Source of the DNA: Aureliella helgolandensis
GTDB lineage: Bacteria > Planctomycetota > Planctomycetia > Pirellulales > Pirellulaceae
Direction: 5' to 3'
DNA length: 64,000 bases
Assembly (NCBI RefSeq): GCF_007752135.1
Contig: NZ_CP036298.1
Span: 4,464,001 to 4,528,000, forward strand
Every line of letters begins with the position of its first letter. Positions within the stretch are counted from its first letter, which is position 1. The notes under the pieces were generated by a model. The model ran no database searches and was not told where the DNA came from. It saw only the letters and a list, made by a program, of their open reading frames with translations. Positions 1 to 64,000 of this stretch are shown one piece after another. Position numbers and translations under genes: made by a program.

Positions 1-1319
1 GATTGTTGGGAGATCTCAACGAGGAAACCGCCACCACCCTCGACGCGCGACGCATCCTTGAACGAGTATTGCCTCGCGCATTTCGTCGCCCCGTTCTGCC
101 AACGGAGTCCGAGCTGTACCTCGATTTATTCACTAGAGCTCGTAGCCAAGAGCGATCATTTCTGTCGGCGCTCCGGATCAGCCTCAAAGCAATTCTGTGC
201 TCTCCCGAGTTCCTGTTTTTCCACGAAACGGGGGAGAATTCCCTCGATCAACATGCCTTGGCAACGCGGCTTTCCTACTTCCTCTGGAGCTCGATGCCCG
301 ATCAGGAGTTGACCGACCTCGCCAACGCAGGAACATTGAAAACCCCTGAAATCCTAAGAGCACAGGTCGAGCGACTTCTCACTTCCCCGAAGGCTAAGAA
401 ATTCAATTCCAATTTCACCGGCCAGTGGCTCGGGTTACGGGAGATCAATTTCACCGAACCGGATGCCAATCTCTATCCCGAGTTTGATGAGCTGCTGCGG
501 ATTTCGATGGTACGCGAGACGGAGATGTTCTTCCAAGAAATCCTGCAACATAACCTCAGCCTCGTCAACTTCGTCGATTCCAAATTTACTTTTCTGAATG
601 GCCGCCTAGCAAGCCACTATGGAATCACTGGCGTAGAGGGACAGGCGTTTCGCAAGGTGAGCTTACCGGCCGATGGACCGCGTGGCGGGCTGTTAACTCA
701 GGCCAGTGTTTTGAAAGTCACCGCCAATGGCACCTACACTTCGCCCGTCCTGCGGGGTGTCTGGGTATTGCAGAATATCATCGGCCAACCGACTCCACCG
801 CCACCCGATAACGTCGGTTCAATCGAACCCGATATTCGAGGTGCAACCACGCTCCGCGAACAGTTGGCCAAGCATCGGAGTCTCGATTCGTGCGCAACTT
901 GCCACCGAACCATTGATCCCCCCGGTTTCGCACTGGAGTGCTTCGATCCCATAGGGGGATTTCGTACCGAGTATCGCACCATGGCTGCGGAAGGTCGACG
1001 GCCAGAGATCGGGCAGGCGCCGTTCACCTATGCATGGGTGCGATATCGCATCGGCCAACCCGTCGATGCAACCGCTCTCATGCATGATGGACGCTCCATC
1101 GAAAGCATCCAAGACTTACGAGCAATTATTGCTTCGGATCCAGAGCTTATTTCCCGCACTCTAACCAAGAAGCTGCTGACCTACGCCGTGGGGCGTAGAA
1201 TCCTATTCTCCGATCGCCCAGCCGTCGAAGAAATAGTTCAGCAAACGCGCAAGCAGAATTACGGTTTCCGATCGCTCGTACACTCCATCGTCCAAAGCAC
1301 TATGTTTCAACAACAGTAA
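1..1319 (+). CDS. DUF1592/DUF1588/DUF1585 planctomycete cytochrome-type protein (5' partial)
   Basis: The reading frame is open at the left edge, so only the C-terminal ~438 residues are visible and the true start is outside the window. In order they show the end of a DUF1595-like segment (about 15-75), DUF1592 (about 85-210), DUF1588 (about 215-315) and DUF1585 (about 360-435). A single c-type heme motif C-A-T-C-H lies at visible residues 297-301, inside the DUF1588 part. Such proteins are very abundant in planctomycetes, are exported, and are thought to take part in redox steps of polysaccharide or organic matter breakdown; the reaction is not established. A DUF1552 gene follows after 15 bases, the usual partner, so the two are probably co-transcribed. 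Family assignment is strong; function is unknown. Confidence 0.9.
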   Translation, partial: LLGDLNEETATTLDARRILERVLPRAFRRPVLPTESELYLDLFTRARSQERSFLSALRISLKAILCSPEFLFFHETGENSLDQHALATRLSYFLWSSMPDQELTDLANAGTLKTPEILRAQVERLLTSPKAKKFNSNFTGQWLGLREINFTEPDANLYPEFDELLRISMVRETEMFFQEILQHNLSLVNFVDSKFTFLNGRLASHYGITGVEGQAFRKVSLPADGPRGGLLTQASVLKVTANGTYTSPVLRGVWVLQNIIGQPTPPPPDNVGSIEPDIRGATTLREQLAKHRSLDSCATCHRTIDPPGFALECFDPIGGFRTEYRTMAAEGRRPEIGQAPFTYAWVRYRIGQPVDATALMHDGRSIESIQDLRAIIASDPELISRTLTKKLLTYAVGRRILFSDRPAVEEIVQQTRKQNYGFRSLVHSIVQSTMFQQQ

Positions 1320-1334
1320 CCCGCAACAACCACC

Positions 1335-2594
1335 ATGCCCAATCCCTATCGCAGAACCTTCCTACGTGGTGCTGGAGTGGCTCTGGCATTGCCCCTGCTG
1401 GAATCCAGCCTACCCGCCGCCAAGCAAGACAAACCTAGATGCCGCCGTCTGGTAGCGATTAACATTGGTTTGGGCCTACACCTTCCCAACATTGTGCCAC
1501 AGCAATCCGGTAGGAATTACGATTTGCCCACCTATCTCAAGCTGCTCGGAGACTTCCGAGAGCAGTTCACCGTGATCTCCGGGGTATCCCATCCGGAGGT
1601 GGGCGGTGGGCATTCCTCCTACAAATCTTTTCTAACGTGCCAACCTCACCCCAACAGCGCTGGATTTCGCAACACGATTTCCTTAGACCAATTCGCTGCA
1701 GCAAAATTTGGAAGTGAAACGCGGTTTGCATCACTAGCACTCAGCAGTTCAGGCCCCGGTCTTGCCTGGTCGCGGAGCGGCGTAGAGATTCCGACGCTGA
1801 CGCGTCCCTCATTCGTGTTCCAAAAACTTTTCCTCGCAGGCAACCCCGCGGAACGAGCGCAGCAAACACAGCGTCTGCAGGAGGGACAAAGCGTGCTGGA
1901 CGTGGTCATGGAAAAAACCAAGCGTTTGGAGAGTAAACTCAGTGGCCGGGACCGCGATAAACTTGACCAATATTTCGAAGCGGTCCGCGAAGCCGAACGG
2001 CGGTTGGCCAAGGCAGAAGCGTGGGAGCAGAAGCCTAAGCCGGCGGTTGACGTCAAACCACCTCAGGACGAACGCGATAGTAAGAAGATTGTTGAGTGCA
2101 TGCGTTTGATGTACGACGTCATGCATTTGGCATTGGAATCGGATTCGACCCGCTTCGCCACCTACAACATTGCTGGCATGAATGCAGTGCCCGTGATTCC
2201 TGGAGTGGACAGCGACTACCACAATTTGTCCCACCATGGGAAAGACCCTGCCAAGATTGCGCAACTCACACTGGTAGAATCGGCTCTCATGCAAGAGTTT
2301 GGACGATTTCTCCAAAAGCTGTCCGAGACGACTACTCCAGAGGGCACGCTGCTTGACTCCACGATGGTGCTCTTCGGCTCCAACCTTGGAAACGCCAGTA
2401 GCCACGATACGAAGAATATGCCAATCGTCTTGGCGGGCGGCGGCTTTCAACACGGTCAACACCTCGCCTTTGATCCGAAGAATAACTACCCACTCCCCAA
2501 TTTGTTCGTTTCGATGCTGCAACAACTGGGTATGGAAACTGACACCTTTGGAACCGGAACTGGAACCATGGCAGGTCTGACCAGCCAAACCTGA
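1335..2594 (+). CDS. DUF1552 family Tat-exported protein
   Basis: This 419-residue protein begins with a twin-arginine signal (R-R-T-F-L-R-G at residues 7-13, then a hydrophobic stretch ending near A-A-K). The body matches the DUF1552 family, which in planctomycetes almost always sits directly behind a DUF1592/1588/1585 gene, as it does here. The family has an alkaline-phosphatase/sulfatase-like look in its second half (histidine- and aspartate-containing segments near residues 285-350), but no catalytic activity has been assigned to it. The ATG at 1335 is supported by the signal peptide that follows immediately. It is followed after 16 bases by a serine hydrolase gene, suggesting a three-gene operon. 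Confidence 0.9.
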   Translation: MPNPYRRTFLRGAGVALALPLLESSLPAAKQDKPRCRRLVAINIGLGLHLPNIVPQQSGRNYDLPTYLKLLGDFREQFTVISGVSHPEVGGGHSSYKSFLTCQPHPNSAGFRNTISLDQFAAAKFGSETRFASLALSSSGPGLAWSRSGVEIPTLTRPSFVFQKLFLAGNPAERAQQTQRLQEGQSVLDVVMEKTKRLESKLSGRDRDKLDQYFEAVREAERRLAKAEAWEQKPKPAVDVKPPQDERDSKKIVECMRLMYDVMHLALESDSTRFATYNIAGMNAVPVIPGVDSDYHNLSHHGKDPAKIAQLTLVESALMQEFGRFLQKLSETTTPEGTLLDSTMVLFGSNLGNASSHDTKNMPIVLAGGGFQHGQHLAFDPKNNYPLPNLFVSMLQQLGMETDTFGTGTGTMAGLTSQT

Positions 2595-2610
2595 AAGCCC
2601 CGCGAGAGAG

Positions 2611-3711
2611 ATGATGAATCGACGAACCGCACTTCAAACAGGGATCGGGCTAGCACTCGCGAGCCCGCTCTTAGCCGCTGTGCAAAACAGCCGACTCGAG
2701 GCGGCCGCCGCAGTGCTGCAACACGCAACCTCCACGGGACAAATCGACGCTGCCGCCCTGCACGTCTGGCAAGCCGAGCGTGAGTCGGCATGGGCCTTTG
2801 GCGCCGCCACCGACCACGATGCGATTTTCTTGTTAGCGTCTATTTCCAAACCCATCAGCGTGGCTGCGATAATGTCTTTAGCGGACGCCGGTGAGTTTGA
2901 CTTGAACGACTCGGTTCAAAAGTTTCTACCGGAATTTCGCGGGGAGGGACGTGAACGGATCACGATGCGTCACCTCTTCACGCATGCTTCTGGACTTCCC
3001 GATCAGTTGCCTGAAAACTCAAAACTGCGCGCCGCTCACGCGTCACTCTCCGAATTCGTCACCGCAGCTATTCGCACTCCACTGTTGTTTCCTGCAGGAA
3101 CAAGGTTTGGATATAGCAGTATGGCAATTCTATTGGCGGCCGAAGTAGCCACCCGCATCAGTGGGAAACCCATTGCCCGCCTCGTTGAGGAAACCGTTTT
3201 GCAACCGCTGGAAATGAAACACTCCGCCCTAGGCGTGGGGCAACTTCCCACCAGCGATTTAATGCGTTGTCAGGTTGAAGAGGCTGCCCCCGAATCGGGC
3301 GCTGGTGCACCGTCGGCCCAAAACTGGGACTGGAACAGTGACTACTGGAGACAACTTGGCACTCCCTGGGGTGGCATGCATGGTTCCGCTGCTGACGTCG
3401 CTCGCTTTCTGCGCGCCTTCCTGCATCCTCCCGAGGGCTTTCTCAAGCCCGAAACGATTGCGCTCATGCTCCGCAATCAGAACCCACCTGACATGTGGCC
3501 AAGAGGTTTGGGGTTTGACCTGGGAAGTGGCTTGAGCGGCCCTCAGCGCAGCCCTAACGTCTTTGGGCACACCGGTTCAACCGGTACGCTGTGTTGGGCC
3601 GATCCCGACTCCGACTCGCTATGCGTCGTCCTCACGACACTCCCTAGCCAAGCGGCCGCGCCGCACCCCCGCAGTCTCGCGGCCGAGCATGTTGCGGAGG
3701 CGGTGCGTTAA
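2611..3711 (+). CDS. Serine beta-lactamase-like hydrolase (class C / esterase family)
   Basis: The 366-residue protein has an N-terminal signal with a twin arginine (R4-R5) and a hydrophobic stretch. It carries the three motifs of the penicillin-binding/class C beta-lactamase fold: S-I-S-K at 77-80 (nucleophile and general base), Y-S-S at 168-170, and H-T-G near residue 323 followed by S-T-G-T. Family members include D-Ala-D-Ala carboxypeptidases, esterases and peptidases, so substrate cannot be inferred; a resistance role is not implied. It is the third gene of the operon that starts at the left edge and converges on the DUF1080 gene, with 15 bases between the stop codons. Confidence 0.88.
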   Translation: MMNRRTALQTGIGLALASPLLAAVQNSRLEAAAAVLQHATSTGQIDAAALHVWQAERESAWAFGAATDHDAIFLLASISKPISVAAIMSLADAGEFDLNDSVQKFLPEFRGEGRERITMRHLFTHASGLPDQLPENSKLRAAHASLSEFVTAAIRTPLLFPAGTRFGYSSMAILLAAEVATRISGKPIARLVEETVLQPLEMKHSALGVGQLPTSDLMRCQVEEAAPESGAGAPSAQNWDWNSDYWRQLGTPWGGMHGSAADVARFLRAFLHPPEGFLKPETIALMLRNQNPPDMWPRGLGFDLGSGLSGPQRSPNVFGHTGSTGTLCWADPDSDSLCVVLTTLPSQAAAPHPRSLAAEHVAEAVR

Positions 3712-3726
3712 ACTCGCGCGAAAAAG

Positions 3727-5847
3727 TCACTCGGCCTGCTTCAGCTCCTCAAGGTTTGCTTTACCGAGCGGCCAGAGTTCGAAGCGGCGCACCCACATTT
3801 CGGCCTGTTCCGTCTGCAGTACCAATTTGCCTGAATCGGGCTTCGCATCGAAGGCTTCGTTGACCATCACGCCATTCACTCTGTAGACCAAGTGTCCGCC
3901 TTCAGCAATGACTTCCATCCGAGTCCACTCCCCCATGGGGCTCTCAACATCTTCTCGGCCTCGAAAGTCAATCCTGTCGGCCCAATCCACATCGCGACCA
4001 AACCAGTTAATGCGGCCGCTGGACAGCGTCGTCCTTTCCGCACCTTTGCGCCACACCTTTTCGCCGTCACGATCTTGGCCAATTTCGGCTGTGAGCGTAG
4101 TTGGCAGAGCCTGACCGGTAACGGGATCGATTCCCGACAAGACGAGAATATCGCCAACGCCCCCTTCGATGATTTGAGCTTCGATCGCGGCCATCCAAGT
4201 ATTGTGGAATCCACCGTCTGGTCCCCATGCGTGGACGAGCACTCCCGAGTCTCGAGCGCGATCGACACGATCGCCCCAGGTTTTTCCTCCCCATTTGAAT
4301 TCAATGACCAAGTGGTAGTCGCGGTAGGTTTGATTGGTAATCAGACCTCCGTAGCCGTCTCCTGAGATGTGCAGCATCCCATCTTCTACCGCAAAGACCT
4401 TCTTGGGATCCGAATAGGCAGAATCACGATTCCAGCTATAGAAGCCTTCCAAATTTCGACCGTTGAAGATTTGCACGGGACCATCGACCGGACTGATGGC
4501 CGCATCGCCCGACGGTGGCTCCGCCGGCTCACCCGGCAGCTCTCGGATCGCGATATTGCGAAACGCGACAGGTTCATTGTGCCCCGCAAAACCAAAATAT
4601 CCACTTTCTCGCATTGCACCAGCTGGAACATGGCCTCCCCCTAGGAACTCTTTGGCTTCCGACAAATCGGTGTCAAGAATGGTAAAACCATTGAGTTCCA
4701 CAAGCAATCGACTACCCCGCATCGTAACCTGTTGAAAATTCCACTCTCCCACTGGACGCAAATAGCCGCGGTGTGCTGCCGCCAACCCATAGGCTGAACC
4801 ATGGTGTTGACGCGGATCGATGTCGGCGTACTGCGGATCTTCTGAGTCCAAAATTTGCAATTCAAATCCCTCAAGATTGGGAGAACCTTCTCCTGCATAC
4901 CGCAAGGCCAGTCCGTTGTTTCCACCTGGCTCAAGTTTGAATTCCAATTGGGCAACAAAATCAGCATACTCATTCTCACTGAAGACGGTCCCACCCATTC
5001 CCTTCTTCCAAACCAACGAGCCTTCAACCACTTCGCAGCTCGCTAGATCGCCTTGCCAACCAGTTAGATCCCTACCATTGAAAAGAGGCTGAAAACCACT
5101 GCTTGGGGCTTGTTCTGCCAACAACGCGTTGGCTTCGCTGGCAGGAATTTCACGCACATACAGATCGCGGAAGTAGAGTGTGTTGCCGTGGTTTTGCAAT
5201 TCAATTTGGCCGCGCGGATAGATGGGCAAATTGCGGTCCCACAAATTCTCCATTACCACATTTTCCGAGACTAGTTGATCATTCAGCTTGATGGTGACTC
5301 GCTCGCCAAGCATACGAATGTAGAACGTGTTCCATTGCCCCACTGGTTTATCGGCTTTGATTAGCGGGAAGCGAGGGTGCTGTTGGTTATTCCACAACGC
5401 CCCCGATCCGTTCTCGGCACCGTGGCGGAAGTAGTCGACGTGCTCAGTATCCCAAATCTGTACCTGGGGACTACCGCGCAGGTAAATTCCGCTGTCGCCC
5501 CCCGTGCCGATCTTCCAGTCGACGTAGAGCTCAAAATCTCCGTAATCCTTAGCCGTACAAAGGCTCTTGCCTGCTCCATCGAATACAAGGACGCCATCAA
5601 CGGCCTTCCAGTGAGCTCGCATGGACGCGTCAGCCTCCGCCTGGGCCGCCGACAACTCGCTGGCTGTCATCTCGGCCCGCGTTTTTGGATTCCCGACGAG
5701 GCCTTTCCAACCGGTCAAATCAGTCCCATTGAATAGCGGAACAAATCCAGCTGGAGCTTCAGCCAAGACTACAGTCGTGGAGAACAGAGTCAGAACTAAC
5801 GCCAATAAATTTGCCCGTAGCACTGCTGGGAAAAGCACATTATGCAT
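3727..5847 (-). CDS. Secreted protein with three DUF1080 domains
   Basis: This 706-residue protein has a signal peptide (about 1-30) followed by three tandem DUF1080 (3-keto-disaccharide hydrolase / laminin-G-like) units starting near residues 35, 252 and 456. Each opens with the same signature: F-N-G-T-D-L-T-G-W, F-N-G-R-D-L-T-G-W and F-N-G-R-N-L-E-G-F. Most family members have one unit of about 200 residues. The third unit is the most divergent and contains an insertion. Characterised DUF1080 enzymes act on 3-keto glycosides; others may only bind sugar. It lies 180 bases downstream of the SGNH hydrolase gene on the same strand. Domain assignment is firm; activity of each copy is not. Confidence 0.9.
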   Translation of the reverse strand: MHNVLFPAVLRANLLALVLTLFSTTVVLAEAPAGFVPLFNGTDLTGWKGLVGNPKTRAEMTASELSAAQAEADASMRAHWKAVDGVLVFDGAGKSLCTAKDYGDFELYVDWKIGTGGDSGIYLRGSPQVQIWDTEHVDYFRHGAENGSGALWNNQQHPRFPLIKADKPVGQWNTFYIRMLGERVTIKLNDQLVSENVVMENLWDRNLPIYPRGQIELQNHGNTLYFRDLYVREIPASEANALLAEQAPSSGFQPLFNGRDLTGWQGDLASCEVVEGSLVWKKGMGGTVFSENEYADFVAQLEFKLEPGGNNGLALRYAGEGSPNLEGFELQILDSEDPQYADIDPRQHHGSAYGLAAAHRGYLRPVGEWNFQQVTMRGSRLLVELNGFTILDTDLSEAKEFLGGGHVPAGAMRESGYFGFAGHNEPVAFRNIAIRELPGEPAEPPSGDAAISPVDGPVQIFNGRNLEGFYSWNRDSAYSDPKKVFAVEDGMLHISGDGYGGLITNQTYRDYHLVIEFKWGGKTWGDRVDRARDSGVLVHAWGPDGGFHNTWMAAIEAQIIEGGVGDILVLSGIDPVTGQALPTTLTAEIGQDRDGEKVWRKGAERTTLSSGRINWFGRDVDWADRIDFRGREDVESPMGEWTRMEVIAEGGHLVYRVNGVMVNEAFDAKPDSGKLVLQTEQAEMWVRRFELWPLGKANLEELKQAE

Positions 5848-6028
5848 GAGAGTGTCGCCTAGAGTTGCACCCGTACGTCATTCGCAACTGACGCCGAGCA
5901 CGCGGGGAAGGAAGGAGGGTGGGGTAGGGGATCGCTTGATCCGAACCAATCATCATAACGAGATTTGTTCGACGGTTTCCCGTTACTCACCGTGGAACCA
6001 GCGTTATGTGCGTAAAGTCTCGCAACAC

Positions 6029-6850
6029 CTAGTCGGCTTGGGGTTGTCGCAAAAGGCGGGTGAGGTAGTCCGCTGTTTCGTCAGCAATCACATTGTAGCC
6101 CGCCAGATTGGGGTGCCGATCTCCAAACCAGCCCGGCAAATCGCCAAGAATTGCGTCAAGCTCGTTTCCCATGATCTCAACGCTCGGTCCATGCACAAAC
6201 GGCGCCACCAACTGGTGATACTGGGCCGGAATCTTTTCCAAAGGATAGCGGCGGTAGTTGAGCATGTGCGGTCCCTTGAGCAGTTCGGCCTCATAACGCG
6301 GATAGATGTCAAAGAGCTGCAGCTCCTCTTCCCGGGCAACCTCACCGATCAACGCGTTGATCTCTTGACTTCGCAGCTTGTCAGAAAACGGGATGACGGT
6401 CATCGGAATCAACATCGCTTGCGGGTGATCCTTGCGCAGTAGCGCTAGCAACTCGTGGAAATCTTGGGGAAAGTTTTTTGAGAACTCCTCCCGCTTGGCT
6501 CGATCATTAATGCCGTATCGGATGAAGATAAAGTCGAGATTCGGCAGGTCGGCCACGTCCCGCGCGTAACGTCCCGAATCGATCAGCCGGCGGATAAATT
6601 CCCCACCTTGGCTGGAGTTGATTACTTGGCAAACTGGCAATTCCGCTTCCGCAGCCAGCAATTGCTCGAGTACCGCCTCTAGATGCGGCCCTTCAGGCTT
6701 AAGCCGCCGTGGCACACTTCCCTCGGTCGTGCTGTCGCCGATCAACAGTATTCGGACTACCCCGTCCGCTTCCGATTGGGCAGGGCAGGGCGGACATACA
6801 AACGCGAGCGCAAGCCCCAGGCAGATAGAAAGTACGGCAGAGACATTCAT
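6029..6850 (-). CDS. SGNH/GDSL-family secreted hydrolase
   Basis: The protein is about 273 residues from the ATG at 6848-6850. That start is preferred over an upstream in-frame one because a signal peptide (M-N-V-S-A-V-L-S-I-C and a hydrophobic run to about residue 25) begins exactly there. Block I is G-D-S-T-T-E-G with the nucleophile at Ser40. Block III reads G-I-N-D. Block V is near the C terminus with D-R-H-P-N-L-A-G-Y (Asp and His of the triad). Such enzymes deacetylate or de-esterify carbohydrates or lipids; neighbouring sulfatases and DUF1080 suggest a saccharide substrate, which is inference. Confidence 0.85.
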   Translation of the reverse strand: MNVSAVLSICLGLALAFVCPPCPAQSEADGVVRILLIGDSTTEGSVPRRLKPEGPHLEAVLEQLLAAEAELPVCQVINSSQGGEFIRRLIDSGRYARDVADLPNLDFIFIRYGINDRAKREEFSKNFPQDFHELLALLRKDHPQAMLIPMTVIPFSDKLRSQEINALIGEVAREEELQLFDIYPRYEAELLKGPHMLNYRRYPLEKIPAQYHQLVAPFVHGPSVEIMGNELDAILGDLPGWFGDRHPNLAGYNVIADETADYLTRLLRQPQAD

Positions 6851-7526
6851 CGAGCATATCCAGTGAGAATCAAGTAGATTGTTCAAACCATTAGATCGTA
6901 CCGCGTCTACGCTACGGCGCACACATCAGGAACTCCCAACAGTGCGTCCATCTGCCTTGCCCGCAAGGCCGCGCGGCCAGGCAGCCCCCCTCGCAGCTCG
7001 GCGATGCGAGCGTTACAAACCAGCTAAGTCCCAATAACGCCACCACTCCTTGGCCTGACTTGCAATTCCTAGCCAAGAACAATTTCACCTGCAGTCAAAA
7101 ACTACCCGCTGGCAGGCAGCTTTCCAGGGCAGTCACAACACTTACTGAGCCCCATTTCCTGCCAAACCATCTAGCAACTGTTGCTAGCGAAGTCTGCTTC
7201 CAACAGACCATCTGCCCACTGCACTACATCCATGCAAAACGACTTTCGTGCAATACCAGTCAACCGTCTTGCTCTTATCGAGTAAACTGCATTTCCCGCG
7301 CGAGCGCCTGAGCGCAACAGCGCCGGTCGACTGGGTAAGCCGGTGTCCGTGAGACGCGTTTTTCGTTTGCTGACGAACTCGATTCACGGCTCGAACGCTC
7401 CGCTGCAGGCTCCATTCACTCGGGTAACGACTTGCTCATCGCGCACGCCCCTCGGTTGCATTAGACGGTGTTGTACTAACCTCGCAGTCCCCTAGCGGCA
7501 CAGCTCTATTTGGCTTGACCACTATT
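6851..7526. other. Gene-less stretch with a GC-rich palindrome
   Basis: No convincing reading frame is seen between the SGNH hydrolase start and the sulfatase stop. A perfect 12-base palindrome (GGCCGCGCGGCC) lies at 6967-6978. The stretch must contain the promoter of the SGNH gene and the 3' end of the sulfatase operon, but no clear -35/-10 or terminator could be picked out. Confidence 0.5.
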
Positions 7527-8909
7527 TCATTTCGCTTGATTACGCTTCTTGCCTTTCCCCTGACGCTCCAATGCGCTGAGCTCCGTCGCGACTCCTGCGT
7601 CCCCTTGTCGCTGCATCCACCCCTGTAGACGCAGTTGCAAGTCGGCCAAGATCTTCCCATTCTGCGGATCATGGGCAATGTTGGTGAGTTCAAGTGGATC
7701 GCTGAGAACATCGTATAACTCGAACTCGGGTCGGTAGTAATAGGCGTCGACCAATTTGCGAGCCGTAGCATCCCCCGCCTCAGCCTTAGCTTCCATCGAT
7801 TGGAACGCGGCAGAGGAGGTGCAAGCATTCGTAAATTTCGAGTTGCTATTTAGATTGTGAATGAGCTTGAATTGAGAGGTCCTAACCGAGCGAATGGCGT
7901 AAGCCGCTGAACCATTGATAATCCCCCGCGTCGTCATGATGCCATACACTTCCGACTTATGCTCTTCAGATTCACCAGTCAAAACCCGCAAAAAGCTTCG
8001 TCCATCAAGGTCTGGATTGGGTTCTCCTCCAGCTGCATCTACCAGCGTAGGAGCAATATCCACATACTCCACCATCGCATCGGTCTTGCTGTTGACCTCA
8101 ACGCGGCCAGGCCAACGGACTAGCATGGCTGATTGCAGGCCGCTGTCGTAGCAAGTCCACTTGGCGAACGGAAACGCGTTACCCTGCTCGGAAACGATCA
8201 TGACCAACGTGTTGTCACTCAGACGATGTTGATCCAGCAGCTCCAAAATCTCACCGACTTGGCTATCAAAGTAGGTAATCTCCGCCAAATAGTTTCGAAA
8301 ATCTTCGCGAACGACCGGAGTGTCAACGATATAGGGCGGCAATACAACCGAGTCAGCTGGATAGCGCGACGCGTCTCCCTTATCCCATGGGCTATGGGGT
8401 TCGTTCGAACAGGCAAACAAGCAAAACGGCGTTTGAGTTTCGCGGGATTCACGCAGTAGTCGATCCATCTCCACCGCACTAGGATTGTTGCCGTTGGCCT
8501 TCAAGTACTCAAAGGGGAATACAGTTTTCGGCGCAATATGCGTCTTGCCCGTTAGTGCCACACGGTATCCCAGTGGCTGCAGATAGTGCACGATACTCAG
8601 CACATCGTTGTAGGCCTGCGTGTGATTCGGATAGGCGCCACTCCGCACCGGATAGAGCCCGGTATAAATATTATGCCTTGTCGGCGAACACATGGGCGCC
8701 GCTTGGAAGCAGGCGCTGAATTGCATCCCTTGGGAGGCGAAGCGATCGAGGTGGGGCGTGTGTGCCTGCCCACCATAGCAACCGATATCTCGAAAGGTGC
8801 AGTCGTCGGCAATAATAAAGACCAGATTCGGTTTTTCAGCAGCTGCGACAACAGGTTGCCCCAGTGGAGAGATCGCAATCAGGATCAACCAGCCATGCAA
8901 CTTGGACAT
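7527..8909 (-). CDS. Sulfatase, heparan N-sulfatase (SGSH)-like
   Basis: About 460 residues. The ATG at 8907-8909 is preferred over the TTG one codon upstream; a GAGAG ribosome binding site (8917-8921) overlaps the stop of the preceding gene. A signal peptide is followed by the alkaline-phosphatase-superfamily opening (N-L-V-F-I-I-A-D-D-C, metal-binding Asp pair). The formylglycine site C-S-P-T-R lies at about residue 74, within a segment resembling N-sulfoglucosamine sulfohydrolases. The spacing of only 10 bases behind the upstream arylsulfatase shows an operon of two different sulfatases, consistent with stepwise desulfation of a sulfated glycan. An FGE is needed for activation and is not in the window. 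Confidence 0.92.
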   Translation of the reverse strand: MSKLHGWLILIAISPLGQPVVAAAEKPNLVFIIADDCTFRDIGCYGGQAHTPHLDRFASQGMQFSACFQAAPMCSPTRHNIYTGLYPVRSGAYPNHTQAYNDVLSIVHYLQPLGYRVALTGKTHIAPKTVFPFEYLKANGNNPSAVEMDRLLRESRETQTPFCLFACSNEPHSPWDKGDASRYPADSVVLPPYIVDTPVVREDFRNYLAEITYFDSQVGEILELLDQHRLSDNTLVMIVSEQGNAFPFAKWTCYDSGLQSAMLVRWPGRVEVNSKTDAMVEYVDIAPTLVDAAGGEPNPDLDGRSFLRVLTGESEEHKSEVYGIMTTRGIINGSAAYAIRSVRTSQFKLIHNLNSNSKFTNACTSSAAFQSMEAKAEAGDATARKLVDAYYYRPEFELYDVLSDPLELTNIAHDPQNGKILADLQLRLQGWMQRQGDAGVATELSALERQGKGKKRNQAK

Positions 8910-8919
8910 CAATCATCTC

Positions 8920-11142
8920 TCATTCTGCGTTAAGAACTCGAACTACAATTTTCGCTATGGACCACTCTCCTTGAGGCTCCACTCCCATGAACGGGCTGCT
9001 GTCGAACCGCAGCACCTCACCGTCCAGCACTACCCCTAAATCGCTGACATTCCCACTCTGATCTTGTTCGTCGTTGTCGGCATCCATGCAGTACACCTGA
9101 CTCGGCGCTTTATCTCCGATTGTATAGAAGCCGCCACATTGGCCGCTGCCCGCCACCAACGTCACCGATTCGACCACAACCGAGTGGGAGAATTGGAAGC
9201 CGATCGCCTCCGACGCGTCACAAGCTGGTGATGCGCCTGTGGAGACTCCCAACCCGGCTAATGTGCAGGTGAGTTCACAGCTGGTGTTACCATTTGCCCC
9301 GTAGGCGGTGCAGATTACCGTTAGATCCGAAATCGGCGCTTGGGAATTTTGTAGAGTGACCTCCGCTGTGCGCTGGCCCGCGACCTGCTTCGCAACCGTC
9401 GTAGGGTCTCCACGATGAGAGGTGAAATGCAAGCTCCGACTTGTCGACTGAGCCGCTTGATTCAGTCGATAGCCACCCGCATTGCGGTGCTGCTTAGCCT
9501 CGTGGGTCAGGAAAGCAACGAGTCGTTCCAATGGTTTCTCACCTAGCAGATTTTTCGTCTCAACGGGATCTTCGCTCAAGTTGTAGAGCTCAGTGGGTAG
9601 GGGCGTACCCGTACGAATTAGGCTGGGAGTAAAAAACAGTTTCCATTTCCCTGGGAACGCCTGCCCCTGAACAGTGGGCGAATCGACACGCACAGCGCAA
9701 GCCGCATGGTCTTGCTTGGACTGCTTGTGATCGTTGAAGAACATCGGTGGCCGAGTTAAAGCAGTCCGTCCCTGGAACGCCGCCAATGCGCTAAAGCTGT
9801 CCTCCGCACCACGCTCCCCCCGCGCGTTGTCAGGCAATTCCACTTGCAAAATTTCGCTGAAGGTCGCGTAGAGGTCCTGCAGTCCGACGAGGGCCTCCCT
9901 CGTCCCCCCGGGTGTATCGGTAGAACCATCCCCCACTCCTCCCTTGGGCCACGCGGCTAACAGCGGAACTCGATGTCCTCCCTCGTAGACGGAGCCCTTG
10001 TGACTGCGAAAGGGGCCACTAGCCACTGGCGAGTTGATCTCCGCTCCATTGTCGCTGGTGAAAATAAGCAAAGTATTCTCGATCAGTGGCTGCCCTGGTG
10101 AACGCGGATCGGGAGTCGCCTGAAGCCAATCGAGGAGTCGCCCCAAAGCCACGTCATTTTCATAGACAAAATCATGGCGGACATCCATTTTAGCGCCCGA
10201 CTTGGTGACCGCAGCGCCAGCCACCGGATGGCCCGCGATGAATTCGGACGGAGTGTAGGGACTATGATTAGAGTTGCTGGCGTAGTACAGGAAGAACGGC
10301 TGTGTCGCGGTGGTAGCGTCTTGGAGATGTGACTCAAGAAACTCCACTGCATGGTCGGAATGGCGTTTTCCCAAGTCGTGCCAGACGTAAGCATCGTCGC
10401 CGGTTGCACGCAGCTGCTTGCCGTTCGGGGAAGCGGCCATCACCGTGCGTCCGTGAATATGGCCCGGTCCCACGTTGTTCTCTGCAGTAGCAGTTGCTTC
10501 GGATTGGCGTTTGCGTTGCCGCCGCGGCGGTGTCGCTGGCTCAGCCAGCTTGGCAGCATCCGGCCCGGAGGTAGCGTGGGACCGCGACGTGATCCAAGCG
10601 GAATCAAAACCGAAATCGAGTGGCGAGGTATGCAGCGGTTGACTCAAATCGGCATCCTCCCAACCCGCAGCTGGCTGGCCATTGGATTGTCGATAACGCA
10701 ACCCCACATGCCACTTCCCGACCATCCCCGTAGCGTAGCCCTGATCTCGCAACAGGGACGCCAACGTGGGGCGATCGGCTTCGATCAAGGGATCTCCCTG
10801 CGATCCAAACAAGACCCAATGCTTGAGCCGACTGCGCCAAGGGAAACGACCGGTTAACAGTCCGTAGCGCGTCGAAGTACAGCGCGAAGAGGGTGTATGG
10901 GCATCGGTAAAACGGACTCCCATCCGCGCCAAACGTTCCATATTGGGCGTTGCGACCTGCTCAGCGGAACTGTTGCCGGTAAAATCTTGGTAGACGCTGC
11001 TATCTCCCATTCCCATATCGTCAGCCATGAACAAGATGATGTTGGGGCTAGCCGCGTTCGCCCGTGGTATCCCACCATGGTCAACCGAAACTCCCCACCA
11101 ACAGGCGAAGCACATCATCAGGAAGGCTGATGCTAAACGCAT
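8920..11142 (-). CDS. Arylsulfatase with an extra Cys-rich C-terminal domain
   Basis: About 740 residues from the ATG at 11140-11142, chosen because a signal peptide starts there; an upstream in-frame start adds 14 residues that do not look like a signal. The sulfatase core runs from the A-D-D-M-G-M-G-D metal site (about 40-47) and the formylglycine motif C-T-S-T-R at 88-92 to about residue 560. Beyond the normal sulfatase end lies an additional region of about 180 residues with several cysteines (including S-C-E-L-T-C and A-C-D-A-S) and a terminal beta-rich segment, resembling a carbohydrate-binding or anchoring module but not recognised. First gene of a two-sulfatase operon, divergent from a DHDPS-family gene. 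Confidence 0.9.
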   Translation of the reverse strand: MRLASAFLMMCFACWWGVSVDHGGIPRANAASPNIILFMADDMGMGDSSVYQDFTGNSSAEQVATPNMERLARMGVRFTDAHTPSSRCTSTRYGLLTGRFPWRSRLKHWVLFGSQGDPLIEADRPTLASLLRDQGYATGMVGKWHVGLRYRQSNGQPAAGWEDADLSQPLHTSPLDFGFDSAWITSRSHATSGPDAAKLAEPATPPRRQRKRQSEATATAENNVGPGHIHGRTVMAASPNGKQLRATGDDAYVWHDLGKRHSDHAVEFLESHLQDATTATQPFFLYYASNSNHSPYTPSEFIAGHPVAGAAVTKSGAKMDVRHDFVYENDVALGRLLDWLQATPDPRSPGQPLIENTLLIFTSDNGAEINSPVASGPFRSHKGSVYEGGHRVPLLAAWPKGGVGDGSTDTPGGTREALVGLQDLYATFSEILQVELPDNARGERGAEDSFSALAAFQGRTALTRPPMFFNDHKQSKQDHAACAVRVDSPTVQGQAFPGKWKLFFTPSLIRTGTPLPTELYNLSEDPVETKNLLGEKPLERLVAFLTHEAKQHRNAGGYRLNQAAQSTSRSLHFTSHRGDPTTVAKQVAGQRTAEVTLQNSQAPISDLTVICTAYGANGNTSCELTCTLAGLGVSTGASPACDASEAIGFQFSHSVVVESVTLVAGSGQCGGFYTIGDKAPSQVYCMDADNDEQDQSGNVSDLGVVLDGEVLRFDSSPFMGVEPQGEWSIAKIVVRVLNAE

Positions 11143-11221
11143 AGTACTCTTCTTTGTGAATGGATGTTGATGCGAAAGAAGCACCCAATATAGGCTAGCC
11201 CTGGTAACTTTTCACCCCCTT

Positions 11222-11263
11222 GCCTCTCTTACGCTTCGGTCTTCAGACCGTTTGGGGAGAGGC
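11222..11263. promoter_or_regulatory. Nested inverted repeat between divergent genes
   Basis: Outer arms GCCTCTC (11222-11228) and GAGAGGC (11257-11263) are perfect complements. An inner hairpin CGGTC-TTCA-GACCG occupies 11237-11250. It lies between the arylsulfatase start (11142) and the aldolase start (11315), so it may be an operator or a 5' UTR structure for one of them. Function is inference only. Confidence 0.4.
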
Positions 11264-11314
11264 TAAGGACGGTACCAACATTACGCACCCCATTCGTTTG
11301 AGGAATTGGAATCG

Positions 11315-12262
11315 ATGGCCGTAGACAATAGTGTGTTCAGTGGTTGCATCCCCGCGTTGATGACCCCTTGTTCCGCGGAAGGGGTGCCCGACTTTGACGC
11401 ACTGGTTCGCAAAGGGAGCGAATTGATTGAATTGGGAATGCGAGCCGTTGTCTACTGCGGCTCCATGGGGGACTGGCCTCTACTGACCGACGCTCAGCGT
11501 CAGGAAGGGGTTGCCCGCCTGGCTGCTGCAGGTGTTCCGGTCATCGTTGGAACGGGGGCTCAAAACACCGAATTGGCGGCCGCACATGCAGCGCACGCTC
11601 TCAAGGTAGGTGCACAGGGTTTGATGGTTATTCCTCGAGTTCTATCGCGCGGGACGTCGCCTGCAGCACAACGGGAACATTTCTCGCAGGTATTGCAGGC
11701 AGGTGGAGAATTGCCAGCAGTCATCTACAACAGTCCCTACTATGGCTTCGAAACCAAAGCCGATTTGTTCTTTGAACTACGGCGAAGCCATGCCAACCTG
11801 GTGGGGTTCAAAGAGTTTGGCGGGGCAGCCTCGTTGAGCTACGCGGCGGAGCACATCACCAGTGGCGATCCCAGCCTAATCCTCATGGTAGGCGTCGACA
11901 CGCAAGTCTTCCATGGCTTCGTGCATTGTGCGGCGGGTGGAGCCATCACAGGTGTCGGCAACGCGCTGCCCCGCGAGATTCTGCGACTGGTGGAGCTTTG
12001 TGAAGCTGCGGCAGACGGCAATGTCGAGGCGCGCCGCTTAGCCCGCGAACTCGACTCGGCACTCGCCGTACTTTCCAAATATGATGACGGTCCCGATCTG
12101 GTGCTTTACTACAAGGAGCTGATGGTCCTGGAAGGCAATCCAGAATACTCCCACCACTTCAACTCCTCGGATGCACTCAGTGCCAGCCAGCGGGGCTTTC
12201 TCCACCAGCAGTGGAACCTATTCCGCACATGGTGGAGCCAATGGCCTGGCGCGACGAAGTAG
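11315..12262 (+). CDS. Dihydrodipicolinate synthase (DapA/NanA) family aldolase
   Basis: About 315 residues. The ATG at 11315 is chosen over an in-frame TTG at 11306 because a GAGGAA ribosome binding site ends at 11305, nine bases before the ATG. The (beta/alpha)8 family signature is clear: Tyr138 in Y-N-S-P-Y-Y-G (proton relay) and the Schiff-base Lys166 in G-F-K-E-F-G. Family members cleave or form pyruvate-linked compounds such as N-acetylneuraminate, 2-keto-3-deoxy sugar acids or dihydrodipicolinate. The sulfatase neighbourhood favours sugar-acid catabolism over lysine synthesis, but that is inferred. It converges on the cardiolipin synthase gene. Confidence 0.88.
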   Translation: MAVDNSVFSGCIPALMTPCSAEGVPDFDALVRKGSELIELGMRAVVYCGSMGDWPLLTDAQRQEGVARLAAAGVPVIVGTGAQNTELAAAHAAHALKVGAQGLMVIPRVLSRGTSPAAQREHFSQVLQAGGELPAVIYNSPYYGFETKADLFFELRRSHANLVGFKEFGGAASLSYAAEHITSGDPSLILMVGVDTQVFHGFVHCAAGGAITGVGNALPREILRLVELCEAAADGNVEARRLARELDSALAVLSKYDDGPDLVLYYKELMVLEGNPEYSHHFNSSDALSASQRGFLHQQWNLFRTWWSQWPGATK

Positions 12263-12268
12263 CGCCAG
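12246..12268. terminator. Hairpin over the aldolase stop codon (terminator-like)
   Basis: Seven-base perfect arms CTGGCGC (12246-12252) and GCGCCAG (12262-12268) enclose a nine-base loop and overlap the aldolase stop codon. It lies in the 10-base gap between convergent genes, so it could act in both directions, but there is no U-tract. Confidence 0.35.
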
Positions 12269-12272
12269 ATCG

Positions 12273-13736
12273 CTAAAGTAGTGGACTGACCAAGCGTAAA
12301 GTATTGTCGATGAATCGCTGAGTGAAGCTCCGTTTTTCCCAGTCGCTGCGGCTGACTTCAACAGAATCTTGCAGGTAGCTCGACTGCAGGTCCCGCAGCG
12401 TTTCTGCAAATTCGGCATCGTAGACAAACAGCGCCACTTCGTAATTTAGCCACAGACTGCGCATATCCAGATTGGGTGTTCCGAACATGGACATCGTTCC
12501 ATCGGCCATTACAGATTTGGTATGCAGCAATCCACCCTGATAGAGATGGATCTTGATCCCAATACTCAGAAGCTCTTCAAAGTACGATCGGCTGGCATGA
12601 CGCGTCATTAACGAATCCACGCGTTGGGGTACGATGAGCGTTACGTCGACGCCACGTCCAGCTGCTCCCCGCAAGGCGCGAAGCAGCGAATCGTCGGGTA
12701 CAAAGTAGGGCGTCGTGAGCACCAGCTCGGTCTGCGCGCCATTGATCAACGCGAGCATCATTTGGAGGAGGCCGTCAGCCCCCTCGCCGGGACCCGATGG
12801 CAAGACTTGCACATCGGCTGGACCGTCCGGGTCAATGAGCTGAACACCAGTGTCTTCAATGACGTCGGCAAAATTTTCATTGGACTCAAGCAACCAGTCA
12901 CCAATCATCGTGGCTGCCAGAGGAGCAACTGCCGCCCCCTGCACGCGGACCATGGCATCAACCCACTGGCCCACATCGCTATCCTGCTTGAAGAATCTTG
13001 GATCGACCAAGTTCATGCTACCAGTCCACGCCACATCGCAATCGACTACCACAATTTTGCGGTGCAAGCGTAAGTCCGTGCGACCAATGAACGTACGGAA
13101 GAGACCTACTGGCAGAGCGGGCCGCACCTCGACACCTGCCTGACGAAGTAGGTTGGGTTGCTTGGACTTCCACCACGGCCGTCCCCCTAAGGAGTCGACG
13201 AGCAAGCGGCATCGCACCCCCCGCTGAGCCGCCCGGATCAGGGCTTGAAGCACTTCATCGGCCGTTCCGCCTGCATGCCAGATATAGAACTCGATCAAGA
13301 CGCTAGTCTTCGCGGAGTCGATATCTCGGGCAATGGCCTTCAGGACTTCCTGTGTATCAGACAACAATTCGAGCTGGCTACCACAGACGGTACTGCTACC
13401 GACGATGGCTCTTCCTAGCCGATCCATGCCGCGCGCGGCGGCGGGATGTCGTGACCAATCGACATCCCGCAGGCGGGCGCGAATGGCAGCGTCTCCAATA
13501 CTTCGGTAACTGGTACGAAGCCCCGCGATGCGCGTGGCTCGCCGCTGGCCAATCCGCCGCTCCCCAATCAATAGGTAAAGGGCAATCCCAACGCCCGGCA
13601 GCGCGGCCACAATCATTAACCAAGCCAGCGCGACCCCCGTCGCAGGCCGCTTCATAATCACCCGGCTCATGACCGCGAGGTTGACCGCAGCGTGCGCCAA
13701 GCCGGTCAACGACGTTAGACTCCAAAACAGATTCAA
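12273..13736 (-). CDS. cls: Cardiolipin synthase (phospholipase D superfamily)
   Basis: 487 residues. The start is a TTG (13734-13736) supported by an AGGAG ribosome binding site at 13746-13750, nine bases upstream. Two hydrophobic segments (about 1-25 and 33-55) anchor it in the cytoplasmic membrane. They are followed by two phospholipase D HKD motifs: H225-x-K227-x4-D232 and H405-x-K407-x4-D412, the active-site halves. The expected activity is condensation of two phosphatidylglycerol molecules (or a related head-group exchange) to give cardiolipin. Length and layout match bacterial ClsA. Which donor lipid is used cannot be read from sequence. Confidence 0.92.
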   Translation of the reverse strand: MNLFWSLTSLTGLAHAAVNLAVMSRVIMKRPATGVALAWLMIVAALPGVGIALYLLIGERRIGQRRATRIAGLRTSYRSIGDAAIRARLRDVDWSRHPAAARGMDRLGRAIVGSSTVCGSQLELLSDTQEVLKAIARDIDSAKTSVLIEFYIWHAGGTADEVLQALIRAAQRGVRCRLLVDSLGGRPWWKSKQPNLLRQAGVEVRPALPVGLFRTFIGRTDLRLHRKIVVVDCDVAWTGSMNLVDPRFFKQDSDVGQWVDAMVRVQGAAVAPLAATMIGDWLLESNENFADVIEDTGVQLIDPDGPADVQVLPSGPGEGADGLLQMMLALINGAQTELVLTTPYFVPDDSLLRALRGAAGRGVDVTLIVPQRVDSLMTRHASRSYFEELLSIGIKIHLYQGGLLHTKSVMADGTMSMFGTPNLDMRSLWLNYEVALFVYDAEFAETLRDLQSSYLQDSVEVSRSDWEKRSFTQRFIDNTLRLVSPLL

Positions 13737-13787
13737 GGCGTCAATCTCCTAGGATGGACTATAGCAATTTTTTTCCGTTCGAACCTG

Positions 13788-13806
13788 GCTCAAGCGTTGC
13801 TTGAGC
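13788..13806. promoter_or_regulatory. Perfect dyad upstream of cardiolipin synthase
   Basis: GCTCAAGC (13788-13795), loop GTT, GCTTGAGC (13799-13806). It sits about 50 bases upstream of the TTG start. Between it and the gene is a possible extended -10 (TGC-TATAGT, minus strand, 13757-13765). It could be an operator; there is no U-tract on the correct side for a terminator. Confidence 0.3.
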
Positions 13807-14217
13807 GACCACGCGGCAAACGAGCCTCAACAGCAAATCCCGTGTCCGCCCCATTGCGCCAGTCACACTAGCCAATTGGAACGAATTTAGCGAGCGGTCG
13901 CCGCGTCCCCATTCCGAATCCAACCAATATTTCGCTAAGCAAGGCCGTCCCTACAATTGGTACCGCTTCTCCAATCGCGATTCTCTACGAGAACTCCGGA
14001 AGGTTCCGACGGTCGTTAGAGTCTTCCTCAACAGACCATCAGGAGCTGCTCGTCCCCTAGTTTCCCGCTAGTCCGCCCGATTTTGAGTATGGAACGCGTT
14101 CTCTGAAGCCAGTAAATCCGATAGTCCGTATTAGTGGATCTAACAGTGAACGTGGCTGCACGTGCACACCAGGATGGAATGGAATCCTACCTTGCCTCAC
14201 CGACGGAGCAGAATTCG
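13807..14217. other. Gene-less stretch between divergent cls and porin genes
   Basis: No coding potential was seen on either strand, and no RNA gene or repeat was recognised. It presumably carries the porin promoter, which was not identified. Confidence 0.45.
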
Positions 14218-15582
14218 ATGGCTACGAATCCTAGACGCAGACGGAAATTTTCTCAATCGGTCGGTTGGACCATGGTAGTTGCCGGGCTGTGCTGTGTCTT
14301 CGACATCGCGTCTGCTCCAGCACAAACCGGGGCTGGTGGCTGCGATCTGTTGACTGCCGAAGGACCGATATGCTCCAATTACCTCGCATGCGACTCCTAC
14401 GGTATCGAGCCCTCCTGTTCGCAAGATGGTTTTTTTGCCCAACTCAACCAGCGCCGTGCCACCTTGGCAAAGAACGGTATCTCTCTGCAAAACAACTTAA
14501 CGCAATACTACTTTGGAAATACCACCGGTGGGCTCGAACGCGAGTTCCGCTACTCGGGACATGGGGACTACCTAGCCAACTTTGACTTTGGCAAGCTGGG
14601 AGTTCAAGAGGGGCTCTTCCTAACAGTTCGCACTGAACATCGATTCGGAGAATCAGGTTCCGGATTGAGTGGAAGTTTCATTCCCTCAACATTACCTGCG
14701 GACCTTCCTTCGGCTGAAAAAGAACACCTCTACGTTACTAATTTTCTGATCACCCAAGCACTTTCCGAAGACTTCGTGCTGTTTGCGGGTAAGGTCGACG
14801 CGCTCAGTGGCGATGCCAATGACTTCGCACAGGCCAGGGGCATCACTCAATTCTCCAATCTCGCTTTCGTGGGAAATCCAGCCACACTGCGTACCATTCC
14901 CTACTCAACGCTAGGTGCCGGATGCTCGTTCCTTCTGGAAGGCGAGCCGCTCCTGTCGTTCATGGTCCTCAACGCTGTCGATACGACGCGGACCATTGGA
15001 CTGGGTGAACTCTTCAACGAGGGTTGCGCGCTAACCACCGAGTTGCGTCTTCCAACCAACTTCTTCGACCTCCCTGGCCACCAACTGTTTGGAGCAACTT
15101 GGAGTAGCCGCGAAGTTGCGTCCCTCAGCCAAGATCCCCGAGTGATCCTGCCAACCATTCCCATTGATCGCCAGTCGGGATCCTGGTCTTTGTATTGGAA
15201 TTGTGATCAATATCTAGTGTCTGATCGCAGAGACCCGAAGCGGGGATGGGGCTATTTTGGTAGAGCTGCCATTGCGGATGACCAAACCAACCCAATCGCC
15301 TATTTCCTATCCGCCGGACTGGGTGGCACCAGTATGATCAGCGGACGCGAACATGATCGCTTCGGTATGGGCTACTACTATTCATCGACCAGCAATCCCA
15401 TCGCTCCCTTCATCGCCAACGCAATCGGTGGACTCAAGGATGAACAGGGTGTTGAACTATTCTACAACGCAGCCGTCAACTCGATGGTCAGCGTGACCCC
15501 GGATCTGCAAGTCATCTCCTCGTTCCGCGATTCGCTGGACACAGCACTCCTCGCGGGAGTGCGGATGAACGTTGCCTTCTAG
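14218..15582 (+). CDS. OprB-like carbohydrate-selective porin
   Basis: About 454 residues from the ATG at 14218. A GTG 28 codons upstream is also in frame, but a basic-then-hydrophobic signal peptide (M-A-T-N-P-R-R-R-R-K, hydrophobic core, cleavage near A-P-A-Q) starts at this ATG. The mature protein has the OprB pattern: an N-terminal segment leading to N-N-L-T-Q-Y-Y-F-G, alternating aromatic beta-strands, and a C terminus ending in Phe, as expected for an outer-membrane barrel. The stop codon overlaps the stop of the convergent OprP-like porin gene, and a strong hairpin (15544-15562) lies inside the last codons. Confidence 0.85.
   Translation: MATNPRRRRKFSQSVGWTMVVAGLCCVFDIASAPAQTGAGGCDLLTAEGPICSNYLACDSYGIEPSCSQDGFFAQLNQRRATLAKNGISLQNNLTQYYFGNTTGGLEREFRYSGHGDYLANFDFGKLGVQEGLFLTVRTEHRFGESGSGLSGSFIPSTLPADLPSAEKEHLYVTNFLITQALSEDFVLFAGKVDALSGDANDFAQARGITQFSNLAFVGNPATLRTIPYSTLGAGCSFLLEGEPLLSFMVLNAVDTTRTIGLGELFNEGCALTTELRLPTNFFDLPGHQLFGATWSSREVASLSQDPRVILPTIPIDRQSGSWSLYWNCDQYLVSDRRDPKRGWGYFGRAAIADDQTNPIAYFLSAGLGGTSMISGREHDRFGMGYYYSSTSNPIAPFIANAIGGLKDEQGVELFYNAAVNSMVSVTPDLQVISSFRDSLDTALLAGVRMNVAF
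15544..15562. terminator. Hairpin in the 3' end of the OprB-like gene
   Basis: Perfect seven-base arms GCACTCC (15544-15550) and GGAGTGC (15556-15562) with a TCGCG loop, 18 bases before the stop. A second palindrome CTTCTAGAAG (15576-15585) contains the two overlapping stop codons. Together they may separate the convergent transcripts; no U-tract is present. Confidence 0.35.
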
Positions 15583-17165
15583 AAGCTGAACTGAAGCTGC
15601 GTGCGACAGAGCCAACCGATGTCGCCTTGGCTGATATCCAGAGCGGTCGAGTTAACGGGAGCGCCATCCAGGTACGTTGCATCGACGGTGAGTTTTACGT
15701 TCTGGCGTTTGAAGTAGCGCACAAAACCCGCAGCGATCTCCTCAGAACTACGTTGATCGTTCCCTAGAGTCCCGGAGTTTCCTTGAACCCGAGACCAACG
15801 CGCCAGCACTTCCAGCTTTTCGGGAATCAGAATATACCCGCCCTGCAACCAGAGACCATGGTCAAATAGATCTGGTAATTGGGCGCCGTGGAAACCATTC
15901 ACGTTGCGAAAGTAGTACTCGAGATTGAGAGACGCGCCCCGGTACTTGATACCGGCGTCCGCCGCGTAGAGTGCGACAGAGTAGTGATCAACGGCGTTGG
16001 GTAGGAGACTCGAAAGCTGGGCACCCGAGTCAACCACGCGCAGTGCATTGAACTCCGTAGTACCCACTCGATCAATTTGAGTAAAGGCGGTCCCCACTCC
16101 CACGCGAGTGGCCAGTCGTTCGTGGATGGTTAGATCAGCCAGGCCGCCCGTCTCCCAGTCACCGATGGGCGACATCGTCACGCGGGCAGAAAATGCATTG
16201 TTGTTATCCAACGTACCGCTGCTTCCCGTTTCCGCCCCGCCGGTAACCAATCCATTGAAGATCGCGACCTCCCAAGTTAGCGGCATTTGCAGTGGAGTCA
16301 GCTCCCCATACAATCCCCAAGCGAGGCTGCGATTCACGTCGAAAAACATACTCGCCATCGAACGATCGGCAAACTGCAATTCCTTCCCACTCAGCCCTCG
16401 CGACATCGAGAAAGGCATTTTGTAGAGCCCGGTTCGGAAGCCGAGGCGTTTCTCCGCGAGATTCCAATGCCGGTGGCCGAAATCATAGTTGAGGTAGTAG
16501 TCCAGTATCCGTAGCGCATCACCTGAACTACTACGACCATCAAGCTGGATGTAGTAGCGAAAGTCGGGGTTAAATGCGTGCCCAGAGAAAACTAGCCGCG
16601 CGCGCTTGAGCTGCAATTGGTTCAGGTCCGGCGTGGTTCCCTGCGATTCAAATACGGTTTCACGAAGTTGACCATAACCATTGATCACCAGGCTGTACGG
16701 ATACTGCGCGACGGGCAAATTAATGCCCGCCTGGCTCGCAATGACAAAGCCACCATCGTATCCCACGCTAAAGGGCGCAACCGAAGTCTGTGAGGCAGAT
16801 GTCACACTGGAGGCAACGCTCGATGCTGGAGCGGTTATCGCAGGAGGGGATGAGGAAGGACTACTCGAAGCTTCAGCGTATGCGGGGAATGCAACCACTG
16901 GTTGCTCCACCGCTGAGGCAGGACTTTCCGAAGCAACCCCACCTTGGGAAACGACCGTCGATTGCGCCAAACCCTCAGGCACCGAGGGAATCCCTAACCA
17001 CAGGTCGTCGGCCTGCTGAACAATCGTCGGGGAAGACTCGGTATTCGCACCGTAGCCTAACGCGTTGCGATCCTCAGCTTCGCAAATGCAAGCCGCTGAA
17101 ATACAGGCAAGCCAGGCGGCCAAGCACCGCCAGCAATTGGAATATGCTGGTTTGGATCGAGTCAT
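15579..17165 (-). CDS. OprO/OprP-like (phosphate-selective porin family) outer-membrane porin
   Basis: About 528 residues from the ATG at 17163-17165, chosen because M-T-R-S-K-P-A-Y-S-N followed by a hydrophobic stretch to A-C-I-C-E-A forms a signal peptide; a longer frame extends 61 codons further upstream. Residues about 35-150 form a Ser/Ala/Pro-rich linker. The remainder is a beta-barrel of the OprO/OprP family with many alternating aromatic strands and a C-terminal Phe. Despite the family name, substrates vary and phosphate is not implied. It is convergent with the OprB-like gene, sharing the stop-codon bases. Confidence 0.85.
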   Translation of the reverse strand: MTRSKPAYSNCWRCLAAWLACISAACICEAEDRNALGYGANTESSPTIVQQADDLWLGIPSVPEGLAQSTVVSQGGVASESPASAVEQPVVAFPAYAEASSSPSSSPPAITAPASSVASSVTSASQTSVAPFSVGYDGGFVIASQAGINLPVAQYPYSLVINGYGQLRETVFESQGTTPDLNQLQLKRARLVFSGHAFNPDFRYYIQLDGRSSSGDALRILDYYLNYDFGHRHWNLAEKRLGFRTGLYKMPFSMSRGLSGKELQFADRSMASMFFDVNRSLAWGLYGELTPLQMPLTWEVAIFNGLVTGGAETGSSGTLDNNNAFSARVTMSPIGDWETGGLADLTIHERLATRVGVGTAFTQIDRVGTTEFNALRVVDSGAQLSSLLPNAVDHYSVALYAADAGIKYRGASLNLEYYFRNVNGFHGAQLPDLFDHGLWLQGGYILIPEKLEVLARWSRVQGNSGTLGNDQRSSEEIAAGFVRYFKRQNVKLTVDATYLDGAPVNSTALDISQGDIGWLCRTQLQFSF

Positions 17166-17577
17166 TGAAATAGAGTGGGTAGAGCAGATCGAGAGAGGTT
17201 GAATGAGGAATCCGGAAGCTGAGCACATCCGAGGCGGTAACTTCTTCAATTTACTGTGCGTCGGCCTTCGAGTTCCACTGGAGCCGTCCCCTCCGGCGAC
17301 AATCAGCTGCCCGCCGGCATCAGTGGGCTCCCACCACAATGCGAACACTGACGTGTCAGCACTGGAACAGGACGAGTACTCCTAAATCGCGGCGCTGTCG
17401 TGCGGTGGACCGTGGTGGTGCCAAGCGAGTGGCACTCCCCCCCTCGTCAACGCACTAATGTGTCTGATAGCAATTTCTCGCGATGAGCACAATTGCAACG
17501 TTCTGGTCTCAACACGGCTGTAGCCTGCCACTACGCTAGGGAACCCGTGTTCGCCGCTTCACCAGCTGAGACGCCCT
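17166..17577. other. Gene-less divergent promoter region
   Basis: This 412-base gap separates the divergently transcribed OprP-like porin and flippase genes. No small gene, repeat or clear promoter was recognised. Confidence 0.45.
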
Positions 17578-18897
17578 ATGGTCTTCCAAGACTTCCCCAC
17601 TCAACATCGTCTCGTGCCCTGGTTGCTGGTGATGGTCAATATCCTGGGGATTGGGGTTGGCTACGCGATTTCCATCATCCTCGCGCGAAGCCTTTCACTG
17701 CATCAATTTGAACAATACATCGGTACCATTGCCACCTTGGGCCTATTGGGCACTTTGGCGGAGGCTGGCTTCGGAAAGTACGCTCTCAAAATTGTGCCCA
17801 TCTATCAGGCACACAGCAGTTTTGGGCTCATGAAGGGCTATCTCCGATTTGCCGGCTGGGGATGTCTAATCCTGAGCATCGCACTCGGCCTGCTGGCTGC
17901 TGCGATTGAAGTCCCGTTGAGAGCCGGCGCTGGACGGGAAGTGATGTTAATTGCCCTCATTTGCCTACCTTGCATTGCGGGCGCAGGAGTGGCCATCGAT
18001 ATGCTGCTGGCATTCAGGCTGGCCACCACCGCCACCGTCTTGGCTCGGATTTTGGTGCCACTGACCACGCTTGGATTGATCTTGTTGGTCCTCAGCATTT
18101 CCGAAATCAATCCCTACCGCGCGGTGCTTTGCTTCAGTATTGGAAGCATGCTGGGCTTAGCAATGGCGGTGGCGATGTGCGCCCGTTTGACGGGTGGGCT
18201 GCTCACGGGCGTTAATGCCGAATTCCAGAGTCGAGAATGGGTCTTGCAGGGATTCTCTTTCTTGGCATTCGGCTTCATGACCAGCTGGCTATTCAAAGCC
18301 ACTTTGGTACTTCTTCACCACCTGCCCCACCCCTCGGACCAATTGGCGCTCTTGGCGCCCGCGTTTGAAACGGGGTGTCTGATTCTGCTCCTATCGAAAT
18401 CGACGGATAAGTATTTTCAACCCACCATGGCGATCATCATTGATGGTGCAGACTGGGCTCAGGGCGTTAGCTTAAGAAACCAGCGATTTGCTGTCCTCAG
18501 TGGCGGGATCTGCTTGTTTTTGCTGATTGTATTTTGCTTTGGAAAACAAATACTGCGAATCTACGGTGAGGATTTCGTAGGTGCCTATCCAGCACTGTGT
18601 TTGATTGCCTTGGGCTCAAGCCTCTGGACACTCTTCTCCCTAGCGCCAGCTTTCCTATTGTTTGCGGGGCAGAGGCGCGCGTTGCTATTGAGCCTGCTGG
18701 GACACGGTATCGCGTTGGCCATCCTGACCATCGGGCTGTTCCGAGTCTACGGGATTACCGGTGCCGCCACCGCTTACATGCTGGCCATCGGCTCGCTGGC
18801 TCTCGTCAACTTCCAACTCGCCAATCGAACGCTAGCGCGAATGCGACTCGTCCCCGCTAAACCACCAGCCGACGCAGCATTGGAGGACCGCAAGTAG
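17578..18897 (+). CDS. Polysaccharide flippase (Wzx/MATE-like, MOP superfamily)
   Basis: 439 residues, almost entirely hydrophobic helices (about 12 predicted by eye), in the pattern of O-antigen/oligosaccharide flippases of the MOP superfamily. Helix 1 has the typical G-Y-A-I-S-I-I-L-A-R opening, followed by an acidic/aromatic loop and an F-G-K-Y motif. The likely role is to flip lipid-linked oligosaccharide across the cytoplasmic membrane. No glycosyltransferase or polymerase genes are adjacent, so the glycan is unknown. The ATG at 17578 has no strong Shine-Dalgarno. Confidence 0.82.
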   Translation: MVFQDFPTQHRLVPWLLVMVNILGIGVGYAISIILARSLSLHQFEQYIGTIATLGLLGTLAEAGFGKYALKIVPIYQAHSSFGLMKGYLRFAGWGCLILSIALGLLAAAIEVPLRAGAGREVMLIALICLPCIAGAGVAIDMLLAFRLATTATVLARILVPLTTLGLILLVLSISEINPYRAVLCFSIGSMLGLAMAVAMCARLTGGLLTGVNAEFQSREWVLQGFSFLAFGFMTSWLFKATLVLLHHLPHPSDQLALLAPAFETGCLILLLSKSTDKYFQPTMAIIIDGADWAQGVSLRNQRFAVLSGGICLFLLIVFCFGKQILRIYGEDFVGAYPALCLIALGSSLWTLFSLAPAFLLFAGQRRALLLSLLGHGIALAILTIGLFRVYGITGAATAYMLAIGSLALVNFQLANRTLARMRLVPAKPPADAALEDRK

Positions 18898-18928
18898 ATC
18901 CCCATCGATACCGAGCGGACTTTGGAGT

Positions 18929-18978
18929 TGGCGAGGCACTGGCGAGGCACTGGCGGGCACTGGCGGGCACTGGCGTGG
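18929..18978. repeat. Short tandem repeat of 10-11 bases
   Basis: Four to five units of TGGCGAGGCAC / TGGCGGGCAC lie head to tail just downstream of the flippase stop. The first two units are 11 bases and the next two 10 bases, showing slippage-type variation. Confidence 0.75.
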
Positions 18979-19117
18979 CTAGCGGATCTTTTCGTGGCCA
19001 GCCAGCACGCTCGCCCAAGTTGGTTCTGGTTGTCTCCCAAGTCGGCTAGGCAGCACGAAAATACGGTTCAAATCGCAGTGCTAGAAGCCCGGAATGGAAG
19101 CTGCTATGAGCGGCCTC

Positions 19118-19134
19118 CACGGGCAGAGCCCGTG
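19118..19134. repeat. REP-like GC-rich hairpin
   Basis: CACGGGC-AGA-GCCCGTG is a perfect seven-base stem, in the convergent gap between the flippase and SHD1 genes. Similar hairpins are recalled as recurrent in planctomycete intergenic DNA, which would need a genome search; it could also help terminate transcription. Confidence 0.4.
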
Positions 19135-19196
19135 CCACACCTGCCAATCTACCTTAGACTAATATGTTAGATGAAGCACCAAGTCCCCCCGCACTC

Positions 19197-20120
19197 TTAG
19201 CGACTTGCCTTGCGAACGCCACCGACAATGTAACCTGGATAATTCTGCATCGCAATTTGTCGAGCTTGGCCACTGTTTTGCGCAGTGATCATGACCGAGG
19301 TGGGCCGGCCATACACCCCTTGCCCTGGTACCAAGCCTACCTGCCAAACACCAATCGCTCCGGTCGCTGCCCCCAACAAATTGAGCTTCAGCATTTCAAT
19401 TTGCTGCTTGGCTGCCCGATCCTGTTGGTGGGCCATGGCCGCCGAACGCATTAGAAAGCTCTCGCGTTCTTGAGTCTTCTGACTCTCGTCCTCTTCAAGC
19501 CACATTTGCCAGCCCGGTTCAAGAATGGCTAGATCCTCCGTGGAAAACATGAAAAAGGGGACGCCAATCTCATCCCCGCCCTCCAGCTCCATCCTGACAC
19601 CCTCGAGCTTGTAGATCCGTGGAGTCCCGCCCAGCGTCTTGCCCCAAGTCTCCAGTTGCTTCTCATCTTCGAAGGTCGTCTTCTCTTCGTGCCCAATTAT
19701 TTTTAAAAGCAGTCGCTGGTGAAGTGGATCAATGTCACTGAACTTCTTGTCGTCAATATGGACTCGCCCCAGTTTGCGTTGGACAACCAAATCGCGACGA
19801 CCGTAGGCAACCACGCGACCACGAATCTTCATCCCATCGCGGGACGTCCAGGTCTGCATTTCGTCCGCGGACTTCTCCGCCGCATCGGTTGCCTCTTTCG
19901 ATCGCACATACTCCTGATCTTCCTCAGAAAGCTCTTTCAGCTCCACCGCCACGAGCTCGCCCGTAGGACGCTTAAGCACCACCAACTCCTCGTTGAAGGT
20001 GATGGCCTCGGCTTCCAATTTGTAATGTCCATTCTTGCTGCTCCACAATCGGGCTTGAACTGGGAGCATACAAGTCACTTGGAATAGCAGACATAATCCA
20101 AGGGCAGCACAAAATTTCAT
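19197..20120 (-). CDS. Secreted SHD1-domain protein
   Basis: About 307 residues from the ATG at 20118-20120, preceded by GGGAG nine bases upstream and followed by a signal peptide (M-K-F-C-A-A-L-G-L-C to P-V-Q-A). The first domain, about 24-75, begins R-L-W-S-S-K-N-G and ends L-S-E-E-D-Q-E-Y-V, matching SHD1 (SLA1 homology domain 1), a eukaryote-like SH3-related fold common in planctomycetes. A second copy, weaker, starts near W-T-S-R-D-G at about residue 90. The C-terminal third is unassigned, with a Glu/Gln-rich segment. Role unknown; substrate or protein binding is plausible. Confidence 0.75.
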   Translation of the reverse strand: MKFCAALGLCLLFQVTCMLPVQARLWSSKNGHYKLEAEAITFNEELVVLKRPTGELVAVELKELSEEDQEYVRSKEATDAAEKSADEMQTWTSRDGMKIRGRVVAYGRRDLVVQRKLGRVHIDDKKFSDIDPLHQRLLLKIIGHEEKTTFEDEKQLETWGKTLGGTPRIYKLEGVRMELEGGDEIGVPFFMFSTEDLAILEPGWQMWLEEDESQKTQERESFLMRSAAMAHQQDRAAKQQIEMLKLNLLGAATGAIGVWQVGLVPGQGVYGRPTSVMITAQNSGQARQIAMQNYPGYIVGGVRKASR

Positions 20121-20388
20121 GAGGAAAAACTCCCGGAAGCGTAGGGCGAGCAACAGTAACAACTAGACGCGCAGTAGCACGAATTGCCCTGCGTCCCTTA
20201 AATAATACCTAAAATCTAGCAAACTCCTATAAGCCTAGTCACCACCCTGTGGGTGACCAAACACCCCCCAGGAAGAAAACCAAACCGTTGTAACCAATGG
20301 CACGGCAGGTTAGTCTATTGAATGCATTGGTGGTGACTCTCCCCTTGCCCCCTGTCTTCCCTCAACTACACACGCCAAAGGTTGTCTT

Positions 20389-21837
20389 ATGCTGGCATCT
20401 GCCCGATTCTCATTCCTGGCTCTCGTGATGTGCTTCGCGGTGCTCGGTAACGCGGCAAACGCACAAAATGAAAAACTGAACGAACTCCTACTGCGGTCCC
20501 CTGCGCCTGCGAACTCCATTGGCTATTTGCACTTACCATCGCTCAAAAAACTGATGGCTGATGCCAACATGTCTCATAACATGACCGACAACGTTGAAGA
20601 CGTGTGGTTGATTTCCGACCTTGAACCCACCTCATTGGTGCCACGCTGGGAAGCGGGTTATGCAACGATGCAGAAGGATATCACTGCAGCAGATTTGGCC
20701 GCGGCCCTCAAGGGATACGTGGACAACATCGGGGGCAAGGACGTTGTGTGGACTCCCAAGCAAACCTACTTGGTCCCTATCGGCCAGCAGCGGATGGGGT
20801 TTCTGCGGCCAGCGAACCGCTCCTTGGCCGCCGATTGGTTGAAAAGCGACAGCAAGTCCTCCGTCCCTGAATACCTGGCGAGCCAAGCCAAACAACCGGA
20901 GAAGTTCCTTGCATTGTTGCTTGCGATTGACCTCAAGGACGCGTTTTCACCGGTACCTTTGGCAAGTCGAATTGCTCAATTCGAAACGCTGAAAGACCAA
21001 GACAGTTCTGCCGTTGCCACGGTGTTAGCATCAGTGCAGGGTGTCAGTATTATCGTTGGCCGACGCAGTCTGCAAGAGTGCATTCTATCGATTGACTTTT
21101 CGCAGTCACCAGCGGCCTTGAAGCCAGTCGCCACAGCCCTACTGGATGAAATCCTAAACCGAAACGGCACCGCGGCTCCCGAAGTGAAGGACTGGGCCGT
21201 TAAAGTGGACGGCAATCGCTTGTCGTTCCAAGGCGCTATCTCCGAAGACTCGTTGCAAGGTGTTCTCGAAATCTTCAGCGTTCGTCAGCAGGCCGAAGAG
21301 GTGGCGGATACGCTCCGGCACAAGGAGACCGAACCTCAAAACGGAGACGACCCTGCCAGCTACGAGTCGAAAAAATACTTCGATAGCGTAACCGCAAATA
21401 TCGAACGGGTGCGAAAGTACGAAGCCCAAACCACGGGCTATCGCGCCAAGTGGAATGATCAAGTCGCACGCCGCATCGACCAGCTCGGCACCCTCAACGT
21501 CGACCCTCAATTGGTCGACTACGGTGCCAACGTCGCTGGCTTGTTGCGCAACAATGCTCTGACCATTCGCGGTGGCAACATTGCCGCCGGTAGCGTGAAG
21601 GCCCAAGAGGGGCTGTCGTCAGGGTACAGCTACGGTTATTCCTATGGTGGCTACGGTGTTGGTTATGGCGGCTACGGCTATTACGACCCCAACACCTCCT
21701 CTGACTACCAACGCGTCACGGATGTCAAAGCCCGGGGTGCCGCCAATGCAGACTATCGATCCACGCTCAGTAGAATTGACATGATGACCAGTGATGTTCG
21801 CCGCGCTATGACCGACAAGTTTAAGGTCCAGTTCTAG
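20389..21837 (+). CDS. Secreted protein of unknown function with Tyr/Gly-rich C-terminal segment
   Basis: 482 residues. A signal peptide (about 1-25, cleavage near A-N-A-Q) is followed by an alpha/beta region of about 360 residues that I do not recognise. It ends in a short Tyr/Gly-rich segment at about 409-429 (G-Y-S-Y-G-Y-S-Y-G-G-Y-G repeats) before a conserved-looking tail. Codon use and the strong terminator downstream support a real gene. The pattern resembles planctomycete surface proteins of unknown role. It is divergent from the SHD1 gene. No catalytic motif was seen. Confidence 0.75.
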   Translation: MLASARFSFLALVMCFAVLGNAANAQNEKLNELLLRSPAPANSIGYLHLPSLKKLMADANMSHNMTDNVEDVWLISDLEPTSLVPRWEAGYATMQKDITAADLAAALKGYVDNIGGKDVVWTPKQTYLVPIGQQRMGFLRPANRSLAADWLKSDSKSSVPEYLASQAKQPEKFLALLLAIDLKDAFSPVPLASRIAQFETLKDQDSSAVATVLASVQGVSIIVGRRSLQECILSIDFSQSPAALKPVATALLDEILNRNGTAAPEVKDWAVKVDGNRLSFQGAISEDSLQGVLEIFSVRQQAEEVADTLRHKETEPQNGDDPASYESKKYFDSVTANIERVRKYEAQTTGYRAKWNDQVARRIDQLGTLNVDPQLVDYGANVAGLLRNNALTIRGGNIAAGSVKAQEGLSSGYSYGYSYGGYGVGYGGYGYYDPNTSSDYQRVTDVKARGAANADYRSTLSRIDMMTSDVRRAMTDKFKVQF

Positions 21838-21891
21838 CCCAGGTCCCATACATTGCCAGCCTATCGAGGCTGGATGTTGTAATCCGCAATC

Positions 21892-21926
21892 AACTCGTCC
21901 CATTGAAATGGGGCGAGTTTTCTTTT
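21892..21926 (+). terminator. Rho-independent terminator
   Basis: Twelve-base arms AACTCGTCCCAT (21892-21903) and ATGGGGCGAGTT (21908-21919) pair with one G-U wobble around a TGAA loop and are followed by TTTCTTTT. It lies 55 bases after the stop of the secreted-protein gene. A smaller hairpin CCAGCC-TATCGA-GGCTGG at 21855-21872 precedes it. Confidence 0.8.
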
Positions 21927-22665
21927 GGGCCAATCCTCCTCAGACGCTAGCGCGTTCCCCCGGCAATTGTGCCCGCAAGCCCTCCCCACCGCTGCAGCTT
22001 GCACCTGCCCCCCCCAACCACTCCCTACGAGCCCTGCATTCGATCGATGCAGCAGAGCGGCGAGTGCGCGGCCTGGACTTCTGGCTGGTGGATTGAATGG
22101 ATTTCCAATTTCCCTAGGCGATCCGCCCACCAATCCGTCCGCAACTGGTAGCACGTCGGGACCGCTCCCCCCCACCAAACTCCGCCACCACAGGCATCCC
22201 GAACGCGGATTGCCGCAATTACCCGGCCTCGGTTCGGCCTCTTTACGAGGCTATCCGATACTTCCTAATGTCTAGGCATAAATTGTCCTTCTGGGGTTTG
22301 ACACGTTGCTTTATTGCGTAAGCAGCACGCGCCGGTCTGTCCTCCGCTTGACGTCCGAGTCCTGCTCTACGACTGGAGCGAATTCTCAGGCGCGCGGAAT
22401 TGGGATCTAGACGCAACGCGCCCCATTGATGCCATGGCACTAGGAACCGCTGGCAGCCGCAGGAAAAACCACCAGAATGCATTTAGAAAAGTTGGAGCTT
22501 CCAATCACAACAGCACAGGGAACGCCCAATGTCCCTCAGCAATGCACCTACTCAACAATTTTGCACCCAGCGCACGCACCGTCGTCCAATGGGTGAGGAG
22601 AAGCGGTATGCATTCATGCAGGTAACAGACAGCTGTAATAGCTCAACCGACGATCAGCGCGCGAG
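21927..22665. other. Gene-less stretch upstream of the yfiR-like operon
   Basis: About 740 bases without a convincing gene. A weak hairpin GCCTC-TTTAC-GAGGC is visible near 22234. A TTGACA-like hexamer at 22299 has only a poor -10 partner 15 bases on, so the operon promoter cannot be assigned. Confidence 0.4.
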
Positions 22666-23304
22666 GTGGACGTCGTGAATCATCGTCGCACTCACCAATT
22701 TCACGGGACCGATCTTCGGCGAGTGCAATGTCGTAGCCGCATTTTTTGGATACTTTCCGTCTTCCTACCGCTGCTCGCCCAGGTTCGCGACCTGCATGCA
22801 CAGGACGTAGTGGTTCGAGAGACTCCGCTCAAGGCAGCCTACATTTATAACTTCGCCAAGTACGTTCAGTGGCCGGCGGCTTCCACCAAATTGGTTGGCA
22901 CGGAGAATCCGATCGTGTGTGGGGTCTATGGGCCTTCGGCGCTGGAGGTCTATCTTCAGAAAATAGCCGCTAAGAAGACGGTCAATGGGCGTCCCATTGC
23001 CGTGCATCGCTACGACTCGGTTGCCAACCTTGGCCAGGCAAACATTCTCTTTGTACCGGCCAGCGTCTCCGACGTGGACTACCAACGCATCGTCCAGGCG
23101 TTGGCCAATACGTCCACCATGTTGTTTGGAGAGCGGATGGACTTGGCGGACAACAATTCCGTCACATTCTATATCGAAAGCAATCGCGTCAAATTTCAGA
23201 TCAACCTAGAAAATACGGAGGCGGCGGGTTTGCAAATCAGCTCCAAAGTACTACAGCTTGGACGCCTCGTACGTGGTCATGAACTAGTCAGAGCTGGGGA
23301 ATGA
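22666..23304 (+). CDS. YfiR/DUF4154 family periplasmic protein
   Basis: 212 residues from a GTG at 22666; a second in-frame GTG three codons later is an alternative start. A signal-anchor stretch (about 27-45) is followed by the YfiR/DUF4154 signature L-K-A-A-Y-I-Y-N-F-A-K-Y-V-Q-W-P and the paired late motif K-F-Q-I-N-L. In the Pseudomonas YfiBNR system YfiR is a periplasmic repressor of a membrane signalling enzyme; here the next gene, three bases downstream, is a membrane histidine kinase with an extracytoplasmic domain. That suggests YfiR-type control of the kinase, which is inference. Confidence 0.88.
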   Translation: MDVVNHRRTHQFHGTDLRRVQCRSRIFWILSVFLPLLAQVRDLHAQDVVVRETPLKAAYIYNFAKYVQWPAASTKLVGTENPIVCGVYGPSALEVYLQKIAAKKTVNGRPIAVHRYDSVANLGQANILFVPASVSDVDYQRIVQALANTSTMLFGERMDLADNNSVTFYIESNRVKFQINLENTEAAGLQISSKVLQLGRLVRGHELVRAGE

Positions 23305-23307
23305 TGC

Positions 23308-25017
23308 ATGCAAATATTTAGTCGATTGCCGATCCGAGCCAAACTGATTCTGCTCATTACCGTGACGGCAGCCAGTGCGCTGTGCATTGCCTCAGCCGCA
23401 TTTATTGTGACGGACATCCTGGCATCGCGAACCGCCTTAGGCAATCAGTTGGAAGTCTTGAGCCAAGTCGTGGCCGACAACTCGATCGCTGCCGTTACCT
23501 TTGACGATCATGAGACGGCCTCAGATGTCCTCAAGACGGTTAGCCGCGAGCCTGCGGTACTCAGAGCGTGTATTTTCGATCGCTCGAACAGCATGTTCGC
23601 CATCCACGAATCGCCGGCGCTGGTCGATAACGCCTCCAGTTTACCACTGCCGAATGGGGTGCTGCTTACGATTGGAACCGTCTTCCGTAAGGGCTACGTC
23701 GAACAGATCACGGAGATCCGCGACGCCGACGAACCACTTGGGACGGTATACCTGCTGGCGAGCGCCGATGGGCTAAAACAACGTATTTTGAGCAATCTAA
23801 AACTGGTCGGTTTCACCCTGATCGCTGCTCTGGTAGTAGCCTTGTTGATTGCCACGAGCTTCGAGAAGCTGATCTCCAGACCGATCGTAAAACTCGCACA
23901 AGTCGCCAACGAAATTTCCTTGCGTGACGACTATTCGGTTCGCGTCGTTGAATCGAGAGACGATGAAATCGGTGAGCTCTACACCGCCTTTAATAATATG
24001 CTTGTTCAGATTGAATCCAATCGCGATGAGCTTCGCAAGGCACATAGCCACTTAGAGGACCGAGTTCACGAACGCACCTTTCAACTCACGCAAGCCAATA
24101 AGCATTTGAAACTCGAAATCGAAGAAAAAGCGATGGCTCAACGGGAGCTGGAACGCGTGCAGTGCGAACTGATCGACACAGCCCGTCGGGCAGGCATGGC
24201 TGACGTGGCTACGGGCGTGCTGCACAACGTGGGCAATGTTCTGAACAGTGTCAACGTTTCGGCAGGCATGATCCTGGAACGCGTGCGATACAGCCCGTCG
24301 GTCAGTCTGGAGCGTTCCGCCCACCTCCTCCGCGATACGGCATCGGACTCCATTCCTACCGCCGAATTGATGAGCAATCCACCCGATCGCATGCTCAAGC
24401 TGGCCGACTTCCTACAAGGTATCGCTAAGAAATGCGACGCTGAAAACACCGAAGTCCGGCAGGAGGTCGATCGCCTCGTCTCCAACATCGATCACATCAA
24501 GAAGATCGTGGCCTCTCAACAGTCGTTCGCCAAATCCTCGGGAATCGTCACGAAGATTCAATTGGAACACGTATTTGAAGACGCATTGGAGCTGCATGAT
24601 GTATCTTTGGCTAGACACGGAATCGACGTAACCCGTATCTTCGCTGCGCACAAGCCGCTGTATTCCGATCAACATCGCATTCTGCAGATTTTAGTCAACT
24701 TGGTATTCAATGCTAAACAAGCGATTGAAGAACTGGCGGGAGACAGCCCGCGAATCACCCTGAGAATCAACGACATCGACGGTGAACGCGTGTCGGTGCA
24801 AGTGAGCGATACTGGGGTTGGAGTTAGGCCTGAAAACCTGAAAAAGATTTTCTCCTATGGATTCACCACGAAGGCGCAAGGCCACGGATTCGGCTTGCAC
24901 GCCTGCGCACTGGCAGCCTACGAATTAGGCGGATCCCTATCAGTTAAAAGTCAGGGCGAGGGGCTCGGAGCAACCTTCACTCTCGTTCTTCCTTATCAGT
25001 ACAAACAAGAGGCCTAG
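23308..25017 (+). CDS. Membrane sensor histidine kinase (CHASE8-HAMP-HATPase type)
   Basis: 569 residues. TM1 is at about 14-34. An extracytoplasmic CHASE8-like domain spans about 40-160, TM2 about 165-190, then a HAMP domain (about 190-245) and a coiled coil. The phosphoacceptor box is of the V-L-H306-N-V-G-N type rather than the usual H-E-x-R/N-P. The ATPase part has an N box (L-V-N-L-V-F-N-A-K-Q-A), D-T-G-V-G-V, an F box and G-H-G-F-G-L-H. The gene begins three bases after the yfiR-like stop and ends one base before the next kinase gene, so the three are one operon. Signal is unknown. Confidence 0.92.
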   Translation: MQIFSRLPIRAKLILLITVTAASALCIASAAFIVTDILASRTALGNQLEVLSQVVADNSIAAVTFDDHETASDVLKTVSREPAVLRACIFDRSNSMFAIHESPALVDNASSLPLPNGVLLTIGTVFRKGYVEQITEIRDADEPLGTVYLLASADGLKQRILSNLKLVGFTLIAALVVALLIATSFEKLISRPIVKLAQVANEISLRDDYSVRVVESRDDEIGELYTAFNNMLVQIESNRDELRKAHSHLEDRVHERTFQLTQANKHLKLEIEEKAMAQRELERVQCELIDTARRAGMADVATGVLHNVGNVLNSVNVSAGMILERVRYSPSVSLERSAHLLRDTASDSIPTAELMSNPPDRMLKLADFLQGIAKKCDAENTEVRQEVDRLVSNIDHIKKIVASQQSFAKSSGIVTKIQLEHVFEDALELHDVSLARHGIDVTRIFAAHKPLYSDQHRILQILVNLVFNAKQAIEELAGDSPRITLRINDIDGERVSVQVSDTGVGVRPENLKKIFSYGFTTKAQGHGFGLHACALAAYELGGSLSVKSQGEGLGATFTLVLPYQYKQEA

Positions 25018-25018
25018 T

Positions 25019-26491
25019 ATGTCCAACAACCAATCCAATCAAGTCCACCGGATCATCATCATCGATGACAACGAAGCCATTCACGATGACTTCCGACGCA
25101 TCCTGGTGCAATCCGACGAAGACGATACGCTGTCCTCCCTAGAAAACGAACTATTCGGAGATGGCGATTCCGCCCAAACGGGCGTGTCCACGCAAAAACT
25201 TGGCTGTAGCTTTGAGCTATCTTCGGCATTTCAGGGCCAAGATGGCTTTGAAATGGTGCTTGATGCCCGCGAGGCCGGTCAGGCGTTTGCACTTGCGTTT
25301 GTCGATATGCGGATGCCCCCGGGCTGGGATGGTTTGGAAACCATTCGACGCATTTTCGAAGTCGACCCACTGATTCAAGTCGTGATTTGCACTGCATTTT
25401 CCGACCACTCCTGGTTCGATATTATTCAAGAGGTTGGCAGGAGTGATCGATTGCTGATCCTCAAGAAGCCGTTCGATAACGTTGAAGTCTCACAATTGGC
25501 AACAGCCCTCAGTGAGAAGACGCGGTTAGCTGAAAAGGCGGCACTCCAGATGTCCGACCTACAACGGTTGGTCGAGGAGCGAACGAGCGACCTGCGTCAA
25601 GCCAACGCATTGCGTGAACAAGCTCAAGCCGAAGCAATGAACATCGAAAGACAACTGTTGCACCGCGAGAAGCTAGAATCCCTCGGCCGATTGGCCGGCG
25701 GAATCTCGCATGAATTTCGCCATCAGCTAGCCGTCATCCAGAGTTATGTCGAACTTGCACGTGGTTCCGACGCGATTTCAAACTCTCCGGCTGAACGAGA
25801 GATGCTCGACGTTGTGCTCGAAGCAACTCACAATGCCAATGAAATGACGCGGCGGATCCTTGACTTCAGCCGCTCCGAAACTTCGGAAACCGTCGTGATC
25901 GATGTTGCCACGACAGTGGTTGAAATCCACGAAATGCTCACGCCCATGTTGGGCTGCCAATACTCCATCAATCTAGAAATTGCGCCCGGAAAGCTCTCGA
26001 TTTTGGGAGAAACGACCTTCCTTGAACAGGTCTTGCTCAACCTATGTACCAATGCGCGTGATGCCATGCCACAAGGCGGCGCCATCGACATCCGCGTGCA
26101 ACTTGCGCCATCCACTCGGATCCCCAAATCGGCGAACCTCACCACGAACCTAGCACAAAACGCAACAGTGCTCTTGATCGAAGTGGAAGATCAAGGGTGC
26201 GGAATTGGAAAGTCCGAAATCCATAAGGTATTGACTCCGTTCTTTACGACCAAGCAGAGAGGGCATGGAACCGGCTTAGGACTTGCAACGGTCAACACCC
26301 TGGTGCAGCGACACAACGGCATGATGGAGGTCAAGTCTTCCGAAGGGAAGGGCACGACCATCAGAGTCTACCTGCCCCTAGAGAAATCGAGCCAGTTTGA
26401 GGTCGCAGCCAGCAATCCAATCGTGATTGGGGAACAGGCTAGCGTCAATAAGATGTTGGCAGCATCGCAATTAGCATCACAGAACCATTAG
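25019..26491 (+). CDS. Receiver-histidine kinase hybrid
   Basis: 490 residues. The N-terminal receiver domain (about 8-160) has the acidic pair D17-D18 and phosphoacceptor Asp96 in F-V-D-M-R-M-P-P-G-W-D-G. It carries an extra segment of roughly 40 residues after the first helix compared with a canonical receiver. A coiled coil leads to a kinase core with His231 in I-S-H-E-F-R-H-Q-L, N box L-L-N-L-C-T-N-A-R-D-A, D-Q-G-C-G-I-G and G-T-G-L-G-L-A. No DNA-binding or diguanylate cyclase output is present. It probably receives phosphate from the upstream kinase and passes it on to a regulator elsewhere. Confidence 0.9.
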   Translation: MSNNQSNQVHRIIIIDDNEAIHDDFRRILVQSDEDDTLSSLENELFGDGDSAQTGVSTQKLGCSFELSSAFQGQDGFEMVLDAREAGQAFALAFVDMRMPPGWDGLETIRRIFEVDPLIQVVICTAFSDHSWFDIIQEVGRSDRLLILKKPFDNVEVSQLATALSEKTRLAEKAALQMSDLQRLVEERTSDLRQANALREQAQAEAMNIERQLLHREKLESLGRLAGGISHEFRHQLAVIQSYVELARGSDAISNSPAEREMLDVVLEATHNANEMTRRILDFSRSETSETVVIDVATTVVEIHEMLTPMLGCQYSINLEIAPGKLSILGETTFLEQVLLNLCTNARDAMPQGGAIDIRVQLAPSTRIPKSANLTTNLAQNATVLLIEVEDQGCGIGKSEIHKVLTPFFTTKQRGHGTGLGLATVNTLVQRHNGMMEVKSSEGKGTTIRVYLPLEKSSQFEVAASNPIVIGEQASVNKMLAASQLASQNH

Positions 26492-26735
26492 CTTCCCATG
26501 CTGCCTGTGGGAGTTGACACATGGGCATTTGGCGAAAAAGCCTGTCCCATCTCAATCCATGGCGCAACTTCCACGCTAGCCCCAAGAGACGCAGTCCTCA
26601 GAGACGCTGGATGGCCAGGGCTCCCCTTGAGCTCGCGACCAGTTGCCTCCCCGGGCGCCATCGGCGCGCTCCGTTTCTGGTATTCTAGCTACCAATCAAA
26701 CCAAACTTGGGAATTAAGAATGGGAGTTGAGTGCT

Positions 26736-29120
26736 GTGAAAGCAGAATTTTTTCGGGGCCAGCGACGTTTTACCTTTTGGCTGCTGCTAGTGTTCGTCGT
26801 TTCTCCGCTTTCCGCCCTAGCCCAACCAGCAACGCCTTCAGCGATCGACTATCGTGAAGCCCTGCAGAAACTCGCTTCGGCCGTCGAATATGAAGTGGCA
26901 GGCAAGTCCATCCCGTCCTTGTCGCTGACCCTAGTGGATCGCGATCGAATTGTGTACGCGGAAGGATTTGGATTTCAGGATCCTGCTCGCGAAACGCCAG
27001 CGACCGCAGATACCATTTACCGAGTGGGTTCTGTTTCCAAACTTTTCACCGACATCGCCGTGATGCAGCTGGTGGAATCTGGAGACTTATCGTTGGACGA
27101 GCCCGTGCAAACTTATCTGCCGGATTTTCAGCCACGGAATGAGCACAATGTCCCCATCACCCTGCGACAGCTAATGTCTCATCGCAGTGGTTTGGTACGC
27201 GAGTCCCCGGTGGGAAACTATTTTGATCCCACCGAGCCGAGTCTAAGCGAGTCGGTTGCCAGTCTTAATGCGACCGCGTTGGTCTATCCGCCCAACACTA
27301 AAACGAAGTACTCCAATGCTGCGGTTGCAGTGGTGGGTGCCGTGCTGGAAAGCAAGTTGCAACGCACCCACGCGGAGCAGGTCCAACGCGCCATCTTCAC
27401 CCCCTTAGGGATGCAATCGAGCAGCTTTGATGCCACCCCTCAGCTCCAGCCGAAGCTGGCTACGGGGTGGATGCGAACCTACGATGGACGCCGTTTTGAG
27501 GCTCCCTCCTTCCAATTGGGTACGGGCCCTGCCGGCAACCTCTTTTCCAGCACTAAGGACCTCGCCAAATTCATAGTCTGGTTACTCGACCAGGACGGAC
27601 TCGAGAGCAGCAACATCCTCTCCGCTGAGAGTCTGTCCGAGATGCTCACACCGGTAAAGGATAGCCAAGGCGAGCCGCAAGGGTTTGGCCTTGGTTTCCA
27701 CATCCAGAAGCTTGGCAAGTATGTCAAGATCGGTCATGGCGGCGCAGTGTATGGATTCTCAACCCAGCTCGAAATCTTGCCAGAGCGGAGTGTCGGTGTG
27801 GCTGCGGCGGCGTCTCTAGACGGAGCCAATGGCGTGGTCGCACGACTTTCGGAATACGCCCTGCAGCTGATGGTCGCGACCCAAGACGATCAACCTCTCC
27901 CCGAATATTCGCGCACCGCTCCCGTACCTCGGGCCCGCGCTGATGAATTGGTCGGGAAGTACCGCGAAGTCGATGGAGAGCGATTCACGCTCATTAGCCG
28001 GTACCAGGACGAGCTGATAATGCAACGCGGTACCTTCCAGAACCAAATCAGAGCATCGGTGGACGATGGACGATTGCTGACCGACGATTGCGTCAACTAC
28101 GGCACGCCAATCACTGTTTCAAGCTCTGAGTTGCTGCGCGTCGGTGAGACCAATTTCCAGCGTTTGCCCGACTCCCCTCCAGCGCCCGCCCCCGCCCACT
28201 GGGCAGGCCTCATCGGCGAGTACGGCTGGGACCACAACACACTCTATATCCTTGAGGAGGATGAGCAACTTTATGCGTTGATTGAATGGTTCTACTACTA
28301 TCCTCTCCAAGAATTGGGTGAGAACGAGTTCGCCTTCCCAGACTATGGTCTGTACCACGGTGAAAAGCTAATTTTCAGCCGCAACGAGCAGGGGAAGGCG
28401 ACCCAGGTTCTAGCCGCCGAAGTACCGTTCGAACGCCGCGAGGTGGGCACAAAGCATGGTGAAACCTTCCGAATTGAGCCGGTGCAACCCATCGCAGATC
28501 TGCGCGAAGCGGCCATGCAAGCCTCACCGCCGAAGGAGACGGGAGACTTCCAAGCTACCGATCTTGTCGATCTGACGCAGTTTGATCCTGGGATACGTCT
28601 CGATATTCGCTACGCAACTACCAACAATTTTACCGGTGAAGTTTTCTACAAGCAGCCGCGCGCGTTCCTGCAACGTCCCGCAGCCAAGGCGGTGGCCAAC
28701 GCACATCAAGAGCTGAGCCAACAAGGGCTGGGATTGCTCATCCATGACGCCTACCGCCCATGGTACGTCACGAAGATGTTTTGGGATGCAACACCCACGG
28801 AACTTAAGGATTTCGTGGCCAATCCGGCGAACGGCTCCCGGCACAATCGCGGCTGCGCCGTCGATCTTACCTTGTACGATCTCGAAACGAGGCAACCTAT
28901 CGAAATGGTGGCCGGCTACGACGAATTTTCTCCCCGATCGTTTCCACTGTATCCCGGTGGAACCTCCCGTCAGCGGTGGTACCGTGAACTTTTACGTCGC
29001 ACCATGGAGTCACACCAGTTCACCATCTACGAGTTTGAATGGTGGCACTTCGATTTTCAGGACTGGGAGCGATACCGCTTAGGCAACCAAAGCTTCGAGA
29101 CAATCCTCAAGGACGACTGA
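26736..29120 (+). CDS. Fusion of a serine beta-lactamase/PBP-like domain and a VanX-type D-Ala-D-Ala dipeptidase
   Basis: About 794 residues. The GTG at 26736 is preferred to a TTG nine bases earlier because GGGAG (26722-26726) is then properly spaced. A signal peptide (about 10-30) is followed by a beta-lactamase/PBP fold (about 45-375) with S-V-S-K at 99-102, a Y-S-N motif and an H-G-G motif. A middle beta-rich segment (about 390-590) follows. The C-terminal domain (about 600-790) is peptidase M15D/VanX-like: Arg674 in D-A-Y-R-P, zinc ligands His703 and Asp710 in S-R-H-N-R-G-x-A-x-D, catalytic Glu768 and ligand His771 in E-W-W-H. Both halves keep catalytic residues. It may trim D-Ala peptides; a resistance role is not shown. 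Confidence 0.9.
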   Translation: MKAEFFRGQRRFTFWLLLVFVVSPLSALAQPATPSAIDYREALQKLASAVEYEVAGKSIPSLSLTLVDRDRIVYAEGFGFQDPARETPATADTIYRVGSVSKLFTDIAVMQLVESGDLSLDEPVQTYLPDFQPRNEHNVPITLRQLMSHRSGLVRESPVGNYFDPTEPSLSESVASLNATALVYPPNTKTKYSNAAVAVVGAVLESKLQRTHAEQVQRAIFTPLGMQSSSFDATPQLQPKLATGWMRTYDGRRFEAPSFQLGTGPAGNLFSSTKDLAKFIVWLLDQDGLESSNILSAESLSEMLTPVKDSQGEPQGFGLGFHIQKLGKYVKIGHGGAVYGFSTQLEILPERSVGVAAAASLDGANGVVARLSEYALQLMVATQDDQPLPEYSRTAPVPRARADELVGKYREVDGERFTLISRYQDELIMQRGTFQNQIRASVDDGRLLTDDCVNYGTPITVSSSELLRVGETNFQRLPDSPPAPAPAHWAGLIGEYGWDHNTLYILEEDEQLYALIEWFYYYPLQELGENEFAFPDYGLYHGEKLIFSRNEQGKATQVLAAEVPFERREVGTKHGETFRIEPVQPIADLREAAMQASPPKETGDFQATDLVDLTQFDPGIRLDIRYATTNNFTGEVFYKQPRAFLQRPAAKAVANAHQELSQQGLGLLIHDAYRPWYVTKMFWDATPTELKDFVANPANGSRHNRGCAVDLTLYDLETRQPIEMVAGYDEFSPRSFPLYPGGTSRQRWYRELLRRTMESHQFTIYEFEWWHFDFQDWERYRLGNQSFETILKDD

Positions 29121-29521
29121 TCTCAAGGGCCACTGAAATCAAACGCAAATCGCTACGACCTGCATCACTTGCCCTACCTTCCATCGGCCAAGGGCAAGAG
29201 GCGGCCATTCAGCCGTTGGCAGAATCAGCACTTGCACGAAGACGGGAAGTGGGTAAGTGGGCATTGAATTGCGGGTTACAAACGGTGTCCCCTGGCCGAC
29301 GAATTAGCTCACTAAGGCAGGACGCGATATCCTGCCTTCATCCCACCGTCCAGCTGGTACTGGGCTCCCGCTCACTTCTGAGCATTCAGGGCAAACCGCG
29401 GCCGACCAACTCAGACGCAGTGACTTGAAAACCCGTCAAGCAGTTCTCGAAGCCCCAAATCTACTTTCGAGAGTGTATATCACAGCCCTCGTCCGACTTG
29501 AGACTCATCGTGGTCTAAGGA
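29121..29521. other. Gene-less convergent gap
   Basis: No gene was recognised between the fusion gene and the long inverted repeat that begins at about 29522. Confidence 0.45.
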
Positions 29522-29626
29522 CCGTCGGAACAACTACTGGCGGATAGTCGCCGAACTGCTCCGCCGGTTCGTTCGGGAGAATGCCGATCGGCGGAGCGAT
29601 CTGGCGACACTTATTGCTCCGACGAC
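29522..29626. terminator. Long imperfect inverted repeat between convergent genes
   Basis: The left arm (about 29522-29566) and right arm (about 29589-29626) pair in three blocks: GTCGGA/TCCGAC, GTCGCC/GGCGAC and GCTCCGCCG/CGGCGGAGC, with small bulges and a loop of about 22 bases. It ends one base before the DinB-like stop codon. A bidirectional terminator or a structured RNA is plausible; there is no clear U-tract. Confidence 0.55.
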
Positions 29627-29627
29627 T

Positions 29628-30122
29628 CTAAGACGCAGGTTCGTCACCAGAAGGTCCGTACATTCCCGGCACTGGCAAATCATTCAACCTCAAATAAACG
29701 CATAGATGGGCGCGATGGTGGATGGTGTGGTTGATGACAAAACTGCGGATAACCACGGATCTTGGCATCGTCATCAGAACGTTGTCACCAGACTTTAGCG
29801 ACCACATCTGCGACACGGCTGCATCGGTCGTACTGTTCAACGCCGCGCAGGCTTCGGCCACATTTTTATCGAAGGCGGCTAAGATCTCTGCCCTCGAACG
29901 CAGATTCGGTGTTTCGTAGCCCTCAATGTCCCAAGACAGATTCGCAAGAGTACCGGCTACCCATCCCGGGATTTCAACCAAGTGGTTCGCGTTCCATCCG
30001 ATGGTGTTGGACTTGGGATGTGCCTTCCAATCCAATTTGTCATCCGGAACCTGTTCCAACACTCTTCGTGTGCTGGCCATTTCCTGCTCGAACTCTGGCA
30101 AAATCATTTGGGAAAAGCTCAT
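29628..30122 (-). CDS. DinB-like (DUF664 superfamily) protein
   Basis: 164 residues, all-helical. The metal-binding histidines expected of the DinB/YfiT-like four-helix bundle are visible: His47 in N-A-N-H-L-V-E and the cluster N-H-T-I-H-H-R-A-H near residues 131-138. The family includes metal-dependent hydrolases and thiol transferases (bacillithiol, maleylpyruvate isomerase-like); most members, like this one, have no assigned reaction. It has no signal peptide and is probably cytoplasmic. It is convergent with the fusion gene and monocistronic. Confidence 0.85.
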   Translation of the reverse strand: MSFSQMILPEFEQEMASTRRVLEQVPDDKLDWKAHPKSNTIGWNANHLVEIPGWVAGTLANLSWDIEGYETPNLRSRAEILAAFDKNVAEACAALNSTTDAAVSQMWSLKSGDNVLMTMPRSVVIRSFVINHTIHHRAHLCVYLRLNDLPVPGMYGPSGDEPAS

Positions 30123-30424
30123 GGGCTACCTCTCTCTTGATTGATGGGTCGCTGGTTGGGGATGTAAGTTTGCTCAACACGCGTTGAAAAACAGTGGCGT
30201 TACCACCTCGACGTTGCAGCGTGCTGGGTACCGCGGGGCAATGTCCGCCGAGGTACAATTACCGCTAGCGGCGTTAGTGTAGCGAAAATGGCTGTGCTGT
30301 TGTGCGGACCATTCTAGAAACCGCAGGTCCATGCTCGCCCACCGTTCCTGAGGGTTCAAATTGTGTAGAATACGGCTCCCACCCAATCCTCCCGCCAACT
30401 AGACCCGTTCGGAGATTCAAATCG
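30123..30424. other. Divergent intergenic region
   Basis: 302 bases between the DinB-like start and the ceramidase-like start. Apart from a GGAG ribosome binding site (about 30409) for the latter, nothing was recognised. Confidence 0.4.
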
Positions 30425-31828
30425 ATGCGTTTCTTCTTAGTTTTTCTGCTCAGCTGCCTTGTCATGCAGTGCAACCCTGCGCAGGGGCAAACCGCTGCGA
30501 CCACCGAGCCAACAGATACCGTTCCCGCAAGCTCGCTGAGAATCGCCACGTTTGATGTCGACGCGACCCCACGTTTAGGCGAAATCATGGCCTACGATCC
30601 GGTACGCAGAATCGACGAACTGGGTTTGAGATGCCGAGGTATTATTCTGTTGGGCGCCGGTGAACCGATCGTCTTGTGCGCGGTCGATTGGATTGGTATC
30701 GGCAATGGAGCCCAAGACTATTTTCGAGACGCGATTGCCGGCTCCGCCGGTACCCAACCGGAGCGTGTTGTCGTGCATACCTTGCATCAACACGATGCGC
30801 CGCGTTGCGATTTTTCGGCAGAGCAATATCTCTTAGCTGCTGGTGTCAAAGATGTGGGTGCGTTTGACACCTCGCTAGCGCGCGATCTACTGCATCGTCT
30901 TGACGAAACGATCCAACGCAGCATTCCCCAAGCTTCAGTCGTGACCCATACCGGTGTTGGCGTGTCGGAGGTAGAAGGTGTTGCATCCAACCGCCGGATC
31001 CTCGGGGACGATGGGAAAGTCCGCGCCGTGCGGTATACCACAACCCGCGACGCGGCTTTGCGTGCGGAACCCGAGGGTATCATCGACCCCGAACTCACCA
31101 CTGTTTCATTTTGGAACGAAGACCAACCCTTAGCCGTCCTGAGCTACTATGCGTGTCATCCCCAGAGCTATTACCGCACTGGCGTACCGAGTCCGGATTT
31201 CCCTGGGATCGCCCGCTTCATCCGATCGCAAGATCTGCCCGATGTGATGCACGTCCACTTCAATGGAGCTGGAGGCAACATTGGAGCTGGCAAGTACAAC
31301 GACGGTGCCAAGGAAAACCGCTTGATCCTCGCACGCCGCCTTGCCGATGGAATGCGCCGTGCCTACGAGGCGACTGAAAAGTTTCCGACCAATGCCAGTG
31401 ACCTCGGTTGGGAAACGGTTCCAGTTTCTCTCCCCCCGGCAGAGCACCTCAACATAGACGAGCTACGCGAAGGGCTTTCACAATGGAAGCCAGCAGAGTA
31501 CTGGGGCAGCCCCGATCGCCTGGCATGGCTCGATCGATGCCAGAACGGCCAGCAAATCAATCTGTCCTGCCTGCGAATCGGCGACACCCGTATCCTGCAC
31601 ATGCCTGGTGAGCTGTTTGTCGAGTACCAATTGGCGGCCAAAGCAATGCGCAGTGATCTCACCGTCGCGATGGCAGCCTACGGAGATTACGGCCCCGGCT
31701 ATATCGGAACCAAAGAGGCGTACAGCCAAGGAGGCTACGAGACGAGCCCAGCCGCTTCCAATGTTTCGCCTGAAGTCGAAAAAGTCCTCATGGATGGGAT
31801 GCGCACCTTGCTTGGAGAAACACCATGA
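30425..31828 (+). CDS. Secreted neutral/alkaline ceramidase-like hydrolase
   Basis: 467 residues from the ATG at 30425. A longer frame begins at 30302, but a signal peptide ([10 protein letters not shown] to A-Q-G-Q) starts at this ATG. The family resemblance is to planctomycete proteins annotated as neutral/alkaline non-lysosomal ceramidase, with the metal-site-like H-T-L-H-Q-H-D-A-P at about residue 121. True ceramidases are larger and have additional zinc ligands, so the substrate may be another amide or ester. It is translationally coupled (ATGA overlap at 31825-31828) to the heme-binding dehydrogenase gene. Confidence 0.7.
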
Positions 31829-34818
31829 AATACCGTTTGCTACTTTGGACAAGCTTGCTAGTTGGCTCAACGATCGGCCCCGCGCGAGCCCAAGAAGACT
31901 ATGGCAAGGAACTGCCGAGAATCCCAGCTACCGAGCCCGCTCAAGCACTGGCCTCTTTCGAAGTCGCCGACGGATTTGAGATCGAACAAGTCGCCGCCGA
32001 ACCCTTGATTGCAAGTCCAGTTGCTATTCAGTGGGATGCAACGGGTGGAATGTTCGTCTGTGAAATGCGAGGTTACAGCGAAGACCGCGAGGCAGGCATT
32101 TCACGCATCACGCGGTTGACCGACAAAGACCAAGATGGAATCTACGATCACAGCCAGATCTTTGCAGACCAATTGTTCTGGCCAACGGCAATCTTCCCCT
32201 TCGATGGTGGTCTGTTTGTGGGAGACGCCCCCAACATCTTCTACTTCAAAGATACCGACGGCGATGGTGTGGCGGATTCTAAACAACTCGTCTTGACCGG
32301 ATTTGGTACTTCCAATGTTCAAGGACTGCTCAATTCGTTCCATTGGGGACTGGACAATCGCATTCACGTTGCGTGCAGTAGCGTGGGAGGTAAGGTCCGA
32401 CGATCCGATCAGGCGGAGTCCGAAGCGATTGACGTTCGTGGCCGAGACATTGCCTTCGATCCACGCACGTTCGAATTCGAGTTAACCAGCGGAGCGGCGC
32501 AGCACGGCATGACTTTTGACGACTGGGGACGCAAGTTCGTTTCGTCCAACAGCGATCATATTCAGCAGGTAATGTATGAAGACCGCTACATCGGTCGCAA
32601 CCCTTGGCTAAGTCCCCCGCCATCGCGGATGTCGATCGCAGCCGATGGACCGCAGGCAACCGTCTTTCGCCGGAGTCCCGTGGAACCTTGGCGCATCGTC
32701 AGGACACGTTTGCGAGTCAATGGAACAGTCCGCGGAATCGTGGAGGGTGGCGGGCGTCCCGCGGGCTACTTTACCGGCGCTACCGGAGTAACCATCGTCC
32801 GTGGTGACCTCTGGCCGCAGGAGATGCAAGGCACTGCAATCGTGGGCGATGTTGGCAGCAATTTGATCCACCGCAAGCGATTGGAGGTCGCCCCTGGAGA
32901 TTCCGGAGGTTTGCAATTCGTCGCTGAACGCATTGATGACAACAGTGAGTTCGTTGCTTCGACTGATATTTGGTTCCGGCCCGCTCAGTTTGAAAATGGC
33001 CCCGATGGAGCACTCTACGCGGTCGATGTTTGTCGCGAAGTGATCGAACACCCCGCCAGCCTTCCCCCGGAAATCAAACAACACTTGGACCTCACCTCCG
33101 GCCGTGACCGAGGCCGGATCTATCGCATTGCGCCCCAGGGTGCCGAGCGCCGCGCATTCCAGGCGTTGAAGCAGCTCACTACGGCGGAATTGGTCCATCA
33201 GCTGACCAATCCCAACGCTTGGCAACGCGAAACGGCCAGCCGCTTGCTGTGGGAACGCCAGGATCACGCCGCCATCGCCCCTCTGCGACAATTGACGGTC
33301 AGTGCCGAAATGCCTCAAGCTCGGCTACACGCGCTTCACGCCTTAGCCGGACTCGATGGCCTTGACGCCCCAATCCTACTCACCGCACTTCAGGACCCGC
33401 ATTCGCAGCTCCGCAAGCACGCGATCCTCCTGGTTGAACAAGCTCTGCCAGAGCTGCAGAAGCAAGTCGACATCGCAGCTCGCCTCATCGAGCTCGCGGG
33501 GGATGACTCGATTGAGGTCCGCTACCAACTGGCGTTTTCAGTGGGATCGCTTCAGCTTGAACAAAAGACAACCGTACTGGAGCAACTCATTCTCCGCGAT
33601 GTAGAGAATCGCTGGATGCGGGCCGCCGTGCAAAGTTCACTTGCGCAAGATGCTGGCCCCCTATTCGCGACTCTGATCGAAAATCCTGACTTCCGAAGTC
33701 CGGCAGCTGGCGGTTTTCTTAAGGATCTAGCCAAGCAGATTACTGCGCAGAATTCCGAACCAGAGTTGAAAACGGTGGTGGGTGTCCTGCCGCAACTTCC
33801 CCCGCAAGACGCCCCGTTCGCGCTGCCCATTCTTGGCGAATTCCTTGCCGGACAACAGCGCTCGGGTAGCCTGCTCGCCAAGTGGGCCGAAGCGGGAGAA
33901 TTGCAAGATCTTGACCACACTTTGAATCGCATGTTAAGCACCATGCGTCCCATTGCAACCAGCCAAACAGCAGCTCTACCTGCTCGAATTGCTGCCATCG
34001 ATGCCTTGCGTTACGGCTCCTATGCACAGGCTGAGACAACGCTGGCCGGTCTGCTAGACCACCGCCAGCCGAGCTCCGTGCAGCATCAAGCAATTCGTAC
34101 GCTGGGGAGTTTTGCGAATCGCCAAGTCTCACAACCGATTATCGCCGCATGGCCCACCTTGAGCCCTCAACTGCGTGAGGCCGCCAGCGAAGTTCTATTC
34201 TCTCGTCCTGAGCTGAGCATGTCTTTGTTTGATGCGATTGATGCGAAGCGGATTGCGATTACTGACATTTCCCCCGCTCGCATCAAGCTGGCTGCTGAGT
34301 CGAAAGACAAGCAGGTCCGTACACGAGCCAGTCAATATGTGGGAACATCCGGGACCGAAGATCGCCAGGAAGTCATCGCAGCTTATCAAGAGTCCTTGAA
34401 ATCTGCTGGCACCGCTGACCGCGGCAAACAGATATTCGAAAAGCACTGCGCGAGCTGCCACCGCTTGAACGGTGTGGGGCATGAAATTGGGCCCAGCCTG
34501 TCGGCTATGAAGTCCCGTGGAGCTGATGCCATCCTGAGCAATGTCCTCGCCCCCAACATGGAAGTGAATCCTCAGTACTTGAACTACATCTTGCTAAATG
34601 AGGATGGCCAAGCCATGACCGGCATGATCTCTGCAGAGAGTGCGACCAGCATCACACTCAAACGGGCCGAGGCTGCCACCGACACGGTATTGCGCGTCGA
34701 TATCGATTCCCTAAAGAGCACCGGGCAGTCGATCATGCCCGAGGGATTTGAAAAGTCGATTGATCCCCAGCAAATGGCCGATCTCATCGCCTACATCCTG
34801 GGTTCTCTGGCCCCCTAG
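31825..34818 (+). CDS. PVC-type heme-binding CxxCH protein with sugar-dehydrogenase-like propeller and HEAT repeats
   Basis: 997 residues with a signal peptide ending near A-R-A-Q. The first part (about 35-440) is a PQQ/sorbosone-dehydrogenase-like beta-propeller with calcium-binding-like D-x-D-x-D loops (D-K-D-Q-D-G and D-T-D-G-D-G). A HEAT-repeat region follows (about 450-820). The C-terminal cytochrome c domain has C875-A-S-C-H879 and a distal Met region near M-P-E-G-F. This architecture is typical of Planctomycetes-Verrucomicrobia and is thought to oxidise sugars in the periplasm with electron transfer to the heme; the substrate is unknown. Confidence 0.92.
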
Positions 34819-35131
34819 AGCGATAGCCTTACCGCCGCTACGACGTGCCGCAGCCTAAAGTGCTGCGACTTGTCGTGGCTGGCTTTGCCCGTCCAATGCC
34901 ACCGGGAGAGCAACCACGCAATTCGCATCCACGGCTCTCCGCTACGCTGCTCTCATATTCGAGGCTTCCCCCAAACGATCAGCTCCGCTGCAGGTTCATC
35001 TCGCCGGGAGCATGACCGTTGGCGACCCCGCAAAAACGCACTCGCTGTGGGCGAGTGGTGGACTCTGGCAATCGCGGATTCCAGTCGAGTCCACCACATC
35101 GCTGCCAGCTCGCTTCGATTGCTTCCGCTGC
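34819..35131. other. Gene-less convergent gap
   Basis: 313 bases between convergent stop codons; no gene and no clear terminator seen. Confidence 0.4.
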
Positions 35132-36226
35132 CTACTTCCAGCCGAATTCGGCTAGGCGTGCTGGCACCTTGGCTTGAGCTTCCGCAATCAACTCGGACAG
35201 AGATACTGCCGCGCCATTCTGCTCAAGGCTGGCGTCCGCCGCCGACATCAACGCGTAGATCTCGATCGTCTCTTGAGACGCGATGGGCACCTCTTTCGAC
35301 TGGAAGAATTTTACGATTTCCACCAACAGTGGTGCGTAGCCCTCGTAACCACCAGTAGGCTTTTCTCCCTCAACGCCATGGATGATTCCGCCATAGTTGT
35401 GGCGACCGTCACGGATGCCGCGCACCGTTCCTATCCGACCATCACTCCAAGTACACACCAAGAGGTCGGTGCCTTCGGTGTGAGTACGGCTGACCGTTGC
35501 ACACCCAGGCCCCATCGCTGCGACCAGTGGCTCAACTCCATGGATTCCGTACCAGTAGAAATCGGGGTGAGAGGGTTCGGTCGGAGCGGGGGAAAACGTA
35601 TCAACTCCGATCACCTTACCTACCAAGGTACCAGCCCGTGCGCTTTGCACTGCTTTGGCATACCGTAGACTCGAGGAAGAAAACAGCGGTGTGCCACTGG
35701 TCCGAGCGGCTTCGAAAATGGCCAAGGTGTCCACCAGGCTCGCGGCCAACGGCTTGTCGACGAACACTGGCAACCCGGCTTTTAGAACCGGCAGCACCTG
35801 CTCCAAATGGGGTTTACCGTCGTTCGACTCGAGCAAGACGGCATCCACGAGAGGCAGCAAGTCGTCAATGGAATCAACAATTTCCACGCCCAACTCCTGA
35901 ACCGTCTTGGTATATCCAGGAACGCGTTCCACGCTGGAGCGAATATCACGACTCCCCTGCGCGACTGCCGCCACAATGTGACATTGATCGAAGGGTGCCG
36001 GTGCGTCCGGTGCATTGATGATCTTCGCAAAATTGGTGGCATGCGACGTGTCGAGACCGATAATGCCAATGCGAAGTATCATGGTTTCCGATTCCTGGGC
36101 CGGCTTGGCCGCTTGGGCGCATGCGACGGAAGAGGATAGATTACAGATCAGCATGGTCGCTAGGCAATAGGCCGCGCAGCGGAGCCTGGCCAATTTGAAA
36201 ATATCGAGTTTATAAACGAAGTGCAT
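35132..36226 (-). CDS. Secreted Gfo/Idh/MocA-family oxidoreductase
   Basis: 364 residues. An N-terminal signal-like segment (about 10-40, ending A-C-A-Q-A-A) precedes a Rossmann domain beginning I-G-I-I-G-L-D-T-S-H at about residue 53. The C-terminal alpha/beta domain is of Gfo/Idh/MocA type. The G-L-D-T-S-H variant of the nucleotide-binding loop occurs in the group of planctomycete Gfo/Idh proteins that carry signal peptides; such exported members may retain a bound cofactor. The usual Lys of E-K-P is present as D-K-P. Substrate unknown; the nearby epimerase and DHDPS genes suggest sugar metabolism. Confidence 0.85.
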   Translation of the reverse strand: MHFVYKLDIFKLARLRCAAYCLATMLICNLSSSVACAQAAKPAQESETMILRIGIIGLDTSHATNFAKIINAPDAPAPFDQCHIVAAVAQGSRDIRSSVERVPGYTKTVQELGVEIVDSIDDLLPLVDAVLLESNDGKPHLEQVLPVLKAGLPVFVDKPLAASLVDTLAIFEAARTSGTPLFSSSSLRYAKAVQSARAGTLVGKVIGVDTFSPAPTEPSHPDFYWYGIHGVEPLVAAMGPGCATVSRTHTEGTDLLVCTWSDGRIGTVRGIRDGRHNYGGIIHGVEGEKPTGGYEGYAPLLVEIVKFFQSKEVPIASQETIEIYALMSAADASLEQNGAAVSLSELIAEAQAKVPARLAEFGWK

Positions 36227-36682
36227 TGCTAAAACCTAAATCAAGGAAAAACGAAAACGATTGGAAGGAATGCTACCAAACCGGAGGCTGGTCGTGGACC
36301 AGCCTTGGGAATGAGCAGAAAGCAGATATTGGATCGTATTGCCGGAATGGCTCCAACAGTTAGATTGTGACAGGCAGGATCGACGCTCGCCCCAGGACTT
36401 TTCCGAACCGCTGCTGAGCGAGCCGTCGTTTGGATTGAGACTCACTGCTCGTTCCGGCGGAAATTGGGCTACTACCGCCCGCCAGATGCTTGCTTGGATC
36501 GTGGGGGCAGCTGTACACCGCGATTGGAGTAAATGCACCAATCGCTCCCCGCCTTGAGAGCAATTCGCCCCAATTCTTGCGGCGCTCACACAGCAGGTTG
36601 TGTATAGGATCATCCAATCGCTATGGCTGACTTGCAATCACACTGAAAATGGTATCGCCTGTAGCCATTTCAGCTGGCGAGG
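36227..36682. other. Gene-less stretch
   Basis: 456 bases between the deacetylase-like stop and the Gfo/Idh start on the same strand. No gene, repeat or clear promoter was recognised. Confidence 0.4.
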
Positions 36683-38107
36683 CTATCCATTGAGGTGTAG
36701 GTGGGATTGCCCTTGAGGGAGTTCAAAACAGGCGACAACGCGTTCTCTCTGCTGCAACCAGGTTCCCGATTTCAACGCCAGTGGAGAATCGATCTTGCGC
36801 AGTGTTTCCTGACCAGCTGGAGTCTTCTGCACAATTGACTGCACCGCACTTAGGGGCAACTCCACCGTAAAATCGGGGGATGCAAACGGGGCGTTAAACT
36901 CGATTCGATTTTCCGTCTGGCTAATCGAGGTCAGCTCTTTCGCAGCCCAGTATCGCGCAATCTCACTGAGTTTCATCCACAACAGATTATCGTTGCGAGC
37001 GTGAATCCGCTGGACCGCTTCCTGAAAGATCTTAAAACCAGCTTGGGTGCCATTCGCGTAAATCCCTGGCCAGTGGCACACCAGGATCGTAGGCTCCTCT
37101 CGATCGAGGATCTCGGGGAGCCGACCACCTTGCAAGTCTTCGGTGATGAATTGATCTACCTGACCAATTTCCAGTCCATCCCAGCCACCGAACCAGTCGC
37201 CCGTACAGCCGACGATGGAAACCACGCACTCGGGGTGCTCGGAATTCAAACCGCTTGCCAACTCGACACGCGGTGCGACGCTTTCGTCCCCCGAGCCATA
37301 CAGATCGCGGAAATAGTGCGGTATTTCCGTCTGAAATACGTCGCGACACGATTCCAAGGAGGCCTGGGCCAAGTTAATTCGATTGCGGCTCCCAAAGCCA
37401 CCAGGGGTGGTAAGCCCCTGGCAAGGCAACCCCGCATTTTTCAGGATGCGCAGTGCGTAGCTCAAATAATCGGTCAGCTCATCGGCCGATTTGTCCTGGC
37501 TCCAACCGAAGTTCTCCATGAATTGCTCGGTGCGTTGCGGGAACGGGCGGCCAGTCTTCGTATTGATCGCCCAAGTGTGGGTAATCATCTCAGGATGGAT
37601 ATCCCAATTGGGAGTCAATTCCTCGCGGACCAGTTTCAAACTGTCTGCCAACTCGGCTTTGCTCCAACCGGGTAGATCTCGATCCATCCAGCCCACGCAA
37701 GCCGGATACGGGACAATACTATATTTGCCTTTGACACCATGGTCGCGGCACCAATCGGCGAAGATCCGCACAAAAGAATCGGGAATCTCCCGTGGCAATT
37801 TCCGCCAATCTTGGGGATAGCGATCGGGATATGCCTCGGCAAAATGTGGAATTCCGAAATGGGCTAAATTCACCAGACAGGTTGAATCATCGATGATGAA
37901 ACTAACGGGCACTCGCTGACGCGGATTGAGCACCTTGATGTGTGTTACATTATTGGGCCTCTCTCCCCGTTCCTGTGCCGACGCGAATGGCTGGAGAGTT
38001 CTCGTTGCCAGCGGAGACGCCAGACTAGCTCCGGCCAGCGATGTTTGTAACATTTGCCGCCGGGTAAGTGGGGAAGTCCAACGCTGGGGAACATTGAGTG
38101 ATTCCAT
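36683..38107 (-). CDS. Tat-exported polysaccharide-deacetylase-like protein
   Basis: About 474 residues from the ATG at 38105-38107, supported by an AAGGA site 10 bases upstream; a longer frame adds 26 residues. The N terminus carries a twin-arginine signal (L-T-R-R-Q-M-L, then a hydrophobic core). The mature part begins with V-P-V-S-F-I-I-D-D-S, reminiscent of the first NodB motif (D-D pair) of carbohydrate deacetylases. It continues with F-A-D-W-C-R-D-H-G-V-K-G-K-Y-S-I-V-P-Y and H-T-W-A-I. The overall fold assignment is tentative. It starts only 25 bases from the divergent epimerase gene. Confidence 0.6.
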   Translation of the reverse strand: MESLNVPQRWTSPLTRRQMLQTSLAGASLASPLATRTLQPFASAQERGERPNNVTHIKVLNPRQRVPVSFIIDDSTCLVNLAHFGIPHFAEAYPDRYPQDWRKLPREIPDSFVRIFADWCRDHGVKGKYSIVPYPACVGWMDRDLPGWSKAELADSLKLVREELTPNWDIHPEMITHTWAINTKTGRPFPQRTEQFMENFGWSQDKSADELTDYLSYALRILKNAGLPCQGLTTPGGFGSRNRINLAQASLESCRDVFQTEIPHYFRDLYGSGDESVAPRVELASGLNSEHPECVVSIVGCTGDWFGGWDGLEIGQVDQFITEDLQGGRLPEILDREEPTILVCHWPGIYANGTQAGFKIFQEAVQRIHARNDNLLWMKLSEIARYWAAKELTSISQTENRIEFNAPFASPDFTVELPLSAVQSIVQKTPAGQETLRKIDSPLALKSGTWLQQRERVVACFELPQGQSHLHLNG

Positions 38108-38132
38108 TGATTCAGAGTCCTTGTAGGAACAG

Positions 38133-39188
38133 GTGAATTTCGTTGTGTCGAATGTAAATAATTTGGAAACAATCGCTGATGTCACTCAACTGGAAGAATT
38201 GTTGAGCCGTCCAACCGATGCCCTAGTAGAAACGATGCAGAGGGTAAGCGGGGACATTCTGTTTCTGGGTGCAGGTGGGAAACTTGGGCCTTCGCTAGCC
38301 AGGATGGCGCGTCGCGCAGCCGATCAAGCGGGAGGTAACCGCCGCATTATCGCAGTATCTCGTTTCTCAAATCAACAGGCAGAGCGAGGTTTGCAGGAAT
38401 TTGGTGTCGAGACGGTTCGAGCTGAGCTTCTCGATACCGAGGCCTTGCGGCAGCTTCCAGATGCCGAGAACGTGATTTACATGGCAGGTTACAAGTTCGG
38501 CGCGTTTGGAAATCCGTCGTTGACCTGGGCCATGAACAGCTTCCTACCAGGAATGGCCATGCAACGCTTTGCGGACAGCCGTGTCGTCGCATTCTCCACG
38601 AGCTGCGTCTATGGGCTCTCTCCGTGGCAGTCGGCTGGCACTGTCGAAACCGATCCACTGCAACCCACAGACGAATATAGCATGAGCTGCATTGGGCGCG
38701 AGAGGATTATCGACCACTTCAGTCGCACCCACGGAACTTCGGCAAGTCTACTGCGGCTGAACTACGCAGTCGAAATGCGGTACGGAGTTCTGATCGATAT
38801 CGCTCAAGCGGTGTACAACGAGCGTCCCATCAATTTGACGATGGGGCACTTCAATTTGATTTGGCAAACCGATGCTAATGCAATATCTCTACAAACGCTC
38901 GACCACGTCAGCTCACCGCCCATGGTCATCAACGTGGTTGGACCCGAGACACTGAGCGTACGACGGGTGGCTGAAGAGTTCGGGCAGCTCATGGGTAAAC
39001 AACCTCGGTTCAATGGCACCGAATCTGATTCCTGCCTCCTAACGAGCGGAGAGCGCTGCCACCAGCTGTTTGGCTATCCGTCGGTTTCCGCTGGAAAATT
39101 AATTCAATGGACTGCCGACTGGATTATGCGGGGCGGCCCCACCCACGATAAACCAACCGGCTTTCAAGTTCGCGATGGGCGGTATTGA
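38133..39188 (+). CDS. NAD(P)-dependent epimerase/dehydratase (extended SDR) lacking the canonical Lys
   Basis: 351 residues from the GTG at 38133, preceded by AGGAAC. A G-x-G-G-x-x-G nucleotide-binding loop lies at 46-52 (G-A-G-G-K-L-G), later than usual because of a 40-residue N-terminal extension. The catalytic Tyr is Tyr182 in E-Y-S-M-S-C-I-G-R-E; the position of the usual Lys (Y-x-x-x-K) is Cys186. This Y-x-x-S-C-x-G-R-E variant looks like a family feature, not random decay. The downstream DHDPS-like gene starts three bases after its stop, so the pair is an operon. Substrate unknown. Confidence 0.85.
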   Translation: MNFVVSNVNNLETIADVTQLEELLSRPTDALVETMQRVSGDILFLGAGGKLGPSLARMARRAADQAGGNRRIIAVSRFSNQQAERGLQEFGVETVRAELLDTEALRQLPDAENVIYMAGYKFGAFGNPSLTWAMNSFLPGMAMQRFADSRVVAFSTSCVYGLSPWQSAGTVETDPLQPTDEYSMSCIGRERIIDHFSRTHGTSASLLRLNYAVEMRYGVLIDIAQAVYNERPINLTMGHFNLIWQTDANAISLQTLDHVSSPPMVINVVGPETLSVRRVAEEFGQLMGKQPRFNGTESDSCLLTSGERCHQLFGYPSVSAGKLIQWTADWIMRGGPTHDKPTGFQVRDGRY

Positions 39189-39190
39189 TC

Positions 39191-40255
39191 ATGGACCAAG
39201 CTGAAATGTCTCGCATTCGCGAACTGCTCAACGATGGACTGGCCATCCCGGCTTGCCCTCTGGCCCTCAATGCACAGCGGTGTTTCGACGAACGACGCCA
39301 AAGGGCCTTGCTACGGTACTACTGCGCCGCCGGAGCCGGTGGAGTCGCCGTGGGGGTGCATACGACGCAGTTCGAAATTCGGCAACCGCAACACGGACTA
39401 CTCCGTCCAGTCCTCGAACTCGCCGCGGAAGAACTGCAAAATCAAGAGCGGCCACACCAAGAACACATCGTCCGTATCGGAGGAGTTGTCGGCGATGCAG
39501 TACAGGCGATGCGCGAGGCTGAACAGCTTCGCGAGCTGCGCTATCACGTCGGGCTACTCAGCTTGGCGGGCCACCAATCCGCCGATGAAACGCAGTTGAT
39601 CGAGCATTGCCGACGCGTGTCCGAAGTCCTGCCCATCATGGGATTCTACTTGCAGCCGGCCGTCGGCGGACGCCTCCTGTCCTACCGTTTTTGGCGACAA
39701 TTCTCGGAAATTGAAAATGTAGTTGCCATCAAGATCTCTCCCTTCAACCGGTATCAAACTATAGATGTCGTCCGAGCGGTGGTCGATGCTGGGCGAGCTG
39801 ATATTGCACTCTATACCGGCAATGACGACAACATCGTCGGCGACCTGTTGACCGAGTTTGTGTTTAAGGGACAGGAGGGGGAGCAGCGACGCGCCATCGT
39901 GGGCGGGCTACTCGGACACTGGGCCTGTTGGACAAGAAATGCCGTACTGCTCATGAACGAATGCAAGCGGCTGAGGGCTCTCGGAAACTTGCCGACATGG
40001 ATGTTGACGCTAGGGGCTCAAGTCACGGATACCAATGCGGCGTTGTTCGATGCGGCCAACGCATTCCGAGGCTGCATTCCGGGAATCCACGAAGTGCTTC
40101 GACGACAGGGCCTGTTGGAAGGCCTATGGTGCCTCGATCCCACCGAGGAACTGGGAACGGGCCAAATGCAAGAAATCGACCGAGTCTACCATGCCTACCC
40201 CCATCTCAATGATGATGACTTCGTAGCCGAACATCTTGATGAATGGCTAGCGTAG
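39191..40255 (+). CDS. DHDPS-family aldolase/lyase
   Basis: 354 residues from the ATG at 39191. A TTG two codons earlier overlaps the epimerase stop and is an alternative. The TIM-barrel family signatures are Lys181 in A-I-K-I-S-P-F-N-R-Y (Schiff base) and Tyr153 in F-Y-L-Q-P. It is clearly divergent from DapA and from the aldolase at 11315-12262. With the adjacent epimerase it probably handles a sugar-acid intermediate; the pathway is not identified. Confidence 0.85.
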   Translation: MDQAEMSRIRELLNDGLAIPACPLALNAQRCFDERRQRALLRYYCAAGAGGVAVGVHTTQFEIRQPQHGLLRPVLELAAEELQNQERPHQEHIVRIGGVVGDAVQAMREAEQLRELRYHVGLLSLAGHQSADETQLIEHCRRVSEVLPIMGFYLQPAVGGRLLSYRFWRQFSEIENVVAIKISPFNRYQTIDVVRAVVDAGRADIALYTGNDDNIVGDLLTEFVFKGQEGEQRRAIVGGLLGHWACWTRNAVLLMNECKRLRALGNLPTWMLTLGAQVTDTNAALFDAANAFRGCIPGIHEVLRRQGLLEGLWCLDPTEELGTGQMQEIDRVYHAYPHLNDDDFVAEHLDEWLA

Positions 40256-40557
40256 GGCTAGCACAATTCCCCTGAATCCAATGGGTGAGTCGAGTTTACG
40301 AAGACGGATAGGCCATCTGAATAGGAAGATTTCTGGCACCCCGTCTTGCCCCGAAGCTGAAAGGGCTTCCACCGCATTCGCGCTTACCTACCACTCCTTG
40401 GCGATTCTCGCCACAGCCCAAACCTACAATGCGTTACTCCCCAAAACCAGCCCAGTCGATCGGGCCTTTGCCAAAATCCATTTGCTTACCCTATTACTTT
40501 CCTTTACCTTTGAACCAGCGAGACCATCTCCCGCTTCAATAACGGCAGGGACCTCCG
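40256..40557. other. Gene-less stretch
   Basis: About 300 bases after the DHDPS-like gene. A 101-codon frame spans it but has no homology signal or ribosome binding site, and overlaps the next gene, so it was not called. Confidence 0.35.
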
Positions 40558-40854
40558 GTGCAAGTAAAGTCACAAAACCCGTCTGACATTTCTGAACGAC
40601 CGCCGAAACGACAAGCGTCGAAACACCGCATTTCAAGAGCGGTTTGGATCGGCCTCGGCATACTAATCCTTGGTTCAATGCCTCTCTTGGCAGTGATCGC
40701 ACTGGCTTGGTTGGGGCTCACTTCGGACCCAAATCCGAACCCTGTTGGGCTGGGCATCCTCCATGTTCTTACTTTCTTTCCCAGCGTTGGCATCATTGCT
40801 ATCGGAGTGCTACGCACGATCCAGCGTGCCAGATCCAAGACGAGCTTGAATTGA
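40558..40854 (+). CDS. Small two-helix membrane protein, hypothetical
   Basis: 98 residues from a GTG at 40558 with GGCAGGGA upstream. Residues 1-27 are basic and hydrophilic. Two hydrophobic helices follow (about 28-52 and 66-85), with a Pro/Asn-rich turn between and a basic tail. The topology is that of a small inner-membrane protein. No family recognised; it could be a spurious frame, but the clear two-helix pattern favours a real gene. Confidence 0.5.
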   Translation: MQVKSQNPSDISERPPKRQASKHRISRAVWIGLGILILGSMPLLAVIALAWLGLTSDPNPNPVGLGILHVLTFFPSVGIIAIGVLRTIQRARSKTSLN

Positions 40855-41310
40855 ACGATGAGGAGCAATATTCGCTAACGCCGTAGTGGACCGCAGTGAG
40901 CCGTTGTTCCTTCCTTTTCCAACTCGCCTCATAGGGAATCCTACAGCCGTGACTACCAATCCTCGATCTCCCGTATCGGTAAAAGTGACTGAGATTTCCC
41001 GTGTTGCTAACCGCTGAGCGATTGCCATGAATAATCTGAAGTAAGCATTGGTCAAAGAACGCCGCGACCATTAAGTCGCCGCGGCGTCCAATGGAAGCAT
41101 TCCAGACGGGACAGTCCCTGTACCGCGCGCCGAGATTGATACGAGCTAGGACTCAGCGATCGTATTGAGACTCGGACACTAACTCAGAAAGTGCACACAC
41201 ACACGCATCTGCATACGTAACGTCAACCTCAGCAACGACATGGCAGCCATTTACAATCGCCCTAACCATAGCCAATGCACTGGAATTGTGGGGCAAGACA
41301 AGGCCCTGCA
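40855..41310. other. Gene-less stretch before the 530-bp repeats
   Basis: No convincing gene. A GC-rich inverted repeat GCCGCG...CGCGGC lies at about 41060-41086. Confidence 0.4.
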
Positions 41311-41840
41311 TCGCGGCCCTTCCGGGCCGTAACCGCTCCTGCGACTTGCAATTCCAGTCCACTTCTCGCCTCGAAGACCAGCTACGCAGTAGCGACAGCA
41401 TCTAGCCTGGGGTGAGCGAAAACGAGTTCCACGAGTTTCCGTGTAACCCCAGGTTGTAAATCGATTGAGAAAGTGACCGAGCAGTAGAGTTATTGAGACC
41501 ATTCAAGGTTGCCGAGGTCGCAACCAGGTGGCGATACGTTCAACATTCGCAATTCTATTGGAATGAAGAGGGAGCTCTGCTTAGGAACGATGAACAGCTT
41601 CTGTGAGGTTGGAATGCCGCCATGACGTCGCAGATCCTCTTGCGCACTGGACCTCCCAGGGAAATCAAGAAACACTGACCAGCTTCGGAGCCTAAAACTT
41701 GTCCATGCAACTGGAAAACGCTAAGCACCTCCATGGATAGTCTCACCGCCGGTTGCAGCCGAAATAGAGTTGCAAGATGCTAAGGTCAGAATTCGGACGT
41801 TGGAAAACCCTATTTCAACAATCACTGAGACGCTCCCCTA
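41311..41840. repeat. 530-bp repeat, copy A (tandem with copy B)
   Basis: Copy A is followed without a gap by copy B in the same orientation; I count about 30 mismatches and no indel between them. It begins with a hairpin CGGCCC-TTCC-GGGCCG (41314-41329). It contains a larger inverted pair CCTGGGGT (41406-41413) and ACCCCAGG (41446-41453). No transposase is encoded. Short frames inside it are broken differently in each copy, so it is judged non-coding. Confidence 0.9.
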
Positions 41841-42370
41841 TCGCGGCCCTTCCGGGCCGTAACCGCTCCTGCGACGTGCAATTCCACTCCACTTTTTGCC
41901 TCGAAGACCAGCTACGCAGTAGCGACAGCATCTAGCCTGGGGTGAGCGAAAACGAGTTCCACGAGTTCACGCGTAACCCCAGGTTGTAAATCGATTGAGA
42001 AAGCGACCGAGCAGTAAAGGTATTGAGACCATTCAAGGTTGCCGAGGTCGCAATCAGGTGGCGATACGTTCAACATTCGCAATTCTATTGGAATGAAGAG
42101 GGAGCTCTGCTTGGGAACGATGAACAGCTTCTGTGAGGTTGGAATGCCGCCATGACGTCGCAGAGCCTCTTGCGCACTGGACCTCCCAGGGAAATCACGA
42201 AACACTGACCAGCTTCGGAGCCTAAAACTTGTCCATGCAACTGGAAAACGCTAAGCACCTCCATGGATAGTCTCACCGTCGGTTGCCGCTGAAATAGAGT
42301 TGCAAGATACCAAGGTCAGAATTCTCACCATGGTAGCCCCTATTTCAACAATCACTGAAACGCTTCCATC
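41841..42370. repeat. 530-bp repeat, copy B
   Basis: Second unit of the tandem. The hairpin at its left end is intact, and the CCTGGGGT/ACCCCAGG pair is at 41936-41943 and 41976-41983. A minus-strand frame of 97 codons is open here but is interrupted by a stop in copy A. It is followed immediately by the tail repeat (left copy). Confidence 0.9.
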
Positions 42371-42582
42371 ACTCGCCCCCCTGAATCTTCCCCAGTCCCA
42401 GGATAGATAACCGCGAAAGACGCCAAATATGCGAAAAGAAAAAGTAGCCGTTCACGACCTTCCTGATCCACTTACAACATCAACCGTTGCTTCAGGTTTG
42501 AGCTCAAGTTGCAGACAACCGTGAACGGTTATCCCCACCCACAACACCCTACCAAGGAAGTGGTGTGCCCCCAGCACACTCC
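42368..42582. repeat. Tail repeat, left copy
   Basis: About 215 bases nearly identical to 51259-51474. It contains a long-range inverted pair CCGTTCACG (42448-42456) and CGTGAACGG (42520-42528), and ends in an ACACC/GGTGT-type hairpin region. It lies at the left border of the saccharide cassette. Confidence 0.9.
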
Positions 42583-42591
42583 CCCCAGCAC

Positions 42592-42972
42592 ACCCACCCC
42601 GAAGGAGGCATCATGCCAGGATGGGATTATCCGGTCTTTGACACACGGTTTGGAAAAGTCGGTATGATGATCGTCTACGAGGCTTTCATTCCCGAAGTCG
42701 CACGTGAATTAAGCAACTGCGGAGCGGGGGTGCGCGCGAGACGGCTGTGGGGGCACAATCCACTGATCGGGGCGGCGCGGGCTTGCGACAATCACAACTA
42801 CGTCATCAGCAGCACTTACACGGATGTTTCATCCGACTGGATGATCTCAGTCATCTGCGGTCACAACGGAAAACCGCTGGCGCAGGTATCGGAGTGGGGA
42901 AGCGTCACGGTAGCCGAAGTGGATTTGAACCATCCCATGTACCGGTACAGTCTCGGTGATTTTAAAGCCTAG
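42592..42972 (+). pseudogene. Relic of a carbon-nitrogen hydrolase (nitrilase superfamily)
   Basis: The frame covers only the C-terminal part of a nitrilase-superfamily enzyme, from an E-G-G-x-x-P-G segment onwards. The N-terminal half with the catalytic Glu and Lys is missing and is replaced by repeat DNA ending about 10 bases upstream. At the catalytic Cys position the usual I-C-Y-D reads I-V-Y-E, so the nucleophile is lost as well. The next region (G-A-G-V-R-A-R-R) is also atypical. The final D-F-K-A and stop look like a truncated tail. No activity is expected. Confidence 0.8.
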
Positions 42973-43015
42973 ACCGCACGCCACCGGCCTACAACTCCAC
43001 AAGAGTAGGAAGTGT

Positions 43016-45583
43016 ATGTCTATGATGATTCGTATCGCTCGTTCCCGCCTTCTGTGTTGCATGGCCATCTTCTTCGTCGCACTCCAGGCGACTGCGGCGG
43101 AGCCTTCTGCGGCGAAGTCGACTCATCCGCGATTGTTGCTAACTCAAGATCAAGTGCCGCAATTCCGCGTTCGTGTCCAAGTCGACGGTAGTTTGAACAA
43201 ACGTTATTTCGATCGCATCGGCTTGTGTGCGGACCACGTCCCTGCGCCTGCTCCAGGCTGGAAGCCATTGATGGCGGACTTCATGCAATCGCCGCACTTC
43301 ATCGCGGTTGACGCCATGCGCAAGAAATTGATCGCTGCTTCCCATTCGGCGCTCAAATTTGCAATCGCCCCGGAATTCTATGATGACCATGGCACTTCCG
43401 CTGCCGCGTGTGCGATGGACATTGTCAATAAGTGGAACCCACAGTGGATCATCGACCAATACCGTCACAAGATCGACAACAGTGGCGACGATCACGAGGG
43501 CGCGCAGTTGATCATGTACATGGCCCTGGTCTATGACATGGCGTACGACAAGTTTAGCAAGACTGAGCGGCAGCAAGTGATTGACTGGCTGGCGCGAGGC
43601 GTCGTGACTGCCGCCGAATCAGAAAAACTTCTTTACGCCGCCTACGAACCGTATCCTCGACAGAATCATCAGGCGTGTCTGTTGGCCGCTTGCGGGTTGG
43701 TCGCTCTGGCAATCAAAGATGAAGTGCACTTGATCAGTGATCCGGTGAACCGTGAGACGATGCAGCGACAGTTGAAAGTGACCAACGAGAATATTCCGCG
43801 GTTCATTCTCGATCGTGCAGCGCTCGCCGACGGACGCGCGTGGGAAGGCAGTGCCTACGGGACCTACACGCTACCATTCGCGATGCTCTGGGGACGGGCC
43901 TACAACAATGCCTACGACGCTGACGTCTTTGCTGGAAAAGGAATTGAAAACATCATCCGCTGGTACGCCCACTCGCGTGCTGCGTTTGGTCTGCATCAAC
44001 TGGTGGAATACGGCGATGACTACGATCGCTATGGCGGCTTCGGCGAAATGCTGATCCTGTTTGAGCAAGGCAATGCCGACGGCCATGACCTGTGGCTGTT
44101 GGAATATTTACATCCGGGTGGGGACATGTTCGCGGGTGCTGCCAAAACCGAACAAGCCTATACGGATCCGTTTCTGTCCTACCCCTTGTTCTATCCTCAA
44201 AATCTCCAGCCGATCGGGCCAACGGCAGCGGCTCAGCAGCCAACACAGTACTTCCGTGACTTTCGTAACAAGAGCGGCGGCGAAGTTCATTTCAAGAACC
44301 AGTTCATCCAAACACCTGGCGGTGACGACACGGTGCAGATGGTCCTGTATTCGCATCGCGATGAGATCAGCAAAGGTGGTTTGGCGCAGGGCTCACTGCG
44401 ACTGTATGCTTATGGAGAAAAATTTACGGAAGAAGAAGGTCGCTCCAGTCGAAAAACTGCTTGGTGGGGATCGATGAAACAGTTCACAACATTCGATTAT
44501 TTCAATGCCGACTGTGGCAATGATGGAAGTTTGCCGAAGTATCAATTCTACGCCCAGCGCAAAAACCCCGGTCTCGGACGGCTGGCAGGGTTCATCGCTG
44601 GTGACTTCGCGGATTACGCCCGCGCCGACGGCCGTTTTCCGCTTGGCGATCCCTCGCTCAACGCCGCGCCGCATCCGAACAACAACCGCTTCCGCCTCGC
44701 TTGCTCGCCATCCGATGATCCAACTCAGCCGACGTATTGCGAACCAGTCCGGCGCGCCGATCGAATGGTAATGATGTTGAAAAGCACTGATGATAATTCT
44801 GCAGCCAAACCCTTGTTCGTGATTGTCGACGACTACAATATCAACGGCGCTGAGCAAACCTATCGTTGGCGATGGCACGCACCACGCCAGCCGATTGCCG
44901 AGCCCGGAAAGCGTCCACGCGATCCAACCAAGCACGACTTTGTGATTGACGGGGTTGGTTCAGTCGATTCGCCGATCCGCATTTATGATCCACACTTGGA
45001 TCGCACCAAATTGGAAATCACGTTCATCCAGCCTGAACAATTCGACTTGCATTTCACTCGGTTCACGCCCGAGGACGATATCAATCACGCATTGTTTGAA
45101 GCCACCAAAACGGCCGTCAATCCCCGCTTCTTCGCCGTGCTCTTCCCGCGAAAGAACGGGTTCGAGCGTCCAATGATCGAATCCATCGAGTCGACGAACC
45201 CAGCTGCCGCGGGGTGTCGAATTACTTGGAGCGATCTGGGGGTTGACCAAATTGTCACGGGGCGCGGAAAGGACGTTGCAATCGGCCCCCTCCGCACTGA
45301 TGCAAGAATGGCCGTGACTCGCACCGTTGATGGGAGTGTCGTCGCCTACGCGCTGGGCGAGGGGCGGTACCTGCACTCGGATTCACGATCGCTGGTTAGC
45401 GGAATGGACGGTGTCGCCAGCCTGTCGATGTCTGGCAAGCGGCTTTCGATATCTGGCTCGTGTCACACTGGGCGTTTCTATGGCCCTGACATAGCAACGA
45501 TCATGGTCAACAATCAGGCCGTGAGTTTTTCACGTGATGGCCAGGACGTCCTTTTTGAAATCCCACCGATCACTCCACAATGA
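43016..45583 (+). CDS. Heparinase II/III-like polysaccharide lyase
   Basis: 855 residues from the ATG at 43016, preceded by AGGAAG, and followed by a signal peptide (hydrophobic core to A-T-A-A-E). The N-terminal helical (alpha/alpha) toroid region (about 30-400) contains Y-E-P-Y-P-R-Q-N-H-Q-A-C and the conserved R-A-W-E-G-S-A-Y-G segment. The C-terminal beta-sandwich resembles the heparinase II/III-like family. Known relatives cleave uronic-acid polysaccharides such as heparin, alginate or ulvan by beta-elimination; which one is used here is unknown. It lies 43 bases after the nitrilase relic and overlaps (ATGA at 45580) a possible start of the next gene. Confidence 0.85.
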   Translation: MSMMIRIARSRLLCCMAIFFVALQATAAEPSAAKSTHPRLLLTQDQVPQFRVRVQVDGSLNKRYFDRIGLCADHVPAPAPGWKPLMADFMQSPHFIAVDAMRKKLIAASHSALKFAIAPEFYDDHGTSAAACAMDIVNKWNPQWIIDQYRHKIDNSGDDHEGAQLIMYMALVYDMAYDKFSKTERQQVIDWLARGVVTAAESEKLLYAAYEPYPRQNHQACLLAACGLVALAIKDEVHLISDPVNRETMQRQLKVTNENIPRFILDRAALADGRAWEGSAYGTYTLPFAMLWGRAYNNAYDADVFAGKGIENIIRWYAHSRAAFGLHQLVEYGDDYDRYGGFGEMLILFEQGNADGHDLWLLEYLHPGGDMFAGAAKTEQAYTDPFLSYPLFYPQNLQPIGPTAAAQQPTQYFRDFRNKSGGEVHFKNQFIQTPGGDDTVQMVLYSHRDEISKGGLAQGSLRLYAYGEKFTEEEGRSSRKTAWWGSMKQFTTFDYFNADCGNDGSLPKYQFYAQRKNPGLGRLAGFIAGDFADYARADGRFPLGDPSLNAAPHPNNNRFRLACSPSDDPTQPTYCEPVRRADRMVMMLKSTDDNSAAKPLFVIVDDYNINGAEQTYRWRWHAPRQPIAEPGKRPRDPTKHDFVIDGVGSVDSPIRIYDPHLDRTKLEITFIQPEQFDLHFTRFTPEDDINHALFEATKTAVNPRFFAVLFPRKNGFERPMIESIESTNPAAAGCRITWSDLGVDQIVTGRGKDVAIGPLRTDARMAVTRTVDGSVVAYALGEGRYLHSDSRSLVSGMDGVASLSMSGKRLSISGSCHTGRFYGPDIATIMVNNQAVSFSRDGQDVLFEIPPITPQ

Positions 45584-45636
45584 ATGAAGTAGTGAAACTC
45601 GTACTAGAATACCCGCAATTGTCAAAGAGCCAACTC

Positions 45637-47040
45637 ATGAAACTCAACTCAATCCTGCCAACAGCACTCGCCATTTTGACGTTGTTCACCAACATCTCCT
45701 CTGCCGAGGAAGCTTTGCAGCCATGGCAGGACAATCCGTGGTACTGGAGTTTCCATGGAAACCCCGTGTTACTGTTGGGCGGCAGTGATGATGACAACCT
45801 GTTTCAGTGGCCCGAGGAGCAGCTTTTGCCGCAGCTGGACCGACTGGCGGAAGCGGGTGGCAATGTCATCCGCAACACAATGAGCGACCGGAAGGACAAA
45901 GACTTCGAGCTGTATCCCTTTAAGCAACTCGACGACGGCAAGTACGATCTCAATCAATGGAACGACCGATACTGGGCTCGCTTCGAACGGATGCTGACCG
46001 AGACGGCCAAACGCAATATCGCCGTGCAAATCGAAATTTGGGACCGCTTTGACTTTTACGATCAAGAAGGTGCCGCTCGCTGGCAGATTCATCCGTACAA
46101 CCCACGTAACAACGTAAATTATACGTACGATGAATCCGCATTCGCCAAGCGGTATCCGGACCACCCTGGAGCCAACAAGCAGCCATTCTTCTTTACAACT
46201 CCCAAGCAACGAAACAACGTTGTTGTCTTACAGTATCAGCAACGATTCGTTGACAAGCTGCTGGACCATTCGCTGAAGTTTGGTCATGTGCTGTATTGCA
46301 TGGACAACGAAACCAATGGCGAGGAGGAATGGGGCCGCTACTGGGCTCAGTTTGTCAAACAACGAGCTGGCAAAGAGAACAAGACAGTTTATGTCACCGA
46401 GATGTGGGATGACTGGAATCTCGCAGATGAGGAGCACAAGCGAACCTTTGATCATCCCGAACTGTATGACTTCGTCGATGTCTCGCAAAACAACCACAAC
46501 AAAGGCCAGAAGCATTGGGACAATTTCCTGCATGTACGGAAATACCTGGCAGGCCAGCCACGTCCGATGAACACGACAAAGACGTACGGAGCGACCGGTA
46601 ACAAATTCGGCCACAACGATCAGGATGCTATCGAACGCTTCTGGCGACACCTGCTGGCCGGAGCAGCCTCTGTTCGTTTTCACCGACCGGAATCTGGGCT
46701 GGGCCTAAATGACAAAGCGGTTGCCTGCATCAAAGCGGCCCGAAAACTGGAGTCCTTGATTCCGCTATGGTCCGTCGAACCCGCCTCCGACTTGCTTTCT
46801 CAGCGGGAAGCGAACGAAGCGTATGTTGCGGCTGACAACGGGGGATCGTGTGCCGTGTATTTTCCCGCTGGTGGCGAAGTTGAACTCGACATGACGGCGA
46901 CCCAAGGTCCGCTAACGGTTCACTGGATCAACATCAACACCGGCGAATCCGGCGCACAGGAAATAATCACCGGCGGCGGCAGTGTCACGCTTTCATCGCC
47001 CGGTTCCGACAACTGGGTCGCCGCCATCGTTTCTCAGTGA
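45637..47040 (+). CDS. Secreted TIM-barrel glycoside hydrolase-like protein (apiosidase/DUF4038-like)
   Basis: 467 residues from the ATG at 45637, where a signal peptide (M-K-L-N-S-I-L-P to S-S-A-E) starts. An upstream in-frame ATG at 45580 overlaps the lyase stop and could add 19 residues. The barrel has candidate acid/base and nucleophile glutamates in M-D-N-E-T-N-G-E-E and Y-V-T-E-M-W-D-D-W, as in GH5-like/apiosidase families. A C-terminal beta-sandwich (about 380-467) may be a collagen-binding-like or carbohydrate-binding module. It is probably co-transcribed with the lyase. Exact family is uncertain. Confidence 0.75.
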   Translation: MKLNSILPTALAILTLFTNISSAEEALQPWQDNPWYWSFHGNPVLLLGGSDDDNLFQWPEEQLLPQLDRLAEAGGNVIRNTMSDRKDKDFELYPFKQLDDGKYDLNQWNDRYWARFERMLTETAKRNIAVQIEIWDRFDFYDQEGAARWQIHPYNPRNNVNYTYDESAFAKRYPDHPGANKQPFFFTTPKQRNNVVVLQYQQRFVDKLLDHSLKFGHVLYCMDNETNGEEEWGRYWAQFVKQRAGKENKTVYVTEMWDDWNLADEEHKRTFDHPELYDFVDVSQNNHNKGQKHWDNFLHVRKYLAGQPRPMNTTKTYGATGNKFGHNDQDAIERFWRHLLAGAASVRFHRPESGLGLNDKAVACIKAARKLESLIPLWSVEPASDLLSQREANEAYVAADNGGSCAVYFPAGGEVELDMTATQGPLTVHWININTGESGAQEIITGGGSVTLSSPGSDNWVAAIVSQ

Positions 47041-47132
47041 GAGACTCCGCCCTTGCTGCTGGCAAGGCTTCGTTCATGTCTTGTCCTGTGCGGCAACCGA
47101 TTTCAATTCACCCTACAGTTTCAGGTTTGGCT

Positions 47133-48575
47133 ATGACGTTGCGAATCAATCTTCTTCTCGGCCTGACATGCTTTGCTGCGTCGATCGCGGTTTCGGCGCA
47201 GGGCGAGACGGCTCCAATTTCCTTGCACCCCGGGAATTAGCATTATTTCCAATGGCGCAGCAAGCCCACCATTCTGGTGACGTCGGGCGATCATTATGGG
47301 GAGTTGCTGAATCTGAACTTTGACTACGTGCAGTACTTCGATGAATTGAAAGCTCATGGCTTGAATCACACACGCGTTTTCGCGGGTACCTATCGTGAAA
47401 ATGTTGGCGCGTTAGGAATTACCGAAAATGTGCTTGCGCCGAAGCCAGGGCGTTGCATCAGTCCGTGAGCCCCCAGCCGCGAACCGGGGTGCGCCGCAGA
47501 CGCTAATCCTTTTGATTTGACGAAATGGGATCCAGCGTGGTTCGAGCGAGTGAAAGACTTATAAACGCAGGCGGGCGATCGTGGCATCGTGGTGGAGCTC
47601 ACACTGTTTTGCCCGATGTACGACGATCAGACATGGGACTTCTGCCCGATGAACGCAGTCAACGGCATCGGCGAGGTGCCACGCGGAGAAGCCTTCACCA
47701 TGAAACACAACGACCTTCTGGACATTCAGATCGCAACCACGCAGAGAATTGTGCAGGAACTCAAAGAGTTCGACAATCTGTACTGCGAAATCTGCAACGA
47801 ACCTTACTTCGGCGGTGTCACCATGGAATGGCAGCATCGCATCGTCGACGCGATCGTGGACACGGAAAAAGATTTAGCTCAGCATCATCTGATTTCAATG
47901 AACATCGCCAACGGTCGCAGCACCGTGAAGGATCCTCATCCGGCCGTTTCCACCGTCAATTTTCATTACTGCGTGCCTCCTGATACGGTCGCGATGAACG
48001 ACGGCTTGAACAAGGTGATCGGTGAAAATGAAACCGTTTCCGTGGTTCAGCCGACGTGTTGTACCGTACGGAGGCCTGGGATTTCCTGCTTGCTGGCGGA
48101 GCTCTGTACAATAACCTTGACTACTCCTTCACCGCGAAACACCCAACCGGAACATTGCGGGACTACAAGTTGCCTGGGGGCGGCAGCGTTGAACTGAGAC
48201 AACAACTAGGGATCCTCAAAGGCTTCCTGGATGGCTTTGATTTCATCCGCAAGAAGCCCCGACGTGTCTGTTTTTCGCGCTGTAGAGCCGAAACTCACGA
48301 CCTAGGCGATTGCGGAACCGGGCAGCGCGTACGCCATGAACTTTCACGTTCCGCTTCCCAGCAAGCCCCAACATCTGCAGTCGCTGTTGAGGGAAGACGT
48401 CGAAGCCTTGGCGACGCTCAATCTGCCTGCCGGTAAATGGCGAGCAGAATGGTTAAACACGAAAACCGGGGAGAAAACCAAGCACGAATCGTTTCAACAT
48501 GCAGGTGGTGGCAGTCAAGTCAAATCGCCGAAATTCTACAACGACATCGCACTACGGCTGACAAGGCAAGACTGA
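47133..48575 (+). pseudogene. Glycosidase pseudogene (multiple nonsense and frameshift lesions)
   Basis: From the ATG at 47133 a signal peptide and then a recognisable secreted TIM-barrel protein can be followed to 48575 if lesions are ignored. In-frame stops lie at 47238-47240, 47466-47468, 47562-47564 and 48303-48305. A one-base loss is inferred near 48035 and a one-base gain near 48256, each restoring family sequence in the next frame. Recognisable motifs include I-C-N-E-P-Y-F-G-G-V and W-D-F-L-L-A-G-G. The C-terminal piece (from 48336) still ends with a proper stop. The gene is dead unless the sequence contains errors. Confidence 0.88.
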
Positions 48576-48635
48576 CCACATTCCATTTCCCTGTGACCTT
48601 CGCCCCGCAACCTGATAAAGACAAACAGACTTGGT

Positions 48636-49901
48636 ATGAAAAAACATTCGATTCATCGCCGTCAATTCATCGCCAACCAAGCGGCCCTTGCCCTCGCGGC
48701 GTATGGAAGTCCTTCTTTGGCCGCGGCAGCCGCCGAACCTTCGATTCCCGTTCGCGCGATTACGCGGGGACCGAAGCATCATTGGTTTGGGTATTATGAC
48801 AAACTGCAGTTTGACCCGACCAACCGATTCGTTTTGGGGATGCAGGTCGACTTTGAGCATCGTTCGCCGACCGTCAACGACACGATCAAGATTGGGATGG
48901 TCGATCTTCAGGATGATGACCGCTGGATCGAACTAGGCGAAAGCAAAGCTTGGGGATGGCAACAAGGCTGCATGTTGCAGTGGATCCCCGGTTCCGATTC
49001 TGAAATCATTTGGAACGACCGCATCGGAGACCGTTTTGTCGCCCGCATCATGGATGTTAAGACGCGGGAAACGCGGATCATTCCGCACGCGATCTACACC
49101 GTCAGCCCGAATGGAAAGGAAGCGGTTACCGCCGATTTTCGCCGCATCAACGATGTGCGTCCCGGCTACGGTTACGTAGGCCTGCCCGATCCCTATGCCG
49201 ATGACTTGGTACCCAACGACTCGGGGATCGTTCGCATCGACTTAACCACGGGCGAGGGAATACCGATTCTCTCGATTGCGGACGTGGCTCGCACCGGGTC
49301 CATTCCGAATGAACAATTTGGCATCAAGCACTATTTCAATCATCTCCTGTACAATCCCGATGGCTCGCGGTTCGTTGTCCTGCACCGTTGGCGTTATCCC
49401 AACGGATCACGGCTCACGCGAATCGTCACCGCAACCCGCGACGGTGAGGATGTTCGTATCGTTTGCGACAACGGCTACGCATCGCATTTCATCTGGCGAG
49501 ACAATAGACACCTATTGTCTCAATCCCGCCATTTTGATGGCAACGAAGGTTGGGGGAACTTTCTGTTCGAAGACGTCGATGGCGGCGGCGATGTTCACGA
49601 GATCGGTCGAGGCGTACTCAATTACGCCGGACATCTCAGCTATCTGCCTGGCAACAAGTGGATCCTCAACGACACTTATCCGACCGGCAAAACGCGGATG
49701 CAAACTCCGCACCTCTACGAGATTTCCTCCGGCCGTCGCATCGATCTTGGCCATTTCCCTTTGCCGCCGATTTACACTGGTGAATGGCGTGTCGATACGC
49801 ACCCTCGACTGTCGCGAGATGGAAAACTGGTTTGCATCGATTCGCCTCACGAAGATCAAGGACGTCAATTGCATTTGATCGATATCGATGGGTTGACTTA
49901 A
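48636..49901 (+). CDS. Tat-exported beta-propeller protein (oligogalacturonate-lyase/TolB-like)
   Basis: 421 residues with a twin-arginine-type N terminus (H-R-R-Q-F-I-A-N-Q) and hydrophobic core. The rest is built from repeating beta-propeller blades with recurrent motifs such as D-G-S-R-F-V-V-L-H-R and H-P-R-L-S-R-D-G-K-L-V. Relatives include TolB-like domains and oligogalacturonate lyases (PL22); a blade contains F-N-H-L-L-Y-N-P-D-G. A lyase function would fit the neighbouring heparinase-like gene but is not proven. It starts 60 bases after the pseudogene end. Confidence 0.72.
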   Translation: MKKHSIHRRQFIANQAALALAAYGSPSLAAAAAEPSIPVRAITRGPKHHWFGYYDKLQFDPTNRFVLGMQVDFEHRSPTVNDTIKIGMVDLQDDDRWIELGESKAWGWQQGCMLQWIPGSDSEIIWNDRIGDRFVARIMDVKTRETRIIPHAIYTVSPNGKEAVTADFRRINDVRPGYGYVGLPDPYADDLVPNDSGIVRIDLTTGEGIPILSIADVARTGSIPNEQFGIKHYFNHLLYNPDGSRFVVLHRWRYPNGSRLTRIVTATRDGEDVRIVCDNGYASHFIWRDNRHLLSQSRHFDGNEGWGNFLFEDVDGGGDVHEIGRGVLNYAGHLSYLPGNKWILNDTYPTGKTRMQTPHLYEISSGRRIDLGHFPLPPIYTGEWRVDTHPRLSRDGKLVCIDSPHEDQGRQLHLIDIDGLT

Positions 49902-50593
49902 AACTGTCTGCACACCATGGCGGGCAATTCGGGACGTTGACTGGTCGGTGAGTGCGGGCTTGTCGCGTGCCCGCTCAGGCAGGGGATCTGGGTTTGATCG
50001 GCGATCGCTTTTGTTATTGTCACGGGGTTGCGATGGATTGCCGCCTTTCGCTCCGTGACGTGGCCCCGCTAACGCGGTATTTTTAAAGAAAACCTAGCCC
50101 CCACGCCCTCAAGACAAGCATCCCAAATGTTAGACTTGGCATTGAATCGGCGGCTTGTCTTCCAGCTCAATCGACTACGACCCAACGGCTTAATTCTGGG
50201 GAGAGCGGGTCCAGAGAGAGTATGGGAGAGACGCAGGCTCGAAATGCTGAGTGCCAATGGGGCGATGCGGCTTAAAAGTCGCCTTGTAAAATCTGCCCCT
50301 CTCCCCCAGCCTGACCTGTGGAGGTTTCGCATCGCGAACTAACGTTCGGCGTCGGTTTTGTAATCAGCGTCATTGTGCAGCTCGTGCGATGGGAATGTCG
50401 TGATGCTACCGATTGCGAAGCAGCAAGTTGCGGCAACGCAGCCAGGGTGGGTGACGAAAAGGTGGCAAGACTCATTAATGCGATGCTGAAGCGGTTTGAG
50501 TGGCTTCCATTTTAATTTTCACTACAGAGAAGTACGTATCCAGCAGAGTTCCACCACCGAACTCATCCGCAGAGAGTCCTGACACTTGTTCTT
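49902..50593. other. Gene-less stretch before repeat copy C
   Basis: About 690 bases with no convincing gene. The short frames present have no ribosome binding site or recognised product. Confidence 0.45.
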
Positions 50594-51120
50594 CCCCCGG
50601 CTCTTCCGGGCCATAACCGCTCCTGCTACTTGCAATTCCACTCCAACTTTTGCCTCGAAGCCCAGCTACGGAGTAGCGACAGCATCTAGCCTGGGGTGAG
50701 CGAATACGAGTTCCACGAGTTCACGCGTAACCCCAGGTTGTGAATCGATTGAGAAAGTGCCCGAGTAGTAGAGCAATTGAGGCAATTCAAGTTTGCCGAG
50801 GTCGCAAGCAGGTAGCGATACGTTCAACATTCGCAATTCTATTGGAATGAAGAGGGAGCTCTGCATGGGAACGATGAACAGCTTCTGTGAGGTTGGAATG
50901 CCGCCATGACGTCGCAGATCCTCTTGCGCATTGGACCTCGCAGGGAAATCACGAAACACTGACCAGCTTCGGAGCCTAAAACTTGTCCATGCAACTGGAA
51001 AACGCTAAGCACCTCCATGGATAGTTTCACCGCCGGTTGCAGCCGAAATAGAGTTGCAAGATGCCAAGGTCAGAATTCTCACCATGGTAGCCCCTATTTC
51101 AACAATCACTGAGACGCTTC
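50594..51120. repeat. 530-bp repeat, copy C
   Basis: Third copy of the 530-bp unit, same orientation as A and B, offset by 9283-9284 bases from copy A (one indel). It carries the same inverted pair CCTGGGGT (50690-50697) and ACCCCAGG (50730-50737), but the left-end hairpin is imperfect. It is more divergent than A and B are from each other, by eye. Confidence 0.9.
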
Positions 51121-51258
51121 CCCTCTGCTTCCCAAGTCGCCATTTCCTCAGTCCGACGTGCACCTCCAATTACCACGCCTCCCACAACACCCTACCAAGG
51201 AAGTGGTGTGCCCCCAGCACACCACAACACCCCCAACACACTACCCGCACAGACCAAT
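51121..51258. other. Extra segment between copy C and the tail repeat
   Basis: About 140 bases absent from the left flank, where copy B joins the tail directly. It includes an additional partial copy of the tail's end (C-T-A-C-C-A-A-G-G-A-A-G-T-G-G-T-G-T-G) near 51191-51215. Confidence 0.6.
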
Positions 51259-51474
51259 ATCACTCGCCCCCCTGAACCTTCCCCAGTCCCAGGATAGATA
51301 ACCGCGAAAGACGCCAAATATGCGAAAAGAAAAAGTAGCCGTTCACGACCTTCCTTATCCACTTACAATTTCAACCATTGCTTCAGGTTGGAGTGTAAGT
51401 TGCAGACAACCGTGAACGGTTATCCCCACACACAACACCCTACCAAGGAAGTGGTGTGCCCCCAACACACCTTT
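51259..51474. repeat. Tail repeat, right copy
   Basis: Near-identical direct copy of 42368-42582, including the inverted pair CCGTTCACG (51339-51347) and CGTGAACGG (51411-51419). It marks the right border of the repeat-flanked block. Confidence 0.9.
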
Positions 51475-51555
51475 TGATTTTGCGGAATTGATCAGCGGAG
51501 ATTTCGTAAATCGTCATTCTCTAAATGATCCACATGCTAATTGTATTTGACTATC

Positions 51556-52665
51556 TTAGCGGTCGGCTTTCAGCGTACCGATCAGCGCTCGCAGCTGCTC
51601 CTGCTCTTCAGCACTTGCCTCGGGCAGGGCCGCGTCGTGCATTCCGGGCAATAGCAACTCCCAGACGAGGCTCAATTGCCCCTGAAGATCGCGTGCGTTG
51701 GCCGTCATTACAACCACTGCATCTTCGTCGGGCAGGACCACGCAAAATTGCCCGTTCATCCCGTCACCACGGAAGGCGTTGTGCCGACAGCGCCAGAACT
51801 GGAAACCGTACCCTTGATCCCAATCCCGACTCGGATCACTACCGTTGGAAACCTGCTTGGAGGTGGCTTGGGCAATCCACTGTGCTGGAACAATTTGCTC
51901 GCCCTCCCACTGCCCATGCTGCAAGTAGAGTTGTCCAAATTTGGCAAGGTCTTCGGTTTTTAAAAAGAGCCCGTAGCCGCCAATTGAGATCCCTTGCGGG
52001 CTAGCGTCCCAACGTGGTGCGGATATCCCCAAGGGATCAAACAATCGTGGTTGCAAGTACTCGAGCACCGTTTGTCCGGTAACCTTCTGTACAATTGCTG
52101 AGAGCATGTAAGTCGCAGGGGTGTTGTACTGAAAGTGGGTACCGGGCTTGTGGGGGACTTCATGCTCCAGAAAACTCTTCGTCCACGGTTCTTCTTTCGT
52201 CAACTTCACCTCTGCCTGATGACCGGCTGTCATGGTGAGCAGATCGCGGACTCGCATCGACTTGAGATTCGCCGAGGGTTCCGCCGGACTCTCATCGGGA
52301 AAGAAGGAGAGCACTAAATCGTCGACGCTCAACTTGCCTTCGGCAACGGCCAGCCCGACTGCAGTAGAAGTAAAGCTCTTGCTCAACGACCACAGCACGT
52401 GTGGCTTGTCGGCGGACTCGGGTGCCCACCACGCCTCGGCCACCACCTGGCCATGCCGCACCAGCATCATGCTATGGAGCGATTGGACTTCCTGATCTGC
52501 CCGCTCGATGAACTCGCGAATCGCCTTGGTAGAGACTCCCTGTGATTCGGGCGTGCTACGTGGCAGGGAGGCGGCTGCAGCAATCTCAGACTGCGCGGCG
52601 AGGGGCGCGAGGGGAATAACGACCGTTAAAGCGACCAGTAAGCAATAAAGTGTTTTCAGCGGCAC
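51556..52665 (-). CDS. Serine beta-lactamase-like hydrolase
   Basis: 369 residues from a GTG (52663-52665). A signal peptide (about 1-25) is followed by the class C beta-lactamase/PBP fold with S-L-S-K at about 93-96, Y-N-T at about 200 and, in place of H-T-G/K-T-G, a G-D-G-M-N-G-Q segment typical of an esterase-like subgroup. It is one of three serine hydrolases of this fold in the window. It lies directly outside the right repeat and is transcribed towards it. Substrate unknown. Confidence 0.87.
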   Translation of the reverse strand: MPLKTLYCLLVALTVVIPLAPLAAQSEIAAAASLPRSTPESQGVSTKAIREFIERADQEVQSLHSMMLVRHGQVVAEAWWAPESADKPHVLWSLSKSFTSTAVGLAVAEGKLSVDDLVLSFFPDESPAEPSANLKSMRVRDLLTMTAGHQAEVKLTKEEPWTKSFLEHEVPHKPGTHFQYNTPATYMLSAIVQKVTGQTVLEYLQPRLFDPLGISAPRWDASPQGISIGGYGLFLKTEDLAKFGQLYLQHGQWEGEQIVPAQWIAQATSKQVSNGSDPSRDWDQGYGFQFWRCRHNAFRGDGMNGQFCVVLPDEDAVVVMTANARDLQGQLSLVWELLLPGMHDAALPEASAEEQEQLRALIGTLKADR

Positions 52666-52826
52666 GGCTAAGTCCTAATTCATTGGAGGGGACGTGTCTG
52701 GAGAAACCGACTCATGGTTTGCGTCTTTAGAAATAGTATAGATTCTGCTGCTGCCGGAAGGACCACAGCACCGCGTATTCTCCTGCCCCGCCCGCAGGGC
52801 ACTCGGCACTCGGCACTCGTTGAACC

Positions 52827-53678
52827 TCAGGTTGCAACAATCCGATGAAAATGTAGTTTGACTTCGCGAGCAACCACGCGGCGCACTCCCTCAACCAAAC
52901 AACGGGGCTCATTGACCTCTTGACCTTGCTGGATAATCGCGTCGAGCTTTGTACCGGGTGGTACGGAAAAAGTCGATTGATTGATCGTTTGATTTCCCGC
53001 ATCCAACTCAGGCACGATGAAGTGGCAGGTGGCTCCAAAGGTCAACATGCGGGCGGCGTAGGCATCGTGATAGGGCCGGAATCCAGGAAAGCTAGGCAGG
53101 AGTCCATGATGCAGATTGATAATCCGTCCGCCAGCGAATTTCCAACAAGTGTCGGGCGGCAAGACCCGCATGTAACGGGCTAGAATCACGTAGTCCACCG
53201 CGTACTCGTCCAGCAACTCGACAAACGCGGCTTCATTGGCGGCCCCATCTGCCTGGCCGATATTGTGCCAAGGGACACCAAATTCCTCCGCCAGTTTGGC
53301 GCATTTCTGACGATTCCCCAACATGACCGTCGCCTCAGCATCAATCACCCCATCGGCGATGGCTTGGAGCATCGCGCGTGGCGTCGACTCTTGATAGGTA
53401 GTGCAGATCGCCAGTCGAGCCTTTCGATTGGGCGGCGTGGGAGTCCAGACTCGAACTGACAGCTCCTTTTCAGCGCCGATGTCGAGCATCTTGCTGCGAA
53501 TACTGTCCCAGCGGGAAGCATCGATCTTGAGCCGGCACATCATCGCGAAAACGGCCGCTTCATCGTGATCGTACATTTGAATCTCGGCGATGCTCGCCCC
53601 CTGCGCCGTCGCTTCGTGAATAATGGGGTCTGCCAAACCGGCGTGATCCGGGCCAACTGCCGTAACAACGATCTCCAT
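52827..53678 (-). CDS. purU: Formyltetrahydrofolate deformylase
   Basis: 283 residues: an N-terminal ACT domain (about 1-80) and a C-terminal formyl-transferase/hydrolase domain (about 85-280). The hydrolase triad residues are Asn188 and His190 in I-N-L-H-H and Asp226 in E-L-D-A-G. The R-P-Y-H and G-A-T-C-H-F segments match PurU, which hydrolyses 10-formyl-THF to THF and formate for one-carbon balance. Length fits the family. It is divergent from the Cys-cluster gene. No downstream partner on this strand is obvious. Confidence 0.9.
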   Translation of the reverse strand: MEIVVTAVGPDHAGLADPIIHEATAQGASIAEIQMYDHDEAAVFAMMCRLKIDASRWDSIRSKMLDIGAEKELSVRVWTPTPPNRKARLAICTTYQESTPRAMLQAIADGVIDAEATVMLGNRQKCAKLAEEFGVPWHNIGQADGAANEAAFVELLDEYAVDYVILARYMRVLPPDTCWKFAGGRIINLHHGLLPSFPGFRPYHDAYAARMLTFGATCHFIVPELDAGNQTINQSTFSVPPGTKLDAIIQQGQEVNEPRCLVEGVRRVVAREVKLHFHRIVAT

Positions 53679-53830
53679 GCTCTCTCCGTGAAATCTTCTG
53701 GGTCTTGGTGGTCAAACTGGTGATAAAGTGTATAAAGTTTCCCAGCTCTACGTGAGCGGTCTAGGTAAGATGCCGTATGGAAAGCTGGCTCGGTCCCTGG
53801 CCAATTTCCGCTTCTCAGAAGGACACCAGC

Positions 53831-54268
53831 ATGATTACCGAACGCATGTCGCGGGAACGACTTCCCACCGGCCAAAGCTTGTGCGAGTATTGCACCGCCA
53901 AGTGCTGCCGCTATTTTGCATTGCCCATCGATACACCCGATTGCGCCAAGGACTTCGATTTCATGCGGTGGTTTCTCCTGCATGACCGCGCCAGTGTGTT
54001 CGTCGAGGACGAAAGTTGGTATTTGCTAGTCCACACAACGTGCAAACACCTGCAAGACGACCATCGCTGCGGGATCTACGACACGCGCCCCGAAATCTGC
54101 CGCGAATACACCACGGACAATTGTGAGTACGACGAGGACTCCACGTACGAAAAGTACTTCGAAACTGCCGAGCAAGTCGCTGAATACATGGAAGCGACCG
54201 TTTTGCAAGGAGAATTGCCCAGTCTGCGATCCAGCGAGCCCTCACTGTTACCCATCCTTTCCGTCTAG
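53831..54268 (+). CDS. YkgJ-family Cys-cluster protein
   Basis: About 145 residues from the ATG at 53831, preferred over a longer frame from 53777 because the conserved part begins here. The Cys pattern C18-x2-C21-x3-C25-C26, then C38, C71, C80, C90 and C98, with R-P-E-I-C-R-E-Y, matches the YkgJ (zinc or iron-chelating) family. Members are thought to bind metal or Fe-S; function is not settled. It is followed by hisS in the same orientation with about 85 bases between. Confidence 0.87.
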   Translation: MITERMSRERLPTGQSLCEYCTAKCCRYFALPIDTPDCAKDFDFMRWFLLHDRASVFVEDESWYLLVHTTCKHLQDDHRCGIYDTRPEICREYTTDNCEYDEDSTYEKYFETAEQVAEYMEATVLQGELPSLRSSEPSLLPILSV

Positions 54269-54354
54269 CTGGGCCCTGTGCGGGCTGCCTGCGCACCGCC
54301 CATGATATTCATTCCCGTCACCATTGCACCATCTCTACTTGGACCGCCGCGACC

Positions 54355-55704
54355 GTGAGCCGACGCATTCAACCCCGCACCCTTAAGGGCTTCCGCGACT
54401 TCCTGCCAGAGACCATGATGCCACGTGAGCAAATCATGGAGACCGCACGCCGCGTCTACCGGCGGTACGGCTTCAGTCCTATCGATACGCCGGTGCTCGA
54501 GTACTTGGAGATCCTAACCGGCAAGGGGAGCGAAGAAACCGACCGCCAGATGTACCGCTTCCAAGATCACGGAGGCCGGGAGGTGGGAATGCGTTTTGAT
54601 CTGACCGTGCCCCTTGCCCGCTTTGCAGCGCAACACATCCACACCTTGGGCACGCCCTTCAAACGCTACCACATCGCCCCCGTATGGCGTGGCGAAAGCC
54701 CACAAGCAGGGCGTTTTCGCGAGTTTGTCCAGTGCGATTTCGACACCATTGGGACGGAATCGGTCGTCGCCGACATCGAAACGGCGCTCGTCATTCACGA
54801 GCTGCTGCTGGAGATAGGCATTGCGAACTTTAAGATTAAGATCAACAACCGCCAAGTTTTGAGTGGACTCCTGCAGAAGCTAGAACTCTCGGACAAGACC
54901 GTGCCGGTGCTGCGATCGTTGGACAAGCTCGACAAAATTGGCCGCGATGCAGTATGCACTGAAATGCAAGCCGTCGCTGAAATCTCCGCCGAACAAGCCA
55001 ACCAAGTGCTCAAGCTCGCCGAAGTTCAGGGCAGCACCGCGCAGATTCTGACGTCCATCGAAGAATTGGTCCGAGGCAACGAGACCGGAGAACTCGGTAT
55101 CGAACGACTGCGACAGATCACACAAGCCTTAGAGCACTCGGGGGTCCCTAGCGAGCGTTACCAACTCGACGTCGCAGTAGCACGTGGACTCGATTACTAC
55201 ACCGGCGTGATCTTCGAAACCATGCTGGGAGACCTGCCCAGCATTGGCAGCATCTGCTCTGGCGGACGCTACGACAATTTGGCGGACTTGTATACCAAAC
55301 AACACTTGCCTGGTATCGGAGCATCGCTGGGCCTGGATCGGCTGTTGGCCGCCATGGAAACCCTCAAGATGATCCAGCCGGTCCGCACGCCAGCTCCCGT
55401 GCTGATTGCGTACTTCGACAAAGAACGCCTCAATGACTACCTGTTGCTCGCCAAGCTCATTCGCTCGGCCGGAATAGGCGTCGAGCTCTTCCCGGACCCC
55501 AAGAAATTGGCAGCACAGCTCAAGTACGCCGATTCGCGAGGCTTCCAAGTTGCCATCATCGCCGGCAGCCGCGAGTTGGATGCGGGGCTTGTCCAGGTTA
55601 AAGACTTAGCCAACAAGACCAGCCAAGAAATTGCATGGCGTGAATCCCCCGAAGACCTCCTCACCGCACTGCGTGACCTGACCGGCATCCGGGCCGTTAC
55701 TTGA
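54355..55704 (+). CDS. hisS: Histidine-tRNA ligase (HisRS)
   Basis: 449 residues from the GTG at 54355; the family N terminus (R-T-L-K-G-F-R-D-F-L-P) follows at once. Class II synthetase features are present: motif 2 around R-Y-H-I-A-P-V-W-R-G-E, the histidine-specific A-R-G-L-D-Y-Y-T-G, motif 3 around G-I-G-A-S-L-G-L-D-R, and a C-terminal anticodon-binding domain (about 345-445). It charges tRNA-His with histidine. Length is slightly above the usual ~420-430. It converges on the MMPL gene with 16 bases between. Confidence 0.96.
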   Translation: MSRRIQPRTLKGFRDFLPETMMPREQIMETARRVYRRYGFSPIDTPVLEYLEILTGKGSEETDRQMYRFQDHGGREVGMRFDLTVPLARFAAQHIHTLGTPFKRYHIAPVWRGESPQAGRFREFVQCDFDTIGTESVVADIETALVIHELLLEIGIANFKIKINNRQVLSGLLQKLELSDKTVPVLRSLDKLDKIGRDAVCTEMQAVAEISAEQANQVLKLAEVQGSTAQILTSIEELVRGNETGELGIERLRQITQALEHSGVPSERYQLDVAVARGLDYYTGVIFETMLGDLPSIGSICSGGRYDNLADLYTKQHLPGIGASLGLDRLLAAMETLKMIQPVRTPAPVLIAYFDKERLNDYLLLAKLIRSAGIGVELFPDPKKLAAQLKYADSRGFQVAIIAGSRELDAGLVQVKDLANKTSQEIAWRESPEDLLTALRDLTGIRAVT

Positions 55705-55720
55705 ACCGTTAAGCTCTCAA

Positions 55721-58700
55721 CTAGATGCGGCGTCTTACCTGAGAGGGATCTCGCCGCAACATATGCGGCGGATGAACTCCATGTCGAGAGAGCGGGTTGT
55801 TTCCACCCAGTACTTCAGACTGCTGAGCGACTGCCGAAGACGGAGTCGATTCTGAACTTGGCGTAGTGCTGTCGGTCGGATCGCTCTTGTTGGTCTTGGC
55901 CTTCTTGTCGGGACGCACCGTGAAAATTCGTCCCAACGGACTTGCCAGCAGGGCTGGCAAGAAGATCAAGTCACCCACGAGGGCAGCCCCCAACAAGGAG
56001 AGCATCAGTGTGCCGAACCGCTGGGTCGGTGTGAAAGTACTCAGAGCAAAGACACTCAATCCCAAACCACCAATGATGGTTGTTTGCGTCATAGCTGGCG
56101 CGACATGCTTATAAGCCACAAACAGGGCGTCTCTACGATCTAGCCCCTTTCTAAGTCCATCGCGGAACCAAGTCAGAAAGTGAATCGTATCGTCTACAGC
56201 CACCCCCATCGCGACGCTGGCGGTCATCATCGATCCGATGTCCACGAGCGTGCCTTGATGTCCCATGATGCCAAATACCACCACCACGGGGAATACATTG
56301 GGGATCATGGAAACGGCACCAGCCCCAATCGCTTGCAACAAGTTGACTGGCTTGAAGGCTTGGTAGATCGTGCGGGCAGGCGAGAGCAGACAAGCCATGA
56401 CAAAGGCGATCAGCACGAATGCCCAGGTCACACTTTCAATCAAGCTGATCAAAAGAGTGCGCTGAGCCTTGTAGACGACGGGCACGACTCCGGTATACAC
56501 CACGTCCATCTCTCCATCGTACGTGGTGAGTGCCACGGGCTTGCTAATCGGCTGTTGTGAGTAAAGCGTAGCGGGATTGATCGCGGCCAACATCGATTCT
56601 GCGTCCACCACATTGGGAACGTATTGTTTGATGAAGTCAAGATCGTAGGTTGGATGCGATTTCATCAACACAATGCAATCGAACTTGGCGAGCCGCTCGG
56701 CCCACCACTCTTGGCTGCGAGGCTCGGCTGTTGCCGCATCCGGATCATGCCAGCGTAGAGATCCAATGGTTTCGTTCGTCAAGCAGGCTTTCAGTGAGGC
56801 CGCAAAGATCTGCCGTCGAATATCGAGTTCCGAATGCCCCGAGTGCGCCAAATCGGTTAACGCTTCAATGTTTGCGGTCGGCGCAGCGCCTCCCAACACC
56901 AAAACTTGTCCAACAAGCCGGTCGTCACTCTGGGTGCGATGATCGGTAATGGACTCGATCACCGAATGCCGACAGCGATAACTGGCAACCACCGGTTCAA
57001 CGACGGATCGTAGCGAGGACACAAATTGTCCATAGTCCACGTCGTTCAAAGCCCCCAACCGCAAGCTAATCCGCCACAACTCCGTACCTTCGGCACCCTC
57101 GGTGTCTTCAATATCTAGGTAATCGGACTCCAACAGCTTGTCGCGTGATTTCTGCAACATGCGATCCACGGCAGTACGATTGGCTGAAAACCCCTTGGAG
57201 GGGTCGGGCATGGTGGGCAAGAAAGTCGTCGCCGACATACCGCGACCAACAATGTCCTCTCCCTCGTAGCCAAATTGATTCTGCAGAACGGTTTGGATAC
57301 GAGCTACCGCTTCGGCCCGCTCGAGCAGACTCAGCTGAGCGCGAGCCAACTTGCGGTCCTCGTTCGTGAACGAGCTGTCGGCTTCCGCCTGCCGCTGCAG
57401 GGACTCGGGAAACCGAACCACCAATTCCATGGGGACCAGCCGACCGAAGTTCTCCTCCAGCCAACCGTAGTCCTTAATGATTTGGGATTGGGAATCGAAC
57501 AACTTGAGCAGCTGTACGCTGGTCTTGATGCGGAACAGGCCCGCCCCGATCAAGATAAAGGCAGTGATGCACGCAGCATTAACCCACCAGTGATTGCGGA
57601 GGATGAATCCTCCCATGCCTTCCCAGAAACGTAGGATTGCCTTGTTCGTGCCACTGGCGGCGGAATCACTGCGAGGCTTCTTGGGAGGGAAGATCGTCAG
57701 GGCAGAGGGGAGATACAAATACAGCAGGACGAGGGTCGCAATCACCCCCATCGCCGAGAAGATCCCAAACTTGCGAATAGGCAGGATGTTGCTTGAGCAG
57801 AGTGAGAGCAGACCGATGGCCGTCGTCACCGCGGCCAACGAACAAGGCATCACCGCATGCGCAATTGCGCGCTCAGGCGCGCCCTCCTCACCATGTTCCG
57901 CTACCGCGTCGCGGTAGTAGTTGACAATGTGGATGGCACCAGCCATTCCCAACACGTACACCAAGGATGGCATCGTCAGCAAAATTGCATCGATCGACGC
58001 GTTGCACCACCACACCAAACTCAGGCTGGCCATGGCGCTCACGCCACCGACAAAGAAGACCATCATCATCAGTCGCATCGACCGCAATAGCAGATAGGAC
58101 AATCCCAGTCCGAGTGCGAGCGAGTAACCGATGAGGCGCACCAGAGTGATGGTTCCCTCTTCATCGATCGCCACATTATCGACAGGAGGTCCGCCAATGT
58201 GCATGGCAGGCTCTACGACGGGCTGATTGGCAGCAATCCAAGAAAAGGGCGGAGGAGCCGTCGAGGGTTCGAGCGGAGCCGATATACCACACTCTTCGCC
58301 GATTTCGAACAGACGTCCACGCGGTTTACCAAGCATCCCGCGTCCCACTACGTGCGCCAAATTGCGACGAGCAGGGTCGGTAAGTGTTAGCACCACACAG
58401 GTCTGGCGGGGTGGTTCGCTCACGCCGACGGTGTCGAAAAACTGATACCACACCGTTTCTTGATTCACGGGATCGGCGGCGCGGAAGGCCTCTAAATCGC
58501 CGTCGTATTTTTCATCCACTTCGTACTGAACGACCAAATTCCAAACCGATTCCCATCCCTCGGGCAGTTCGGCCAGTTTCTTTTCGCTGAGTACATTAAC
58601 AATGTCTTCGCTTTTCCAACCGAAGCCGGTCGGCACCACAGGCCCAAACAGAGTGCCCGTAAGGCGTGAGATTGCATCGCGCTGCCCCGCGACTGGTTGA

Positions 58701-59413
58701 GACGCGGTATAAAGCGAGCCGTCCTTACCGGCCAATTGCTCGACGACTTGCGGACCTGTTTCAATCGTCTTGAACAGAGGCGCGGTGAGCAGGCGTGGAT
58801 CGGCCCAAAACGGGTTGGGCTCCTCGTCGGTACCAGGATTTCCAAAGGCGGCAACGAATTGCCCTTCGAGACTAAAACTACCGATGGCTCGCGCTAAGGA
58901 ACGCCATGTCGCACCGACGATATTGGCACTACCATCCCAACGGTAGAGGCGACCATTGGGAGTGATGAAGTAGGATTTCCCATTCTCATCGATCAACCAC
59001 TTTTCATTCTTCCCGCCCCAATCCTGAGCAACATTGTTGCCCAGGAAGAGCGCGTAATCGTGGCCGATTTGACGAGCGCGAAATAGATCGCTGTCGCGAT
59101 CCGTCTCCTCGCTGAGGGCTTGCTCGTTCCGCAGCTTGCTCTCAAACAACTTCAATCGCTGATCGCCCTCCTGGCAACCTTCCCAGGTGGCGACGACGAA
59201 CTGCTCGCTCACAAATCGCTTCGCAAACCAGGCGAGTTCTTCCGTCTCCCGAAAATCCGACGGGAGCCAGTCTTTAACATTGTTCTCGGTCTTCTGCAGC
59301 GCCATGCGGGCGCCACGCGCACCGAACGGCACGAAGAAGAAGATCAACATTAGAAGAATGAGGGCATTGGGCAAACCGAATGCAGATTTCTTCGAATAGA
59401 AACCGTCTTTCAT
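55721..59413 (-). CDS. MMPL/RND-family membrane transporter
   Basis: 1230 residues. TM1 is near the N terminus (about 14-34). A large extracytoplasmic loop (about 35-430) precedes a cluster of five to six helices with the sterol-sensing-domain-like pattern (S-Y-L-L-L-R-S-M-R to G-L-L-S-L-C-S-S-N). A second loop (about 640-980) and second helix cluster follow (G-V-A-V-D-D-T-I-H-F motif). The hydrophilic tail (about the last 75 residues) is Ser/Thr/Pro-rich. Such proteins export lipids, hopanoids or drugs by proton antiport; the substrate here is unknown. It lies downstream of rho on the same strand with a 314-base gap. Confidence 0.9.
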   Translation of the reverse strand: MKDGFYSKKSAFGLPNALILLMLIFFFVPFGARGARMALQKTENNVKDWLPSDFRETEELAWFAKRFVSEQFVVATWEGCQEGDQRLKLFESKLRNEQALSEETDRDSDLFRARQIGHDYALFLGNNVAQDWGGKNEKWLIDENGKSYFITPNGRLYRWDGSANIVGATWRSLARAIGSFSLEGQFVAAFGNPGTDEEPNPFWADPRLLTAPLFKTIETGPQVVEQLAGKDGSLYTASQPVAGQRDAISRLTGTLFGPVVPTGFGWKSEDIVNVLSEKKLAELPEGWESVWNLVVQYEVDEKYDGDLEAFRAADPVNQETVWYQFFDTVGVSEPPRQTCVVLTLTDPARRNLAHVVGRGMLGKPRGRLFEIGEECGISAPLEPSTAPPPFSWIAANQPVVEPAMHIGGPPVDNVAIDEEGTITLVRLIGYSLALGLGLSYLLLRSMRLMMMVFFVGGVSAMASLSLVWWCNASIDAILLTMPSLVYVLGMAGAIHIVNYYRDAVAEHGEEGAPERAIAHAVMPCSLAAVTTAIGLLSLCSSNILPIRKFGIFSAMGVIATLVLLYLYLPSALTIFPPKKPRSDSAASGTNKAILRFWEGMGGFILRNHWWVNAACITAFILIGAGLFRIKTSVQLLKLFDSQSQIIKDYGWLEENFGRLVPMELVVRFPESLQRQAEADSSFTNEDRKLARAQLSLLERAEAVARIQTVLQNQFGYEGEDIVGRGMSATTFLPTMPDPSKGFSANRTAVDRMLQKSRDKLLESDYLDIEDTEGAEGTELWRISLRLGALNDVDYGQFVSSLRSVVEPVVASYRCRHSVIESITDHRTQSDDRLVGQVLVLGGAAPTANIEALTDLAHSGHSELDIRRQIFAASLKACLTNETIGSLRWHDPDAATAEPRSQEWWAERLAKFDCIVLMKSHPTYDLDFIKQYVPNVVDAESMLAAINPATLYSQQPISKPVALTTYDGEMDVVYTGVVPVVYKAQRTLLISLIESVTWAFVLIAFVMACLLSPARTIYQAFKPVNLLQAIGAGAVSMIPNVFPVVVVFGIMGHQGTLVDIGSMMTASVAMGVAVDDTIHFLTWFRDGLRKGLDRRDALFVAYKHVAPAMTQTTIIGGLGLSVFALSTFTPTQRFGTLMLSLLGAALVGDLIFLPALLASPLGRIFTVRPDKKAKTNKSDPTDSTTPSSESTPSSAVAQQSEVLGGNNPLSRHGVHPPHMLRRDPSQVRRRI

Positions 59414-59727
59414 TCTACTGAACCGTCGTTACGCGTTGATTGGTTGGATGCGGCAGGTATTGCCCATCAAGAGGTGCTAAGCAACGACCAACCCCAGATG
59501 GCCCCCAACGACTCGCCGGCTCTCCCAACCAAGACCAACGGTCTCCAAGGCTGAGAAATCCTCGCGGGTGCAGGTTCCATCCAAGCTAGCAAGTGCGCGG
59601 CACTTGTCCACGCAATGTTGGTCGATACCATCCACTGTTTCGATCGGCAGTTGAGACTCGCATCAATCAGCAAAGATTTTCTGATTGCACTCAATAGGCC
59701 GATTCTCTCGAATGCTGCTATTGCACG
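59414..59727. other. Gene-less gap between rho and the transporter gene
   Basis: 314 bases on the same strand as both neighbours. No gene, strong terminator or promoter was seen. Confidence 0.4.
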
Positions 59728-61116
59728 TCAGTCCAAGACTTTGGAAGCAGTGATCAACTGAATAAATTCGCGATTCGACTTGAAACGCCCTAGCTGTTTG
59801 GTCAGCTGTTCCATAGCTTCAACCGGATGCATTGTGTTGAGCGTCCGCCTTAGCATGGTCACCGCATTCAATGTCACTTCGTCGTGCAACAGTTCTTCGC
59901 GACGCGTACCAGACTGCGTGATATCAATAGCTGGCCAAACGCGACGATCTGCTAAGCGACGGTCAAGCACCAGCTCCATATTTCCCGTGCCCTTGAACTC
60001 TTGAAAAATCAAGTCGTCCATGCGGCTTCCGGTATCGACCAGAGCCGTACCAATCACGGTCAACGATCCGCCTTCCGCAAAGGCCCGAGCGGTGGCAAAC
60101 AGCTTTTTGGGAATATCCATTGCTTTGATATTCACACCGCCACTCATGGTCGGGCCAGCGTTTCCAACCCACTTATTGAAAGCACGGGCCAAGCGGGTGA
60201 TGGAGTCCATCAGTAGGAAGACATCTTTGCCCATCTCTGCCAACCGCTTGCAGCGATCAATAACCAATTGGCTGATCCGAACGTGGGAGTCGACATCCAT
60301 GTCAAGACTGCTGGCAATCACCTCACCATTGGTAACGCTCCGCCGCATGTCGGTGACCTCTTCGGGCCGTTCATCGATCAACAGGACGATGAGGGTTACA
60401 TCGGGATGATTCTCAGCAATCCCTCGGCTGATATGCTGCAGCATGATGGTTTTACCGCTGCGTGGTGGAGCCACGATCAGCGCACGCTGTCCCTTGCCCA
60501 TCGGTGCCAGCAAATCGATGATTCGATTGGTAAGCGGCTCTGGGCCAGTTTCTAACTGCAACCACTGGTCGGGATTGATAGGCGTCAGCGCCTTGTCATC
60601 ATCAAAGTTTCTGACATTGATGTATTCTTCGGGCTTCATTCCATCGACATCGAGGATTTCTCGAACCCGCGGCCCCTGTTGTCGGCGGGCCTGCTGCATC
60701 ATGGCCTTGACCATCACGCCTTGCCGCAAACCGAACTTCTCAATCATTGTCCCCGGCACGAATGGGTCGGAGCGCTCGCGTGAATAGTTGCTGTCGGAGT
60801 TCCGCAGAAAGCCGTAGCCATTGGGATGCATCTCCAACAGACCGACAAATTCCAGCAATGGAATGTCGCCGTTTTCGTCGACCTGAGGCTCCGGATAAGA
60901 CTCGTTGCTATTGTTATTACCGGTATTTCGACGACGGCGGGATGAAGATGGGCGTCTGCCGCCACCGCCTTGGCCACCTTGTCCGCCACCACCACCGCCT
61001 TGACCGCCGCCGCGTGGGCCGCCTCCTTGGGAGTTCGATGACTGACCGGATGATCCGCCGTTATAGCCTGACGAACCACCAGAGGAGCGTGGGCGAAACC
61101 TCTTTTTCTTGGGCAT
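59728..61116 (-). CDS. rho: Transcription termination factor Rho with Gly/Arg-rich N-terminal extension
   Basis: 462 residues. Residues 1-75 are a low-complexity extension with Gly, Ser, Gln and Arg (G-G-G-Q-G-G-Q-G-G-G-G-R-R). An RNA-binding cold-shock-like domain follows (about 85-155; G-Y-G-F-L-R). The RecA-like motor has Walker A A-P-P-R-S-G-K-T, Walker B-like L-I-V-L-L-I-D-E-R-P-E-E-V, and the Q/R-loop and C terminus of Rho. Rho terminates transcription by threading RNA through a hexamer. The extension is probably disordered and may bind RNA or drive condensation, as in some other long Rho proteins; that is inference. It has a long upstream region. Confidence 0.96.
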   Translation of the reverse strand: MPKKKRFRPRSSGGSSGYNGGSSGQSSNSQGGGPRGGGQGGGGGGQGGQGGGGRRPSSSRRRRNTGNNNSNESYPEPQVDENGDIPLLEFVGLLEMHPNGYGFLRNSDSNYSRERSDPFVPGTMIEKFGLRQGVMVKAMMQQARRQQGPRVREILDVDGMKPEEYINVRNFDDDKALTPINPDQWLQLETGPEPLTNRIIDLLAPMGKGQRALIVAPPRSGKTIMLQHISRGIAENHPDVTLIVLLIDERPEEVTDMRRSVTNGEVIASSLDMDVDSHVRISQLVIDRCKRLAEMGKDVFLLMDSITRLARAFNKWVGNAGPTMSGGVNIKAMDIPKKLFATARAFAEGGSLTVIGTALVDTGSRMDDLIFQEFKGTGNMELVLDRRLADRRVWPAIDITQSGTRREELLHDEVTLNAVTMLRRTLNTMHPVEAMEQLTKQLGRFKSNREFIQLITASKVLD

Positions 61117-61522
61117 GCAGTAGATCCAGCATTTTAAGATGAGTCGCTAAGACGTCCGCTGAGCGCAATCCGCAATCGAATCGCTAGACACTCGTGAATG
61201 ACTTAACAACAGGCCTTGATAGAGGAACAATTTGACCAACGCCGGAACGGTGAACACCGCCAATGAGACTATGTTCGTGCCAACGGAGTCGCTTGCACCC
61301 TTTCCTCGGGTGCACTTGCTCCATGTAGAAACTGATTAAGGGAAACCTGATTGAACTACGAATCCAGAATCTTCAAAATCCTTAGGAAGATGATCTGACA
61401 TTCAAGCAATTTCGAAGCATGCGCCCAACTAGGCGCTGGCGGTCCTCGCAATGAACTACGAGCCACCGTTCAAAAATGCACGGTAAGAACAACGACAGAA
61501 TGAAACTTAGGAGGCTTCAACC

Positions 61523-61624
61523 ATGCAAACCTATGCCAACGGGCAAAAGGTCCCACGAACTGGTTCGAAAATGGACCTTTCGGTCGTAAATCTGCGATCG
61601 ACTTCCTTTTTTATCGCAGGCTGA
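61523..61624 (+). CDS. Possible 33-residue small ORF with consensus Shine-Dalgarno
   Basis: ATG at 61523, stop TGA at 61622-61624. An exact AGGAGG lies at 61510-61515, seven to eight bases upstream, the best ribosome binding site seen in any intergenic region here. The start of the peptide (M-Q-T-Y-A-N-G-Q-K-V-P-R-T-G) loosely resembles the Y-x-x-G-x-x-V-P-x-S-G opening of small YjzC-like proteins, from memory. The rest is not recognised. Two stem-loops lie within it. It runs opposite to rho and toward the thioredoxin-fold gene. It could be a leader peptide or chance. Confidence 0.45.
   Translation: MQTYANGQKVPRTGSKMDLSVVNLRSTSFFIAG
61546..61580. promoter_or_regulatory. Nested hairpin in the rho upstream region
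   Basis: Outer arms AAAGGTCC (61546-61553) and GGACCTTT (61573-61580); inner arms CGAAC (61556-61560) and GTTCG (61563-61567). A second hairpin CTGCGAT (61592-61598) / ATCGCAG (61613-61619) follows. Both would be in the rho leader RNA on the minus strand if transcription starts near 61762. Confidence 0.5.
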
Positions 61625-61768
61625 GCAGCCAATTCCTAGCCGCCATTTCCAATTGCGTTAAGCGCTGACATGGGACTCTGGTCCAAAGAAATAAACCAGA
61701 GCAGGGCTCAATCGATGTGCCCCGTGCAGCGTCTCCGCTGAAGATTCCTGTGATTGATTTGCTATGAA

Positions 61769-61796
61769 ATATTATCTATCCAACGCGAGCTGTCAA
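61769..61796 (-). promoter_or_regulatory. Sigma-70-type promoter candidate for rho
   Basis: On the minus strand, an exact TTGACA (-35) at 61791-61796 is followed after 16 bases by TAATAT (-10) at 61769-61774; GATAAT overlaps it at shorter spacing. Transcription from about 61762 would give rho a leader of about 645 bases. Confidence 0.5.
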
Positions 61797-61991
61797 GACA
61801 AACCGGCAATGATAGCATCGATTTCATCAATTTTTCGTCAAAACAGGCCTATCCCTATCAAGCGTTGCAAGCCCTACAACCGAACTAGGTAAGGAACGGT
61901 GCTGTATCAAACCGGCTCGTGTCCCGCGCAAGTCAACTCCGCTTGGCTCGCGACTGTCGACACCAACCACCCCAGATCGAAGGATTGTGAC

Positions 61992-63464
61992 GTGAAAAAC
62001 TGGATTGCCAACACTCTTTGGCTGGCCATTGCCTTCGCATGTGGGACTGCCTTTGCCGCCGATACAATTCGCTGGTCGCCCGATCTCCCTTCAGCTCGCC
62101 AAGCTGCTGAAAAATATAAGGTCCCCCTAGTCATCCACTTTTACGGCGACAACTGCCTCCCCTGCCGGACACTCGAAGAACGCGTTTTCACCCGTCCCGA
62201 GTTGATCGAAACGCTCAATAAGTATTTCATCTGTGTCCGCATCAATGCCTCGGTCGATCGCGAGTCCGCAGCCAAGTTCGGCGTCCACAGCTGGCCAACC
62301 GATGTGTTCGTCAGCGGCGATGGTGAAGTCCTGTACCAAGGCGTCTGCAAGCAGGATCTCAACGGCTACCTAGGCGTCCTTCAAAGCGTCGCCGAAATGA
62401 ACCGCGATCGCAATACGATGCTGGTCGCGCGTCAGCAATCCAATGCGCCCGTGACCGAATCCCAGTTGGCTGCACAGCAATCGCCGGCATTCCAATCCTC
62501 CACCGCACCACTGGGTGCCAATCGCATGGGCCCCAATGGATCGGCGAGTCCGACCACTCCAGGGTTCTACAACGCGCCCCAGCAGCAAATGTCACAGCAA
62601 TTGCAGGCGGGTTTGAGTCCCAACAGCGGAGTCACGGCCGGCCCGATCAACGTCGCCAATCAGGTGCCAGCCATCACCGGCTCGCAGTCCATGGCTAATC
62701 ACATGGCGCAGACTTCGCCTGCGCCAACACTCGGGCAGCCGGGGCACTCGCTCGCTCCGTCAACGCAACCAGGCGGAAGCCACATTCGAACGGGGCCTGC
62801 GAACTCCCAGCAATTGGTGACTCAATTCCAAGGCATGCCGAACCAGTCTCCCAACGCGCAGACCGCACCGAACCGCGCCTCACAATTCGGCGTTCACGCC
62901 AACGCCGCTGATTCGCAAATGGTGAGCAATCCCTACTACCCACAACCTGCAGCCGCACCAGCTGCGCAGGCAAGCGTCCCGCAAATGGGAAGCCAACAAC
63001 TACCGGCTCAAACGGTAGCGTTCCAACCGCGTCGGCAAGCGCAGGCCGCCAGCGAGCCGCGCACACCAAACACACCAAACACACCAAACACACCAAACAC
63101 ACCACCAGCCTTCGAGGGCTATTGCCCGGTGGAAGCCAAGAGCAATGGCAATTGGATTGCCGGAAAAGCAGAACTCGCTGTTAAGCATCGTGGCCAAGTC
63201 TACTGGCTAAGCAGCGAGGCAGCTCGCGCCCAATTCCTGCAAGCACCCGACAACTCCAGTCCCGTCCTCTCCGGCTTCGACCCGATGATCTTTCTGAGCG
63301 AGGGGAAATTGGTGCCAGGCAGCATTCAATTCAATCTTCACGAGCAGGTCAGCGACGAACTGTTCCTCTTCACCTCAGAGCAATCGAAGCAGGCCTATCA
63401 CGCCAATTTCGAAAACAATACCCGCGCCCTCAAAACGGTAATGGCCAAAGCCGAGGGGAAATAG
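61992..63464 (+). CDS. Secreted thioredoxin-fold protein with Gln/Pro-rich linker and C-terminal YHS-like domain
   Basis: 490 residues from a GTG at 61992, with AAGGA about 8 bases upstream; a frame from 61899 is longer but its start has no signal. A signal peptide (about 1-23) leads to a thioredoxin-like domain (about 24-135) with C55-L-P-C58. Residues about 150-385 are low-complexity (Gln, Ala, Pro, Ser, Asn). A Thr-Pro-Asn repeat encoded by 9-base units follows. The C-terminal domain (about 395-490) has Y-C-P-V-E-A and Y-W-L-S-S-E-A-A-R, like YHS-type metal-binding domains. It may be a periplasmic redox or metal-handling protein; partner unknown. Confidence 0.8.
   Translation: MKNWIANTLWLAIAFACGTAFAADTIRWSPDLPSARQAAEKYKVPLVIHFYGDNCLPCRTLEERVFTRPELIETLNKYFICVRINASVDRESAAKFGVHSWPTDVFVSGDGEVLYQGVCKQDLNGYLGVLQSVAEMNRDRNTMLVARQQSNAPVTESQLAAQQSPAFQSSTAPLGANRMGPNGSASPTTPGFYNAPQQQMSQQLQAGLSPNSGVTAGPINVANQVPAITGSQSMANHMAQTSPAPTLGQPGHSLAPSTQPGGSHIRTGPANSQQLVTQFQGMPNQSPNAQTAPNRASQFGVHANAADSQMVSNPYYPQPAAAPAAQASVPQMGSQQLPAQTVAFQPRRQAQAASEPRTPNTPNTPNTPNTPPAFEGYCPVEAKSNGNWIAGKAELAVKHRGQVYWLSSEAARAQFLQAPDNSSPVLSGFDPMIFLSEGKLVPGSIQFNLHEQVSDELFLFTSEQSKQAYHANFENNTRALKTVMAKAEGK
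63063..63104 (+). repeat. 9-base tandem repeat within the gene (Thr-Pro-Asn)
   Basis: Four exact copies of ACACCAAAC (63063-63098) and a partial fifth. Each adds three residues, so copy-number change would not shift the frame. Confidence 0.95.
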
Positions 63465-63466
63465 GC

Positions 63467-63485
63467 GCACGCCACACACGCGTGC
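63467..63485. terminator. Hairpin between convergent genes
   Basis: GCACGC (63467-63472), loop CACACAC, GCGTGC (63480-63485), just after the thioredoxin-fold stop and before the DUF721 stop. No U-tract. Confidence 0.3.
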
Positions 63486-63507
63486 AGAGCAGGGGGAAGA
63501 CTCCTGC

Positions 63508-63879
63508 TCAGCTGGTAACGCGAGTGCGAATATCTTTGAGTTGAATACTAGGCATTGCGGTTTGAAGCGAGGCGATGATCTTTCGCTTGCAGAAGTACAA
63601 CTCTTGCATCGTCCCACTGTCGCTGACATACACCAGCAACACACCACGTGAAAGATTGCCCGGTCGCGATCGCTCGGCTAACACCGGTCCAACAGCGGCG
63701 GCCCAATGCTTCTGCATCTCCGAAGTGGCCTGGGTTTGACCATAGCCAGATTTAGTCATCAAGCGTCGTACCACCGAACCGATCGGCTTGGCCTCCAGCC
63801 GGCTTCGCCGCTGCTTGATCTGCGCCAGTGTCCAAGCTTCCTGCTCGGGCGTCAACGGCCCATCATCGTGGTTATCCAT
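63508..63879 (-). CDS. DciA-like DUF721 protein
   Basis: About 123 residues from the ATG at 63877-63879; a longer frame adds 37 residues that do not match the family. The protein has the DUF721 core: P-I-G-S-V-V-R-R-L near residue 32, W-A-A-A-V-G-P-V-L at about 58, and a later G-V-L-L-V-Y-V-S-D-S segment. DciA loads the replicative helicase DnaB in bacteria that lack DnaC; planctomycetes belong to that group. The assignment is based on DUF721 only, and no replication genes are adjacent. Confidence 0.78.
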   Translation of the reverse strand: MDNHDDGPLTPEQEAWTLAQIKQRRSRLEAKPIGSVVRRLMTKSGYGQTQATSEMQKHWAAAVGPVLAERSRPGNLSRGVLLVYVSDSGTMQELYFCKRKIIASLQTAMPSIQLKDIRTRVTS

Positions 63880-64000
63880 AGATTGGTTCTGCTTAAAGAA
63901 GAAGCCGATTGGCGGCGGCGATACTACCAGCTGAATTGTAGCGTATGCAACAGCCTCACGCCCCCACCGGAATCGGGGGTGTCTGACCAAAGTTTCTGGA

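Follow-up and report, generated by a model that had tools for sequence, protein, structure and literature searches.

Insertion sequences (IS) of the IS256 family encode transposases of the Mutator type (PF00872) and are flanked by target duplications of about 8-9 bp. A composite transposon is recognized by (near-)complete IS at both ends with the IS termini outermost, and MITEs by terminal inverted repeats and a target duplication in elements with no transposase. The horizontally acquired CAZyme clusters of Planctomycetota are characterized by enzyme genes at non-syntenic places, anomalous synonymous identity and gene trees in which phyla are mixed.

This article compares with these systems a locus of Aureliella helgolandensis (contig NZ_CP036298.1), located in a stretch of 64,000 nucleotides that was analyzed as a whole and is referred to as the window. 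Polysaccharide-related genes lie there between long direct repeats, and a preliminary description had proposed either an amplification/deletion unit or a non-autonomous mobile block that carries the repeats at its ends. The evidence described below makes it quite probable that the locus is a piecewise-assembled, partly borrowed gene block with a copy of one nest of decayed mobile and repetitive DNA on either side. The main comparator was Planctomycetes bacterium K23_9 (CP036526.1), which one report treats as a Stieleria, provisionally 'Stieleria marina' (PMC12254169). The features of the locus are as follows.

41310..41837, plus strand: repeat unit A, about 528 bp, in tandem with B
41615..41837, minus strand: IS256/Mutator-type remnant in A (terminus and decayed transposase start), 69% identical to the K23_9 copy, E 2e-24
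41840..42367, plus strand: repeat unit B, about 528 bp, 94.7% identical to A
41906..42053, plus strand: dispersed hairpin repeat at unit positions 67-214 of B (CCTGGGGT...ACCCCAGG), about 150 bp, also at four other genome places
42145..42367, minus strand: IS256/Mutator-type remnant in B, 69% identical to the K23_9 copy, E 2e-24
42368..42579, plus strand: left tail, a dispersed-repeat mosaic of 212 bp
42444..42532, plus strand: MITE solo half of the left tail, 88-89 bp, both terminal repeats with one mismatch
42601..43005, plus strand: nitrilase (carbon-nitrogen hydrolase) relic, residues 333-468 of a 469-aa relative; PF00795, C-terminal part only
42956..45583, plus strand: putative polysaccharide lyase, 875 aa, 52% identical to its relative in genome G013; no K23_9 counterpart found
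45580..47040, plus strand: glycosidase-like protein, 486 aa, 84% identical to K23_9 in amino acids; Collagen_bind_2 below cut-off
45662..48576, plus strand: 2.9-kb segment 84% identical in DNA to K23_9, where it is non-syntenic; probable horizontal transfer
47061..48576, plus strand: interrupted gene, homologous to a GH5-like 459-aa ORF of K23_9
48636..49901, plus strand: 421-aa ORF with no family assigned; K23_9 relative at 2.87 Mb
50598..51121, plus strand: repeat unit C (register from 50594), 94.1% identical to B by blastn
50899..51121, minus strand: IS256/Mutator-type remnant in C, 69% identical to the K23_9 copy, E 3e-25
51178..51222, plus strand: partial tail copy of 45 bp
51259..51470, plus strand: right tail, 94.8% identical to the left tail
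51335..51423, plus strand: MITE solo half of the right tail, both terminal repeats with one mismatch

The three direct repeat units reported earlier were recovered in the same orientation, with starts at 41310, 41840 and 50594/50598 and about 528 bp each. Their identities are 94.7% (A-B), 94.1% (B-C) and 92.6% (A-C) by blastn, and 94.7, 93.6 and 92.0%, respectively, over 528 ungapped columns. The E-values (0.0 for the units and 5e-92 for the tail) indicate that the repeats are not due to chance. A shared tail is present on both sides as had been described, 94.8% identical between its copies, although its length is 212 bp and not 215 bp. The genome searched was a single 8.44-Mb contig that contains the window; a search of the window for tRNA genes gave none.

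It had also been argued that recombination between the flanks would remove about 9 kb, and the geometry bears this out: B and C are spaced by 8754 bp and the tails by 8891 bp, with perfectly matched tracts of 85, 53, 50 and 49 bp between B and C and of 78 bp between the tails. Deletion of the block by this route is possible, as it is for any pair of same-orientation repeats. A more specific proposal is that the locus works as an amplification/deletion unit, in which the ~8.8-kb block is lost or multiplied in tandem under selection, through RecA-dependent recombination between the nests. Orientation and matched tracts agree with this proposal, but the same geometry would be common to any repeats so oriented, and the copies have diverged by 5-8%. 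Moreover, the genome showed no further copy of the block: the lyase gives a single match there and the nearest glycosidase paralogue is 58% identical. Evidence of amplification is thus lacking. We regard this explanation as unlikely.

The composition of the repeats is more informative. The full-length unit occurs in the genome at A, B and C only, and pieces of it are found at five other places (76-80% identity). One of its parts is the dispersed hairpin repeat, present in A and C as well as in B and with short matches in genomes G001 and G010. Another part, at unit positions ~306-528, is 66-69% identical to IS ends in G001 and K23_9 (E 4e-23 to 3e-25); the K23_9 match to unit positions 306-528 is at 4.50 Mb. 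A query with the G001 IS end returned 15 matches in the A. helgolandensis genome, three of them the units and 12 elsewhere. When the remnants were compared with the G001 transposase by tblastn, amino acid identities of 49% (A, E 8e-7), 47% (B, E 7e-6) and 47% (C, E 6e-7) were obtained; this transposase-start match is short and modest (47-49 residues at 47-49%), whereas the DNA match is strong. The preliminary description held that no transposase is present. No intact one was found, yet each of the three units contains a decayed transposase start.

In all three units the right edge coincides with the IS terminus within a few bases, the IS is truncated at the same point and the non-IS sequence ahead of it is the same. 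This common truncation and common non-IS part point to duplication of one nest that was already dead rather than to independent insertions. The same observations bear on the possibility that the locus is a relic of a composite transposon, in which two IS256-type elements moved the block together and then decayed. An IS remnant does lie on each side in the same orientation, but a truncated IS preceded by identical non-IS sequence in every unit does not fit such an origin, the left edge of A is by inspection not an IS terminus, and K23_9 has the shared genes without such flanks. Neither side has a (near-)complete IS with its termini outermost, and a composite transposon was rejected on that ground; a decayed relic of one is very unlikely as well.

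A related IS of 1474 bp is found in the same genome, with copies at 3174226, 3638450, 3976546, 4740278 and 6856836. Its ORF is a Mutator-family transposase (PF00872 at 1.6e-35), one copy (L232) is 98.5-98.6% identical to four further copies, and exact 8-bp target duplications were present in five of the five copies examined. This combination of ~98.5% identity and exact duplications suggests that the 1474-bp IS256-type element may have been active fairly recently. Separately, a candidate opposite IS256-type end was noted at 40498..40556 on the minus strand (74.6% over 59 bp, E 5e-6), in an orientation opposite to that of the remnants in the units. The possibility that the repeats encode a structured RNA was also considered: positions 40200-52000 gave no Rfam match at E<=1, and the fold of the right part of unit B was no better than shuffles (z 0.35). 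Folds of L041 and L006 did beat shuffles (z -2.62, -2.79 on the other strand, and -2.47); L041 corresponds to the IS terminus and leader and was discarded as a structured RNA. Literature searches, at the level of titles and abstract openings, gave nothing on these repeats.

The tail is a dispersed repeat in its own right. It has at least 63 matches in the whole genome down to E 7e-5, window copies included, which form at least 33 clusters when joined at 3 kb. When 33 clusters were placed at random, at least one neighboring pair fell within 10 kb in 72% of trials, and 1.2 such pairs were expected against 2 observed, one of them being that of the window. Since random placement readily gives such pairs, it is unsurprising that the tail alone should bracket 9 kb; the window's pair is, however, non-independent owing to the shared 530-bp units. 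The right tail is preceded by GCACAGACCAATA, as are copies elsewhere (GCACAGACAATA in L013), and unit B runs straight into the left tail; the junction between these two appears, on inspection, to be the derived one.

Positions 77-164 of the tail are part of an 88-bp element, of which 33 copies were counted in the 18 loci examined. This element often occurs as two direct halves that make up an element of ~345 bp with terminal repeats GTAACCGTTCACG, and it also occurs solo. The ~345-bp copies are located, among other places, at 875153-875494, 2187723-2188064 and 4568424-4568779 of the genome. Flanking 8-mers agree at 7-8 of 8 positions in seven of the eight long elements tested, whereas the best of 90 mispaired controls reached 6 positions, once. 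The terminal repeats and the matching 8-mers of the long copies identify it as a MITE family: seven of eight long copies outside the window combine terminal inverted repeats and a target duplication with the lack of a transposase. Two solo halves elsewhere in the genome were checked for a target duplication and neither had one. With one mismatch allowed, the terminal repeat was located at 65 sites in the genome, compared with 27 for its reversed control. Four pairs of opposed repeats lie 0.7-4 kb apart, all within arrays of the element itself, and no autonomous element with these ends was recognized among them. IS66, considered as the source of the MITE on account of its end features, was discarded, as the genome has no PF03050 match.

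Five genes or gene remnants are enclosed by the repeats, in agreement with what had been described (the nitrilase relic, the 875-aa ORF, the 486-aa glycosidase-like ORF, the interrupted gene and the 421-aa ORF), and it is their labels that fared unequally. A heparinase-like nature of the 875-aa protein finds a counterpart in a PDB match to heparinase II, which is weak (E 0.061), as is that to oligo-alginate lyase (E 0.3), and the structure model of this protein is too poor to be of help (mean pLDDT 34.3). The propeller label of the 421-aa ORF found no confirmation in the sequence, with no Pfam family at E<=5 and a best PDB profile match at E 0.15. The K23_9 homolog of the gene after the glycosidase scores just above the cut-off for Cellulase/GH5 (24.0 vs 23.5 bits).

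The distribution of these genes is uneven. Among 15 same-genus genomes, own included, the lyase was matched in 2 (the second being the 52% relative), the glycosidase in 10 and the nitrilase in 11, several of the latter matches being weak; a scan of genome contigs revealed no relative of the lyase. In the stretches fetched from same-genus relatives the block genes were not seen together. The two left-flank genes are adjacent in four of the six relatives fetched and never beside the right flank, and the two flanks were never together in stretches of at most 20 kb each. As for an empty site in genus members, the right-flank beta-lactamase gave five orthologue-like matches (56-71%), and none lies beside the left-flank or block genes of the window. 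Another repeat was noted at window positions 29515-29624, where 110 bp are 87.5% identical to DNA beside a full-length nitrilase paralogue (4.05 Mb of the same genome, L212 8711-8822).

K23_9 was the top match in a scan with the glycosidase alignment, among the best 80 of the 171 relatives found. In its locus the shared segment is preceded by a nitrilase relic that is shorter (77% over 231 bp and 83% over 52 bp), and the lyase is missing between this relic and the glycosidase. Whole presence versus whole absence of the lyase gene at this point (window 42956-45583 versus K23_9 locus L125 9908-10002) is, as judged from the alignment, a gene-sized insertion or deletion between the two genomes. 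In the window, the gene that follows the glycosidase is interrupted; in K23_9 its 459-aa ORF likewise stops 155 bp short of the end of the shared sequence. In K23_9 the left-flank genes are at 1.08 Mb, the shared block at 2.15 Mb and the right-flank formyltransferase and histidyl-tRNA synthetase (HisRS) at 7.06 Mb; no beta-lactamase was found beside the latter two. The repeats of the window had no match in the 21-kb K23_9 locus. In this relative, some of the block's genes thus sit apart from the flanking genes and have no such repeats beside them, which contradicts the earlier association of repeats and block.

The shared segment was further compared at fourfold-degenerate sites. The glycosidase of the window has an identity of 0.705 to that of K23_9 over 183 such sites, and two pieces of the interrupted gene, with 56 and 32 sites, give 0.625. 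The comparison genes are lower, with HisRS at 0.327, the formyltransferase at 0.284, the epimerase at 0.237, a 356-aa gene at 0.271, the 421-aa gene at 0.326 and a sixth, non-syntenic gene at 0.354; the comparison set is small, five genes plus one, and the nitrilase relic is outside the count. Unlike the glycosidase segment, the comparison genes have come close to saturation, and a transfer after the two lineages had split is therefore the simplest reading. In the glycosidase tree, which includes 48 of 86 possible rows, the window and K23_9 group together (100/100) and phyla are widely mixed. With synonymous divergence below that of the comparison genes and a non-syntenic place in K23_9, the segment 45662-48576 was probably transferred horizontally. 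Its left boundary falls inside the nitrilase relic and its right one, where homology ends, at the stop codon of the gene after the glycosidase (48576), ~2 kb short of C; neither coincides with the repeats.

These boundaries weigh against the proposal of the preliminary description that the block is a non-autonomous mobile element of a novel kind, with the repeats as recognition sites. Confinement of the full unit to this locus and a signature of horizontal transfer in part of the block speak for it, and the former leaves some room for a specific link between unit and block. However, the segment shared with K23_9 starts and stops at points other than the repeats, the lyase is missing from K23_9 and the K23_9 relative of the 421-aa ORF is elsewhere. 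The search of the units and tail against the complete genome counts against it too, as the tail and pieces of the unit are dispersed even though the full-length unit is not. A block driven by its repeats is therefore unlikely, and we find the version with recognition sites scarcely credible.

The explanation that we favor is a duplicated nest around a mosaic of genes. The original nest would have contained, besides the dispersed hairpin repeat, that end of a dead IS256/Mutator-type IS at which the transposase begins, and the tail with its MITE half. After truncation of the IS it would have been duplicated locally, with A and B in tandem and C ~8.75 kb away, either by homologous recombination or by an IS-adjacent deletion at the junction of B and the tail. 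Divergence among the repeats (5-8%) is lower than in the shared segment (16%), which suggests that the nest duplication is the younger event, unless gene conversion homogenized the copies; conversion could lead to an underestimate of the age of the repeats. The enclosed genes would have been put together piecewise: the glycosidase and the interrupted GH5-like gene would have been exchanged horizontally with a Stieleria lineage, probably along with the nitrilase relic next to them, acquisition by A. helgolandensis being the presumed direction, and the lyase and the 421-aa gene would have separate histories. A variant in which the nests are recurrent docking sites, such that the block plus one nest circularizes by homologous recombination and reintegrates at other nests, strikes us as highly improbable; if true, debris of dead IS and MITEs would be a generic platform for the exchange of polysaccharide-enzyme genes in Pirellulaceae.

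With a duplicated nest around a mosaic of genes as the preferred explanation, the locus illustrates that nests of decayed mobile DNA can pass for the termini of a novel mobile element. It also provides one case of probable gene transfer that involves a Stieleria lineage and whose edges do not depend on the repeats. A minor lead of its own is the ~345-bp MITE family, which has a solo 88-bp form and for which no autonomous partner was found.

In relation to known systems, the genome contains a MITE family of ~345 bp with GTAACCGTTCACG termini and 8-bp target duplications in seven of eight long copies; the window differs from this pattern in having solo 88-bp halves only, and an autonomous partner was not identified in the genome. 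The units resemble the IS256 family in the homology of their terminus and transposase start, and related 1474-bp copies with 8-bp target duplications are present in the genome; they differ from it in that ~220 bp are left per unit and an intact transposase is absent. The enclosed genes share with the horizontally acquired CAZyme clusters of Planctomycetota the non-syntenic places, the anomalous synonymous identity and the phylum-mixing tree, and are set apart from them as a mosaic whose members differ in history and are in several cases decayed.
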